This document shows positions 1 to 64,000 of a stretch of DNA of 64,000 nucleotides, one piece after another (within the stretch, counting starts at the first letter, position 1; every line of letters begins with the position of its first letter). The stretch covers positions 32,874,427 through 32,938,426 of the forward strand of contig OX031065.1 of assembly GCA_943736015.1 (NCBI GenBank). The letters are read 5' to 3'. Position numbers and translations under genes: made by a program. Source of the stretch: Tridacna crocea. Its lineage: Eukaryota; Mollusca; Bivalvia; Cardiida; Cardiidae. The notes under the pieces were generated by a model that saw only the letters and a program-made list of their open reading frames with translations, searched no databases and was not told the origin of the DNA.

Positions 1-174
1 TGGACAGGTACGGTTTGTGTATGCTCTGTGTTGATCCGTATAAGAAAATGGGTAAAAAAGGGGAGACAAAGAGATTAGAAAAAAAAAAATGTTAGACTTG
101 AGTCAATTTTCAATGATAAAAATTTTGTCACCATAAAACAAGCTGATCAGTATGTCTCTTACCCAGTTTCTCTT

Positions 175-400
175 TTAACCCATTACCACACAATCCCTAC
201 TTTTGAAAACCCTGAGAGAGAAGCCTTTCAAAAACATTATGGGAAATGGAGAAAATGTTGGTAACCAGCATTTTCTCCTTTTCCCACAATGTTTTCTTCT
301 CTTCATAAAACAAATTTCAAATTTTCAATCACTTTTATTTTGTCATCTGCAAATGCTTTCCATTTGGACAAACCTTAAATTTTTTCTGTAGGTAAAGTAA
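175..400 (-). mobile_element. TTAA hairpin MITE, reverse orientation
   Basis: The left end reads TTAACCCATTACCACACAATCC, which is the right end of the family consensus, so this copy lies in reverse. The centre carries the family hairpin (arms meeting at GTAACCAG near 264). The right end is degenerate (GGTAAAGTAACTAAG) and lacks a clean TTAA. Family traits are a TTAA at both ends, a TIR close to CCCTTTACCA, a length of about 225 bp and no coding capacity. These suggest a piggyBac- or Kolobok-like source, but no transposase is seen in the window. Confidence 0.75.
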
Positions 401-732
401 CTAAGTAAACCTGTGGAGAGCCATAGAAACCTCAGTAGAAATTTTCATTTTAGAAGTAAAGATCCATGTATTTGTGACATTGCCCTGTACAGGCTTCTCT
501 GGTTTTCAACATAGGGAAAGAGATGTCAGTATGTATGTGCGTTTATGTCGACTTAGTCAGATAGGACTTATATAAGTGAGCAACAGAACAAACAAAATAA
601 ATGGTTTATATCTTGGATTGGGAAAGCATGTCAGGCCTGGCTGCTGTATAATACGATTTACCCTCAGCTCACAGGATAAAACTTCAAAGTCTTGCCTGAT
701 CCAAGACATAAACCATGTATTCTCTGTATTTT

Positions 733-1197
733 GTAACTCTTTACCACAAGATGAAATACTGAATTGACCAAAATCAAAGCATTTAATGCAGACAAAAAAA
801 ATACCGGTATAATGTAACTCAATTGGTGCTATGTCTTCTTAGAGAGGGTAGAAAACATTGTGGGAAAAGGAGAAAATGCTGATTAACTCTTTACCACATG
901 ACAAAATTTTAGACTGGTTCAAATTGAAAGCATTTGCAGATGACAAAATAAAGGTGATTGAAAAATTGAAATTTGTTCTGGGAATGGTAGAAAACACTGT
1001 AGGAAAAGGAGAAAATGCTGGTTACCAGCATTTTCTTCTTTTCCTACAGTGTTTTCAAAAGGCTTCTTTCTCAAAGGCGTCAAAAGTAGGGATTGTGTGG
1101 TAATGGGTTAAAAGCATTTTCTCCTTTTCCCGCAATATTTTCAAAAGTTGTCTTTCTTCAGGGCTGTTAAAACTTTCGATAGTGTGGTATGGGGATA
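733..1197 (+). mobile_element. TTAA MITE interrupted by a second MITE
   Basis: This is the outer copy. Its left half runs from TAACTCTTTACCACAAG to AAAATGCTGA at 882. Its right half resumes at AAGCATTTTCTCC near 1111 and ends at GTGTGGTATGGGG. A complete second copy (883-1111) sits exactly at the apex of its central hairpin. Confidence 0.75.
883..1111 (+). mobile_element. TTAA hairpin MITE nested in another copy
   Basis: This is a complete copy with TTAA at 883-886 and 1108-1111, ends CTCTTTACCAC and GTGGTAATGGG, and a hairpin centre around 1020. It is inserted at the loop of the outer copy 733-1197. Confidence 0.8.
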
Positions 1198-1486
1198 AGG
1201 CCTAACTATGAAATATTTACAGGTGATTGTATATTCCAATTTATTTCAGCAAGCAGCTGCTGCAAAACCTACACAGATTGAGGTTATATGCCTGTATTTT
1301 ATGTGAATAATGCATTTTAGGATGGGTGTGACATTGTCTGAAACCCAGACTGAAACTATTTAAGTCTTTAGCAAACAATTCAGGTTTAAAATGACTGTAA
1401 ATAAAGAATGAAGCTTTTGAAAAAAAATTGTTGAAAAAGAAGAAAATGCTTGTGTTACCACCCTTTTGCTGGGAAATTTCATTTCT

Positions 1487-1719
1487 TTAACTCTTTACCA
1501 AACAGCAAGATTTTTAGACCGGTCCAAATTGAAAATATTTACAGATGACCCCTAAAGAAAAAAAATGTTTGAAAAATCGAAGTTTGTTGTTCGAAGGGTT
1601 AAAAACATTGTTGGAAAAGGAGAAAATGCTGGTCTCCAGCATTTTCTCCTTTTCCCACAATGTTTTCATAAGGCTTGCATTGGGTCATTAAAAGTCGGGA
1701 ATGTGTGGTAAAGGGTTAA
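1487..1719 (+). mobile_element. TTAA hairpin MITE
   Basis: TTAACTCTTTACCA starts it and TGGTAAAGGGTTAA ends it. The central inverted repeat of about 35 bp per arm has its axis near 1634. Confidence 0.85.
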
Positions 1720-2278
1720 TAGGATTTGTCGACCATAAGTGCTTTGAAGTTTGTCAAGCCTAGAATTGTTTTGTTTTGTAAAAACTTGGTATTTCCTGAA
1801 CCAAAATTTTGCTGAAAACTTAACACATGAAAATTTAATATTGTGACCCCAAAAAAAAATCTTTGTATATTTTGAAGTTATGAAGATTGCTTATTTCTGA
1901 AAGACAATGTGTGCTCATTCCTAAAATTGTGATATTCTTCCTAAACTTGTGATATTCTTGAAAGAAGCACTGTGTACATGCACAATGTACATGTATTCAC
2001 ATCTTTTGCTTGGCTGTCTGAAGTCACATCTGTGTCTAACCTCCATCCATTTATACATAAAGCTCTGTGAAAAGGTGTTTCTAAGACATCTGCAAAAAGT
2101 ATTGACCAAAAGTCAGCCTGCACAGGCTAACCTTGATCAAAACCTTTTGCTATTGGACAATTTTCTGTATATTCAAGGACCATTCTACCTCATGATTCAG
2201 CCAGTTGTTGGACAAAATGGGTTTATAAATCTATACTTATGTGACTACTTGCTTGGTACAGTGTGTTTCTCAAATGCA

Positions 2279-2508
2279 TTAACTCTTTACCAAATGACAT
2301 AATTTTTAACAAGTCCAAATTGAAAACATTTGCAGACAACAAAATAAATGTAACTAAAAAATTGAAATTTGATTTGGGAAGTGTAGAAAACATGGTTGGA
2401 AAAGGAGAAAATGCTGGTTACAAGCATTTTCTCCTTTTCCGACTGTTGTTTTCAAAAGCTGTCTTTCTCAGGGTCATTAAAAGTCGGGATTGTGTGGTGC
2501 TGAGTTAA
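2279..2508 (+). mobile_element. TTAA hairpin MITE
   Basis: The start is TTAACTCTTTACCAAATGAC and the end is GTGTGGTGCTGAGTTAA. The hairpin centre is near 2417. Confidence 0.85.
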
Positions 2509-2582
2509 ACTCGCTTTTCCTAGAGTTTTGCTGTTTTTCTTGTAATGAAAGCTTTTAATGACATTTAGCTTTGCTAACAGTA

Positions 2583-2808
2583 TTAACCCTTTCCCAAACA
2601 AGCCTTGGTTTTTACTTGTCTGCATTAAAAGTCGTTTGAAAACACTGGGATAAGGAGAAATTGCTCGTAACGAGCAATTTCTCCTTTTCCCACAGTGTTT
2701 CCTACCCTTTTTGAGAACTTTCTGCCATTTCCTCCAAATCTAGAATTGTCATCTGCAAACTCTTTCAGTTTGGAAATGTCTAAAATTCATCTTTTGGGAA
2801 AGGGTTAA
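2583..2808 (+). mobile_element. TTAA MITE, second subfamily (TTAACCCTTTCCC)
   Basis: Ends are TTAACCCTTTCCCAAAC and GGGAAAGGGTTAA. The core hairpin differs from the main family: GAGAAATTGCTCGTAACGAG with matching arms instead of the AAAATGCTGG core. The same subfamily recurs at 24564-24790 and 52318-52543. Confidence 0.85.
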
Positions 2809-2822
2809 GGTTAGACTACAGT

Positions 2823-3041
2823 TAACCATTTACCAAGTGACAAAATTTTTACACTAGTCCAAATTGAAAGCAGTTGCAGACAACAAAATGGATATGACTT
2901 GAAGATCAAAACTTGTTAAGGGAAGGAAAGAAAACTTTGTGGGAAAAGGAAAAAATGCAGCATTTTCTTTTTTCCCACAGTGTTTTCAGAAGGCTTCTAT
3001 CTCAGGATCATAAAAACCAGGGAATGTTTGGTAATGGGTTA
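2823..3041 (+). mobile_element. TTAA hairpin MITE
   Basis: It begins TTAACCATTTACCAAGTGAC and ends GGTAATGGGTTA. The central hairpin is shortened on one side, with only one AATGC core. Confidence 0.75.
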
Positions 3042-3142
3042 CAATTCTGCTCATCTTTCATATACATTCTCTGATCATTTATAAGATGTCTTGATCAACA
3101 TTGCTGTGAAGTTATAACAAAAGATGTAACTTTAATGTCTCC

Positions 3143-3370
3143 AACTCTTTACCAAGCGACAAAATTTTAGACTGGTCCAAATTGAAAGCGTTTGCAGACG
3201 ACAAAATAGAAGTTACATGAAAATTTGAAATTTGTTTTGGGAAAGGTAGAAAACATTGTTGAAAATGGAGAAAATGCTGGTTACCAGCATTTTCTCCTTT
3301 TCCAACAGTGTTTTCAAAAGGCTTCTTTCTAAGGATTATTAAAAGTCGGGATTGTGTGGTAAAGAGTTAA
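3143..3370 (+). mobile_element. TTAA hairpin MITE
   Basis: The left end is CAACTCTTTACCAAGC and the right end is GTGTGGTAAAGAGTTAA. The hairpin centre is near 3285. Confidence 0.8.
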
Positions 3371-3442
3371 AATGCTTATTCTAATGTCTGTGAATGTGTC
3401 TTTCTATAAGTTTTCTCTCTTTTATCTTTGAAAGGCATACAC

Positions 3443-3673
3443 TGTATTTGAATCTTTACAAAAAGACAAAATTTTAGACATGTGTAGATTGAAAGCACTA
3501 GTCTTGCAGACAAATGTAACTAAATATTGAAATTTGTTTCCATCAAGGTAGAAAACATTGTTGAAAAAGGAGAAAATGCTGGTTACTAGCATTTTCTTCT
3601 TTTCCCACAATGTTTTCAAAAGACTTCTATCTCGGGGTCGTGAAAACCAAGGATTGTTTAGTAAAGGGTTAAA
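3443..3673 (+). mobile_element. TTAA hairpin MITE, eroded left end
   Basis: The left end has decayed to GAATCTTTACAAAAAGAC. The right end is AGTAAAGGGTTAA. The hairpin centre is near 3584. Confidence 0.7.
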
Positions 3674-4015
3674 GAAACCAGTGTTTGGTTTTGGATAAAG
3701 TAGATGAAGATCAGATTGCATTAAAAATGCTTCATAATCTGTCATCTACATCTCTTCTGCATTATTGAGTGGCGAAAGAAGCATAGAAATTGGATCAAAT
3801 GATTTTTACCTATCTGAAAATGGTTTTAGCTCTTAGAGTTGCTTTATTTGTATGTGTAGAATGAATATGTAACTGTCCTTCTTTTTCTAAACTGTACAGA
3901 TGAAGATTACACTGCACAGAACAGATTCTTATCTTTAAAATCCATTTTATGATATGTGCCTTCTAACCAAAATAGCCTTGAAATTGCATTGAGGAAACTG
4001 ACCATACGCTACTGC

Positions 4016-4640
4016 TTAACTCATTTCCAGACGGTGAAGTTTTAGGCTTATCCAAATCGAAAGTATTTGCAGAGGACAAAATAAAAGTGACTGAAAATTT
4101 GAAATTTGTTTTGTGAAGGGTAGAAAACATGGGAAAAGGAGAAAATGCTGGTTACCAGCATTTTCTCCTTTTCCAATAATGTTTTCTACAAGCTTTTTTC
4201 TCCAGGTCGTCAAAAATAGGGATTGTGTGGTAATAGGTTAACCTTTTAATAAATTACAAAATTTTAGTCTTTTCCAACTTGAAAGCACTTACAGACATCA
4301 AAGTAAATTTAACTCAAAAATTGAAATTTGTTTCCAGAAAAGTTGAAAATATTGTTGGAAAAGGAGAAAAAAAGCTGGTTGCCAGCATTTTCTCCTTTTC
4401 CCACAAAATTTTTAAAAGGCTGCTTCTTCAGGAGCATTTAAGTTAAGTCATCATTGTGTGGTAAAGGATTAAATACCTTGCCAAACAACCCCTGGTTTTT
4501 GCAACCCTAGGAAAGAAGGCTTTTGAAAACATTATGGGAAAAGTAGAAAATGCTGGCAACCAGCTTTTTTCTCCTTTTCCAGCAATTTTTAGTTACTTTT
4601 ATTTTGGCTGCAAGTGCTTATTGAAACCATCGCAGCATGT
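4016..4640 (+). mobile_element. Chain of three TTAA MITEs sharing single TTAA sites
   Basis: Copy 1 spans 4016-4241, copy 2 spans 4238-4472, and copy 3 (reverse, truncated near 4640) starts at 4469. Adjacent copies share one TTAA (4238-4241 and 4469-4472) with no spacer. This fits repeated targeting of the TTAA made by an earlier insertion. Each carries the hairpin core. Confidence 0.8.
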
Positions 4641-5059
4641 CATATTATTATTAACATGACTGTAAATTATCCAAATCTTCCATGCGCATACATAATGTCA
4701 TAATGTCAGAGGTGTAACAACATCTTTATCCTCAGAAACAACTGAGTAATAGTAAGAGGCTTCTGTGTGGTTTGGCCCTTGGGGTTCAGTGGTTCATAAT
4801 GACATACCAGTCAGGACAACAAAAATACAATACAGAGTTTAATTGAGCCACATTTAATCTGTTGTTTGCAAAATTAATAGTTTCAAGTTGAACAAAGTCA
4901 GAATGCCGTTTTCTGGTCAGTTGGAGGTAAAGTTCATGAATCATGGTCCATTAAATGAACACATACTGTAGCATAAAGGAAAAGGAGAAATAGCTTGGTA
5001 CCATAACAGGTGTTGTACCAGATGAAAAACTGGTCTACAGGTAGATTTGTCGGAATACA

Positions 5060-5246
5060 GAATACCTCCAGACAACAAACTGTGTATAACTCAAGTGATG
5101 GTATTTTCATTTAAAATGGTAGAAATTATTGTGGTAAATGGAGAAAATGCTGATTACTATCATTTTCTCCTTTTCCCACTGTGTTTTGTAAAGCAATCTT
5201 CGTCAGGTTCTTCAAAAAACACAGGATTGTGTTGTATAAGGTTAAA
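5060..5246 (+). mobile_element. Degenerate TTAA MITE just upstream of a TRPC exon
   Basis: The hairpin core (AAAATGCTGATTACTATCAT) and right end (GTATAAGGTTAA) are recognisable; the left end is too decayed to place. It lies about 110 bp 5' of the exon at 5359. Confidence 0.6.
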
Positions 5247-5358
5247 GTATATTTCAAAAGTAGCTAATATCAGTTATACATTTTTTCCTGTAGGTTATTA
5301 TCTATGTTGAAATTATTAAATGTTTGTTTATCTGTAACCACTTTCACACTATTACCAG

Positions 5359-5520
5359 GTCAGTCCGGCCTCCAACTCAAATGCACATATGTCATGGAAT
5401 GATCAGGAAAGACATGGTGGACAAGGCATCAAAAGGTTCCAGGAAAAACTTCAAACATCCAACGGTTTTGTTAGGAGTGACTCGGACCCCAATATCTTCA
5501 CAGAGAAACTCACCTACAAG
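5359..5520 (+). CDS. TRPC exon A (linker before distal TRP region)
   Basis: The acceptor is ATTACCAG at 5358 and the donor is AAG|GTATAT at 5520/5521. The exon is 162 bp, phase 0 at both ends, read in the frame starting GTC at 5359. The product begins VSPASNSNAHMSWNDQER and ends FTEKLTYK. An overlapping frame is also open here, but only this one continues in phase into the next exon (LTYK|RVMKRI). The sequence is hydrophilic, as expected for the cytoplasmic linker after the last membrane helix. Confidence 0.75.
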
Positions 5521-8500
5521 GTATATAGATGTTGGCTATTGTCTGGGAAATTAAAGCTGGGGGATTAACTCTTTATCAAACAACAGACTTTTAGATTGGT
5601 CCAAATTGAAAGCACTTGCAGATGACAAAATAAATGTAACTGAAAATTGAAATTTGTCACCAGCAGGGTAGAAGACATTTTGGGAAAAGGAGAAGATGCT
5701 GGTTTCCAGCATTTCTTCCTTTAACTTCAATGTTTTCAAAAGGCTCCTGTCTCAGGGTCATGAAAACCAGGGATTGTTTGTAAAATGGTTAAATCTTTAC
5801 CAAACAATCATGACTGTTGACTTTGAGGTACATTGAAAACATAGTAGAAAGAGTACTTTTGAAAACAGTGGGAACAGTAGAAAGAGCTTTCTAGTCTTCC
5901 ACAATGTTTTCTAGTATGTCAAAGAACTTCAATTCATATTTGTCATCTACAGGATGTTTCAAATGAAAAGAACCTACAATTTGATGTTTGGGAACGGTTA
6001 ATGCAACTTGGAAATCTAAATCATAACAAAGTTATGGATCCATCAAATCCATTTTATAGATATGCTAACTTAACACTGGTCCTTTGATGGGCATTAACTA
6101 GACAGTGGCAAAAGATTTTCACCTAGGTCAGCCTGCATTGACCAGGGAACGGACACATTGATAGAAAATTATTTTTTGTTTCAATCGTACTTGGTTTGAG
6201 AATAATTCACAATTCAAAACAAAGAATAAGGGAGTACATTGATTGATTGAATTTGCGTTTATTTATCGTCAGCACCGGTTGCCCATATAGGTGGCGCCCC
6301 CTGAAGGCTGTCAGTATTTTTATGGGGTGTAGTGCAAATACAGGATGAAACTTGAGTTATGCCAGGTTCTTTAACGAGTGTGGTGTATAGCACTGTCACA
6401 CTGGTCCTCGGTTTAACATCTCATTAGAAAGACTATTAGTAATTTTAGACGGTCTGCCGTGGGGATTGAACCCACATCCTCAAGTGACTCGAAACATCAC
6501 ATTCACGATTCCTACGCTCTACTGATTGAAAAGTTGTTTCTATATCGAAAAGATGAAAATGTATTTTAATATGTTAGACCAGTCCATTTTGAAATTTTTG
6601 CAGACGACAAAATAAATTTGATTCATGAATCTAAATTTGTAATGGGAATTGTAGAAAACACTGTGAGAAAAGAAAAAAATGTTGGATAAATGTGGTAAAA
6701 GGGTTAATATCATTTTTTTGCCTTTCAGAGAGTTATGAAGCGCATTGTGAAACGATACATTTTTGATGTTCAGCGTGAAAATGATGCCAATGATGGTATG
6801 TATAGATCAGATTATTACAGTAAGACATCTTTCTTTAACTCTTTACCAAACAAAAAAATTTTAGACAGGTCCAAATTGAAAGCATTTGCAGACGACACTT
6901 TAAATATAGCTGAAATGATTGTAATTGTCTGTGAAATTGTAGAAAACCTTGTGGGGGAAAAAGAGAAAATGCTGGTTACCAGCATTTTCTCCTTTTCTCA
7001 CAAGGTTTTCAAAGGCTTTTCCTCAGGCTTGTGAAAACTCAGGATTAAGTGGTAAAGAGTTAAAGTTTTGCCAAACAACAATGTTTTACACCCATCTGTA
7101 TTGAAAGGAACTACAGACTACAAACATGGCGGGGCTCAAATGGTGGGTTTTGCCTTTTTAACCCTTTCCCAAACAACAAACTTTTGGACTAGACCAAATT
7201 GAAAGCATTTGCAGATGACATTTCAACTCTTGCTGAAATGATGATTTCTGTCTATGATAGGGTAGAAAACATTGTGGGAAAAGGAGAAAATGCTGGTCAC
7301 CAGCATTTTCTCCTTTTGCCACAATGCTTTCAAGAGGCTACTATTCCAGACCCGTAAAAACCAGGAATTGTTTGGGAAAGGGTTAAACATTGCTGAAAAA
7401 GGAGAAAATGCTGGTTACCTTCTGCAGGGTGGCTAGAACAGGGAATTGTGTAGTTAAGTGTAAAACAAAAAATGTTCATAACTTTTTATGCTTTACAAAT
7501 AGGGATTGTTTCAAGCACTTACTTTACTCATTACCACACAATTCCTACTTTTGATGACCCTGAGAAAGAAGCCTTTAGAAACTATTGTGGGAAAAGGAGA
7601 AAATACTGGTAACCAGCATTTTCTCCTTTTCCCACAATGTTTTCTGCCCTTCACAAAACAAATTTCAAATTTTCAGTCACTTTCATTTTGTCGTCTTCAA
7701 ATGCTTTCAATTTCGATAAGCCTAAAATATTGTCGTGTGATATACTGAGTTAACTCTTTATCAAACAACAAAATTTTTGGCATGTTCTAGCTGAACATTT
7801 CCTGTTGACATATTATGTGTGGACTTTATGATGGAAATTCTGTCCGAAGGGTAAAAAATATTGTGGAAAAAAGGAGCAAATGTTTGTTAGCATTTGTCAC
7901 GGGGTGTCAACTATTTTCACATGTGGCACTCATATTTGATACTCATTTGTAGCCCCACTGGCTGAAGGCCAGCAGGCTTATGTCATGGGTTTTGTGTCTA
8001 TCGTGCTTCAGTCTGTCCATGCATCCATGCGTTAACTTTTATTTCATACATCTTCTCTCAAACGACCCATCCAATTTTGGTACTTCACAGAAATAATTGC
8101 TTTGGCAACAAAACTGAAAATTACTGAAAATCTTCGTGTCTGAAACCAAAAGGGCTTAGGGCTACCAAATTTTGCATGTAGCTTTATCTAGTGGACCCCT
8201 AACAAGTTTCTTCAAAGGATAGCCCTGTGTTCAAATTTAGCCCTGCCCCAGCAGTTGCAAGTTTCACATGGGCTTATATATGGAAAACTTAATGGTTCTT
8301 CTGATACCTAGCCATAGGTCTGAGGGCTACCAAATTTGGCATGTAGCTTTATCAAGTAGGTGCCCAACAAAATTGTCCAAGTCTGGGGTAAAATTAGATT
8401 CCGCACCAGTTTATATGGGTTTATGTAGAGAAATAACTTTTAAAATCTCCTTGTACCTAGGCATAAGAGTTAGGACTACCAAATATGGTATGTAGCTTTA

Positions 8501-11500
8501 TCTATTGGGTGTCTACCATGGCTGTCCAAATTACAGCCCAGGGATTGAATTTGGGCCTGCCCTGGGGTCACAAGTTTAATATGTGCTTATACAGGGAAAA
8601 CTTTGGAAATCTACTCATGCTGAGCCATAAGGCATAGGGCTACCAAATTTTGCCTGTAGCTGTATCTTATCTGCCTCTACCAAGAGGGGCAAAATTATAG
8701 CGTTGTGGTCAAGTTTGGACCAAGGGGTGACAAGTTTTAAATGTACATGGGCTTCTGTAGTGAATACTTTATAAATCTTCTTGTTATTAGTCATAAGACA
8801 TAGGGCTACTGAATTAACCCATGTCTCAATGCTCTCATGTTTTACAGGGCCTTGTATTCAGGAAGCTTTGAAAATCTTACAGTTTGTAACCACACATCTT
8901 AGACCTGTATTATTTGGTATGGGGCTTTATTTTGTGGACATACACCGGGATTCAAGTAACTATAGCTTTGTGCTCAGAAATGGCTTTCTCTTAGGTTTTA
9001 TTGAAAAAAAATTGTAGGTCTTATATTTTGAAACCAGTTGGCCAAGTATTGCAATGTTTGGGTTGTAGTGTTTTTACTTATTAGCCAGTGGAGCCATACA
9101 GGGCCATCAAGGCCCTCTTGTATAGTTGTTCATAAATGTACAAACTGTCATATTTTTCTTTTTCTGATTCATTACAGATTTTGATGAAATTAAGCAGGAC
9201 ATATCCAGTTTCCGATATGAGATGCTGAATCATATATCTGTCCGTCAGACGGAAACAGCAGAGAATCGAACACATCTAAGCAAATTGTATGATCAGTTAC
9301 ATACAGTGACTCAGCAACAGAAATCAATACTGAATGCTCTCAGTAAAAATACAAAGAATCAAGAAGATCAATTTGAACGTGATACTGGAAATGGTAATGG
9401 CGTCTTAACCCTTTACCGCTCAATCACAACTTAAACAGTCCTGGAAACGAGGCCATTTGATCACATTGTGGGAGAAGGAGAAATGCTGGTTACAGAAAAT
9501 GCTGGTGACCAGCATTTTCTTATTTTCCTACAATGTTTTTCGAAGTTTCCTTCCACAGGATTGATAAAATCAGAGATTGTTCAGTGAAAGGCTAAAACTG
9601 CTACTGGTACCCAAGTAGATAGGATTCAGAAATAGTATCTTTAACCCTTTACAACACAGCAAAATTGTAGACCTGTCCAAATTGAAAGCAATTGCAGACC
9701 ACAATTTCGGCGTGGTTTGAATGGTGCAATTGTGTATTGATAGGGTAGAAAACATTCTGGGAAATGGAGAAAATGCTGGTTACCAGCATTTTCTCCTCTT
9801 CCCATAAAGTTTTCAAAAGGCTTCTTTCCAATGGTCATCAAAAGTGGTCATTGTGTGGTAAAGGGTTAAGGCATATAGGGCAACTTTCTCTCACAAAACT
9901 AGCACACAGTGTTGATACATTTTGAATGCATTTGCAGAGTCCTCATAGCATGTACGGTAGCATATAGGACTTAAAAAAGGGAGTCACCCATTTGATCCCT
10001 GGCTTGGCTGATTTCTATACAAGGATTAATGAAAGATGCTGCAACAGGATTTATTCCACTATCACTGCTGATCATTGTTTCTGTAAATCTTTTGTGGGAA
10101 AGCAGCCGGTGGCTTAGAGTATTGTGCAGAGTACCAGTAAGAGAGCCGTCAGGCAGGAATGGATAGGTGCACTGGCTAATGTGATATAACTGAAATAATG
10201 TTAAAAAGGTGTTGTATAATCCTGATCTACACTTTCTGCTAGAACAGTAATCTATATAATTATGAGTGTGTTTGCTCTTCTCTATGCTAAATAAATCTGA
10301 CTGTTATGTAGTGACTTGAAAATTTGTGCAAGATTACTGAACCCAAGTTTGTATGCTATGCATCAGCTTCGCAAGCCAAGGGTGATGATCGGCTGCGCTA
10401 CTCTACCCTTGGCAGATCAAGCTTGATTTTGACATTCCCCCTTACGCATTTTCACTTTCGGATAAAAATAGAAGGTAAACATGAATACTTCTGTGGATGT
10501 GTGCAGGATCTGTAATGATTTATTACTGAAAAAAACATAGGCGGACAATATTTACAAAAAGTTTCAGTATGACCAATCAATTATCAGAGGTTTTAGGCTA
10601 TATCCCAGCACCTGACCATGGAGTGTCAAAGTATGTGGTTATTGGTTCATGTTGAATTATTGTATTCAAAAGCGGTTTGTAAAATTATATTTCATTGGCT
10701 ATAAGAAATATGATGTTAAGGGAAATAATAAGCAGCATCCAATAGGGGGAGTATCACGGGAATCTGGAAATCGGGCTCGATCTGCCAAGGTAAGATCAAC
10801 GTAGTGATCATAACCTTAGCTCACAAAGATGGCTCGGCATGGGATATCGCAAAAGACAAAGATTAAAATCAAACTAAACAGAGTAGTTATCCTGATTTTG
10901 GAACCCTACTGTATACATGTCTAGTTAACTCTTTACCAAACAACAAAATTGTAACCATTTCCAAATTGAAAGCATTTTGCAGACGGGAAATAAACATGGC
11001 TGAAAAATTTAAATTAGTTTTGGGAAGAATAGAAAACATTGTGGGAAAAGGAGAAAATGCTGGTTACCTGCAAGTGGCACTTGGCAGCCAAAGGGTTAAA
11101 TGTAAAATTAGAGGAAGGGTCCAAATGGGAATAGTAGATAAATATGGCCATGACTGCAACTTAAAATGGTTGCTGGATACAGGCCCCTGTATTCTAAATC
11201 CAGGTTTTATTGTATTTGACTAGGATCTTCCTTTGACAGTAACCTCTCTAGTCTTAGCCGTATGACCACGCTGACAGAGGACAGCGATATGAATTCACAG
11301 ATCAAGTTGAGAAAAGTTGTGAGCACACCTTTAAACAGTTTAACAGGCATCCCTGAGGAGGGTAAAAGTGACTCTGTTATAAACCAAAGAAAAAAGGATG
11401 ACTCGGATAGTGTAATCCCTCATCGTAGGAGAGAAGATTCCGTACTGACACGACAGAAAGTGTTGGAAAGTGACAGTATGGATGGATGTTCTATTTCAGA

Positions 11501-11597
11501 CAGTTCTGTGGCGTCTGAGCATGACATTCATGTTGAAGTGACAGTAACAGACACTAATTTGTCTCGGAGAAAGGTTGATAAAAATGAACCATTGTAG
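5359..11597 (+). CDS. TRPC-type cation channel, 3' part of gene (four exons)
   Basis: This is the 3' end of a transient receptor potential canonical (TRPC) channel gene. TRPC proteins are plasma-membrane tetrameric Ca2+/Na+ channels. The spliced exons (5359-5520, 6729-6795, 9178-9393, 11224-11597) read in one frame through matching phases 0, 1 and 1. The protein includes KRIVKRYIFDVQREN followed by DFDEIKQDISSFRYEM. This order (basic calmodulin/IP3-receptor-binding helix, then the EIKQDISS segment) is what I recall from TRPC C-termini. It is followed by a polar coiled-coil-like stretch and a serine-rich tail ending NEPL. Ankyrin repeats, the six membrane helices and the EWKFAR box are not in the window and should lie 5' of it. 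Introns are full of TTAA MITEs and one HINE. The orthologue (TRP-gamma or TRPC4/5-like versus TRPC3/6-like) cannot be decided here. Confidence 0.85.
6236..6530 (-). mobile_element. tRNA-related SINE, minus strand
   Basis: The plus strand starts with TTGATTGATTGA, the reverse of a SINE tail. It includes CCCCTGAAGGCTGTCAGTATT and GACTATTAGTAATTTTAGAC, both shared with the SINE at 24481-24955. Its tRNA-like end (GGGGATTGAACCCACATCC, complement of a B box) lies near 6459-6480. The A-box side is decayed. Confidence 0.65.
6729..6795 (+). CDS. TRPC exon B (KRIVKRYIFDVQREN basic helix)
   Basis: The exon is 67 bp. The acceptor is TGCCTTTCAG at 6728 and the donor is GATG|GTATGT at 6795/6796. It enters in phase 0 and leaves in phase 1. 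The product is RVMKRIVKRYIFDVQREN then DAND. It matches the basic calmodulin/IP3R-binding (CIRB) segment of TRPC channels as I remember it, where calmodulin and the IP3 receptor compete. The first in-frame ATG (6735) is internal, not a start. Confidence 0.85.
6835..7063 (+). mobile_element. TTAA hairpin MITE 40 bp after a TRPC exon
   Basis: TTAACTCTTTACCA is at the left and GTGGTAAAGAGTTAA at the right. The hairpin centre is near 6978. It starts only 39 bp downstream of the 5' splice site at 6795/6796. A decayed partial copy (7060-7161) follows, sharing the TTAA. Confidence 0.8.
7158..7386 (+). mobile_element. TTAA MITE with TTTCCC ends
   Basis: Ends are TTAACCCTTTCCCAAAC and TTTGGGAAAGGGTTAA; the core is AAAATGCTGGTCACCAG. 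It therefore combines the second-subfamily ends with the main-family hairpin. A fragment of another copy follows to about 7466. Confidence 0.8.
7524..7753 (-). mobile_element. TTAA hairpin MITE, reverse; partial copy follows
   Basis: It starts TTACTCATTACCACAC and ends GTTAAC at 7750-7754, with the core near 7609. A second, truncated copy begins at the same TTAA (7750) and fades near 7905. Confidence 0.75.
7947..9124 (+). mobile_element. HINE (AGCTCCACTGGC family), complete
   Basis: The head reads TTGTAGCCCCACTGGCTGAAGGCCAGCAGG near 7948. The tail reads TTAGCCAGTGGAGCC, then the hairpin GGGCCATCAAGGCCC, then TCTTG, ending near 9124. The subterminal inverted repeat (CCACTGGC / GCCAGTGG), the 3' hairpin and the absence of a terminal inverted repeat fit Helentron-associated non-autonomous elements. 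The body is a degenerate tandem of about 150-bp units containing GGGCTACCAAATTT. It lies in a TRPC intron and stops 53 bp before the next exon. Confidence 0.75.
9178..9393 (+). CDS. TRPC exon C (EIKQDISS and coiled-coil region)
   Basis: The acceptor is TGATTCATTACAG at 9177 and the donor is GAAATG|GTAATG at 9393/9394. The exon is 216 bp and runs from phase 1 to phase 1. The product starts DFDEIKQDISSFRYEMLNHI. A polar, glutamine- and asparagine-rich stretch with heptad-like hydrophobics follows (LSKLYDQLHTVTQQQ, ILNALSKN). In TRPC channels this post-CIRB segment helps tetramer assembly. That role is family knowledge, not visible here. Confidence 0.9.
9405..9596 (+). mobile_element. TTAA MITE 12 bp after a TRPC splice donor
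   Basis: TTAACCCTTTACCGC begins 12 bp past the donor. The core is duplicated (two AATGCTGGT blocks, 9484 and 9500). The right end is decayed (AGTGAAAGGCTAAAA). Confidence 0.7.
9641..9869 (+). mobile_element. TTAA hairpin MITE
   Basis: Clean TTAACCCTTTACAAC start and GTGGTAAAGGGTTAA end. The hairpin centre is near 9782. Confidence 0.85.
10030..10235 (+). mobile_element. SINE-like repeat R1
   Basis: It shares GTGGGAAAGCAGCC.GTGGCTT, GGATAGGTGCACTGGC and a GAAATAATGTT tail with 57825-58035, and with 53396-53640 in reverse. It has no coding capacity. The tail resembles the 3' end of the SINE at 55762-55990. The RNA-polymerase-III head is not evident. Confidence 0.6.
10360..10835. repeat. Inverted-repeat element, arms of about 80 bp
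   Basis: The left arm (about 10365-10445) contains ACCCTTGGCAGATCAAGC. Its complement occurs in the right arm (about 10750-10830) as GAGCCCGATT / GATCTGCCAAGG. Arms are diverged and no target duplication was found. The spacer holds no recognisable gene. Confidence 0.45.
10925..11099 (+). mobile_element. TTAA MITE with internal deletion
   Basis: TTAACTCTTTACCA starts it. The left arm is intact up to AAAATGCTGGTTACC, after which it jumps to AAAGGGTTAA. The right half of the hairpin is missing. Confidence 0.75.
11224..11597 (+). CDS. TRPC last coding exon (serine-rich C-terminal tail)
   Basis: The acceptor is GTATTTGACTAG at 11223, entered in phase 1; the stop is TAG at 11595-11597. The product begins GSSFDSNLSSLSRMTTLTED. 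It contains a loosely repeated motif (SDSVINQRKKD, SDSVIPHRRRED, SVLTRQKVLE, SDSMDG) with arginine-directed serine sites such as RRREDS, so it could be a phosphoregulated tail. The last residues NEPL would fit a class III PDZ ligand (acidic residue at -2), which is weak inference. The tail is unlike any TRPC tail I can recall, as expected for this fast-evolving region. Confidence 0.85.
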
Positions 11598-11784
11598 CAA
11601 AGTATCTCATTTTTCTATTTTTTTTTCAAAATGTGTATGATTATTTAGTCACTTTGTTGATATTTTATTATTTGACAAAGGGTAAAAGTTCTACACTATG
11701 GCCATTTACCAGACAATTATATCAGGTCCCTTAGAAAGAAGCCTACTGGAAACAGTGTGAAGAAAGAAGTAAAAATCCTTTTAG
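11598..11784 (+). other. Probable TRPC 3' UTR
   Basis: AT-rich, without AATAAA or ATTAAA between the stop and the MITE starting at 11785. The first AATAAA downstream is at 11849-11854, inside that MITE. Confidence 0.5.
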
Positions 11785-11925
11785 TTAACTCCTTACCAAA
11801 CGACAAAATTTTAGACTGGTTCAGATTTAAAGCACTTGCAGACGATAAAATAAATGCAACTCAAAACTTGAAATTTGTGTCCAGCAGGGCAGGAAACATT
11901 GTGGGAAAAGGAGAAAATGATGCAA
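11785..11925 (+). mobile_element. Truncated TTAA MITE supplying the first downstream AATAAA
   Basis: TTAACTCCTTACCAAACGAC starts the copy, which breaks off after GGAGAAAATGATGC. It contains GATAAAATAAATGC (AATAAA at 11849), a block found in most forward copies of the family. Confidence 0.75.
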
Positions 11926-12030
11926 AGTCTTGAACAGTGGATTTGTGAAAAGGCATGAAGCTATGATACAGTGTAATTAAAAATACAACTTCCATTACAT
12001 GTAATGCAAGTACATGTATATACAACCAGT

Positions 12031-12259
12031 TTAGCCCTTTACCAAACAATCCCTGGTTTTTACGACCCTGAGATAGAAGCCTTTTGAAAACATTGTGGGA
12101 AAAGAAGAAAATGCTGGTAACCAGCATTTTCTCCTTTTCCCACAATGTTTTCTACCCTTCCCAGAACAAATTTCAAATTTTCAGTCACTTTTATTTTCTC
12201 AACTGCAAATGCTTTTGATTTGAACAACCCTAAAATTTTGTTGTTTGGCAATGAGTTAA
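12031..12259 (-). mobile_element. TTAA hairpin MITE, reverse
   Basis: Starts TTAGCCCTTTACCAAAC, ends TTTGGCAATGAGTTAA. The hairpin core GGTAACCAGCATTTTC is near 12116. Confidence 0.8.
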
Positions 12260-12614
12260 GAGTTATCAAGGATATGGAAAGTTGAGTTGTTCTGCCCATT
12301 GACCAAATGACCTAGTTTTTGACATGACATGGTCCATATTCCAACTCGTCAGAGATATCATCAAGATAAACATTGTGAACAAGTTTCATGGGTACTGTGT
12401 AAGTGGAAATTTTCACAAATTTGAAAAAAATCACAAACTTTTCTCTTCATGTATTTTACTTCAAGTATACCAATTAATAACAAGTGTCTGAAAAACGCAG
12501 ATATTTCTGTTCACAAAATGTCCTTCATCGGTAATTCGCAAAGTTTTCGACACATGATTATATCATCTCGTACGAACATGAAAGTTCTCAGCAAATGCAT
12601 AGCTGAATTACAAA

Positions 12615-12710
12615 CTGCATCAGGCGGGATTCGAACCCATGCAGACAAAAATCCACATTTTTCGAGGTTTAAAATACCAATACCATAAAACTGAGCTCTA
12701 AAGATATCTC
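12615..12710 (-). repeat. tRNA-like sequence or SINE head
   Basis: On the minus strand it reads GAGCTCAGTTTTATGGTA (A-box-like) and, about 45 bp later, GGGTTCGAATCCC (a full B box). The spacing is longer than in a normal tRNA and there is no clean acceptor stem. A SINE or tRNA-derived relic is therefore more likely than a working tRNA gene. Confidence 0.5.
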
Positions 12711-13168
12711 TCTAACAGCAGTTGTTAGATATTGTATTTGAATTTGGACGAAGCCATGCATGAAGGATGGGTCTCCTGTAACACTTCGTATACAGCATGT
12801 AGAGGTCACATTTTTAATTCCATTACTCATGAATTGTGGTCAGAATATTTGTCTTGTGGACAAAGGAAAAGTTTGTTGATTATTTTTTTCTCCTTTTTTT
12901 ATTTGCCCAAAGGGTCGTATTACGTTATGGCCCCTCTGTCCGTTGTTAGCAATTCCTTGTTTGTGCAACTCCTACATTTGTCATTGGAATATGTCCAAAT
13001 TAACTAAAATGAATCTCTATGTGTAGTGCATGTGACCCTTAAAATGTTGATCTCTAGACATTTTTTATTTTAACCCATTTTACTGACAAGCCCCCCACAG
13101 GCGTATAAGCACCTCTCCCCGAAGCCCTTATTCCTTGAACTTTTCCAAAGCTCTCTTTGCCAAGGTGG
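12711..13168. other. No feature recognised
   Basis: No splice-flanked coding segment, TIR or repeat family member could be supported. An open frame at 12732-13007 has no recognisable domain. Confidence 0.4.
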
Positions 13169-13402
13169 TTAACCCTTTATTGAAAAAATCCCTGGGTTTT
13201 ACGACCCTGATATAGAAGCCTTTTGATAACATTGTGAAAAAAGAAGAAAATGCTTATAACCAGCATTTTCTGCATTACTCACAATGTTTCTTACACTGCT
13301 AGAAAAAAATAATAATTTGGATTAAGTTCACATTTATTTTGTCATCTGCAAGTGCTTTCAATTTGGACCAGTCAAAAATTTTGCCATTTGGTAAAGAGTT
13401 AA
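13169..13402 (-). mobile_element. TTAA MITE, reverse, degenerate hairpin
   Basis: TTAACCCTTTATTG start; TTTGGTAAAGAGTTAA end. The hairpin core is partly lost (ATGCTTATAACCAGCATT). Confidence 0.75.
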
Positions 13403-13858
13403 AACTTGGTGTTGTGTGATAAAGGGTCAAACACTTATTATTATAAGGTTTTACAAGCCTTTCAATGAAATTGAGTTAATGATTCAGGAGTACCACTCAT
13501 GTTCTTTGTTATGCATTATAGAACTGCAATAGCACATGCGCACATGAAAAACCAAATTATAGCTTTGATCACCTTTCAAGAGACTTTCATCTTAAAACTG
13601 TCGGATAAGATATTTTCAAAGTAATCTCTAAATGTATGTCTTTTTTCCAACAGCTTTATTTACATTTAGTTCCTCTTTAAGTTTGTGAAAATGATAAATA
13701 AATGCAGCAGACATTGTTAAGTCATCACTAGAGATGTAAATAATGCTATTTCAAGACTTTTTTTTATTAAACATCTTACAAAGATGCAATTAGTGTAATA
13801 CAAAGATGAATCTGCAATCTGATCTTCATCTTTACCATATGCTGAACCGGTAATCTGC
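13403..13858. other. Unassigned AT-rich spacer
   Basis: No coding, TIR or tandem signal seen. Confidence 0.4.
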
Positions 13859-14310
13859 TTAACTCGTTACCAAACGACAAAATTTTAGACTGGACAAAAT
13901 TGAAAGCACTTGCAGACGACAAAATAAACATACCTCAAAATTTGAAGTTTGTTTCCAGCAGGGTAGAAAACATTGTGGGAAAAGGAGAAAATGCAGGTTA
14001 CCAGCATTTTCTCCTTTTGCCTGAATGTTTTCAAAAGGCTTTCATCTCGGGGTCGTAAAAAACAGGGATTGTTTGGTAAAGGGTTAACCCATTACCACAC
14101 AATCCCTACTTTTGACGCCCCTGAGAAAGAAGCAGTTAGAAAACATTGTGGGAAAAGAAGAAAATGCTGGTAACCAGCATTTTCTCCTTTTCCCACAATG
14201 TTTTCTACCCTTCACAACAAATTTCAAATTTTCAGTTACGTTTATTTTGTCGTCTGCAAATGCTTCCAATTTGGACCAGTCTGAAATATTGTTGTTTGGT
14301 AAAGGGTTAA
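13859..14310. mobile_element. Two TTAA MITEs head to head sharing one TTAA
   Basis: Forward copy 13859-14087 and reverse copy 14084-14310 meet at a single TTAA (14084-14087). Both have complete hairpins (centres near 14000 and 14173). The pair is therefore also a larger inverted repeat. Confidence 0.85.
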
Positions 14311-14344
14311 GCAACTAAATCCAAGTGTAGCATCTACTCTCTTA

Positions 14345-14560
14345 CCTCGTGTATCAAGGGTAGAAAACATGGTAACCAGCATTTTCTCCGTTTTTATAAG
14401 CCCGTCGAAGACAGTATGTATTATGGCTAGTATGGGTGGGCGCGTATTCAGGTCTTTGTCTGAAGCATAACTTTGTCCCAGTGGGACAGGCGTTTCTTGT
14501 GACAATTTACCTCTCTTGTTCCCACAATGTTTTCAATGATTACCTTACACTCAGCATGCT
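14345..14560. mobile_element. MITE fragment split by a 130-bp HINE
   Basis: MITE sequence (GGGTAGAAAACATGGTAACC ... CATTTTCTCC) stops at about 14390 and resumes at 14521 with CCCACAATGTTTTC. The interruption is the short element 14391-14520. Confidence 0.65.
14391..14520 (+). mobile_element. Mini-HINE of the TACGCCCGTC family
   Basis: Head TTTTTATAAGCCCGTCGAAGAC and tail GGGACAGGCGTTTCTTGTGAC..CTCTTGTT match the two ends of the 1.56-kb element at 16803-18369. The interior tandem array is absent (one partial unit, CTTTGTCTGAAGCATAAC). It inserted in a T run, as the family usually does. Confidence 0.7.
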
Positions 14561-14835
14561 TGTATTTGATTTTATTTTTTCTAACAAATATACTCAGCCA
14601 AAAAGTTAAGGAAACTGTGTTTAAGTGTGTTTAAATAATCAATGCCAAAGTTGACCAGTCTTTCAGTCATTTTTCGCAAAATTAGAGTTTTGATTGGTAT
14701 GAGTGAAGAGCACCACAAATTGCATATTTCAAATTTGCACTCAAGCTATAAACTTATCTATGCTAATTCGAGCGGGTCTAGGACATTTGTTCCCACTCAA
14801 GCTATAAACTTACCTATGCTAATTTGAGCGGGTCT

Positions 14836-15532
14836 AGGACATTTGCCCCCTTAGGACACTTGCCACCTGGAAGTTTGCCCCCCAGACATGTGCCAACCTA
14901 GGACATCTGCCCCTGACATGTTCCCCCTTCAGACATGTGCCCCCGGACATCTGCCCCCTTAGGAATCTGCCCCCTGGACATCTGCCCCCTCGAGCTCCTT
15001 TAAGGGACAATCTCAAAAAAGCAACTTTGAAATATACACATATTTCCTAACATGGTAATTTTGACTGGCACTATGAAAAAGACTTCTCAGCTGTTGTATT
15101 GTTAAGTGCTATTTTGCTGAAAATCTTCGGCCAATTAATTGTTTTCAGTTTTAATATCAAACTTCCAATATGATAATTGTAGAGTCAGTTACTCATCTGG
15201 CACGATTGGTGTCAACCCTGATTAAAATTCTTTTTTTGCATTTTAGAAAAAATAAAGCAAATTCAGGATGTTATTGTTCTTCAACATCCTTTAGAAGAGG
15301 CTTATTGTTTCCCAGGAGGCAGTTGTCCTACCAGGGCAAAGTTCGGGGGTGATGTCCTAAGGGGGCGAGTGTTGGGGGCAGATGTCCTACAGGGGCAAAT
15401 GTCCGGATGGCAGATGTCCAGGGGGCAAATGCCAGGGGGCAGATGTCCAAGGGGCAGGTGTCCTAAGGGGCAAAAGTTCGGGAGCAAAAGACCAGGGGCA
15501 GATGTCTGGGGGCAAATGTCCTGATACCAATT
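14836..15532. mobile_element. Foldback element with inverted minisatellite arms
   Basis: The left arm (14836-14995) is a degenerate tandem of GGACATNTGCCCCC. The right arm (15310-15532) is the same motif in reverse, GGGGGCAGATGTCC. The AT-rich middle of about 315 bp has no gene. Both outer ends are GGACATTTG in opposite orientation. Just upstream, about 73 bp ending in GGTCTAGGACATTTG is tandemly duplicated (about 14745-14845). This resembles foldback (FB) elements in layout. Confidence 0.6.
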
Positions 15533-15681
15533 TGAGCACACTGTACAGACCAAGTATACTTTTCAGTTTTAATATCTGTGCACTATCTGCATTTGTGTTG
15601 TCTAGAATTGTCAAATTTTCTTTCCTAACAACAATGTTGTGCTCATTTTCGAGCAACTGGGCTCACCAGACAGGTCTCCTA

Positions 15682-15830
15682 TTAACTCTTTACCAAATGA
15701 CATGATTTTAGAGTTGTCCAAATTGGAAGCATTTGCAGACCACAAAGTTAATATGACTCAAAAATTGAAATTTGTTTTCAGAAGGGAAGAAAGCATTGTG
15801 GGAAAAGGAGAAATTGCTGGTTACAGCCCA
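15682..15830 (+). mobile_element. Truncated TTAA MITE (left half)
   Basis: TTAACTCTTTACCAAATGAC start; lost after GGAGAAATTGCTGGTTAC. Confidence 0.7.
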
Positions 15831-16403
15831 TTTGTGTTTTGCATAAAACCATGGAATGCTCTGTACATGTGTTCTTCTTTTACTAAAAAATGACTGGGTT
15901 ACTTGACACAGTGCAACAACAAGGATATTAGTGCTATCAAACTGAAGGAAACATTTTTTTTTTCTGAGCGAAGACAGGTGTCTAATAGAAATAATAAAAG
16001 TCAAATAATTATTTGATTCCGTAGTCTTTTGTTCCATGGTTTTCTGAAATGTTCTTAACTTTTTTTTTTGAGTATATTAAACATAAACCTGTGATGTATA
16101 TACATGTAAATGTAAACTAAACGGTGATCTTGTTATTAAACTTTTATGATGTATTGGAACCAGTTACTCGTTATAAGGAATTCTGTATAATAAAATTGTT
16201 AAACATTAAACTATTTGCTGAAATATGTTACAACCCTGTGTATAATACCGGTATTTCACAAGGTCACGTAATTTTAAACCCTTTGGGCCAGTTACATAAT
16301 ATAGTTTTAAAGATTACCTCGAGTTTACATTGGAGCTTCACACTATTCCATTGCATAAACATAGTTTACGTAGTCCCAGACTAACGGTTAAACCAAGAGG
16401 TTT

Positions 16404-18400
16404 TCTTTTTTCGCTCTACTGGCTTTCAGCCAGCAGAGCTTATGTCATGGCATGGTTTCCATCCTTCCATCCGTCTGTTTGTCCGCTTTCAGCCAGCAGA
16501 GTTTATGTCATGGCATGACATGGCATGGTGTCTGTCTTGCACAGTTTGTTTACCTCATCAATAGCTTTAACTTTATTGATTTTGAAAAAAAATCTGACAA
16601 ACAATATGGGAAAAGTAGCCATTTCAAGTTTAAAATTTCCATTTCTTGTTTATGTGATAAAGTGTGTCCTTGTGGTCAGATTTCCATGAAATTTGCAGCG
16701 TTTGTTCATATTATCAATAGCTTCAACCCTATTGATTTTGAAAAAATCCAACAAATGGTATTTGAAAAGTAGCCATTTCAAGTTGAAAACTTTTTTTTTT
16801 CTTTTTTATACGCCCGTCGAAGACGGGACGTATTATGGGATCACCCGTGGCGGGTGGGCGGGCGTCCGGGCGGGCGGGCGGCGTCCAGTTCTTTGTCCGG
16901 AGCATATCTCCAAAACTATACAAGCTAGGGTTATGAAATTTCATGGGTGGATAGATCTTATTGAGGCGGAGTGCAGTGCACAGGAATCATAACTCTTGCT
17001 TGCTTAATTTTTGAGTTATTGCCCTTTGTTGTTTTTCATACTTGAATTTTGTCCGGAGCATATCTCCAAAACTATACTAGCTAGGGTTATGAAATTTCAT
17101 GGGTGGATAGATCTCATCAAGGGGGAGTGCAGTGCACAAGAATCATAACTCTTGCTTGCTTAATTTTTGAGTTATTGCCCTTTGTTGTTTTTCATACTTG
17201 AATTTTGTCCGGAGCATATCTCCAAAACTATACTAGCTAGGGTTATGAAATTTCATGGGTGGATAGATCTCATTCAGGGGGAGTGCAGTGCACAAGAATC
17301 CTAACTCTTGCTTGCTTAATTTTTGAGTTATTGCCCTTTGTTGTTTTTCATACTTGAATTTTGTCCGGAGCATATCTCCAAAACTATAGTAGCTAGGGTT
17401 ATGAAATTTCATTGGTTGATAGATCTCACTGAGGGGGAGTGCATTGCACAAGAATCATAACTCTTGCTCGCTTAACTTTTGAGTTATTGCCCTTTGTCGT
17501 TTTTTATACTTGAATTTTGTCCGGTGAATATCTCCAAAACTATACTAGCTAGGGTTATGAAATTTCATGGGTGGATAGATCTCACCAACGCAGAGTGCAG
17601 TGCACAGGAATCATAACTCTTGCTTGCTTAATTTTTGAGTTATTGCCCTTTGTCGTTTTTCATACTTGATTTTTGTCCGAAGCATATCACCAATACTATA
17701 CTACCTAGGGTTATGAAATTTCATGGGTGGATAGATCTCATGGATGGGGGGTGCAGTGCACACAAATCACAACTCTTGCTTGCTTAATTTTTGAGTTATT
17801 GCCCTTTGTTGTTTTTCATACTTGAATTTTGTCCGGAGCATATCTCCAAAACTATAGTAGCTAGGGTTATGAAATTTCATGGGTGGATAGATCTCACTGA
17901 GGGGGAGTGCAGTGCATAAGAATCATAACTCTTGTTTTCTTAATTTTTCAGTTATTGCCCTTTGTCATTTTTTATACTTGAATTTTGTCCGGTGAATATC
18001 TCCAAAACTATACTAGCTAGGGTTATGAAATTTCATGGGTGGATAGATCTCACTGAGGCGAAGTGCAGTGCACAGGAATCATAACTCTTGCTTGCTTAAT
18101 TTTTGAGTTATTGCCCTTTGTCATTTTTCATACTTGATTTTTGTCCGAAGCATATCTCTAAAACTATACTAGCTACGGTTATGAAATTTCATTGGTGGAT
18201 AGATCTCATCAAGGGGGAGTGCAGTGCACCGAAATCACAACTCTTGCTTGCTTAATTTTTGAGTTATTGCCCTTTGTTGTTTTTCATACTTGAATTTTGT
18301 CTGGTGCATGCCCCAGCTTTACAACTTGGGGTAAGACGGGCGTATCTTGCGACAATTTGCCACTCTTGTTATGTGATAAAGTCTGCATTTTTGGTCTGAT
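16404..18400 (+). mobile_element. HINE (GCTCTACTGGC family), interrupted
   Basis: The head CGCTCTACTGGCTTTCAGCCAGC begins near 16411; a second head-like block CTTTCAGCCAGCAGAGTTTATG follows near 16489. Body units contain ATTGATTTTGAAAAA and AAGTAGCCATTTCAAG. The body stops near 16800 at a T run and resumes at 18370 with ATGTGATAAAGTCTGCATTT. It is then cut again at about 18400 by the next HINE. Related copies: 21560-22490 (minus) and 47580-48291. Confidence 0.65.
16803..18369 (+). mobile_element. HINE (TACGCCCGTC family) with a 156-bp tandem array
   Basis: Head TATACGCCCGTCGAAGACGGG; tail AAGACGGGCGTATC..CCACTCTTGTT, so TACGCCCGTC and GACGGGCGTA are subterminal inverted repeats. The interior is nine units of exactly 156 bp (starts 16895, 17051, 17207, 17363, 17519, 17675, 17831, 17987, 18143, ending 18298). 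Each contains CATATCTCCAAAACTATA and GAGTTATTGCCCTTTG. Near-perfect spacing without indels suggests recent array growth. Confidence 0.8.
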
Positions 18401-19290
18401 TTTTAGCTCCACTGGCCGAAGGCCAGCGGGCTTATGTCATGGCCCGGTTTCCGTCGTGCGTCCGTCTGTCTGTGCATGCGTCCGTCCGTCCGTTGGTCCG
18501 TCCGTGCGTGCCTTAACTTTTATTTCAAACATCTTCTCTGAAACTACCCGTCCAATTTTGATGAAACTTCACAGAAATGATCCTGCCATGGTCCTCTTCA
18601 GAATTCCTTGAAAGAATTTTATTCCTTCAAAAACTCTGGTTGCCATGGCAACAAAACTGAAAAATATTGAAAATTTTTAAAAATCTTCTTCTCTGAAACC
18701 ATAAGGCCTAGGGCTACCAAATTTGGCATGTAGCTTTATCTAGTGGACCTCTACCAAGTTCCTTCAAATATTAGCCCTGGCGTCAAAATTGGCCCCACCC
18801 CGGGGGTCACAAGTGTTATATGGGCTTATATAGGGAAAACTTTAAAATCCTTCTGGTACCTAGCCATAGGGCCTAGGGCTACCAAATTTGGCATCTAGCT
18901 TTATCTAGTAGACCTCTACCCAGAGTGCCCAAATGATAGCCCAGAGGTAAAATTTGGCACGGCCCCGGGGGTCACAAGTTTTACACGGGCTTATATAGTG
19001 AAAACTTTAAAAATCTTTTCGTACCAAGCCATAAGGCCTAGGGCTACTCAATTTAGCATCTAGCTTTATCAAGTGGTTGTCTACCAAAGGTGCCCAAATT
19101 GTAGCCCTGGGGTCAAATTTGGCCCTGTCCTGGGGGTCACAAGTTTTACCTAGCATTCTCCCTAAGAATCATGCAGGCCCTGTAGAAATGGTGATAAGTG
19201 ACTTTTTCAGAATACCAAAAAAACTTAGTGCAATTGATTCCTTAAGTCACAAAAGTTCAAAAGCCAAAGGGAAACTTTTATTGTCATGCT

Positions 19291-20045
19291 GTTACCATGG
19301 CAACGGCTACAGAAAGTTTTTGCCCCCAGAAACATTTTTTTTGCTTTTTAAAACTTGAAAAATGAAGCACTTTGAAGTTAATGCAGCATATTTGTCACAA
19401 GAAGTCCAGTGAGTTGTACTATTAAAACATAATCACCCATGTATTGGCTTACAATATAAAATATGCTATAGCAAAAATAAGCTTGCAGAATGTGTTTCTA
19501 TGGCAACGAACAAAGGCTGTATTTCGCATTTCTGCTGGTGGCTTAAATTGACAAATTTCTATCTCAATTATCTCCTAACAGCAAAGCTAAGATTTAAGGT
19601 TTCAGTATTGGGCATAAAGACTAATGTATTGGGTTACAAATAAAAAAATAAAAAAGGTCAAAATGTTTTTAGGTCAGGATACCATGGCAACCAAAGTGAC
19701 AACAGATTTGTAAAATTTGGAAAATGCTGTATTTTATGCAAAAAAATGACCACTAAACACAAATATTTGAACATCAGTTAATATGACATATGAAGTATTA
19801 ATACAAATTTGAAAAGCTGCAAACAAGATATTTTGGTTTTGTGTCTAAATTTGGTTTCCATGGCAACCTGAATCTGGACACTGGCATAAAATTGCAATTT
19901 TTGCTTATTTTTATGGCATAGTTGTTGAGACTAGGGTAAATAGATGGAATAACTTTTGTTTTAGATATAGCTATTGATCTAACATGTTGTCGATGAAAAA
20001 ATAAGAATAAGCATATCATATCATACACTAGGTAACCATGGCAGC
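19291..20045. promoter_or_regulatory. X-box-like array, left half
   Basis: Matches to the RFX-type palindrome GTTGCCATGGCAAC start at 19291, 19493, 19678, 19854 and 20032, spaced 202, 185, 176 and 178 bp. The right half-site (ATGGCAAC) is the better conserved. RFX factors bind GTNRCC..RGYAAC; binding here is inference. Confidence 0.5.
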
Positions 20046-20161
20046 CAAAGTGGCAATGTATCGGTAAAATTGAGAAAATACCATTATCTGTTGAATATAA
20101 TGAACAACAATTAAGAATCTTCATACCCCTCTATATATGGTTCATGGCATGTCAGTTTCAT

Positions 20162-20396
20162 TAGCTCCACTGGCAGAAGGCCAGCGGGCTTATGTCTTGG
20201 CCAGGAATCCGTTTTGCATCCGTGTGTCTGTCCGTGTGTATGTGTGTGTGTACATGCGTGCATATGTTAAATTTTATTTCAAACATCTTCTACTCTAAAA
20301 CTACCCATCCAAATTTGATGAAACTTCACAGAAATGGTCCTACCATGGTCCTCTTCAGAATTTTTTAGAAAGAATTGTATTCCTTTAAAAACTCTG
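20162..20396 (+). mobile_element. HINE head fused to the X-box repeat
   Basis: The head AGCTCCACTGGCAGAAGGCCAG begins at 20163 and the HINE body runs to AAAACTCTGGTTTCCATGGCAAC (20389-20410). From the CCATGGCAAC onward the sequence is a second copy of 19854-20160. The X-box is the join. Confidence 0.65.
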
Positions 20397-20715
20397 GTTT
20401 CCATGGCAACCATAATCTCAACATTGGCATAAAACTGCAATTTTTGCTTATTTTCAAGGCATAATTGTAGAGACAAGAGTAAGTAAACTGAATAATTTTG
20501 GTTTTAGAAATCGCTATTAATCTAATGTGTTGTCCATAAAAAATAACAATGAGCATATCATACCATACTCCAGGTTACCATGGCAGCCAAAGTGGCAACA
20601 TATAGGTAAAATTGAGAAAATACAATTACCTATCAAATAGAATGACCAACCATTAAGAATGTTCTTACCCCTCTATATATAGTTCATAGCATGATAGTTT
20701 TCATTCAAAAAGTAG
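20397..20715. repeat. Second copy of the 19854-20160 X-box unit pair
   Basis: Co-linear similarity with 19854-20160 (GCATAAAACTGCAATTTTTG, CCCCTCTATATAT). X-boxes lie at 20397 and 20574, 177 bp apart. Together with 20162-20396 it forms a direct repeat in which the HINE head is the spacer. Confidence 0.7.
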
Positions 20716-20717
20716 CA

Positions 20718-21240
20718 TACATGCTAATTATCCCCCACCAAAACGGCGGCTAGGTATATGGTAATAGTAGCCATCCGTCTGTCCGTCCATTTGTCTGTCC
20801 ATTCTTCCTTCATTCTGTCTATCCGTGTTCGCATCCCAATTTCTTGTGTGAAGCACAACTCAAAAACTATTTGAGATATAAACATGAAACTACACAGATC
20901 GATAGATCTCATAAAAGAGAAGTGCAGTGCATAAGAACCATAACTCTTGACTGCATATTTTAAGGGTTATTACCCTTTATTTTCTCACTTAAATTTTGTC
21001 TAGAGCGTAACACAAAAACTATATGAGGGATAAACATGAAACTTCACAGATGGATAGATCTCATCAACGAGAAGTGTGGTGCATAAGAAACATAACTCTT
21101 GATTGCATAATTTAAGAATTATTGCCCTTGATATTTTATTTTCCATACTTCAATTTTGTCTGGAGATGAAATAACTTCACAGCTGGATAGTTGTCTCTGA
21201 GGAGAAGTGCAGAACACAAAAAGGGTAACACTTCCTTTCA
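20718..21240 (+). mobile_element. HINE-like fragment (CCCCCACC head)
   Basis: A CCGTCTGTCCGTCC run is followed by two or three units of about 150 bp (AACTCTTGA.TGCATA, AAACATGAAACT..CACAGATGGATAGATCTCAT). These are distant relatives of the 156-bp units at 16895-18298. The 3' end is not found. Confidence 0.5.
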
Positions 21241-21559
21241 TAATATTCTATTCACAGCTCTCCGTCGTTTTGTATTTAGTATTTCCCAAAAACAATTCTT
21301 CAATCTGACTGTCAAATTGCTCTACTGGTACTGACTTTATTTTTTTGCTAGCATCCGCTATAAACTCATGATGCAAAACGAAAAAAGGCAAAACACACAC
21401 AAAAAAAGGGGGGATGTTATTACAACTGCCCTTCAGCCCACTAAGAAGATGGTGAATTGAACAATGAGTGAAAAAAATGAAGTGCAATTTCTGAAAAAAA
21501 AAAATTTGGAAATCCAACCAAATTTGATAGGGTTTCAGTACACCTTGAATTAAACAATC

Positions 21560-22490
21560 CTAGCAAATTTCAAAGAAAACAACAAATAAGGTTGACTTTG
21601 TTACGTAAGCAATTCTAAGTTATCAAATGGCTGCTTTTCCTGAACAGATCAGTAGATCTTCTTCACTCTTAATAGGGCTCAACCCCTTGATGAACCAAAC
21701 AATTTTTTAATGTTTCAAAAAGAACTGGATCGAAACTGTGGACTTCACTGCCTAACAAGAATTGGAAATTTTCAACTTTAAGTGGCTATTTTCCCATACC
21801 CACACATTGTTTGTTGGATTCTTTGTAAAACCAATATGGTTCACGCTATTGATGGGATAAACAAAACTGTGCAAGTTTCAAAATAATCTGATACCAAATG
21901 GACACTAAATCACATACACAAACAATGGAAAATTTTCCTATACTGTAAGGACTTTTTTTTCGAAAATCAATAGGATTGAAGCTATTGATGAGATTAACAA
22001 ACCATGCAAGATTTACGAAAATCTGGCCACAAATGCAGACTACATCGCGTAAAGAAGCAATGGAAATTTTCAACTTTAAATGGCTACTTTTCCCATAATA
22101 TTTGTTGATTTTTTTTTCCAAAATCAATAGGGTTGAAGCTATTGATGAGATAAACAAACTGTGCAAGTTTCACAAAAATCTGGCGACAAATGCAGATTTT
22201 ATCGCATAACCAAGAAATGGAAATTCTCAACTTCAAACAGCAAATGGACATTTTCAATTTCAAATGGCTACTTTTCCTAAAATGTTTGTTGGATTCTTTT
22301 TTTTTTCAAACCAATAGGGTTAAAGCTGTTGATGAGATAAACAAACTGTGCAAGTTTCACCAAAATCTGACAACAAATATAGACTTTATTGCGTAAACAA
22401 GAAAAAGACTTACAGACAGAGAGACGATGGAAACCATACCATGATATACATTGTAAGCTCTAGTAGCTTTCAGCCAGTACAGCTAAAAAT
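21560..22490 (-). mobile_element. HINE (GCTCTACTGGC family), minus strand
   Basis: Reading the minus strand, the head AGCTGTACTGGCTGAAAG starts at about 22486. Four or more units follow with CTTGCACAGTTTGTTTATC and CAATAGGGTT-complement blocks. The 3' end is decayed near 21560. Confidence 0.6.
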
Positions 22491-22503
22491 CACTGCTGAT
22501 TTG

Positions 22504-24120
22504 GTAACCATGGTTACTTGTTTAAGAAGCAATTAAAGCATTTCCTTTAAGGTATTTGGTTTATTAAAATGCTTTCAGAACTCATGAAATACTCACTAGT
22601 CAATGGAAGATACTTTGCACTGACTTTGCTATATTTTATGGGAATGAGTTTACTGTTCTGTTGCCATGGTAATATTTTCTTTTTCTGAAGTGTTGAATAC
22701 CTTTTATCTTTTGTATGTGCATAACACAAATTAGTCATTTAAAGTATGTTTAATTTATTCAGATGCTTCTTAGCTGGAAGGGGTTAATTTGCTTTGAACA
22801 AGCTGTTATTTGTGATGGTCATGATTTGGTTGCCATGGTAACATGATTAGACCATTATTTTTTTCTTTTACATTTTAATATTGACAAACAGATGTGGGTA
22901 ATTTAAGTAAGTATTACTTATCAATGTAATCCTTTGTTAATGGGCTGTCGTTTACTTCGAATGTGCTGAGTTTTGTTAAAATTGCAAACTGTTGGATAGC
23001 TTGGTTGCCATGGAAACTAATATTTGGATTGTTGCAGAACTTGATTTTGTCTGTATTAGTTGAACAGGTGTGGATCCATTTAATACATAAATACACTGTT
23101 AATATTTTTCCTAGCAGAAGGGAGATAATTTGCTCTAAAATTGCCACTTTTTTGTAAAATCTCTGACAGGTCAATAGTTTTGTTGCCATGGTTACAAAAA
23201 TTATTAAGATTTTGAGTTTTTTCATTGCTGACTGTGAAAAATCAGATGTTGCTCATTTAGGCACTATATGCATTTTTCATATGCACCTTTGCTGTTAGTA
23301 GATAATTTGGCTTGAAAATCTTCAAAATTTGAGGTTTGAAAAACTGCTTTCTATGGCTAAACTTCTGTTGCTATGCAACACAATGCAAGTGACATTTTAT
23401 ATTTTTCTATATTTTCCTATGTAATTTTGAGTACTACTCTTGCCATCCTTTTGACATAAGTAGTAGAATAGATAATCTAAAAGGGCAGTAGTTTACTTTG
23501 AATGTGCTGATTTTTGTTAAAATGGCAAACTGTTCGATAATTTAGTTGCCATAGTAACTAATATTTGGATTGTTGCAGAACTTAAATTTTTCTCTATTGG
23601 TTGAACAGAAGTGGATTATTTAATATTTATATACACTGTTCATATTTCTCTTTGCAGAAGGGAGATAATTTGCTTTGAAATTGACACTTTTTTGTAAAAT
23701 CTTTGACGGTTCAATAGTTTTGTTGCCATGGTTACAAAAATTAAAAACATTTTGAGTTTTTTTATTGTTGGCTCTGAAAGATTAGATATTGCTCATTTAG
23801 GCACTGTTAGTATTTTTCATATGCACCTTTGCTGTTAAAAGATAATTTGGTTTGAAAATGTTAAAAATTGGAAGTTTGAAAAACTGGTTTCTATGGCTAA
23901 ATTTCTGTTGCTATGCAACACAATGCAAGTGACATTTTTCATTTTTCTATGTAATTTCCAGTAGTACTCATGTCCTCCTTTTAACATAAGTATTAGTATA
24001 GATAATCTAAACAATAACGATTTGTCAAAAACCACCCTGAAAAGTGTCATTTTTCTTTTTTTTGCCGACAACTTTTGACCAATCTCTGTGAAATTTTTAT
24101 TTCTCGTTTCCATGGCAACC
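22504..24120. promoter_or_regulatory. X-box-like array, right half
   Basis: Matches start at 22504, 22660, 22829, 23004, 23182, 23368, 23545, 23722, 23908 and 24107, spaced 156, 169, 175, 178, 186, 177, 177, 186 and 199 bp. Here the left half-site GTTGCCAT is the better conserved, opposite to the left half. 22941-23482 and 23483-24002 are a direct duplication with a period of about 540 bp, equal to three X-box units. Confidence 0.55.
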
Positions 24121-24480
24121 ACTGTCAGAAAAAGGGAATGCTTTGTTTTGGGACAGTTTTTCAACAAGTCCGATTAAATGAAGGTAAAACCAATGAATTC
24201 TGTGACTAGTCACTTATCACCATCTGCATGATTCTTAGGGAGAATGCTAGTTACATGGGCTCATATTGGGAATTTTTTAAAAATCTACTTGTACCTAGCT
24301 ATAAGGCCTCGGGGTACCAAATTTTGCATGTAGCTTTATCTAGTGGGCCTCTACCAGGAGGGCCCAAATTATAGCCTTAGGGTCAAGTTTGTCCACTCAC
24401 CAGGGGTCACAAGTTTTACATGGGCTTTTGTGATGAAGACTTTCTAAGTCATCTTGTTACTAACCATAATAAAGACTAGG

Positions 24481-24955
24481 ATGCCTCCTGAAGGCTGTTA
24501 GTATTGTTACGAGGGATGGTGCAGATACAGGAAGAAACCCATCCCAAGTTTCGCCTGGTTCTTTTACCCTTTCCCAAACAAGCTCTGGTTTTTACGTGTC
24601 TGAAGTACAAGTCTTTTGAAAACACTGTGGGAAAAGGAGAAATTGCTCATAACGAGCAATTTCTCCTTTTCCCACAGTCTTTTCTACCCTCTTTGCGAAC
24701 TTTCTGCCATTTTCTCAAAATCTAAAATTGTCGTCTGCAAACTTTTTCAGTTTGGATGAGTCCAAAATTTGTTGTTTGGGAAAGGGTTAACGTGCTCGGG
24801 GTAAAGCACCTTCACATGGGATCTCGGTTTAACGTCTCCTCCGAAAGACTATTAGTAATTTTAGATGGCCAGCCATCACGGGGATTGAACCTAAACCCAC
24901 ATGATCACGAGTCCTACGCTCTACCAACTGAGCTATGCAGGCTGGTCGACTGTGG
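24481..24955 (-). mobile_element. tRNA-related SINE with a MITE inside
   Basis: The minus strand reads GCCTGCATAGCTCAGTTGG (A box) from about 24943 and GGTTCAATCCCCGTGATGG (B box) about 50 bp on. The SINE body shares ATTAGTAATTTTAGA and CTCCTGAAGGCTGT with the copy at 6236-6530. A TTAA MITE (24564-24790) splits the body at a TTAA-like site. Confidence 0.75.
24564..24790 (-). mobile_element. TTAA MITE (TTTCCC subfamily) inside a SINE
   Basis: TTACCCTTTCCCAAAC start; TTTGGGAAAGGGTTAA end; core GCTCATAACGAGC. Flanking SINE sequence continues on both sides. Confidence 0.8.
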
Positions 24956-24989
24956 ATGCCTGAACATTACGAGTCCTTTATCTGTGGAG

Positions 24990-25222
24990 GTTAGCCCTTT
25001 ACTAAAGAATCACTGTTTTTTACGATCCAGAGGAAGACTCCAGAAAACATTGTAGGAAAAGCAGAAAATGCTTATAACCACCAGTTTCTCCTTTTCTCAC
25101 AATGTTTTCTACTCCTCTAAAGTCAGGTTTCAATTTTTCAGTCACGTTTAAAAGTATTTTTTCGTTTGCATTTGCTTTCAATTTGGACAAGTTTAAAATT
25201 TTGTTGTTTGATAAAGGATTAA
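24990..25222 (-). mobile_element. TTAA MITE, degenerate
   Basis: GTTAGCCCTTTACTAAAG start and TTTGATAAAGGATTAA end. The hairpin core is weakened (ATGCTTATAACCACCAGTTT). Confidence 0.7.
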
Positions 25223-25753
25223 GGCACCGTATTTGTAAGAAAGAGGTTCTAGGTTAGAAATCCCACTGGCGGGGCACATAAGAGCTGCATCCGGCTGCTG
25301 ATGAAACCTTAGAATACAAGAATAAGTGCTATTCGTCATAGGATTGAAAATCATTTAGCTCGGCATCAATCATTCAGTCAACCATTTCTGTCCTCTGCAT
25401 GTACCCTACCATCACAATTATGAGCCTGTAGTGATTCCTGCACCCGAGCAGAGATCTTATATCTCTGGCCCGAGTGATAAGAAAGAGAGCCATAAATTCT
25501 AATTCTTAAATCTGATGAATGAATCACTATGGGGGATCCATAGAAGATCTATCCACTTTTTCAAACAGTCGACTGAATCATATGGTAGTTCTAGTCCTTT
25601 GACATACTGAAAATTTACTGATAGCGAAAAGTTTGGCAGGCTGACCTGGGTCGATACATTTCACAAATGACTTGAGCCCTTTTTTCACAGAGCATATACC
25701 ATACATAATAATCTACTCTGTTCCCCCTCTCGAAAAAAATCCTGGGTCCGCCC

Positions 25754-26403
25754 CATTGCCTCTTGCTAGATGACATTCTATAATTACTCATCTATCTAAT
25801 TTGGGCATCCTGGGTACATTTTTTAACCGAACCACTTTCCTACGCGACAACGTTTACTTTGAATTTCAAACTAAAATAAAGGTTACTCAATAAAACGCTA
25901 CTCGTGCAATTCACTAAACTGATCAGCAGTTTAGAAAAATCTGGAGCTAAAGCAGGTCTCATTTCACCTCAAACGTATTGATAAAAGCTATTTTCTACAT
26001 TGCTACTTTATAGAGCGTAATACTACAGTTTCCCGATATCGGGGCGTTGTCTGCGCATGTCATATTCTTCGAAGATTCGACTGTCTTATATGACGCATCA
26101 CTACTAGCCCCGAAAGCGGGCTGGCTGTAATATTACGCTCTATAAAGTAGCTATGTTGAAAATAGCTTTTACGTATCAATACGTTTGAGGAGAAATGAGA
26201 CCTGCTTTAACAACAGATTTCTCTAAACTGGTGATCATAGTTGAGTGAATTGCACGAGGTAGCGTTTTATTTGGTAAACCTTTGTTTTTGTTTTAAATTC
26301 AAAGTAACGGTTGTCGCGTAGGAAAGTGGTTCGGCTCTGTACCCAGGATGCCCATATCAGATAGATGAGTATTTATAGAATGCCATCTAGCGGGAGATAA
26401 TGG
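25754..26403. mobile_element. Large foldback element
   Basis: Inverted arms of about 275 bp (25754-26028 and 26125-26403) flank a 96-bp loop. Outer ends: left ATTGCCTCTTGCTAGATG, right CATCTAGCGGGAGATAAT. A 60-bp part of the loop (CTGCGCATGTCATATTC, 26050) is repeated in reverse just outside the right arm (26415-26477). Arms differ by scattered changes. No coding capacity. Confidence 0.75.
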
Positions 26404-26750
26404 ATATCGGGGATAGTGAAGCGTCATATAAGACAGGTCGAATCTTCGAAGAATATGACATGCGCAGACAACGGAGTCCGCCCTTGTAATGGATCCATAA
26501 AATCCATGTTTTATGTGCAAACGGACGATGAGCAGAGAATTGAAGAATTCGACAAGTTTCGGTCTATGTCAGCCTGCGCGGACTGCGCCAGCTGACACGA
26601 GTCGATTCTTTTCTCAAGTGCTCCTTTTCACAGAGCACGATCCATTATGTTTTGGCCTAGATATAGATAGAATAATGATGACATCGGCATTAACACCGGT
26701 CATTTGAATATACAAACTGGTAAAATTATTAAGTAGAAATACTAAATATC

Positions 26751-26833
26751 TATTTCGTAAAAACGAAATACCATTTGGTAAAAACGAAATAGTGTTTCGT
26801 AAATACGAAATAATATTTCGTAAAAACAAAATA
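26751..26833. repeat. Four tandem 21-bp palindromic units
   Basis: Units of the form ATTTCGTAAAAACGAAATA: 26751, 26771, 26792 and 26813. Each is a dyad (ATTTCGT / ACGAAAT), so the array can form a row of small hairpins. Confidence 0.75.
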
Positions 26834-27124
26834 AATGATAAATTTGCATACAAAAGAATAGAGCATGTCACTTTAGAGTTTCCGTAAGATCGAGCACATA
26901 ACTTTTTTTTTTTCTATTTGTACTGATTATTCAAAAATATGTAAAAGTATTTTCATTGCGAGATGAAAAAAAATGATAGTATCCCGAATGCCACAGATTT
27001 GCTGTCTAAATACATTTCTTTTGCGAAATTGTTCTGATACACAGACTATTTCGTCATGGTTTTGTAAACAAGCAGAAATAGTAATAAAAAAAAAAGCAGC
27101 AGAAGTTTTCTGCATCATTTTTCA

Positions 27125-27368
27125 TTTTATTGATTGATGTATTGATTGAAGGTGTTCTACGCAGCTTTCAACAATTTTACTGTTACATCACGGCAGCAGT
27201 CCATAAATTCATGTATCTCCTGACTTTCACCATAAATAGGTCAGGGATATGTAGTGTCTTGTCCAAGGACACTCCCTCGAAAAACCTAGTGCTACTAGTA
27301 AAGCTCGAACTTGGGACCTTGGGGTCACGAGCCATACACTTTACCACTGAGTCATGCAGGACCCAAGA
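27125..27368 (-). mobile_element. tRNA-related SINE, minus strand
   Basis: On the minus strand CATGACTCAGTGGTAAAG (A box) starts near 27356 and AAGTTCGAGCTT (B box) lies about 50 bp on. The far end carries CAATCAATACATCAATCAAT, a simple SINE tail. Confidence 0.65.
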
Positions 27369-27374
27369 TTTCAA

Positions 27375-27830
27375 GCTAACTCTTCATCAAACAACAAAAT
27401 TTTAGACTTGTCCGAATATTGAAAGCATTTGCGGAAAACCATTTCATTTCAAATGAGAAGACTTGTCCTTTAAAAGGTAGAAAAAACATCGATGTCCAGG
27501 TGAAAATGAAAATATGCTGCTTACCAGCCTTTTCTTCTTTTTTTCCAATGATGCTTTAAACGTTTTAAAATGCATTAAAAATGATCATTATATAGTTTAA
27601 TCCTCTTACACACAATGTTGAGTTTTTACGACCCTAAACTCGAAAAAGCCATTAAAAACATTGGGAGGAAAAGATATTATGCTGGAACGCAATATTTTCT
27701 GCATTTCAACCGGTATATTATTCTACTCTTCCAACTACAAGTTTCAATTTTTGAGTCATTTATTTTGTCGTCAGCAAATTCTTTTAAGTTGGGCAAGTCT
27801 AAAATGTTGCCCGGTTTGAAATTGAGTTAA
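27375..27830. mobile_element. Two degenerate TTAA MITEs sharing a TTAA
   Basis: Copy 27375-27600 (CTAACTCTTCATCAAAC start) and reverse copy 27597-27830 share TTAA at 27597-27600. The cores are strongly diverged, so this is an older chain than 13859-14310. Confidence 0.6.
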
Positions 27831-28149
27831 CTTACAATCTGACTTGTTGCAGAGAGAGACAGTCAGGCAGCCAGGAAGCAGGCCGAACGACCGAAAAAGC
27901 TATTCAGACGCATTTTATTGCAAAAAGACGCATTTTATTGCAAAAATTAGAAAAAAGGAAATAAAATGATGAATAAACGTTGCTGCTGTAGAAAAACAGA
28001 CGTGCAGACAGATTCTGGTGTACATATGCAAAAGGGGGATTTACGGGTATGTCAGAGGAGGCACGATACTGAATGATCAGCGTGAATGATCACCCACAGT
28101 ATTTTGATCGCGAAAGGGGTTCTACAGAAGAAACGACACTGGTGCTGAC

Positions 28150-28525
28150 TTAAATCTTTACCAAACGATAGAATTTTAAATTTCTCCAAATTGAAATCAT
28201 TTGCAGGTGTAATGTGCACAGAGAAATGACCCTCCTCTACAAAAGGACCTCTCTACGGAGAGAAATGACCCCCCAGAGGGTCATTTCTCTACATAGAATA
28301 ATGACCCGGGTCATTCATCTAGTAGTGAAATGACTCCTGGGGTCATTTCTCTACGTATAATTATGACCCGGGTCACTTTGTAGGGGAGGGTCATTTCTCT
28401 GCATAACACAGGCATCAAAATTGACGGGACTCCAAAAAAGAAATTGGGAAGGGTGGAAAACATAGTGGGAAAAGGGCATCTTTGTGACGGTCGTGAAAAC
28501 CAGGGATTGTTTAAGAAAGGGTTAA
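28150..28525 (+). mobile_element. TTAA MITE interrupted by a 203-bp TIR element
   Basis: TTAAATCTTTACCAAACG start; TTTAAGAAAGGGTTAA end. The body stops after CATTTGCAG at 28206 and resumes at 28410 with AGGCATCAAAATTGACGGG. Confidence 0.7.
28207..28409. mobile_element. 203-bp MITE with GTGT..ACAC ends
   Basis: Terminal inverted repeats of about 35 bp start GTGTAATGTGCACAG on the left and, read in reverse, GTGTTATGCAGAG on the right; both continue AGAAATGACCCTCC. The interior repeats GGGTCATTTCTCTAC in both orientations and ATGACCCGGGTCAT twice, so the whole element folds. The flanking duplication is short (AG) and uncertain. Confidence 0.65.
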
Positions 28526-28561
28526 TCAGCGGCTGTTACGGGTATGAACAACCATGAACGA

Positions 28562-28653
28562 GCCGTTGTCTGCGCATGGCATATTCCTCGAAGATTCGTA
28601 TTCGAAGATGAGTATTATAAAATACCATCTAGCGGGAGATAATGGTGAACGAG
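28562..28653 (+). repeat. Mini derivative of the 25.8-kb foldback
   Basis: CCGTTGTCTGCGCATGGCAT..CGAAGATTCG followed directly by GATGAGTATTATAAAATACC and CATCTAGCGGGAGATAATGG. The two outer blocks of the foldback region 26340-26480 are joined with everything between removed. Confidence 0.6.
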
Positions 28654-29600
28654 CACTAGTCAGCTTTTACAACATGCGCGAATTTTAAAAACGGGTACAG
28701 TACCAGTTCATGGCGAAAGGAAGCCTGTTTTCATATTCAAACAAGTCTCCACTAATGAGATTAGTGGTATTTAGCCAAAGAAAACTCAGAAATATTTGAA
28801 ATAAAACCAAGCTTATGACAGTCCCGCCAGTTTATTTCATTAGAGGCCCGACAGGCTCATCTGAGTTTTCTTTGAAACTTGTTGATTCCTAATTAACCTA
28901 TCAAAATCGCTCTTGTCCTGTCACATGATTGAGTAAAAAATATACGACAAAGATGGAGGCCAAATGGTGGTGCACGACGAGAAGACAAAATCTGATCGAT
29001 TTTAGAGCACTGAAGTAAGATTGTAATTTATTCCTTGTCTTGTAGAGATATGACGTTATTGCTATATAGTTCCAAGCGTGTTCCCTGATGTAGGCTAAAC
29101 TTATCTTTCTTTTGTTTTCTTGTAAGCTCGAAATCTTGATTAGTTCACAGGAATCGGACGTTTAGTTCACAGGAATCTGACATTCTAGACTGCCTCGTCA
29201 TATGCTGGCGATACTTACGCTTACGCGACCAATATAAACTACAAAGAACAGAAGGCACTTATTATTATCATGAATTAACTTACTATTTTATTCAGTTTGT
29301 TCAAATAAAACGTCATACAGCAGTTTTGAAAGGGCATTCCAGTCTCTTTCGACATCTGGACGTGTGAACCCAAACAACAGCCATCGTTGATGATGACGTC
29401 ATGTATTCGCGGTTAAATGAGAAAACTTGTGTATGGTGGCCTGAATGTATCATATATTTACTTCAAGGCAGTTCATGTGACTTATCTGTTACCAGTTTTG
29501 TGCAGCCGAACCGTATATCTGCCAGAATTCGATGGGACTTGTATTTTTTTCAGATGGAAAATGGGGTTTGTAGGTGATAAAGGTACTGAATTAGCATATC
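28654..29600. other. Unassigned unique-looking spacer
   Basis: No family member, TIR or convincing exon recognised. An open frame at 29417-29608 (MRKLVYGGLNVSYIYFKAVH start) shows no domain. Confidence 0.4.
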
Positions 29601-29602
29601 TA

Positions 29603-30583
29603 CCGTAATTTGCTTATATTTTGGGACACCCAAAGAATTGGGACACCATCAAAAATCACGAAAATAATTATTTTTCATGGCCCAAAGATTTGGGACATAC
29701 TAAAAATTGCAAAGCAAGATCGGTAATTTTTTGTTCCAAAGAACAATTTAAATTAAATTATTTTAATTTCTTTTTTCAATCCGTTGATAGGCCTACCCTT
29801 TGCAAATATTTATTTCTCTTAGTTTTATTTTTACGCTTGTAACGTCGTAAGCATGCTTCCCAACTCTCTCCATTTCAATGGGAGGAGACGAAAAACCCGA
29901 TCACCTGATTGTCTAATGTAAACCCCCAATTCAAAAAGAAATCTGACGTAACTGTAAAAAGGGTGTGATAAACTTCTATCCAAGATCCATAACATGTATA
30001 ACGTGTGTGTACATCAGGTTAACAGAGTTGAAAAGCGTGTATTTTACGGTCAATCGAGTTTGTTGTTTATAAATAAAAATCTAGGTAAACACTTTTACCC
30101 AAGGTTTATCGATCGAAGATCGACGAACCAATCAAATTTGAAAACGGTCCGAGCAGGTACTTGTCAAGAGTGCAGTTAACGTCGTTCACCTCGCGTACAT
30201 GTAAGCAGGTAAAATATGCTGTGAATTTTTTCTACAAACGCAAAGTAACATCTTTATTGATATCCCAAGATGCAAACAAAAATGAGTGAAATATTCATAA
30301 TCAAGGAAAAATAACAAGCTCTTAGTGCTCAAACTGATCGGTGGAATTCCAGTCAGTCTAAAAATAGACCAACCTGCAAACCTGACATCAATCACGTTGC
30401 AATATTTCAACGTCGGCAATATTCGGCGTGTTAGCGGCGAGTGACTTTCACTTTGACACACCGTCTTGTTTGACCATAAGTTTTGGGACAGCTGACAGAA
30501 TAATTATTTTTTGTAGACCAAAGTATTGGGACACGAAAAAAATTAATTATTTTTTGCTGTCCCAAAATTTAAGCAAATTACGG
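29603..30583. mobile_element. pogo/Tc1-like non-autonomous element
   Basis: Ends CCGTAATTTGCTTATATTTT and, in reverse from 30583, CCGTAATTTGCTTAAATTTT, flanked by TA on both sides (29601-29602, 30584-30585). The TIR continues TGGGACA. The TA duplication and CCGTA-type end fit the pogo/Tigger branch of Tc1/mariner. No DDE transposase is seen in the 981 bp. Confidence 0.75.
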
Positions 30584-30618
30584 TACATTGATTTTTTTAT
30601 TGTTTAGTTACCGATGAA

Positions 30619-31782
30619 TAGGGCTCCGTATCGGTCAGTTTGATCGATACGATATTTGTATCGATACAAAATGATCGATATTCGATATATCATATGATAT
30701 TTCAATTTTCAATAAAAGAAAGAAAAAAAATGCTAAAATTGTGTTTGTTCTTTTTTCAGCATACCTGAAAAACAAAATACCGCAAATTTAACACTTCTAG
30801 ATTGTATTGAAATTTCATAATTATGTAGGCCTAAATTAATATGAATTCTAACTAGATCTACATTTACTACTCAATAACAAGCTGAAAAGACAGTCTAAGA
30901 TGACTCTGATCGGACAATGTCAAGGAGACATTTTGTTGTGTCATGGGTTTCCGTGTTTTTTTTCTCACCGAACAATTTTTCATGCGTGTTAATTTCTGGA
31001 TAGGTATGTTCACATGATTCGACATAGATTTCTCAATAAGGATTAGAACTAGCATCAAAACCTGTTATTTTACTCACGATAAACAGATAATGGCCTTTTT
31101 GTCCATGTTTTTTCTTACGTGAGGTCTCGCGTGTGATTAACATTTGTTATGCAAATTTCAAGTCTATAAAATGATTTACACAATAATTTACGCGAGTCGG
31201 AACACTGATTTCAGATAATCTAATGGGAAAAAAGATTTGATTTTCGAGCCACATTTTTCGGCAATATTAAAAGATCGACCAAATAAAATCTTAGGAAGGT
31301 TGAAAGGTCACGGTTTCAATTATTTCCATCGCTACCTCTCGATCACATCACGAGATGTTCATTACCTTTCTTTAATCAACTATATTGACCAATTATCAGC
31401 GTAAATTTGTCTGCAATCTGCTGATTGATGCATAATTTGCAGATTTCAAACAACATGACGGGGGAACGAGAATAGGGGTATTAGCTAATTGTCATCCATT
31501 GTGTAACGGGGCGAGTAATAAAGAATGACGCATTTCGATTGGTTGTAAGTTTCCCTGGTAGCCACACCTACCTCTACGACTACTCGACTGTAGAGATTAC
31601 CTAAAGTAAACTCGTAATGAATTTCGCCGTTAAAAACAACTAAATTTGGTATTTATATGCTTTACTTTTATTTTCTTTTGATGATCGATATTTTGTTCGA
31701 TACAGAAACATTCGATCCGATATATCTATCGAACGTAAAATATCGGTTTTCGATATATATCGAGTACCGGTACGGAGCCCTA
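30619..31782. mobile_element. hAT-like non-autonomous element
   Basis: The TIR TAGGGCTCCGTA..CGGT is present at both ends and the 8-bp target duplication CCGATGAA is perfect (30611-30618, 31783-31790). Subterminal ATCGATA/TCGATAT motifs are dense at both ends. No hAT transposase is found in the 1164 bp. The interior 30880-31060 (CATTTTGTTGTGTCATGGG) recurs at 46255-46440. Confidence 0.85.
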
Positions 31783-31939
31783 CCGATGAACGAAACATTT
31801 TTGGGTTTTCTTTTTTCGTTTGACAGTCTCCCGTGACGGTTTTGAATCTATAAACAATTGTTAGGTGCCGCTAGTGTTTGTTTATATCGGAAAATACCGT
31901 TAACGCGAGGATATGAAGCCCACGAGCATATGACGTTAC

Positions 31940-33030
31940 AGTATATAACCAAAATAAATGATAAAATATGGAAAAAAAATGATCCCCCCTATATAATATA
32001 AACACAAAGAATGCAACATCTCGATTTCTGGCGCGAGCACCCAACAGCCTTTCCCAACCAAAATCACCCACGAAACAAACATTGATCATAATCTCCTTTA
32101 GCCTAGCGATACCTTCAGTCTGAAGGTGTCTGCTCCGATGCTATTTTTGTGACTGGGCTTCGCACACACCTTCAGGCCAACCTTCATTTAAGGTATCTGG
32201 AAAAAATACGATTTTACCCACATCTTTTCGAACGGCTCTATACGACAAAATTTCCAATGACAGCTTATAAAATGGGCATGGATTGTGAGATAAATGATTA
32301 ACCTTTACCATCACACAAACTGTGCTACGAAATACCAATTAAATCAATAGAAATTTACCTTTTTTCCCAACGTAAATAAATCCAGTGTAATTTGTAAACA
32401 ACTAACACAGCGACTTCCGTTAAACAGGCATGCGCACACAATGAAATTTGAATTTTGAACAGTCTAGTTCCCTAACCCAGACAAACATTTTCACTCACGG
32501 TTCCTCTGTCATAAGCGAAATTCGCAACCAAACCGTCCTGTAGCCTGTCAGAGATACTGCCGAGACATGCGCATTGATGATACCACCATGTTTTGATTTC
32601 TGGTGATGTAGGTCAGCGGTTATTTATGTTGAAAAGTACAGATTTGCACAAAGGTAAGATATGGATATTAACAAACATCAGTCTTTTTTTAAGGATTAAT
32701 CATTTATCTATCGATCCATGCCCATTTTATTAGTTGTCATTGGAAATTCTGTCGCATAGAGCCGTTCGAAAAGATGCGGGTAAAATCGTATTTTTTCCAG
32801 AAGGGTTTAATGAATGGCTAATATGAAGGTGAATGCGAAGACCAGTCACAAAAATAGCATCGGAGCAGACACCTTCAGACTGAAGGTAGCCTAGCGATAG
32901 ACAACACATTAATGTACCTGCAACATCCGGCGATACCTCAGTAGACACCTTTCAACCGGAGATATCCGTCATGTTTTACAGCTCTATCAGGACATTTTGA
33001 TTTGTCCGGTTGGCCATTCGCTGACGTCAC
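31940..33030 (-). repeat. 306-bp repeat, minus copy, split by a foldback
   Basis: The minus strand matches plus-strand 43285-43590 (ATCAAAATGTCCTGATAGAG, GTGGGTGATTTTGGTTGGGA). The match is broken at AGCCTAGCGAT by the 777-bp element 32111-32887. A short shared frame (VCFVGDFGWERL.GAR) exists in both copies but is not a recognised protein. Confidence 0.7.
32111..32887. mobile_element. Mutator-like (MULE-type) foldback element
   Basis: Long TIRs of about 200 bp (32111-32310 and 32690-32887) start ACCTTCAGTCTGAAGGTGTC. The perfect 11-bp target duplication AGCCTAGCGAT is at 32100-32110 and 32888-32898. Long TIRs with a 9-11 bp duplication fit Mutator-like elements. No transposase inside. The homologous unoccupied site is at 43425-43436. 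Confidence 0.8.
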
Positions 33031-33355
33031 AGAAAGTAGCAGGTAGCGTATATTCGTATTACTGATTAATATTATTTTTTTTCGTTTTTTAAGATATTTA
33101 TGGATATCACATGATACTAAAGATTTTTCTATAACTAACTAACAAAAGTATTTGAGCGCATTCCTTTTTAAAGAAAAGACATTTGACTTTTGTGAATAAT
33201 GAAATCCCCCATTAAGAAAGGTAATTCGATAGACTTTAATAGCCGTCTTCGACCGTTCATGGAAACTATTTCCGAACAGAGTTGTCGTTCGTTAGTCTCA
33301 CCATACAAATACGAATGATCCGTACTGCAAGAGAGTGGCGCGCAAAATAAAAATA

Positions 33356-33572
33356 TTAACCCTTTACCAAACAATCCCTGATTTTCACGACCATGACCAG
33401 GAAGCCTTTTGAAAACATTGTGGTAAAAGAAAGAAAATGGTGGCTACCAGCATTTTCTCCTTTTTCCAGGATGTTTCCGACTCTATCACAAATTCTATCG
33501 TTTGAGCAGTTGGTCGTCTGCAAATGATTTTAAATTTAGACTAGTCTAAAATTCTGTTTTTGGTACAGTTAA
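33356..33572 (-). mobile_element. TTAA MITE, first unit of a tandem duplication
   Basis: TTAACCCTTTACCAAAC start; TTTTTGGTACAGTTAA end. The following flank GCTCTGCCTA..AAAGTGCACC is repeated after the next copy. Confidence 0.65.
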
Positions 33573-33639
33573 GCTCTGCCTAGGTGTCCATTTAATGTTG
33601 CAAAGTGCACCACAAGAAACCGCGAATTAAAAGAAAATA

Positions 33640-33863
33640 TTAACCTTTTACCTGATAATTCCTACTTTTTATGACCATGACCAAGAAGCCTTTTGAAACA
33701 TTGCAGGAAAAGAGAGTTCTAAAAATGTACGGTTACCAGCATTTTCTCATTTTCGAAGGGTGTTTCCTACTCTATCACTTATGAATTAGATCGTTTGAGT
33801 AATTGGTTGTCTGGGCTAATGTTTTAAAATTGGTCTAGTCAAAAACTCTTTGGTAGAGAGTTA
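33640..33863 (-). mobile_element. TTAA MITE, second unit of a tandem duplication
   Basis: TTAACCTTTTACCTG start; TTTGGTAGAGAGTTA end. Its right flank (CGCTCTGCCTACC..AAAGTGCACC) matches that of 33356-33572, so MITE plus flank were duplicated together (period about 285 bp). Confidence 0.65.
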
Positions 33864-34739
33864 CGCTCTGCCTACCTGTAGATTATCCGTTTAGTGCTGC
33901 AAAGTGCACCCCGAGAAACCGTAAATTATATCTATTTACCAGTTCCATGGGATTTTTACAAAGTACATAGACCTATAATTAAATTATTTGAAAGACATAT
34001 ACCAGGGGAGTATATTTTTAGTACCTAATGTACTTGGATTAAAAGTCCAGTGTACACCAATCTAACGGTTATTTTGACGTATAACATGTACACCTATGAC
34101 GTACACAGGTAGCGGTTAATTTGAATTTTGAGTTCTCCTCCAGGAAAATGGATTTTCAACTGAATGTTGCAGTTTGGTATGTTCTAGAATTGTATTTTTA
34201 TTTAGGTATTAATTTCAAAACTTATAGCAACCATGGACTTAGTTAGGCTGAAAAAAGTCGTACGCATAGCAAGGCCGGGTGGGAAAATTTGAGAATTTAG
34301 AAGGAAATGGTGGGTTCTGGCATGGTTTTTACGGTGTTTTCATTGAAAATATTCTCTGCAAAAATGAAGTGCACAGATATATGGTGATAACCAACATTTG
34401 ATACAGATATTTTTTACATGCACATGCTTACTTACTTCATAGGGCAGTGCGCCCTTGAAAGTAGCCTGGCTTGATCTTACAGGCCTATGCAAATCCTTTC
34501 CAGAAACGACCTTTGGCCGGTTTGCAATAGACTTACTTTAACAACATCGTGGGGAGGTAAAAAATTGTTCGTAACATGCAAATGATCTTTTACCCACAAT
34601 GTTTTCTACCCTGACTTAAAAGCGTATTTTCAGTTTAACAGAATGCTCATTTTCTTCTTACGTTTGGATGATTTCATTTGAGGAAAACGGTTAAAAAGCC
34701 AAAATTTTATATAAAGGTACTTCAAACATCAATTTGTGG

Positions 34740-34870
34740 TTCTAATCAGAGGAATCTGGTCCTGTAGGCTTTGCTCAGTCGATAGCCTACCCAGCTTGTG
34801 CTCTGAAGGCTGCTGTTCGATACCCGTTGATAGAGAACTTGGAGTGCCAAGCAATGGGCGGTTCTTGTAT
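34740..34870 (+). repeat. tRNA-like SINE head
   Basis: GTAGGCTTTGCTCAGTCGAT (A-box-like) and CTGTTCGATACCC (B-box-like) are spaced about 40 bp. There is no matching acceptor stem. It lies just 3' of the PHD-finger gene stop. Confidence 0.45.
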
Positions 34871-34926
34871 TTTTGGGACATTGTTATTGGAAACAATCAA
34901 GATAGTATACCAACACAAAACATGGT

Positions 34927-35137
34927 TTATTTCTTAGTTTTCTTGCCGCTACCCTTACCCTTCTTACTACAAGCTGAACAAAACCAGGTGCTGTTTTTTC
35001 TTTTTAAAAACGACTCATTTCCAGTTACACCCACACGTTCATAATGAAACCAGTTGTTACACTTATCACATCCTATACTAGACTCTTTAATATCCAATGG
35101 GTGCTCTTCACAAACATTACCACAGACACTACAAATA
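34927..35137 (-). CDS. PHD finger half of the split last exon
   Basis: Reads CSVCGNVCEEHP, then IGCDKCNNWFHYERVGVTG, then TWFCSACSKKGKGSGKKTKK and TAA. The C4HC3 pattern is clear (CxxC, CxxC, H, CxxC), but the cysteine expected at HxxC is arginine (HYER; a TGT-to-CGT change would explain it). The second zinc site is therefore probably impaired. This may mark loss of function since the insertion or before. Confidence 0.65.
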
Positions 35138-38100
35138 GAGATTTCTAGCTTTTACGGTTCACGATAGACGGAGACGGCCGGTGACTATTTCAAGGGGTTA
35201 TCTCAGCATATTTGTCGAGGAAAATGTAAGGCCAGACGAATTTTTTTCTTGTTTAAATTTCATGAACCATTGTAAAGATTCAGATTCAGAGGAAGTGCCA
35301 ACAACGAGACGGCGGAGCAGTTGCGAAACTATATTTTTACAAATGACAAATTGATAAATCAGAACAATAAAGTTTTTTGCAATAATGTATGCAAATGCAT
35401 TTCAGTTGGTTTTCTTGTAACATGCATGTCGCAGCTGTTGAAGTTTTGCATGCATTATATCCCTACATGCAGAAAAAATACGTAAAGTTTAAAACGGAAT
35501 TGTAGTACAAACTGGGACATGTATTAGGCTAACATACAAGAAAGGTCCAAAAAAGATTGTGAAGTTCTACAAAATTGTGTTAACGGGAGGGGATCCTGAG
35601 CACTCTTGAAGACTAATCAGTGAAATGATGAACCGATCAGAAATGCGAAAAACTCCGGAACTAGAAAATAACGGGGTGGGGAGGGGGTGGGGGTGGGACG
35701 TTTTCAGTAACCGCATTTCCTTCCGTTACAGAGATAGCATTTTCAGTTTCGTCACGAGTTCTTTCAGTTGAGTAAATTGGTCCTTTCCAGAATTTTTACC
35801 ATTATAGATCGAACTACACGCGACCTTAATGTAAGCATTGTACATAAGTGATAAAACGAACAATACCCTTACATATTGCCTACAGTTGGGATAGCACGCT
35901 TTGCCTACCGTTCGGCGATTTCTTTGAACATCCTTATCCTCAGTGATGTAAGGGATAGAAAACGAGTGCAGTGGTATATGGGAAATATACAACGAGCGTT
36001 AGCGAGTGTATATTTCCCATATATCACGGCATGAGATTTTCTATCTTACTTAGACCACGTGACTGTTTAGTCATGCTTTTTACGTTATATGCTCATATTT
36101 ATAGTAGATAAAAAGCTTGTTACAAAATTGAGTCATTGTAATTGTTAAAATGGAAGTTTTGCATCTTGTTCAAAAGAGGCATAAGTAAGGTAATAATTTA
36201 TATCAAAATGCTAAATTATTCATTATGATTTTAATGAAAGTAAACCTATTTATGGATTGTTAAAATAGAAATTGTATTTGCCGGCAAAATTTTGAAAACG
36301 TTATGTTTCGATTGTAGATTGTCAAAGACAATAGGGATGTTCATCGTTTAGAACATACCATGTGTCTCTTGTAATTAGACAGTACTAGTCTATTTTATTA
36401 CGAAACACATGGAATAATGTTGAGAAATATTGTTCAATTTTCTTTTGCAATTAATATGTTCAATACGTAAATTTCAAGCAATTTTTGTAAGCAATGTCAA
36501 GGCTGTACACGAAAACCTTGTAAACTTTGTACATAGAGCCATTGAGTTTAATCTGTAGGCTGCTAAACGCGACTCAAGGACCTTTAGTGGACAATGTAGA
36601 TACAGATCAGAGAGCATAGAACGTGTACATTCTGATCTTGGATGTACACTTTCCGATAAGGTGATATTTTCCCCTAAATCTTTGAAATAGCCAAAGGTTA
36701 AGGGTTAAACATTACTAAACGAACCTACTCGTGTGTAGGTGAACTGACACGTTAAACGCGCATGCAAACTAAAGAGCTATCGAATTTGTTGTAATTTCTT
36801 AGCAAAAATAAGTGTTAATCCTTCTCAGATTGATGTTTTAGAAAAATGGTTGTAAAGGCAATTGTATGTTTAAAGCCAAAATGTGAACATTACACATTTA
36901 ACCAGATTGGAGCCTTATTTTTCTACTGCCTAAAGCACACTCCATTCAAGAGGTTGCTGTAGTTAATCGCTATTTGAGGGCATGATTGTGTTAATTGATT
37001 GTACATTGTGTTGACTTAGAATTGTATTGCACTCACACATGAAAATGTTATACCCAGTTCAAATCATACTTCAAAATTGTGTTACTGCAAAGGTACATTT
37101 TTCCCCCGACTCAACATTGCAAACAATTGTCGGAATTCACGTGCGGGATATACTAGCATAGTATATTCAGATATACAACTGCGGGAGTTGTATCTTCGAT
37201 ATATACAACGGAAATACTGAACGCTGATTGGTCAAGTCCCTATAAATGTGGTCTAAGTTACGTTTCGACATAACTGAATGTGCTGGCTTTTGATGTACTT
37301 TTTAGCTCACCTGAGCACGAAGTGCTCGTGGTGAGCTATTGTGATCGTGCTGTGTCCGTCGTCCGTCGTGCGTCGTGCGTCGTCCGTCGTCAACTTTTTA
37401 CCTTGTGTACGCTCTAGAGGCCACAGTTTTAGTCGGATACTCATGAAAATTGGTCAGGATGTTTGTCTCGATGAAATCTCGGACGAGTTCGAAAATGGGT
37501 CATGTGGGGTCAAAAACTAGGTCACTAGGTCAAATCTTAGAAAAACCTTGTGTACGCTCTAGAGGCCACATTTTGAGTCGGATACTCATGAAAGTTGGTC
37601 AGGATGTTTGTCTCGATGATATCTCGGACGAGTTTGAAAATGGGTCACGTGGGATCAAAAACTAGGTCACCAGGTCAAATCTTAGAAAAACCTTGTGTAC
37701 GCTCTAGAGGCCACATTTTCAGTCGGATACTCATGAAAGTTGGTCAGGATGTTTGTCTGGATGATATCTCGGACGAGTTCGAAAATGGGTCACGTGGGGT
37801 CAAAAACTAGGTCACCAGGTCAAATCTTAGAAAAACCTTGTGTACGCTCTAGAGGCCACATTTTCAGTCGGATACTCATGAAAGTTGGTCAGGATGTTTG
37901 TCTGGATGATATCTCGGACGAGTTCGAAAATGGGTCACGTGGGGTCAAAAACTAGGTCACCAGGTCAAATCTTAGAAAAACCTTTTGTACGCTCTAGAGG
38001 CCACATTTTCAGTCGGATACTCATGAAAGTTGGTCAGGATGTTTGTCTGGATGATATCTCGGCCGAGTTCGAAAATGGGTCACGTGGGGTCAAAAACTAG

Positions 38101-41100
38101 GTCACCAGGTCAAATCTTAGAAAAACCTTTTGTACGCTCTAGAGGCCACATTTTCAGTCGGATACTCATGAAAGTTGGTCAGGATGTTTGTCTGGATGAT
38201 ATCTCGGCCGAGTTCGAAAATGGGTCACGTGGGGTCAAAAACTAGGTCACTAGGTCAAATCTTAGAAAAACCTTTTGTACGCTCTAGAGGCCACATTTCC
38301 AGATGGATACTCATGAAAGTTGGTCAGGATGTTTGTCTGGATGATATCTCGGACGAGTTTGAAAATGGGTCACGTGGGGTCAAAAACTAGGTCACTAGGT
38401 CAAATCTTAGAAAAACCTTTTGTACGCTCTAGAGGCCACATTTTCAGTTGGATACTCATGAAAGTTGGTCAGGATATTTGTCTGGATGATATCTCGGACA
38501 AGATCGAAAATGGGTCATGTGGGGTCAAAAACTAGGTCACTAGGTCAAATGTTAGAAAAACCTTTTGTAGGCTCTAAAGGCCACATTTTCAGTCCGAATC
38601 TCTTGTAAGTTGGTCAGAATGTTTGTCTTGATGATATCTCAGACAGGTTTGAAAATGGGTCATTGGGGGTTAAAAACTAGGTCACCAGGTCAAATCTTAG
38701 AAAAACCTTGTATATGCTCTGGATGCCACATTTTCAGTCCAACACTCTTGAAAATTAGTCAGAATGTTTGCCTTTATAATATCTTGGATGAGTTTGAAAA
38801 TGGGTCATGTTGGGTCAAAAACTGGGTCAATAGGTCAAATGTTATAAACACCTTTTGTATGCTCTGGAGGACACATTTTCAGTCTGATACTCCTAAAACT
38901 TGTTCATTATATTTGTCCTGGTGATACCTTGAATGAGATTGAAAATGGGTCATGTGGAGTCAAAAACTAGGTCAATGGGTCAAATATTAGAAAAACCTTG
39001 TGTACACTCTAGAGGCTACATTTTCTGCCTGATATTCTTCAGACTTGGTCAGAATGTTTGTTTTGGTGATGTCTCAAAAGAGTTTGATAATGGGTAATTG
39101 TCGGGTCCAAAACTAGGTCACTTGATGAAATCTTAGAAAAACCTTTTGTACACTGTAGAGGCCACATTTTCAGTCCAATACTCATGAAACTTGGCCAGAA
39201 TGTTTGTCTTATTGATATCTCAAAAGTGTTTGATGATGGGTAATGTCTGATAAAAAACTAGGTCACTGGGAAACTAGATGGTGCATGTTTGGTCAATAAA
39301 CTCAGGTGAGCGATTTCAGGGCCATCATGGCCCTCTTGTTGGTACTGATATAAAATGAGTAAACAGACATTTGTGATTGGTAAAAAGAAGATAAAGACAT
39401 GTTTATTCTAAGGGTCCTGCCTATCCTCTGGCAAATGCACGCCATGCACCTAGTTTAAAAGTTAAGTATCACTTTCATGTTAAAATTAATCTTTACTAAT
39501 CCCCTCGTCCTATTCATGAAGCAAATAAAAATATGAACTATCATGATATTACAGAAAATGTGTTGAAAGTCGCATAAGCACCTTTATTCAAGAAATCTCT
39601 GATCGTCCTTGTGTTTATGTGGCAAACGGCTGCCTCGGGCCGTATGCTTGAAAATTTTCGCGCTACAAACAAAGTTTTGACTTACCAGCATTATTTCCAC
39701 CATCCGCATGTGCTTTCCGAACGCCCATTCTCTTTTAGATGAACGTGCGGTTTTTTTTTGCATGGAGGGGCATCTAGAAGCAGTAGTTGATTTATCGCCT
39801 TATATTCTTTTTCTTTCAAATGCAAATCAAAATTGAGACAAAGTCAAACACAATAATCACAAAATTTGAAGAGAAACTTCGCCTTTTTACCTCCCTTCCA
39901 TTAAATGCATCTGCGTCTTGCCCCTTGTCATAAACGTAACTTTTCCCTGTATTTTTAGCTCACCTGAGCACAACGTGCTCAAGGGGAGCTTTTAAGGTCA
40001 CAAGGTGTCCGTCGTCCGTGGTCCGTCGTCAACAATTCTTTAAACATCAACTATTCCTAAACCGCTGGGCCAATTTGGACCAAACTTGGCAGGAATGTTC
40101 CTTGGGAGGTCCTCTTTGAAAATTGTTCACAGAATTTGATTCCGTCAAAAACTCTGGTTGCCATGGCAACGAAATGGAATTTTTTAGCAAATTCTTTAAA
40201 AATCTTCTCCTCTGAAACCGCTGGTCAGATTTTGAAATAATTTCACAGATATGTTCCTTGGGTGACCCTTTTCAAAAACTGTTCGTGAAATTTTGATCCG
40301 TCAAAAATTGTGGCTCTGGTGAATGGGGGCTACTTGCACTATACAGAAGTGAAGGAATTCTTTAAAAATCTTCTTCTCTGAAACCGCTGGTCGGATTTTG
40401 AAATAATTTCACAGATATTTGGGTGACCCTTTTCAAAAATTGTTTGTGAAATTTTGATCCGTCAAAAAATGTAGCTCTGGTGAATGGGGGCTACTTGCAC
40501 TATACAGAAATGAAGGAATTCTTAAAAAATCTTCTTCTCTGAAACCGCTGGTCAGATTTTAAATTAATTTCACAGAATTGTTCCTTTGGTGACCCTTTTC
40601 AAAAATTGTTCGCAAAATTTTGATCCGTCGAGAAAGATGGCTCTGGTGAATGGGGGCTACTTGCACTATAGGGAAATGAGGAAATTCTTAAAAATTTTTC
40701 TTCTCAGAAACCGCTGGTCAGATTTTGAAATAATTTCTCAGGGATGTTTCTTGGGTGACCCTTTTCAAAAAGTGTTCACAAAATTTTGATCCGTCGAGAA
40801 ACATGGCTCTGGTGAATGGGGGCTACTTGCACTATAGGGAAATGAGGAAATTCTTGAAAATTTTTCTTCTCTGAAATGGCTGGACAGATTTTGAAATGAT
40901 TTCACAGAGATGATCATTGGGTGACCCTTTTCAAAAACTGTTCACAAAATTTTGATCCGTCAAGAAACATGGCTCTGGTGAATAGGGGCTACTTGCACTA
41001 TATGGAAATGAAGAAATTCTTGAAAATTCTTTTTCTCTGAAACCCCTTGTCAGATTTTAAAATAATCTGACAGAGATGTTCCTTGGGTGATCCTTGCTCT

Positions 41101-43010
41101 TATGAATGGGAGCTACTTACACTATATGGACATGATGAAATTCTTGAAAATTCTCTTTCTCTGAAACCCCTGGTCAGATTTTAAAAGAAATTTTCCGAAA
41201 TGTTCCTTGGGTGACCCTTTTTAAAACTTGTTTGTAAATTTTGATCCATGAAGAAACATGGCTCTTGTGGATGGGGGATACTTGCTCTTATACAGAAATG
41301 AAGAATTCTTAAAAATTCTTCTTCTTGAAACTGATGGTCAGATTTCAAAATGAATTTTACAGGTGACCTTTTGAAAATTGCTTAGCAAAATTATAAATCT
41401 GGTTCCAATGTTTCAATACCTCAAAAAAAAAAATAGGCTATGGTCATCTCAAAAATTCAGGTGAGTGATTCAGGGCCATCTTGGCTCTCTTGTTTCGAAA
41501 CTATTAGCTCCAAAAATCGTATTCGGTTAAACTGTTTTAATACCCCTCTGTCAGATGACTACTTGTATGCATGTTCTTAGAATTAATCCGACCGCTGCCT
41601 AATGCATCTTTCTTCTCTGTCGTCCCTTTACCAGACATATCTAAGTCTTGAGTGTGATGGAACACATATAGACTTTCCTTATTTCACCTACGTTTAAAAA
41701 AAACTGTTTGTCGTTTGGCCAGAGAATTGTGATTGGGTTGCCATGAGGGATTCCTGGAACAAAATTCCTAATCCTGTGGGGCCCATCGATTGAATCTCTT
41801 AGGAAATTAACTGTCCGAAAAATGAACCACAGGAGCAGTTTTATTCGGGACATTGATGTTGTTAACGGTCATGGTACCATAAGATCCACACATAGTGGAT
41901 TTCTGGGTCAGCAAAATGATGTCTAGCAATATCGCATGTTAGCTGGGATAGGCGCTGATTTATCATTTCCTGATTAGTGCGTTTTGCTTGCCGATAAGAT
42001 TTATCCGAATTATCACTCAACGACACCCGACACGGCTGCCCAAAATCGCCAAAAGTAAAAAGTTTGAGATGACCCCCGATTTGGGTGCAAGTTCGTCTCC
42101 GTCAACCGTGAACCGTAAAAGCTAGAAATCTCTATTAAAGGCATCGTCATGGGAGGTGTCTGTTTTTTTCTCTTTACTAGTGCTTTGGTGCTTTCCTAAA
42201 GCTGAAACCTTTGCTTTTTTTCCTGGAATATACCATTTAAACTGTTTCAATGCATCCACAATTGCTAAACGAAGGAAATGTTCATTTACGTCTCTAAAAA
42301 GCCAGACTACTAGGTCTACAAAAAGTTCATTCTCAATAGTGTCTTCCTGTTAAGGTGTAAACAAGCTTATCCAATTGGATTTAGTAAATCACTTTCCTTG
42401 TCAACTGCTGCTCTGCAATGAGAGTGAATGTTTTTCTAAATTCAGATGAATATTTTCGTCTGTTAAAATTGATTGTAAAAACAAATTCAAATTCTTGAAG
42501 AACTGAAAAACCTATTGATTACAGACAGACAGAAAAGATGCTAAAAATATTACATGAGCCATGCCCTGTGAAAGGGGGGCTTAATGCGTCTGCAAAAAGT
42601 ATCAGACACAGAACTTTCAGCCTTTGCGGTCTGCGCAAGTTGACGTGGGCCGAAACTTTTCACATTTGATCAATTTTCTGTATCTCAAATGACCATGATT
42701 CAGTCGTTTGTTAGACAAAAATCAAATTACTGATCCATAATTATTTGATTTTTTTGCTGGCTTTTGCGTCACAGAAATGCATTAACCCATCTCCTGCTAA
42801 ATAACTAAAATAAAATGTTTTGTTCGGTGGTAAAAACCGAAATATTTCTCCTTCAAAGTCATGTTTTTGCAATTATACCTCCATATCGGACAGTGTAGAT
42901 ACAACATCAGACTGCATGTTCTGTGCAGTCTCATCTTTATCTACTCTGTTTGCAAAAGATCTGTATGTCGCTCTTAGCAGCAAAAGGGTTTGCCAGAGCA
43001 TGGCTCGAAT
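34927..43010 (-). CDS. PHD-finger protein, 3' exons, last exon split by a transposon
   Basis: Minus-strand gene with two supported exons: 42879-43010 and a last exon from 42346 to the TAA stop at 34927-34929. The last exon is divided by a 7.0-kb element (35138-42132). With the TA duplication counted once, the frame is open across the site (DDAFN|ICSVCGNVC). It encodes an acidic/helical segment (ENELFVDLVVWLFRDVNEHF), a basic linker and a C-terminal PHD finger, then a lysine-rich tail ending KKTKK. PHD fingers read histone H3 tails, so a chromatin or nuclear role is plausible. The family is not recognised, and upstream exons are unknown beyond a candidate at 47108. Confidence 0.6.
35673..35699 (+). 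other. G-quadruplex-prone G tract
   Basis: Five runs of three or more G separated by single T or A (GGGGTGGGGAGGGGGTGGGG then GTGGG). The pattern fits a G4 motif. Confidence 0.5.
35726..35992 (-). CDS. Coding-like stretch inside the 7-kb element
   Basis: Open minus frame ending LKELVTKLKMLSL with a cysteine/basic segment (NRRTVGKACYPNCRQYVRVL). No family recognised and the frame is not bounded by clear splice sites. It may be the 3' end of the element's own gene. Confidence 0.25.
   Translation of the reverse strand: MYISHIPLHSFSIPYITEDKDVQRNRRTVGKACYPNCRQYVRVLFVLSLMYNAYIKVACSSIYNGKNSGKDQFTQLKELVTKLKMLSL
35971..36027. repeat. 57-bp hairpin
   Basis: Arms GTGGTATATGGGAAATATACA and its near-perfect complement flank a 15-nt loop (ACGAGCGTTAGCGAG). 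Confidence 0.65.
36028..37298. other. Interior of the 7-kb element, no gene recognised
   Basis: AT-rich. No exon or repeat family member supported. TTAGACCACGTGACTG (36045) and GTGGTCTAAGTTAC (37249) are weakly inverted. Confidence 0.4.
37299..39340 (+). mobile_element. HINE (AGCTCACCTGA family) with a 145-bp tandem array
   Basis: Head TTTTTAGCTCACCTGAGCAC and CCGTCGTCCGTCGT run; tail CTCAGGTGAGCGATTTCAGG, hairpin GGGCCATCATGGCCC, then TCTTGTT. Units of exactly 145 bp repeat from 37450 (37595, 37740 ... 38610), then degenerate units to about 39290, roughly 13 in all. Each contains CTAGGTCA..AGGTCAAAT and TGGTCAGGATGTTTGTCT. 145 is not a multiple of 3, so the repeated short open frames are not a protein. 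Confidence 0.85.
39953..41494 (+). mobile_element. HINE (AGCTCACCTGA family), complete
   Basis: Head TTTTTAGCTCACCTGAGCAC; one GGTTGCCATGGCAACGAAA; about eight units of roughly 165 bp with GGCTCTGGTGAATGGGGG and GATGTTCCTTGGGTGACCC; tail TCAGGTGAGTGATTCAGG, GGGCCATCTTGGCTC, TCTTGTT. Confidence 0.85.
41640..42070 (-). CDS. Coding-like region near the right TIR of the 7-kb element
   Basis: Minus frames read SLSDNSDKSYRQAKRTNQEM and CDIARHHFADPEIHYV, then in another frame DGPHRIRNFVPGIPHGNPIT. The composition is protein-like and the segments are in order, so this is probably the 5' part of the element's own gene. Family unknown; it is not a continuous frame. Confidence 0.35.
42133..42346 (-). 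CDS. 5' half of the split PHD-gene last exon
   Basis: Acceptor TTACACCTTAACAG just 5' (42347 on the minus strand). Phase 0, reading EDTIENELFVDLVVWLFRDV, LRLAIVDALKQFKWYIPGKK, then a basic/serine linker to SHDDAFN at the TA insertion site. No stops. The hydrophobic pattern suggests an alpha-helical, possibly protein-binding, domain. Confidence 0.6.
42879..43010 (-). CDS. Penultimate PHD-gene exon
   Basis: Acceptor CACTCCCAAG|ATT at 43011/43010; donor ATGGAG|GTATAA at 42879/42878. 132 bp, phase 0, in frame with the exon starting at 42346. Product IRAMLWQTLLLLRATYRSFA .. DVVSTLSDME. No domain recognised. Supported by splice sites plus phase only. Confidence 0.5.
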
Positions 43011-43284
43011 CTTGGGAGTGTAAGTAACATATTTTAGGCGAAACATGTGTAAACAATGACCTGTTTGACCGAAATTTATGATGTAAACAATAACAACTTA
43101 ATTAAATAGCTCTTGAATAGACAAAACATTACGCAAAGTTAATTTGATTAAATAAAATGCAAAAGCGCCATAGTTTTGTAATATTGTGACTCCAGACTCC
43201 GTAGTTCAAACCAAGGGAATATCGCGTATATGTATACTATAGTTTCACACAAACTCAACCACTGTAATCCGCACCGTACTTCCT

Positions 43285-43590
43285 GTGAATTCTGTGACAT
43301 CAGAGAATGGCCACCCAGACAAATCAAAATGTCCTGATAGAGCTGTAAAACATGACGGATATCTCCGATTGAAAGGTGTCTACTGAGGTATCGCCAGATG
43401 TCACAGGTACATTAATGTATTGTCTATCGCTAGGCTCAAGGAGATTATGATTAATGTTTGTTTCGTGGGTGATTTTGGTTGGGAAAGGCTGTCGGGTGCT
43501 CGCGCCAGCAATCGAGACGTTGCTTTCCTTGTGTTTATATTATATGGGGGGGGGGGGGGGTTTCGTTTCCATATTTTATCATTTATTTTG
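43285..43590 (+). repeat. 306-bp repeat with intact site (empty-site homologue)
   Basis: Matches 31940-33030 in reverse orientation. It carries the uninterrupted TATCGCTAGGCT where the other copy has the Mutator-like foldback. Includes a run of 15 G (43546-43560). Confidence 0.7.
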
Positions 43591-43774
43591 GTTATAGAAT
43601 GTCAGATTCCTGTGTTTAGTTTGTGAAAATAGCTGAATGTCAGCCGAAGTGGTCACTTTCTATTATAAATATATAAGGAATGGAACGGATTTCGGATCAA
43701 AGTTTGACACGACTGTTACCGAAAATCATCTCTGAAAATGCGGTCAAATCAATATTAGTAGGGTGGAACAATGA

Positions 43775-45148
43775 TTTTTAGCTCACCTGAGGGGAGCTTT
43801 TAGGGTCACTGGGTGACCGTCGTGCGTCGTCTGTCGTCAACAATTCTTTAAACATCAACTCCTCCTAAACCTCTGAGCCAGTTTGGACCAAACTTGGCAG
43901 GAATGTTCCTTGGAAGGTCCTCTTTAAAAATTGTTCATAGAATTTGATTCCTTCAAAAAACTGTGGTTGCCATGGCAACCAAATGGAATTTTTTAGCAAA
44001 TTCTTTAAAAATCTTCTCCTCTGAAACCGCTGGTCGGATTTCGAAATTATTTCACAGATATGTTCCTTGGGTGACCCTTTTAACAAATTGTTCGTGAAAT
44101 TTTGATCCGTCAAAAAATGTGGCACTGGTAAATGGGGGCTACTTGCTCTATACAGAAATGAAGGAATTCTTAAAAAATCTTCTTCTCTGAAACCACTGGT
44201 CACATTTTGAAATAATTTCACAGAGTTGTTCCTTGGGTGACCCTTTTCAAAAATTATTCGCGAAATTTTGATCCGTCAAAAAACATGTCTCTGGTGAATG
44301 GGGGCTACTTGCACTATAGGGAAATGAGGAAATTCTTAAAAATTCTTTTTCTCTGAAACCGCTAGTCAGATTTTGAAACAATTTCTCAGGGATGTTCCTT
44401 GGGTGACCCTTTTCAAAAAGAGTTTGCGAAATTCTGATTGGTCAAGAAACATAGCTCTGGTGAATGGGGGCTACTTGCACTATATAGGGAAATGAACAAA
44501 TTTTTAAAAATTCTTCTTCTCTGAAACGGCTGGACAGATTTTGAAATGATTTCACAGAGATGATCCTTGGGTGTCCCTTTTCAAAAACTGTTCACAAAAT
44601 TTTGATCCGTCAAGAAACATGGCTCTGGTGAATGGGGGCTACTTGCACTATATGGAAATGAAGAAATTCTTGAAAATTCTTCTTCTCTAAAACCCCTAGT
44701 CAGATTTTAAAATAATTTGACAGAGATGTTCCTTGGGTGATCCTTGCTCTTGTGAATGGGAGCTACTTGCACTATAATTATGGACATGATGAAATTCTTG
44801 AAAATTCTCTTTCTATGAAACCCCTGGTCAGATTTTAAATGAAATTTTCCAAAATGTTCCCAGGGTGACCCTTTTCAAAACTTGTTTGTAAATTTTGATC
44901 CATCAAGAAACATGGCTCTCGTGGATGGGGGATACTTGCTCTTATACAGAAATGAAGAATTCTTAAACATTCTTCTTTTTGAAACTGATGGTCAGATTTC
45001 AAAATGAATTTTACAGGTGACCTTTTGAAAATTGCATAGCAAAATTATAAATTTGGTTCCAATGTTTCAATACCTCAAAAAAAAAATAGGCTATGGTCAT
45101 CTCAAAAATTCAGGTGAGTGATCCAGGGCCATCTTGGCCCTCTTGTTT
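43775..45148 (+). mobile_element. HINE (AGCTCACCTGA family), complete
   Basis: Head TTTTTAGCTCACCTGAGGGG (the inner GAGCACAACGTGCTC palindrome is deleted). GGTTGCCATGGCAACCAAAT near 43967; about seven units; tail CAGGTGAGTGATCCAGGGCC.. TCTTGTT. Very similar unit order to 39953-41494. Confidence 0.85.
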
Positions 45149-46254
45149 GAATTTTGAAATAGAAATCTGAAACTTTCCACATACCAGGTGTAGGAGTTTG
45201 AGAAGTTCAAAACACTCAACTTTTTCCTTATTGGACCAGTGCTTTTTTTTTATGAATTTTTTAGTATGGTCTGTTGCAATCCGTTGAAAAACACCCAAAT
45301 TATTTTTATGGAAAAGGTCGTAAATTTTACCTCTACCTTATAAAATAAGTTAAGTCCAAATAAATTGTTTTTCTTTCTGCATCAACCAGTCCTACTACCA
45401 ATCTTCTACAAAGAAAACCCAAGAAGTAATGCCTGAACTTCAATCTAAATTTTTATTAATTTGTTTAACATGTGCACCGAGCACCAAATTTGCACAGAAA
45501 ACATATGAGTTGATTGAAGTCTCAGTGTTCTCACTAGGATTTTGAAAGTTGGATTCCAGGAATCCAACTCGGACAAAAATTGGATTCCAGACTGAAAATT
45601 TGGATTCCAGCTTGACAAAGTTAGATTCCCATAGTCAGTATAAATTTCCATACGCGAGAAATAAACATTTAAAAACTGTTAACTTGGATTTCTGTATCAT
45701 GGAGACATTACATGTATATTTTAGTGCAATGGATTACAGAAGTTTAATAACTTTTCACTATCTCTATCTTTTATTCAAACTACCAAGATGATTCAACAGA
45801 ATATAGACCTACATGTTCTAAATATTCATACTAATAATGGCACCAGTTCTGAACCCATTTTCTTAAACATTTGTAAAACCAATTCTTATTTCATATTAAT
45901 TTGCAATCAGAATTGAATTAGAATTATTTGTTGGTATGGACTATGATGTTAATCATTTTGCATTGTGTTAACTCTGATCATTAGGCTGATCTGGAGCTTT
46001 TCTTTTAATCCCCATGTATTTCTCTTTTTTCAAACTCATTCTCTGTTACTATCAAACATGTACAATGTATTTTAGTGTTCCTACTAGCTTTTTATATCAA
46101 GGGTACACTTAACACCCTGTGCTGAAAAACTTGGGTTAAGATTTTATATTAGAGGGTATGACATGATTATTATGTTTCCGAACTAGAGGTAAAGCAATCC
46201 ATATTTATGATTGGCGGGGGAAAAAACCTGCTATAATAAGATATCTATATTGCT
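45149..46254. other. Unassigned; short TTGGATTCCAG repeats
   Basis: TTGGATTCCAG recurs at about 45549, 45585 and 45600. Otherwise AT-rich with no supported gene. Confidence 0.4.
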
Positions 46255-46440
46255 TAAAATGCAGAAAGACAGTCAAAAGTGACTCTAACAAGAAAATGTC
46301 AAGAGGAGACATTTTGTTGTGTCATGGGTTTCCGTGTGTTTTTTTTTTTTTTATCGAAGTTTTTCTTCTCTGTTTATTTCTTGAAAGGTATTTCCACATT
46401 ATTCGATAAAAATAAAAATGCCTATCGTTGCAAGACCTTT
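46255..46440. repeat. Fragment of the hAT-like element interior
   Basis: Co-linear with 30880-31060 (GACATTTTGTTGTGTCATGG, TTTCCGTGT). The element ends (TAGGGCTCCGTA) were not found around it. Confidence 0.6.
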
Positions 46441-47107
46441 TTTGACTAGGCAAATGCTTTTTCATACCCTCACCTTTTACTATCCAAATCAAAAAAGCTC
46501 TAAAGCTATATGGCTAAAAAGAAATGGTAAAACTTGCTAATTAATTGCACAATTAGTTTTTCCATGGGCCTGCATAAGTGTTAAAGTTTCCTGGATGTGG
46601 TACAGTAAAACAAAATGGAAAAAAAAAAGGTTTCCAAGACCTCCTTTCAAAATGTACATAGATCTTGACCTTGTAATCTTAAATTGTAAACCCTATTGTA
46701 AACCCTATTGGTGGTCCTCGACTTGTCCGAGTTTGAAATAAACATTTTCAGTAATGACGGAGATACACAAATTTTAGCACATGCAGACATCAGTACTACA
46801 ACACCTCGAAGTTTTCTTTCAAAATAGCCAAGCAAATAAATTTACCAGCTTCAGCTATCTCGATCAATACCAAAATGTTCTCTGTACGAAAGCTGAAAGT
46901 AGGCCTACTGCCAATTTGCCCAGCGCAATATCTCCCTGATCAAAGACTAATTTATCTTTTCGGGTAGGTAGTTACGGCCGAAAATTCAAATGTGAACATT
47001 CCACGTCTAACAGCCGTAACCTGCTGTTAGTCTCGGGATAGGTGGCGAGTAGAAACTGAAACTCGTATCGATTGAACAGAAAATATTTTAACTTTTTATT
47101 TACTTAC

Positions 47108-47256
47108 CGCTTGTGTACACCATCCTGGTATGGAACTCCTTTAAATTTCACTTCGCATGATGCACCATTTTCAAATTTTGCACAAGAAACATACTTCTGG
47201 GTCGTTTTTACAACAGTGAGGGTGGTGTCAGCGGGAAAATATACACAACCATACAT
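47108..47256 (-). CDS. Possible first coding exon, minus strand
   Basis: The ATG is at 47254-47256 and the frame is open to the donor AAGCG|GTAAGT at 47108/47107, a strong splice consensus. Product MYGCVYFPADTTLTVVKTTQ.. then CAKFENGASCEVKFKGVPYQ. It loosely resembles the short N-terminal domains that precede BEN domains in animal proteins, but I cannot confirm that. It could be the first exon of the PHD gene downstream on the same strand; no connecting exon was found. Confidence 0.45.
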
Positions 47257-47579
47257 GATGTGTTGATCGTTTTGTCCGAACAGATCGGTCTAGGGCGACA
47301 ACGACAATCCACATTTTTCAAATTTTCTGAAATTGACTGACGTCACAAACTTTTATACAGCAGCCTCGATTTGGGGTGACATATAGAGGAGTGGAACGGG
47401 GTAGGCTACCTAGGTTTTACATAATTGCGAAAGTCGGCATTTCTAAACTGTCGTTACTGTTTTTCCTAATGATAGTTTAATAGGACAACTTGATTTCATC
47501 TTACAGGAAAAAATAATGTCAACTGTACTTAATTCTCAAAAATAATGTAAAAATAACATCAAATTCCTTTAAAGTCAAT

Positions 47580-48291
47580 TTTTAGTTCTACTGGCTCAAA
47601 GCCAGCAGAGCTTATGTCATGGCGGGGTTTCCGTCGTCCATCTGTCCGTCTGTTAGTCTTTTTCTTGTTAACGCGATAAAGTCTGCATTTGATGTTTGAT
47701 TTTTGTGAAACTTGCACAGTTTGTTTATCTCATCAATAGCTTCAACCCTATTGATTTCGAAAAAAATCCAACAAACAGTATGGGAAAAGAAGCCATTTCA
47801 ATTTGAAAATTTCAAATTCTTGTTTACCGATAAAGTCTGCATTTCTTGTCAATTTTTCTTGAAAATCACATATTGTTTATCTTAACAACAGCTTCAAGCC
47901 TATTCATTTTGAAAAAATTCAATAAACAATATCAGATTAGCAGCTTATTAAAGTTCAAAATTTCAAATTCTTGTATATGTGATTAGGTCAGCAGTTTTGA
48001 TTGAATTTTCACGAAACTTGCACAGTTGCTTTGTATTTTAAACAGCTTGAACCCTATTGATTTAAAAAAAAGTCTGACCGTCAGTTTTGGAAATGTAACC
48101 ATTCAATGTTGAAAATTTCCAATTCTTGTTTAGGCAATGAAGTTCACAGTGTTGATCCAATTCTTTTGAAGATTCATCAAGGGATTGAATATATAGCTTG
48201 TACTTTTGCATCATGAATTCATAATGTATGCTATTATCAAAGCAAAATTTGCCATTAGAGCATATCCAGTCCCTTCAGGGCCTTCTAGTTA
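47580..48291 (+). mobile_element. HINE (GCTCTACTGGC family), complete
   Basis: Head TTTTTAGTTCTACTGGCTC with CCAGCAGAGCTTATGTCATGG; units with CTTGCACAGTTTG and AACCCTATTGATTT; tail hairpin CCCTTCAGGGCCTTCTAGTT ending at 48291. Confidence 0.7.
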
Positions 48292-49416
48292 AGGATATTA
48301 ATTTAGTTACATGACCCTGTGCAGTACCCCACATTAAACGGAAAGAAGCTGTTTTCCCACATGACTGGAAAGCAAAGTATGGGAAAGTAATATTCTTTCT
48401 TTACTCTTCGAATTAGATCTATATTGGCAGCCAAGAGAGATTATTCGTTTTAATCTGTATATCTAATTAAATAAGATGTCAAATAATGCGAAAAAAAGAA
48501 GTCCCTATGGCACCAAAGAAGTATCGAAGAAGACGAAACTTACTAGTGAATTTGAGGATACTAAAGCTACTCATGGTTATGTCGGCAAAAAACTAAAAAA
48601 GGAACTGCACCAACACAGTTTTGATGGCTCGTCAGGAATGGTATGTTTTATAGTTTGTAATAAATTTTTGCAATTTAAGAGCATCTACGGCTCTGAAAGA
48701 CGAAATTGCAAAAGTACCGATGCAACATGGTATTGTAGATTGTCAATTTTTCTCTCACTCTTGAAAGCAAAGATCGCCTCAGCCAAATTTCTACATTGAC
48801 CAAAATTGAAAGCGAAATGCAGATGACAACATGCAGATGACAAAATATCATCTCAAATTATTTGGTTTGATTTTAATATGTTCGAAGAAATGTCTTAAAG
48901 ATGATACTGGTTACTAGATTTACCCTGTATACACCCTAACAAGGCCTTTGTAGATCAAGTAGATCTATGTTTCAACCATAGTAGACTCTTTATTAGAATT
49001 TGGAATAGAGACAGAAAATTATGATATTGACTATGACGATGATGTTTTCTTTGACAAAGTTCAAAAACAGCGGGTGGATTCAGATGAAACTCCACTATAT
49101 AAGGATGCTTGTGTAAATGTTGGTACTTTCATGCTTCTCAAGGCACAACTTATCAGGGGATGCTATTGAACAGCTTCTTGAATTTTTTTCTTTTGTTTTA
49201 CCTCAAGGTAATAGTGTATTATCCACTTTATATGCATATAAGCGGTATTTCAAAAATCTAAAAAACCCATTGGAATACCATTTCTTTTGTCCTAGATGCA
49301 TGAATATTGTAAAGGAACGTCCACTAAGGGCATGTTAGCTTTTTGTGAGTATATATTTGAATGCTGCAAGATGCCCTATTTTCTTGAAATTGGTGTTAAA
49401 GATCAACTAAAAATAC

Positions 49417-52034
49417 TTTTTAGCTCACCTGAACAATACATGCTCAAGGGGAGCTTTTAGGATCACGTGGTGTCCGTTGTTCGTCGTCTGTCAGCGCGTC
49501 GTGCGTGGTCAACAATTCTTTAAACATCAACTCCTCCTAAACTGCTCGGCGGATTTGGACCAAACTTGGCTTGAATGTTCCTTGGGAGGTTCTCTTTACA
49601 ATTTATTACAGAATTTGATTCCATCAAAAACTCTGGTTGCCATGGCAACCAAATGGAATTTTCTAGTGAATTCTTTAAAAATCTTCTCCTCTGAAATGGC
49701 TGGTCAGATTTTGAAATGACTTCACAGATATGTTCCTTGGGTGACCCTTTTTAGCTCACCTGAGTACAACGTGCTCAAGGGGAGCTTTTAGGATCACCCG
49801 GTGTCCGTCGTCCGTCGTGCGTCGTCCGTCGTCAACAATTCTTTAAACATCAACTCCTCCTTAACCACTAGGTGGATTTGGACCAAACTTGGCAGGAATG
49901 TTCCTTGAGAGGTCCTCTTTAAAAGTTGTTCACAGAATTTGATTCCATCAAAAACTCTGGTTGCCATGGCAACCAAATGGAATTTTTTAGCAAATTCTTT
50001 AAAAATCTTCTCCTCTGAAACCGCTGGTCGGATTTTGAAATAATTTCACAGATATGTTTCTTGGGTGACCCTTTTCAAAAATTGTTCGTGAAATTTTGAT
50101 TCGTCAAAAAATGTGGCTCTGGTGAATTGGGGCTACTTGCACTATACAGAAATGAAGGAATTCTTTAAAAATCTTCTCCTCTGAAACTGCTGGTCGGATT
50201 TTGAAATAATTTCACAGATATGTTCCTTGGGTGACCCTTTTCAAAAATTGTTCGTGAAATTTTGATTGGTCAAGAAACATGGCTCTCGTGAATGGGGGCT
50301 ACTTGCACTATACAGAAATGAAGGAATTCTTAAAAATTCTTCTCTGAAACAGCTGGTCAGATTTTGAAATAATTTCACAGAGATGTTCCTTTGGTGACCC
50401 TTTTCAAAACTTGTTTGCAAAATTTTGATTGGTCAAGAAACATGGCTCTGGTGAATGGGGGCTACTTGCACTATACAGAAATGAAGAAATTCTTGAAAAT
50501 TCTTCTTCTCTGAAATGGCTGGACGGATTTTGAAATAATTTGCACAGAGATGTTCCTTGGGTGATCTTTTTCTAAAATTGTTCGCGAAATTTTGATTGGC
50601 CAAGAAACATGGCTCTGGTGAATGGGGGCTACTTGCACTATATGGAAATGAAGAAATTCTTGAAAATTCTTCTTCTCTGAAACCCGTAGTCAGATTTTAA
50701 AATAATCTGACAGAGATGTTCCTTGGGTGACCCTTTTCAAAAGCTATACATATAATTTTGATCTGTCAAGAAACATGGCTCTTGTGAATGGGGGCTACTT
50801 GCACTAAACTCGCAGTCACGAAATTCTTGAAAATTCTCTTTCTCTGAAACCCCTGGTCAGATTTTAAAAGAAATTTTCCGAAATGCACCTTGGGTGACCC
50901 TTTTCAAAACTTGTTTGTAAATTTTGATCCATCAAGAAACATGGCTCTTGTGGATGGGGGCTACTTGCTCTTATACAGAAATGAAGAATTCTTAAAAATT
51001 CTTCTTTTTGAAACTGATGGTCAGATTTCAAACGACTTTTACAGGTGACCTTTTGAAAATTGCTTGGCAAAATTATAAATTTGGTTCCAATGTTTCAATA
51101 CCTAAAAAAAAAAAAAAAAAAAAAAAAAGACTATGGTCATCTCAAAAATTCAGGTGAGCGATCCAGGGCCATCTTGGCCCTCTTGTTAAAAATTGTTTGT
51201 AAAATTTTGATGTGTCAAAAAATGTGGCTCTGGTGAATGGGGGCTTCTTGTACCATATAGAAATGAAGGAATTCTTAAAAATTCTTCTTCTCTGAAACCG
51301 CTGGTCAGAATTTGGAATAATTTCACAGAGATGTCCTTGAATGACCCTTTCCAAAAAGTGTTCATGAAATTTTGATCTGTCAAGAAACACAGCTCTGGTG
51401 AATGGAGGCTTCTTGCACTAAAGGGAAATGAAGATATTCTTAAAAATTCTTCTTCTCTGAAACCACTGGTCAGAATTTGAAATAATTTCACAGAAATGTT
51501 CCTTGGATGACCCTTTTTAAAATTTGTTTGTGAAATTTTGATCTATCAAGAAACATTACTCTGGTGAATGGGGGCTTCTTGCACTATATGGCCATGAAGA
51601 AATTCTTTAAAAGTCTTCTTCTCTGAAACAGCTGATCAGATTTTGAAATAATTTTACAGAAATGTTCCTTTGGTAACCCTTTTCAAAAATTGTTCGCAAA
51701 ATGCTGATTTGACTAGAAACATGGCTGTGGTGAATGGGGGCTACTTGCACTATTTTGCCATGAAAAAATTCTTTTTCTCTGAAACGGCTGATCAGATTTT
51801 GAAATAATTTCTCAGAAATGTTTCTTAGCTAACCCTTTTCAAAAACTGCTCTTGAAATTTTGAACCATTAAGAAACATGGCTCTGATTACTGTGGGCTAT
51901 TTACTCTTTTCAGACATGAAGAAATTCTTAAAAATTCTTCTTCTATGAAAAGGCTGATTACATTTGGAAAGAAATGGCTATGGTTCACTCAGAAATTCAA
52001 GTGAGCGATCCATGGCCATCTTGGCCCTCTTGTT
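49417..52034 (+). mobile_element. HINE (AGCTCACCTGA family) containing another HINE
   Basis: Outer head TTTTTAGCTCACCTGAACAA at 49417; its body breaks at 49747 (GGTGACCCTTT) and resumes at 51188 (AAAAATTGTTTG). Tail CAAGTGAGCGATCCATGG..TCTTGTT ends at 52034. It interrupts the transposase pseudogene. Confidence 0.8.
49748..51187 (+). mobile_element. Inner HINE (AGCTCACCTGA family)
   Basis: Complete: head TTAGCTCACCTGAGTACAAC, GGTTGCCATGGCAACCAAAT near 49960, about eight units, an A run of about 25 (51103-51127), tail CAGGTGAGCGATCCAGGGCC..TCTTGTT. Inserted at a T run of the outer copy. Confidence 0.85.
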
Positions 52035-52317
52035 TCAAAGTAAGGCTTTTTCCCTTCACTTCAGACACAGTTCACTAGAAATTCAAGTCCAGCAGATATT
52101 TACGATGGAGATATTTACAAAAGAATGCTTGAAAGAAATGGACCATTAATTAAAGCAGAAAACGTCATTTATTTTAAATACTGATGGAGCACTAATACTG
52201 AGAGTAGCAAGACTTAGTATTCATTGTGGCCATTGTTTCTAACCATAAATGAACTAGACATTAAACAGAGATTTTTGCCTGAAGATATGATACTTGCTGG
52301 CCTTTGGTTAGGGTCTA

Positions 52318-52543
52318 TTAACCCTTTCCAAAACAAGCCCTTGTTTTTACGTGTCTGCAGCACAAGTCTTTTGAAAACAGTGTTGGAAAAGGAGAAATTG
52401 CTCGTAACTAGCAATTTCTCCTTTTCCCAGTGTTTTCTTCCCATTTGGAGAACTTTCTTCCATTTTTATCAAATTTGAAATTGTCGTCTGCAAACTCGTT
52501 GAGTTTGGAAGAGTCTAAAATGTGTCATTTGGGAAAAGGTTAA
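52318..52543 (-). mobile_element. TTAA MITE (TTTCCC subfamily) inside the transposase frame
   Basis: TTAACCCTTTCCAAAAC start; TTTGGGAAAAGGTTAA end; core GCTCGTAACTAGC. Removing it with one TTAA joins LWLGSI to KPAMSSF in frame, as expected at a TTAA target inside coding DNA. Confidence 0.85.
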
Positions 52544-53169
52544 ACCAGCAATGAGTTCATTCTTGAATTTTTTGTTGTATCAATGCAAGCTTTGTCCTCG
52601 GATGTTGAAATGTTTTTTTGCCAGAGCAAGGCACATTTCTATGTCAGGCATTCCTAGTTGCATCCACAGCTGATCTACAAGCAAGGGTACTGCTTTGCAA
52701 CTGTGTTCAGTACAATGGTTCATTTTCATGTTGGAGTTGTAAACAAAAGGGTGAAACTGCAACAAGGGGAAAAGGTCATGTCCATATCTTTCCGTACATA
52801 AACGACTTACCAAAAGGTCCTGTAAGAATAACAGAATCAATTCTTGAAGATGCACTGAAAGTTATTAGTACAGGAAAAAAGAACTTCAGCATAAACGGAA
52901 TTTATTTATTTTCAGAGTTACGGAAAGCTGGGTTAAAGATAATTCTTTGGGTAAGAGTGGGTTGACTGTTCAACAAAGTAAATCCGTTTCATTAATGGAG
53001 ACCTCAAGGATATAAACGTAAATTCCTACCATTTTCACGTGTCCGCAGGCTAGCAAAAGAAGTATTCTGTAACATTGTTTATTATGACATGGTTTTCCAT
53101 CAGCTCAAGCTGACTTAAAAATAGTTGTTTAGCACAAAAGTCACTTAAAACATGGGGTCACATGTACAT

Positions 53170-53378
53170 CATTAATGGTTCTCCTCACGTTTGATGATTC
53201 CTAAAGAAAAAGACTCTTGAAAAATTGGTGAAAAGGGAGAAAGTGCTGGTAACCAGCAATGATTTTCTACCCTATCTAAGACAGAAATGATCATTTGCAC
53301 TACATTATTTTGGTAAGCTGCATTAAAATAATTTTAATTTGGTGGAGTCTAAAACTGTTGTTTGGTAAAGAGTTAAGG
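53170..53378 (-). mobile_element. Degenerate TTAA MITE
   Basis: Core GTGCTGGTAACCAGCA and the end TTGTTTGGTAAAGAGTTAA near 53378 are clear; the left end is lost. Confidence 0.55.
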
Positions 53379-53395
53379 CAAAATGTACAATGATT

Positions 53396-53640
53396 GATTG
53401 ATTGATTGTATGGTGTGTAACACTGTTTTCAACATTATTTCATTTACATCGTGGTGGCAAGTGCACCTATTCATGCTTTCCTGGAATTTCTGATACAGTG
53501 CTCCACACAATATTCTTTCCAACCTACTGGCTCCTTTCCCACATAACCATCATCAAAACAGAGATCAGCGTTGAGAGAGGAATTAATCCTGTAGCAATAA
53601 CTATAATCATCAATCCTCGGAAAGAAATTGGAGTCTGATT
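53396..53640 (-). mobile_element. SINE-like repeat R1, reverse
   Basis: Starts with ATTGATTGATTG (reverse tail); shares the complements of GCACTTGCC, GTGGGAAAGGAGCCAGTAGG and CCTGCAACAGGATT with 57825-58035 and 10030-10235. Confidence 0.6.
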
Positions 53641-54785
53641 TTGATCTTCATAAACCACATTTTTTTTTACTGTGGTAAATAGCAGTATAAGAGTTATTGA
53701 AAGTGGAAAAAAGCCAAGTTGAAATGAATAAATGGTGAAGCCTAGTTGAAATGAATAAATGGTGACCCGTTACCAAACTTTCTGATGTTTTACGTTTAAG
53801 GAACCGAAGGAAGAAGGTTTTTGAAAGCAACGTGTTAAAAAAAGAAAACGGTGGTAGAGGTAGCCAGTATGTTGTCCTTTTTGCACTGTTTTCTACCTTT
53901 GGAATGCAAAAGGTCATCAATTGAATCATAATTATTATCTGCAAATGCTTTCAAATTAAATAAGTCTAAATTGTTGTTGATTTGGAAAGATTTGTGACAT
54001 GGAATTCACTTGCTCAGAAAGGTTGTTATTGCCTAATGATTTCCATGCACTGTTTCGTATCAAGGATGTGTAAATTAGACAGAGAATTAATTTAGTTGGT
54101 TACTAGTTGGATCCATTCTAAAAATGGAATAAGGCAAACCTGAATGGAACAAGGCAAACCTGAAGGAATGACAATATTGCTTTATTCAGGTGCAGATAGT
54201 ATAATTGTAAGAAATCATCTCATGATGATTTATTCTTCCTTTACCCATAAATTTTGGGGAAGGGTAAGATTCGCATCAGTAGAAGTAGTGTTTAGAAAAA
54301 TTGTAGCCACTGTATTCCATCAAAGGCAGCCTACTTGAAGTGGTTAATGGCAGGTTCGCAATTAATCAAAAATAAGGAGCTGTCACCAATGACGGATCAA
54401 GGCAAGCTTGAAAAGTTGTCGATCTATTCAGGGGCAGCTGTGTTTTATTGCAAAGTCAGCCTTTTTTGCCAGGTTTTTAAAAGATACATCAGTGTATCCT
54501 ATTTTACAATTTTCTAAAAGAAGGGCAAAAATTGACATTTAGAGATAGCATAGATCAATATCAGGCTGCACAGTGCAAGAAAAAACAGTACTAGGTTTGC
54601 TGCCAATTGCCCTGGCTTTAACCTAATTTTTTACAGAAGTGAACCTACCGAAACCAAAACCAGTAATTAGCTTGTAGAAGAAAAACCATGTCTACAATTA
54701 GTTCTGAAAAAGACTTTAACTTGTGGGAATCTAATCTGTCCTCAGAATTTATGGATCAAATCTGGACCCTTTCCAGGACTACTGG
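53641..54785. other. Unassigned; MITE relic and decayed sequence
   Basis: A decayed TTAA MITE is likely at about 53765-53985. Open frames at 54144-54517 have no recognisable domain; they could be decayed parts of the EnSpm-like element. AACAAGGCAAACCTGAA occurs twice near 54130-54165. Confidence 0.35.
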
Positions 54786-54872
54786 TATATCGTTGGTTTG
54801 CTTCCAAAACCTGGTAACTACAGCTTGTTACAAGCTGTAGTTACAAGGTTTTGAAAGCAAACCGACGATATA
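54786..54872. repeat. 87-bp near-perfect palindrome
   Basis: Arms of 42 bp (TATATCGTTGGTTTGCTTCC and onward; right arm GGTTTTGAAAGCAAACCGAC..) around a 3-nt loop at CAGCTTG-TTA-CAAGCTG, with three mismatches. Confidence 0.85.
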
Positions 54873-55124
54873 TGATATGCTTAACCACCGTGGCTTTTCA
54901 CAAAAGGATAACCTATGCTCCTCCTCTCTGTCAAATTTATATTTCCTAGATATGTAGTCAAGAGGAATCTCTAATTTGGTAAAAACCTTTCTGAAAGTAT
55001 TCTTGCTTTCTCAAGAAAAACATCTGTAGGCCTGACTTGGTCAGAATAAAAGCATAATTATGCAGATATCATACTAGCGCCATAAATTTGAATTTGCCTC
55101 AGAAGACAGATTAAACTTTTTGTC

Positions 55125-55345
55125 TTTTTATAGGTAGAAAAATTTGGTCAAAATGAAGAAAATGCTGGTGGAACCAGACTTTCTTTTTTACACACATTAT
55201 TTCCAAACTTTCTGTCTTTTTATAGGTAGAAAAATTTGTGGCAAAATGAAGAAAATGCTGTTGGAACCAGACTTTTTTACACACATTATTTCCAAAAGCC
55301 TATTCTCTTAGGGTCATTAAAACTCAGATTTGTAAAGGATTTACA
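55125..55345 (+). repeat. Tandem duplication of a MITE-like arm
   Basis: About 95 bp (TTCTGTCTTTTTATAGGTAG..ACACACATTATTTCC) occurs twice, starting near 55110 and 55208. Confidence 0.6.
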
Positions 55346-55514
55346 GAATTCTTAAATTACACCAAAAGATTTGAAAAGGCTGATAAGTTTAAGTGTAATT
55401 GACATCTAACATTCCCTAACCAAAAATCTTAGATTTTCTTTGTTCTCTCAAACTTACCGTATACAAGTATGTTCCCATCTAATAGAATCAGTGGAAGCAG
55501 TGTCTTGCAGCATT

Positions 55515-55742
55515 TTAACTCATTACCAAACAACAAAATGTTAGACTGGTCCAAATTCAAAGCACTCGCAGATAACAAAAAAGTGACTCAAATATTGAAA
55601 TTTGTGTTATGAAGGGTAGAAAACATTGTGGGAAAAGGAGAAAAATGCTGCTGGTTACCAGCATTTTCTCCTTTTCCCACAATGTTTTGAAAAGGCTTCT
55701 TTCTCAGGATCGTCAAAAGTAGAGATTGTGTGGTAATGGGTT
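55515..55742 (+). mobile_element. TTAA hairpin MITE
   Basis: TTAACTCATTACCAAAC start; GTGTGGTAATGGGTTG end. The hairpin has a 3-bp insertion at its apex (GCTGCTGGTTACC). Confidence 0.85.
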
Positions 55743-55761
55743 GACTGGAACTAAACTTCAA

Positions 55762-55990
55762 AAATGATCTGGGATCCTGAATGGCTCAAAGGTAGTGTTT
55801 GACTTGTGACCTGGAGCGCTCCAGGTTTGAGCCACACGATTCACTGGTTTTTTTATGGGAGTATCCTTTGGTAAGACACCTCATAGCCTTGGCCTAGCTA
55901 GTACTGGTGAAACCCAGTAAATATGTATGTGTGAGCTGTTGCCATGATGACACCTGAAATAATGTTTAAAGCTGTCAATCAACCAAAAAT
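55762..55990 (+). mobile_element. tRNA-related SINE
   Basis: CCTGAATGGCTCAAAGGTAG (A box) and CCAGGTTTGAGCCAC (B box) lie about 45 bp apart, followed by a body and a tail ACACCTGAAATAATGTTTAA .. TCAATCAACC. Confidence 0.65.
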
Positions 55991-57020
55991 GGTTTATTAT
56001 TATCCCAGGATTAAGTAAAGCCCTAGTTTGGTTAATGAAAAAAGAAAAATGAGAAAAATGACTATGAAGAAGAAGGTTTCCGAAAATATTTAGCAAAAAG
56101 GAGAACATGCTGGCAGTCAGCATATTTTCTGTTGCCCAAAATATTTTGTTACCTTTTCATAGACTACTGATTTTTCTAGTATCTGAGCAGTCTTTCATTT
56201 GCCTGCAACATGCTAAAAGGACATTTGCGTAAAGTATTGTCTTGGATCAACGTACAAAGTTTTGGCAGGTTTACCCAAAACGACACTTTCCGTTTTTATG
56301 AAATGTTCTGTTTAGCCCAAGTCTTAAAGGTGGGTATTTAGAATTTTTTACATCTCACCAAATTAAAAAAATTATATGTCACTGAAATTCATATGAAAAA
56401 ATAATACAAATCATCAATAATTAAGATTCATAAAATTACAAAAAAAAATTTTTTGGATGGTGTTCCCTTAAAAGGCTACGTAGCCTCTTAAGGTATTTTT
56501 AGATTTCGCGCCAAAAATGAATAAAGCATTTTGGGAATGCCAAGTGACTGGCACGTGACTCATAACGCTTAAATTTCATTTCTTAACAAACATGTAATAA
56601 TTATTTTCCATAATGTCTTCTTCGGACCCTATATTTGAAACTTAATCTGTGTATTCCTGTATGTAAATGAGTGAATTGATCATCTAAAAATAGAACGTGT
56701 CTCTCGTCGGTATCTACCTGGGCTGTAGTAAATCTCTGATTTCTCGTGCTGTCGGACGGTGTTCGACTACTGCTGTTTTATGAATGAAAATTAAAAGGCT
56801 TTGGGAGTATAAGAATGGTTTTTTCGCACTTTTGTACAATTTTCGTCCCAAAATCTGAAGGGCCACCTTTAATAACTATAGCACAAACTGCAGTTGTAAA
56901 GTGCACTCTGGGATAAGCCTGTACAAAGAATAATGGAGGCTGATAACAGAGAGTACTGCATGCAAATGTCTGAATGCCCTGTTCTGCATGTTGCAAGCAA
57001 TTTTATCAAATGGTAACAGG
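55991..57020. other. MITE relic (56030-56160), then unassigned
   Basis: GAGAACATGCTGGCAGTCAG and flanks are a decayed MITE hairpin. From 56160 on nothing is supported; an open minus frame at 56778-56996 has no recognised domain. Confidence 0.35.
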
Positions 57021-57795
57021 TTTTTAGCTCCATTGGCCAAAGGCAAGCAGGCTTATGTCATGGCCCGGTGTCCATCGTGCATGCGTTTGTGCGTGTGTTA
57101 ACCTTTATTTCAAACATCATCTTCTCTGAAACTACCCATCCAATTTTGATGAAACTTCACAGAAATGATCCTGCCATAGTCCTCTTCAGAATTCCTGGAA
57201 AGAATTTTATTCCTTCAAAAACTCTGGATGCCATGGCAACGAGACTGAAAAATATTGAAAAGTTTTAAAATCTTCTTCCCTTGAACCATGAGGCCTAGGG
57301 CTACCAAATTTTGCATGTAGCGTTATCTAGAGGGCCTCTACCAGAAGGGCTTAAATTATAGCCTTAGGGTCAAGTTTGTCCCCACACCAAGGGTCACAAG
57401 TTTTTATGGTGAAAACTTTCCAAGTCATCTTTTTACTAACCATAATAAAGACTAGGAATACTAAATTTAGCCCTGTCTCATGGGTTTTATGTTTTACAGG
57501 GCCTTTTATGGAGAAAACGTTGAAAATCTTCTTGTTTATAACCACACATTCTAGACCTATATTATTTGGTATGGGGCTTTATCTTGTAGAACTCCACCAG
57601 AATTCAAGTAATTATAGGTTTGTGGTCAAAACTTGGTTTGCCTAGGGGGTCATAACTTTCTTGTAGGACTTTATGGAAAAAATTTTGTATGTTCTCAAGT
57701 TTGAAACCATTTGACTAAATAATGTAATGTTTAGCTTGTAGTGTTTTTACGAATTAGCCAATGGAGCGATAGAGGGCCATCATGGCCCTCTTGTT
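57021..57795 (+). mobile_element. HINE (AGCTCCACTGGC family), complete
   Basis: Head TTTTTAGCTCCATTGGCC; GGATGCCATGGCAACGAG near 57228; units with GGCCTAGGGCTACCAAATTT; tail TTAGCCAATGGAGCG, AGGGCCATCATGGCCCTCTTG, ending at 57795. Confidence 0.8.
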
Positions 57796-57824
57796 AAAAT
57801 AATGCAAAACCTTTTCGCTACGAC

Positions 57825-58035
57825 CCTGGCACTGCGACAGGATTCATTTCTCTCCCACAGCTGACCACTGTTTTGACTAAGATCATGTGGGAAAGCAGCC
57901 AGTGGCTTGGAAAGAAAATTGTGTGAAGTACTGGTAAAAGAGACTCCAGAAACGCATGGATAGGTGCACTGGCCGCCACTCTTTAACAGAAATAATGTTG
58001 AAGACGGCATTAAAAACCATACAATTAATCAATCA
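57825..58035 (+). mobile_element. SINE-like repeat R1
   Basis: GCGACAGGATTCATTTCTC, GTGGGAAAGCAGCCAGTGGC, GGATAGGTGCACTGGCC, tail GAAATAATGTTGAAGACGGC..AATCAATCAAG. Confidence 0.65.
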
Positions 58036-58249
58036 AGCTAAACCTCTTCCAGGTAAGTACAGAAATTGGACCAGATTTTTGAAAAAGGCTTGCTAGATTG
58101 AATTTTGTCATCAGCATTGGTTAGTTATGTAGGATCACATTCAAATATGTAGATGTACAATGATTTAACATCTAGTATCACAAAACTAAATCGGTATCCT
58201 GATTGTACATGAAAATTAAATTATCTAAACACCAAACTTGCACAAACAT

Positions 58250-58462
58250 TTAACTCTTTACCACACAACACCAAATTCCAATGACCTTGTGGAAGAGGCC
58301 TTTCGAAAACACTGTAGAAAAAAGAGTAACCAGCGTTTTCTCCTTTTCCCACAATGTTTTCTACCCTGCTGGAAATAAATTTCAAGTTATGTTCATTTTG
58401 TTTCTCTGCAAATGCTTACAATTTGGACAAGTCTAAAATAATGTTGTTTGGTAAAGAGTTAA
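58250..58462 (-). mobile_element. TTAA MITE, reverse, shortened hairpin
   Basis: TTAACTCTTTACCACAC start; TTTGGTAAAGAGTTAA end. The left hairpin arm is mostly deleted. Confidence 0.75.
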
Positions 58463-58559
58463 ACTGATTGTAACCGTCCTTTTTTTTTCACAGAAAATTA
58501 CATTTTTTAATGTCCATGAGTATTATAAATGAAGTTTTAATTTGACACACATTTTCATT

Positions 58560-59104
58560 ATGCTCCATTTACCCTTAGGCTGCCAAGTGCAACTCAATGG
58601 CCTTTTCACAGACAGAAGATTTGGATAGAATTTTCACAGAATGTTTCTCATTATGTGACCTATTGCACATTGTCAAGGGTTTGCAATTTGTAGCTTCGCC
58701 ATGGAAAAAAGGAGCTTCATATTTCTTTTGAAACAAGGCCTCCAACATTTCTTGACAGATTTGGATGGATTTTTCACAGAATGGTGTGGACCAATGCATA
58801 TTGTCAAGGCTTTGGGATTTGCAGCTGCATTATGGAATAAGAGGGCTGGCTTCATGTTATATTTCATTTTTCACCAGTACATGTATCTCATTAATTACTG
58901 GACATATCTCAACAGATTTGGATCTGATTTTCACAGATCATGTGACCTAGCACATGTTTTCAGGTTTTGCAATTTATTGCTGGATCATGGAAAAAGAGGG
59001 CTTCATGTCAAATTTATTTTTTCATTAAATGAATCTCCAACTATGGACATAGTTTCATGAAACTTCATTTCTTTATTGTTTGACCAAAGCCAATGACCAA
59101 TGAA
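58560..59104 (+). mobile_element. HINE-like body with 110-130-bp units
   Basis: Repeats of AGATTTGGAT..GATTTTTCACAGAA..GGACCAATGCATATTGTCAAG..AAGAGGGCTTCATGT. The type of body resumes at 60635-60942 after the next HINE. Ends unclear. Confidence 0.5.
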
Positions 59105-60634
59105 TCCATGAGTCCGTCATGCATTGTGCGTTATCAACAACTATTTAAACATCAACTCCTCCTAAACAGCTGGGCCAATTGGGACCAAACTTGGCTGGAA
59201 TGTTTCTTGGGAGGTCCTCTTTACAATTTTTTACAGAATTTGATTCCGTCAAAAACTCTGGTTGCCATGGCAACCAAATGGAATTTTCTAAGAAATTCTT
59301 TAAAAATCTTCTCTGAAACTGCAGGCCAGATTTTAAAATAATTACGCAGAGATGTTCCATAGGTGACCCTTTTCAAAAAATGTTCACGAAATGTAGATCT
59401 GTCAAGAAACATGGCTCTGGTGAATGGGGGCTACTTGCACTTTACAGAAATGAAGAAATTCTTAAAAATTCTTCTTCTCTAAAATGGCATGAGATTTTGA
59501 AATAATTTCACAGAGATGTTCCTTGGTTGACCCTTTTCAAAAATTGTTCGCAAAATTTTGATTGGTCAAGAAACATGGCTCTGGTGAATGGGGGCTACTT
59601 GCACTATACACAAATGAAGAAAAGGGCATGAGATTTTGAAATAATTTCACAGAGATGTTCCTTGACCCTTTTCAAAAATTGTTCGCAAAATTTGATCCGC
59701 CCAGAAACATGGCACTGGTGAATGGGGGCTTCTTTCACTATATGGAAATGAAAAAATTCTTAAAAATTTTCTTCTCTGAAACCACTGGTCAGATTATAAG
59801 AGAATTTCTCAGGAATGTTCTTTGGGTGACCCTTTTCAAAAATTGTTCGGGAATTTTTGATTGGTCAAGAAACATGGGTCTGGTAAATGGGGGCTACTTG
59901 CACTATAGGGAAATGAAGAAATTCTTGAAAATGCTTCTTTTCTAAAATGGCAGGACAGATTTTTTAAATAATTTCAGAGATGTTCCTTGGGTGACCCTTT
60001 TCAAAAATTGTTTGTGAAATTTTGATTGGTCAAGAGACAAGGCTCTGGTGAATGGGGACTACTTGCACTATATGGTAATGAAGAAATTCTTGAAAATTCT
60101 TCTTCTCTGAAACCTGTGGTCAGATTTCAAAATAATTTCAGATATGTTCCTTGGCTGACCCTTTTCAAAATTGTTTGCGAAATTTTGATCCGTCCAGAAA
60201 CATGGCTGTGGTGAATGGGGGCTTCATTCACTATATGGCTACTTGCACTATACAGACATGAAGAAATTCTTGAAAATTCTTCATCTCTGAATAATTTGGT
60301 AATATGGTAATGAAGAAATTCTTGAAAATTCTTCTCTGAAACCCGTGGTCAGATTTCAAAATAGTTTCAGAGATGTTTCTTGGCTGACACTTTTGAAAAA
60401 TTGTTTCGTGAAATTTCGATTTGTCAAGAAATATGGCTCTGATGAATGAGGGCTACTTGTATTATATATGGAAATAAAGAATCTCGTAAAAGATATTCTT
60501 TTCTGAAACTGCTAGTCAAATTTTGATAGGACTTTTACAGGTGACCCTTTGAAAATTGCTTGGCAAAATAATGATATTTGTTTCTCTCAAAAATTCAGGT
60601 GAGTGATCCAGGGTCATCTTGGCCCTCTTGTTTA
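59105..60634 (+). mobile_element. HINE (AGCTCACCTGA family), head lost
   Basis: Starts near GAGTCCGTCATGCATTG without the AGCTCACC head. GGTTGCCATGGCAACCAAAT near 59260; about nine units; tail CAGGTGAGTGATCCAGGGTC..TCTTGTT at 60634. Its first 250 bp are almost identical to 62460-62700. Confidence 0.75.
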
Positions 60635-60942
60635 ATTAAGTGTTGTGTCATGAAAAAAGGGGGCTTGATATAAATTTCTGTTATGGACCAATATCTCTTT
60701 AACTAAAGGACAAAATGTTATGAAACTTCAACTATATATTGTTAATCAAAAGCCACAGACAATATTTATTTCTTTTTATTTCATGAAATGCCATATCGGG
60801 GGCTAAATGTATAATTTCATTATTGACCAATAACAGTCTGTTCACCCATTTGTCTGTCCAGAGGGATATCTTCTGAAGCCTTTGACAAAAATTTATGAAA
60901 CTTCATGCATGTCTTCCACTGGATAATCTGTTGATACAATTC

Positions 60943-61409
60943 TTAGCTCCACTGGCCAAAGGCGTTGTGTCCATTGTGCGTCCGTCCGTTCGTTTGTCAG
61001 TTCGTCCGTGCGTGCGTCCGTAAACTTTTTCTTTAAAAAACTTCTCAGAAACTATTGACTGGATTTTTACCAAATTTCACAGGAATGTTCCTTAGGTGGT
61101 CTTCTTTCAAATTCTTTCAAATAATTGTGTTCCATGAATAATTCTGGTTGCCATGGCAACCAAAGTAAAAAACCTTTAAAAATCTTCTCCTCCCAAACCG
61201 CTAATTGGATAGCATTATTATTTTGCAGGAATGTTCCTTAGGTAGAGGTCTACAGAATTCTTTAAAAAAACAAGGATCTGTAAAAAAACATGGCCTTTAC
61301 GGGAAATTCATTTTCCTTTTATGGTATAAAGTACAATCTTTGAAAAATTTCTTCTCTCAAACTATTCGTTGGATTTCATTGTTGTATTGCAGGTTAGTTC
61401 CTATGGTGG
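60943..61409 (+). mobile_element. HINE (AGCTCCACTGGC family), 5' part
   Basis: Head TTAGCTCCACTGGCCAAAGG; CCGTCCGTTCGTTTG run; GGTTGCCATGGCAACCAAAG near 61148. Ends abruptly at a MITE. Confidence 0.7.
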
Positions 61410-61629
61410 TAAGTTTTTACCATACAATCCTGACTTTTAAAGTCCCTAAAAAAGAAGTCTTTGGAAAACACTCTTGGAAAAGGAGAAAATGCTGGTAATC
61501 AGTATTTCTCCTTTTCTCTCAGTGTTTTCATCAAAGAGAGAAATCATCATTTCACCAATGTTTAATTCGTTGTCTGCAAATGCTTTCAGTTTGGTCACAT
61601 CCCAAATTTTGTCATTTGGTAAAGAGTTG
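61410..61629 (-). mobile_element. TTAA MITE, reverse
   Basis: TTTTTACCATACAATCC start and ATTTGGTAAAGAGTTG end. Core AATGCTGGTAATCAGTATT. Confidence 0.65.
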
Positions 61630-61879
61630 AAGATGGTTGCTTTACATAATCTATAGTCCCTTTCATATAAAACAAGAGAACCTCTGCACTTTTATTAGTT
61701 CTGGTAAAGGTTTGTTGACCTACTGGTGACCTTATACAAAGAGGGACAGGGCTTTACTGTTGTGATCAGGCATTTTGTTATCCAATCAAACTGATCCTGC
61801 AGCTTCAATAAAACAATTGCCACAATGCATATTTTTTTTTGTATTTTGATGTTTCCCCACCCAAAATGGTTTGTAACAT

Positions 61880-62118
61880 TCGACCCTCTTTAACTATAAC
61901 CAGAAGACAAAATTTTTATAACTGGTCATAATTGAAAAATGTTGCAGACAACATAATAAATCTTCAAATTAATGAAACTTTTATCAAAAAGGGTCGATAT
62001 TATTGTGTAAAACTAAGAAAATGTAGGTTACTATTATTTTCTTCTTTTCTCACAATGTTTTTCATAGCTTTTTTTCTTTAGTGACCTAAAATGCAGGAAT
62101 GAATGGTAATTGTTAAAA
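61880..62118 (+). mobile_element. Degenerate TTAA MITE
   Basis: AGACAAAATTTTTATAACTGG, AAATGTAGGTTACTATTATT and GGTAATTGTTAAAA mark the left part, core and right end. Confidence 0.55.
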
Positions 62119-62139
62119 AGTTCTCTTCACTGTTACAGA

Positions 62140-62185
62140 AAAATCAGGCCTGTGGAGCAATACAGGCGCTCAAGCGCCTCTAGTT
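62140..62185 (+). repeat. Orphan HINE-type 3' end
   Basis: GGCCTGTGGAGCAATACAGG followed by hairpin GGCGCTCAAGCGCC and TCTAGTT: the same plan as HINE tails (subterminal block, hairpin, TCT..GTT) with a different stem. Confidence 0.5.
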
Positions 62186-62395
62186 TTCTATATCATATAA
62201 AAAAAAATAAATATCTTAAATATATACAATGTATTATTATGTAATTTTTCATCATGGACCAATAACAAAAAGGCCACATGCACATGTAAAACACAATACC
62301 TCTAATATGTATGTATCAAAAAAGTTTTTTTTCAGCAGGGGATATATTATTTCAATGAAATTGCTTGTTTAACAGCAATCAATGTCATTTTTATA

Positions 62396-63828
62396 GTTTT
62401 TAGCTCACCTGAGCACAACATGCTCAAGGGGAGCTTTTAGGATCACCTGGTGTCCGTCATGCGTCGTGCATCGTCAACAACTCTTTAAACATCAACTCCT
62501 CCTAAACAGCTGGGCCAATTGGGACCAAACTTGGCTGGAATGTTTCTTGGGAGGTCCTCTTTACAATTTTTCACAGAATTTGATTCCGTCAAAAACTCTG
62601 GTTGCCATGGCAACCAAATGGAATTTTCTAAGAAATTGTTTGAAAATCTTCTCTGAAACTGCAGGCCAGATTTTAAAATAATTACATAGAGATGTTCCTT
62701 GGGTGACCCTTTCCAAAAAATGTTCACGAAATGTAGATCTGTCAAGAAACATGGCTCTGGTGAATGAGGGCTACTTGCACTATACAGAAATGAAGAAATT
62801 ATTAAAAATTCTTCTTCTGAAACCCCTGGTCAGATTTTGAAATAATTTCTCAGGGATGTTCTTTGGGTGACCCTTTTCAAAGAAAGTTGGCGAATTTTTG
62901 ATTGGTCAAGAACCATGGCTCTTGTGAATGGGGGCTACTTGCTTGCACTATAGGGAAATGAAGAAATTCTTGAAAATTCTTCTTCTCTAAACTGGAATTC
63001 TTTAAAATTCTTCTTCTCTAAAACGGCAAGAGATTTTGAAATAATTTCACAGAGATGTTCCTTGGTTGACCTTTTTCAAAAACTGTTCGTGAAATTTTGA
63101 TCTGTCCAGAAACATGGCTCTGGTGAATGGGGGTTTCTTTCACTATATGGAAATGAAAAAATTCTTAAAAATTCTTCTTCTCTGAAACTCCTTGTCAGAT
63201 TATAAAGGAATTTCTCAGCAATGTTCCTTGGGTGACCCTTTTCAAAAATTGTTCACGAAATTTTGATTGGTCAAGAAACATGGGTCTGGTGAATGGGGGC
63301 TACTTGCACTATAGGGAAATGAAGAAATTCTTGAAAATGCTTCTTTTCTAAAACGGCAGGACAGGTTTTGAAATAATTTCACAGAGATGTTCCTTGGGTG
63401 ACCCTTTTCAAAAACAGTTTGTGGAATTTTGATCCATCAAGAAACATGGCTTTGGTAAATGGTGGCTACTTGCACTATATGGAAAAGAAGAAATTTTTGA
63501 AAATTCTTCTCTGAAATGGCTGGTCAGATTTTGAACCCTTTTTAAAAATTGTTCGCGAAATTTTGATCCGCCCAGAAATATGGCTCTGGTGAATGGGGGC
63601 TTCTTTCACTATATGGAAATGAAAAAATTCTTCTTCTGTAAAACCCCTGGTCAGATTTTAAAAGAATTTCTCAGCAATGTTCCTTGGGTGACCCTATTCA
63701 GAAATTGTCCATAAAATTTTGACCCATCGAGAAACCTTGCTCTCGTGAATGGGGCCGGGGACACTTGCACTTATATGGAAATGAAGAATTCTTAAAAATT
63801 CTTCTAGGGCCATCTTGGCCCTCTTGTT
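62396..63828 (+). mobile_element. HINE (AGCTCACCTGA family), complete
   Basis: Head TTTTTAGCTCACCTGAGCAC; GGTTGCCATGGCAACCAAAT near 62600; about eight units; the tail lacks the CAGGTGAGC block and goes straight to AGGGCCATCTTGGCCC and TCTTGTT. Confidence 0.8.
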
Positions 63829-64000
63829 TTCTAGAGTTAGTTCATGCTAGAAAATTATCAGAAATGTAATTTATGTTCCTATATTTTCAACTTTATTATA
63901 ATATTCATTTACCTCAACACAATGGAAAACATGAAGAGGGTCATTTTATGATTATCTGTTTTCACAGTACAGTCACTCATCACCTCCCTGACCATGGAAC

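Follow-up and report, generated by a model that had tools for sequence, protein, structure and literature searches.

A TTAA-preferring transposon and its internal segments

Positions 19150 to 24250 of the window (the whole 64,000-nucleotide stretch of Tridacna crocea DNA analysed here) are one copy of a TTAA-preferring, non-autonomous cut-and-paste transposon with 27-base inverted termini (TIRs). Its boundaries and internal segments are as follows.

19150 to 24250, no strand assigned: TIR transposon in a form of about 5.1 kb, non-autonomous and with no evident coding ORF; recognised by its TIR pair and its copies
19146 to 19149, no strand assigned: left target-site duplication, TTAC
24251 to 24254, no strand assigned: right target-site duplication, TTAC
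19150 to 19176, plus strand: left TIR YTAGCATTCTCCCTAAGAATCATGCAG, with weaker similarity on to about 19203
24224 to 24250, minus strand: right TIR
20161 to 20410, plus strand: fragment of a HINE-like repeat family (family A) that starts near the family's 5' end and extends as far as its X-box, within which it meets the array
20711 to 21150, no strand assigned: inner segment, shared with copies L069 and L074; from 20836 onward it is related to the 156-bp tandem array at 16892-18309
21151 to 22624, no strand assigned: segment holding site 22504; the shorter copies L069 (4.15 kb) and L074 (3.8 kb) lack it
22939 to 24011, plus strand: tandem duplication of a three-monomer block of about 540 bp, 86% identical, with more copies in L069 and L072

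Genome-wide, 220 and 214 ends of the TIR (YTAGCATTCTCCC) were counted, for about 200 copies, and among the ends listed those on contigs C1-C4 were paired into copies. The 4-mers flanking the copies are identical on both sides in 21 of 25 pairs (TTAA in 17, ATAA or TTAC in 4) and unequal in the other 4, one copy being entered twice in this count (L018/L050 and L072). Inverted termini and target duplication at many dispersed copies place the element among the TIR (cut-and-paste) DNA transposons, and on this point the preliminary description, which had named a TIR element, was correct. No ORF longer than 110 aa lies within 19150-24250. Candidates for a coding or autonomous copy were rejected: two copies of 8.1-8.6 kb have no long ORF (longest 104 and 136 aa), no autonomous partner was found among the 118 genome-wide matches to the piggyBac domain PF13843, none of the 11 such matches on C1-C3 falls inside a listed TIR pair, and the PF13843 locus examined, L075, is without the TIR of this element. 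The transposase presumably comes in trans from a partner.

The internal segments had been taken for nested insertions; they are instead inherited parts of the family, present in other copies. Similarity of the family A fragment to 18403-18652 ends at the last base of the motif, while similarity of the array to 19852-20162 starts at 20395, and this junction is inherited by all 38 copy rows read there.

The phased array and the conservation of its motif

The body of the element carries the following motif sites.

19291 to 19304, minus strand: X-box-like site GTTACCATGGCAAC, stronger half right
19494 to 19507, minus strand: X-box-like site GTTTCTATGGCAAC
19678 to 19691, minus strand: X-box-like site GATACCATGGCAAC
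19854 to 19867, minus strand: X-box-like site GTTTCCATGGCAAC, where the 19852-20162 duplication has its left edge
20032 to 20045, minus strand: X-box-like site GTAACCATGGCAGC
20397 to 20410, minus strand: X-box-like site GTTTCCATGGCAAC, belonging both to the family A fragment and to the array that resumes there
20574 to 20587, minus strand: X-box-like site GTTACCATGGCAGC, halves tie
22504 to 22517, no strand assigned: palindrome GTAACCATGGTTAC, the sole 14-mer site of 15 with 7/7 dyad pairs intact
22660 to 22673, plus strand: X-box-like site GTTGCCATGGTAAT, stronger half left
22829 to 22842, plus strand: X-box-like site GTTGCCATGGTAAC
23004 to 23017, plus strand: X-box-like site GTTGCCATGGAAAC
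23182 to 23195, plus strand: X-box-like site GTTGCCATGGTTAC
23367 to 23379, plus strand: variant 13-mer GTTGCTATGCAAC, not matching the published X-box consensus
23545 to 23558, plus strand: X-box-like site GTTGCCATAGTAAC
23722 to 23735, plus strand: X-box-like site GTTGCCATGGTTAC
23907 to 23919, plus strand: variant 13-mer GTTGCTATGCAAC, fitting no published X-box consensus
24106 to 24119, minus strand: X-box-like site GTTTCCATGGCAAC, the only site with the stronger half outward

All 17 sites of the preliminary description are present, with small corrections of position (19494 rather than 19493, 24106 rather than 24107, and 23367 and 23907 rather than 23368 and 23908). Fourteen of the 17 lie within 3 mismatches of GTTGCCATGGCAAC, site 22504 is off by 4, and the two 13-mers are not 14-mers at all. 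In 2000 dinucleotide shuffles of the element there were at most 3 sites within the same limit of 3 mismatches (mean 0.25), against the 14 found. With the central interval between sites 20574 and 22504 set aside, 14 of the 15 gaps between consecutive sites measure 156-203 bp (mean 180 bp, sd 11.5) and the remaining gap, of 365 bp, spans the inserted fragment. In 100,000 random placements the regularity of the ten right-hand sites was never reached, and that of the first five left-hand sites was reached 35 times. Number and spacing thus exceed shuffled and random controls, and all six further copies read at full length keep between 4 and 16 sites within 3 mismatches, the copy with 4 being a 1.2-kb deletion form. 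The phased array is confirmed, and neither outcome that the preliminary description had named as contradicting it occurred. From the spacing of about 180 bp that description had suggested that an RFX-like factor may sit once per nucleosome; satellite monomers are often about 180 bp long, and the spacing is probably inherited through common descent of the monomers.

The two arrays, left and right, are inverted arms of opposite direction, and they align with each other only in patches no longer than about 50 bp. The motif itself is asymmetric, one half being at or near GTTGCC and the other weaker, and with ties excluded the stronger half points to the centre at 12 of 13 14-mer sites, from both arms. 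Identity among 12 independent monomers is 0.82 inside the motif versus 0.31 in the ungapped flanks, and gapped flanks are no different from shuffled ones; monomers 20397, 20574, 23545, 23722 and 23907 were excluded from this comparison as recent duplicates. These values uphold the earlier statement that the flanks have diverged far more than the motifs. The array body consists of two opposed arrays of old monomers of about 177 bp that are recognisably alike only in the 14-bp motif.

Conservation among copies was evaluated on 68 projected rows, in which three genomic copies are repeated (L065/L066/L069, L018/L050/L072 and L062/L071). Tree-based counting gave 20 steps in the right-arm motifs versus about 50 expected by base composition with CpG left out (4 of 1737 shifts as low), and 23 versus about 31 in the left arm, where 338 of 1309 shifts were as low. 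Among copies the motif is therefore constrained in the right arm and not significantly in the left. Raw column divergence had given 1 of 1737 shifts as low for the right arm and 67 of 1309 for the left; tree-based counting reduced the left-arm constraint to non-significance.

The motif in other repeats and its candidate reader

The 1.05-Gb genome contains 17,995 perfect motifs, where the base composition of the window predicts 1.3 and a control palindrome of the same composition occurs 0 times. Sites with exactly one mismatch number 9,847, or 0.55 times the perfect ones; a motif drifting at the pace of the family A flanks should give about 1.8 times. All 12 sampled perfect motifs lie inside family A and not in the TIR element family. 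Family A has a GTCC-type microsatellite and a tandem array. Flank searches located it at 60 places, from which we dropped L001-L004 (chosen by motif), L005:995 (a duplicate of window 18639), the 38 rows of the 20397 junction and 6 motif-less inner units. In the 11 copies used the motif deviates at 1 of 154 positions versus 145 of 1297 in the flanks (17 times less; p 1e-6), and after removal of the three copies that were sources of the flank queries the values for the other 8 are 1 of 112 versus 82 of 948 (10 times less; p 0.001). Two further repeat families, C and D, carry motif pairs; their unrelatedness was judged by eye on 80 letters per site, and that of family A and the TIR element by BLAST within the window.

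Because several families share the motif, we infer that a host protein, rather than a transposase specific to this element, reads it. The preliminary description equated the palindrome with the RFX/X-box consensus. The resemblance holds, but of the published consensus forms (PMC2375033) the loose one, RYYNYY N1-3 RRNRAC, is matched by only 10 of 17 sites, GYTRYY N1-3 RRHRAC by 9 and the strict RTNRCC N1-3 RGYAAC by 6, the 13-mers fitting none. Matches to the RFX DNA-binding domain PF02257 number 9 at the exon level, spread over about 7 places in the genome; the host therefore has an RFX factor and no transposon spreads it, so that a transposon-borne, amplified RFX domain was rejected. RFX2-knockout male mice are reported to be sterile (PMC4745085), and RFX7 is reported to be among the factors raising transposable-element expression most in mouse cells (PMC13144441); among the papers listed, the 14-mer is written out in two, both dealing with cilia.

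The explanation that we tentatively favour is that host RFX binds the motifs, and the likeliest reader would be an RFX winged-helix factor. In cells in which RFX is at work (ciliated cells, testis), RFX dimers along the body could keep the element active or accessible, which might make it more readily mobilised. The motif is present and slow-evolving in family A and paired in two more families, which speaks for RFX. Against it stand the incomplete fit to the X-box consensus and the left arm's lack of significant constraint among copies, and it is not obvious why a cut-and-paste element with its transposase in trans should need a transcription factor.

The main rival, itself unlikely, is palindrome-guided recombination, with the palindrome as a break-and-join point at which arrays grow, shrink and swap segments, a role already suggested for palindromes and conserved motifs of other satellite DNAs; the motif would then be conserved through its use in rearrangement by a recombinase or by short homology. 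The family A fragment does meet the array inside a motif. Elsewhere a 12-bp palindrome holds 13 of 16 junctions of Ruditapes phBglII400 and a conserved palindrome lies near the repeat junction of Donax DTC84 (PMC5139131), and nematode satellites that are 32-64% identical share a CENP-B-box-like motif, conserved motifs being termed obligatory at monomer junctions (PMC3694981). However, the junction here is a single one, inherited by all 38 rows, the edges of the 540-bp duplication lie about 65-100 bp from motifs, and the junctions of BIV160/Cg170 and DTHS3 were found unlinked to conserved motifs in the same study (PMC5139131). Recombination would also leave unexplained the consistently unequal motif halves and the slow motif of family A, in which each sampled element has a single motif next to the array.

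Multiple internal or subterminal binding motifs are known from other transposons, and the motif could accordingly be an internal site for the element's own transposase or for an accessory protein of its autonomous partner, as the inward orientation of the strong halves would allow. This we consider less probable again, since the motif also occurs in family A, HINE-like in the look of its left part with microsatellite and array, and in two other families, and the 8-kb copies and piggyBac-domain matches yielded neither long ORFs nor a partner. No better placed is the view that the motif is a passive relic of an old satellite monomer, surviving by chance or low mutability and functionless today. 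Several sites have drifted off consensus and the left-arm motifs lack significant constraint among copies, as a relic would; the contrast of motif and flanks among the 12 monomers, the slow family A motif and the deficit of steps in the right arm all argue against it. A structural palindrome, signalling as cruciform or hairpin in replication, packaging or nucleosome placement, would suit the perfect dyad of most family A copies and of site 22504 and a spacing near the nucleosome repeat of about 180 bp, but it is very improbable, and a hairpin-type use is disfavoured: of the 15 14-mer sites 14 have dyad pair 4/11 broken, and among copies (18 to 37 rows per site) the break is present in every row at 13 of these and in 35 of 36 at the other.

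The motif occurs about 18,000 times, for the most part in other repeats among the sites sampled, and mobile DNA may thus be recruiting an RFX-like switch. A broader reading, possible but doubtful, is that several unrelated mobile families independently gained and keep an RFX X-box and supply nearly all perfect RFX sites, and that the TIR element went furthest, with an inverted, phased landing array that would be mobilised by exploiting the ciliary or testis programme and might also rewire that programme. If RFX binds, one genome would hold about 18,000 perfect sites for a cilium and sperm regulator, largely in mobile DNA as sampled, and one transposon would consist mostly of such sites. Such a system would let one test clearly whether transposons use conserved satellite motifs to recruit a host factor, and it could explain why molluscan satellite-bearing elements have conserved boxes and palindromes.

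Comparison with known systems

Among the literature matches listed, as represented by titles and abstract openings, none describes a transposon or satellite with an array of RFX sites, and the earlier statement that no transposon of this layout has been described is not contradicted there. Pig SINEs are a published case of RFX sites in a mobile family, the sites of three RFX family members being reported as amplified; they are mammalian retroposons, and the excerpt mentions no phased array (PMC10471783). The CENP-B box of alpha and nematode satellites is likewise a short motif fixed in diverged monomers (excerpt of PMC3694981), whereas here the motif is another, RFX-like one within a dispersed transposon. 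Bivalve Cg_HINE/Helentron elements and the pearl family (CvA, DTC84) are mobile, with short satellite-like arrays and one or two conserved boxes, and family A resembles Cg_HINE in its GTCC-type microsatellite and array layout (excerpts of PMC7492417 and PMC5139131). The TIR element differs from the HINE/pearl type in its TIRs, its 4-bp TTAA-type duplication, its two opposed arrays and its about 17 motifs instead of a single motif next to a more homogeneous array. HINE/Helentron elements are characterised by subTIRs, a left-flank microsatellite, a tandem array and a palindrome at the 3' end, of which the microsatellite and the array were seen in family A. They have no terminal TIR with target duplication, and this assignment was rejected for the TIR element on both features.

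Piggybac-type TTAA MITEs share the TTAA duplication of most pairs, the inverted termini and the lack of coding capacity. PiggyBac ends are of CCC type, whereas the element starts with YTAGCATTC, its duplication is not strictly TTAA and a matching transposase was not found among the PF13843 matches. Foldback-type elements have inverted arms built of tandem repeats, as here, but the present arms align only in the short patches described and the TIR is short. The RFX X-box (EF-C/MDBP) is, like the motif, a 14-bp imperfect inverted repeat with GTTGCC/GGCAAC halves; it is known mainly as a single promoter or enhancer site, and here its likeness stands in phased arrays and in thousands of repeats.

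Motif array of the TIR element

The preliminary description had placed 17 motifs, phased at about 177 bp, inside a TIR element, and the element itself was confirmed.

19150-24250: TIR element, bounded by 27-base TIRs and the 4-base duplication TTAC
22504: diverged palindrome GTAACCATGGTTAC
23367 and 23907: 13-base variant of the motif
22779, 23120, 23297, 23660 and 23837: a further box (GGGAGATAATTTGCTTTGAA-like), conserved in the stretches that separate right-arm motifs

Complementarity of the TIRs is 97% over 30 nt, with three flank bases counted in. A search of the 1.05-Gb genome using a 25-base TIR query (up to three mismatches allowed) detected 220 forward and 214 reverse sites, and a reversed-TIR control query gave no match there. 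Among the matches listed (100 rows, contigs C1-C4) the ends mostly pair, with spans of 1.2 to 8.6 kb that by eye cluster mostly near 4.15, 4.7, 5.1 and 5.6 kb. Best-match copies share 95-99% identity with the copy in the window across their aligned parts, and seven loci with other forms of the element share 90-94%. Flanking 4-mers were identical in 21 of 25 pairs of TIR ends, one copy being entered twice, and TTAA stood on both sides in 17/25. Many piggyBac-domain genes of the assembly have open frames of about 490-670 aa (e.g. C18:19006660, C10:12637330) and are possibly active transposons; some score equally at several places.

Analysis of the 17 sites retained 14 within three mismatches of GTTGCCATGGCAAC, as opposed to a mean of 0.25 in shuffled sequence, the site at 22504 being diverged and two others 13-base variants. 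The phasing was upheld over 14 of 15 gaps (mean 180 bp). The left-hand array has the opposite orientation to the right-hand one. The motif halves are unequal at 13/15 14-mer sites, one being nearer GTTGCC, and this stronger half points to the element centre in 12 of the 13 (exception 24106). A hairpin role is unlikely because the dyad is broken without compensation.

Conservation of the motif

As previously noted, the motifs have diverged far less than the intervening DNA, with ungapped identities among 12 independent monomers of 82% and 31%, respectively. Gapped flank identity was 0.616 versus 0.618 with shuffled flanks; the alignment score was 37.5 versus 34.7, and therefore a trace of common monomer descent may persist in the flanks. 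Inverted patches (39-52 nt, 71-79%) link some left and right monomers, and the further, GGGAGATAATTTGCTTTGAA-like box is repeated in several right-arm monomers. Conservation among copies was evaluated as parsimony steps on a tree, comparing motif columns with shifted positions. The right arm required 20 steps in 140 motif columns versus 521 in 1625 other columns, with 4/1737 shifts as low. Left-arm values were 23/98 versus 365/1239, and motif constraint there was not significant (338/1309 shifts as low).

The motif in other repeat families

Family A is a separate motif-bearing, HINE-like repeat family.

Window 40310, 41258, 44285, 44619, and genome loci L022:1002, L038:3212: inner 166-bp family A units without the motif
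C1:66225161, C2:7278493, C6:17467421, C7:54879709, C13:47003893: further family, 5 places
C16:36.8-38.0 Mb (4), C5:43562402, C8:56967833, C10:2374099: further family, 7 places

In family A the motif is preceded by a GTCC-type microsatellite and followed by a 166-bp tandem array, like the layout described for the bivalve element Cg_HINE (PMC7492417). The repeat types are consistent with a bivalve genome. The flanks of its inner units resemble those of the motif-bearing unit, with the motif absent (6-9 mismatches). Across 11 flank-located copies, 1/154 motif positions deviated versus 145/1297 flank positions; three of the 11 had served as flank queries, and without them the values were 1/112 and 82/948 (p 0.001). 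Family A anchors occur 7,466 times in the genome, and 76 of 100 anchor rows among the matches listed carry the perfect motif. Conversely, family A context surrounds 8/8 perfect motifs in the window and 4/4 genome sites read (the first on C1).

The genome contains 17,995 perfect motifs versus 1.3 predicted from window base composition; a compositionally matched control palindrome is absent from it, and the related GTTACCATGGTAAC occurs 83 times versus 4 predicted. Allowing one mismatch raises the count to 27,842, or 0.55 singly mutated per perfect site with the element's own sites included, where about 1.8 would be expected had the motif drifted as family A flanks. Motif pairs number 470 at 164-194 bp (by eye, 49 TIR element and 1 family A among 50 matches listed) and 16 at 114-144 bp, of which 4 are family A and 12 belong to the two further families. 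Both carry two X-boxes, with starts about 142 bp apart on opposite strands in the 5-place family (GTTACCATGGTAACCATTGTCTC... and GTTGCCATGGCAACCATTTTATT...) and about 120 bp apart in the 7-place family, which has 4/7 places in a stretch of about 1.2 Mb on C16.

A candidate reader and the junction at the motif

The sharing of one slow-evolving 14-mer by several families points to a host protein that reads it. The winged-helix factor RFX is the natural candidate, since the motif has the inverted-repeat form of RFX sites (PMC2375033; PMC5838959) and RFX domains are encoded at about 7 places in the genome. Against RFX, 7/17 sites fall outside a loose published consensus, the one used for Drosophila promoters. 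Links between RFX and transposable elements have been published for mammals (PMC10471783, PMC13144441).

20161-20410: family A fragment in the array, its family A match running to the motif's last base

At this fragment's end array similarity restarts at the first motif bases, and the junction is common to 38/38 rows read there. The junction inside the motif resembles the motif- or palindrome-centred joins described for some satellites of bivalves (PMC5139131) and nematodes (PMC3694981), although PMC5139131 also describes satellites in which junctions and motifs are not linked.
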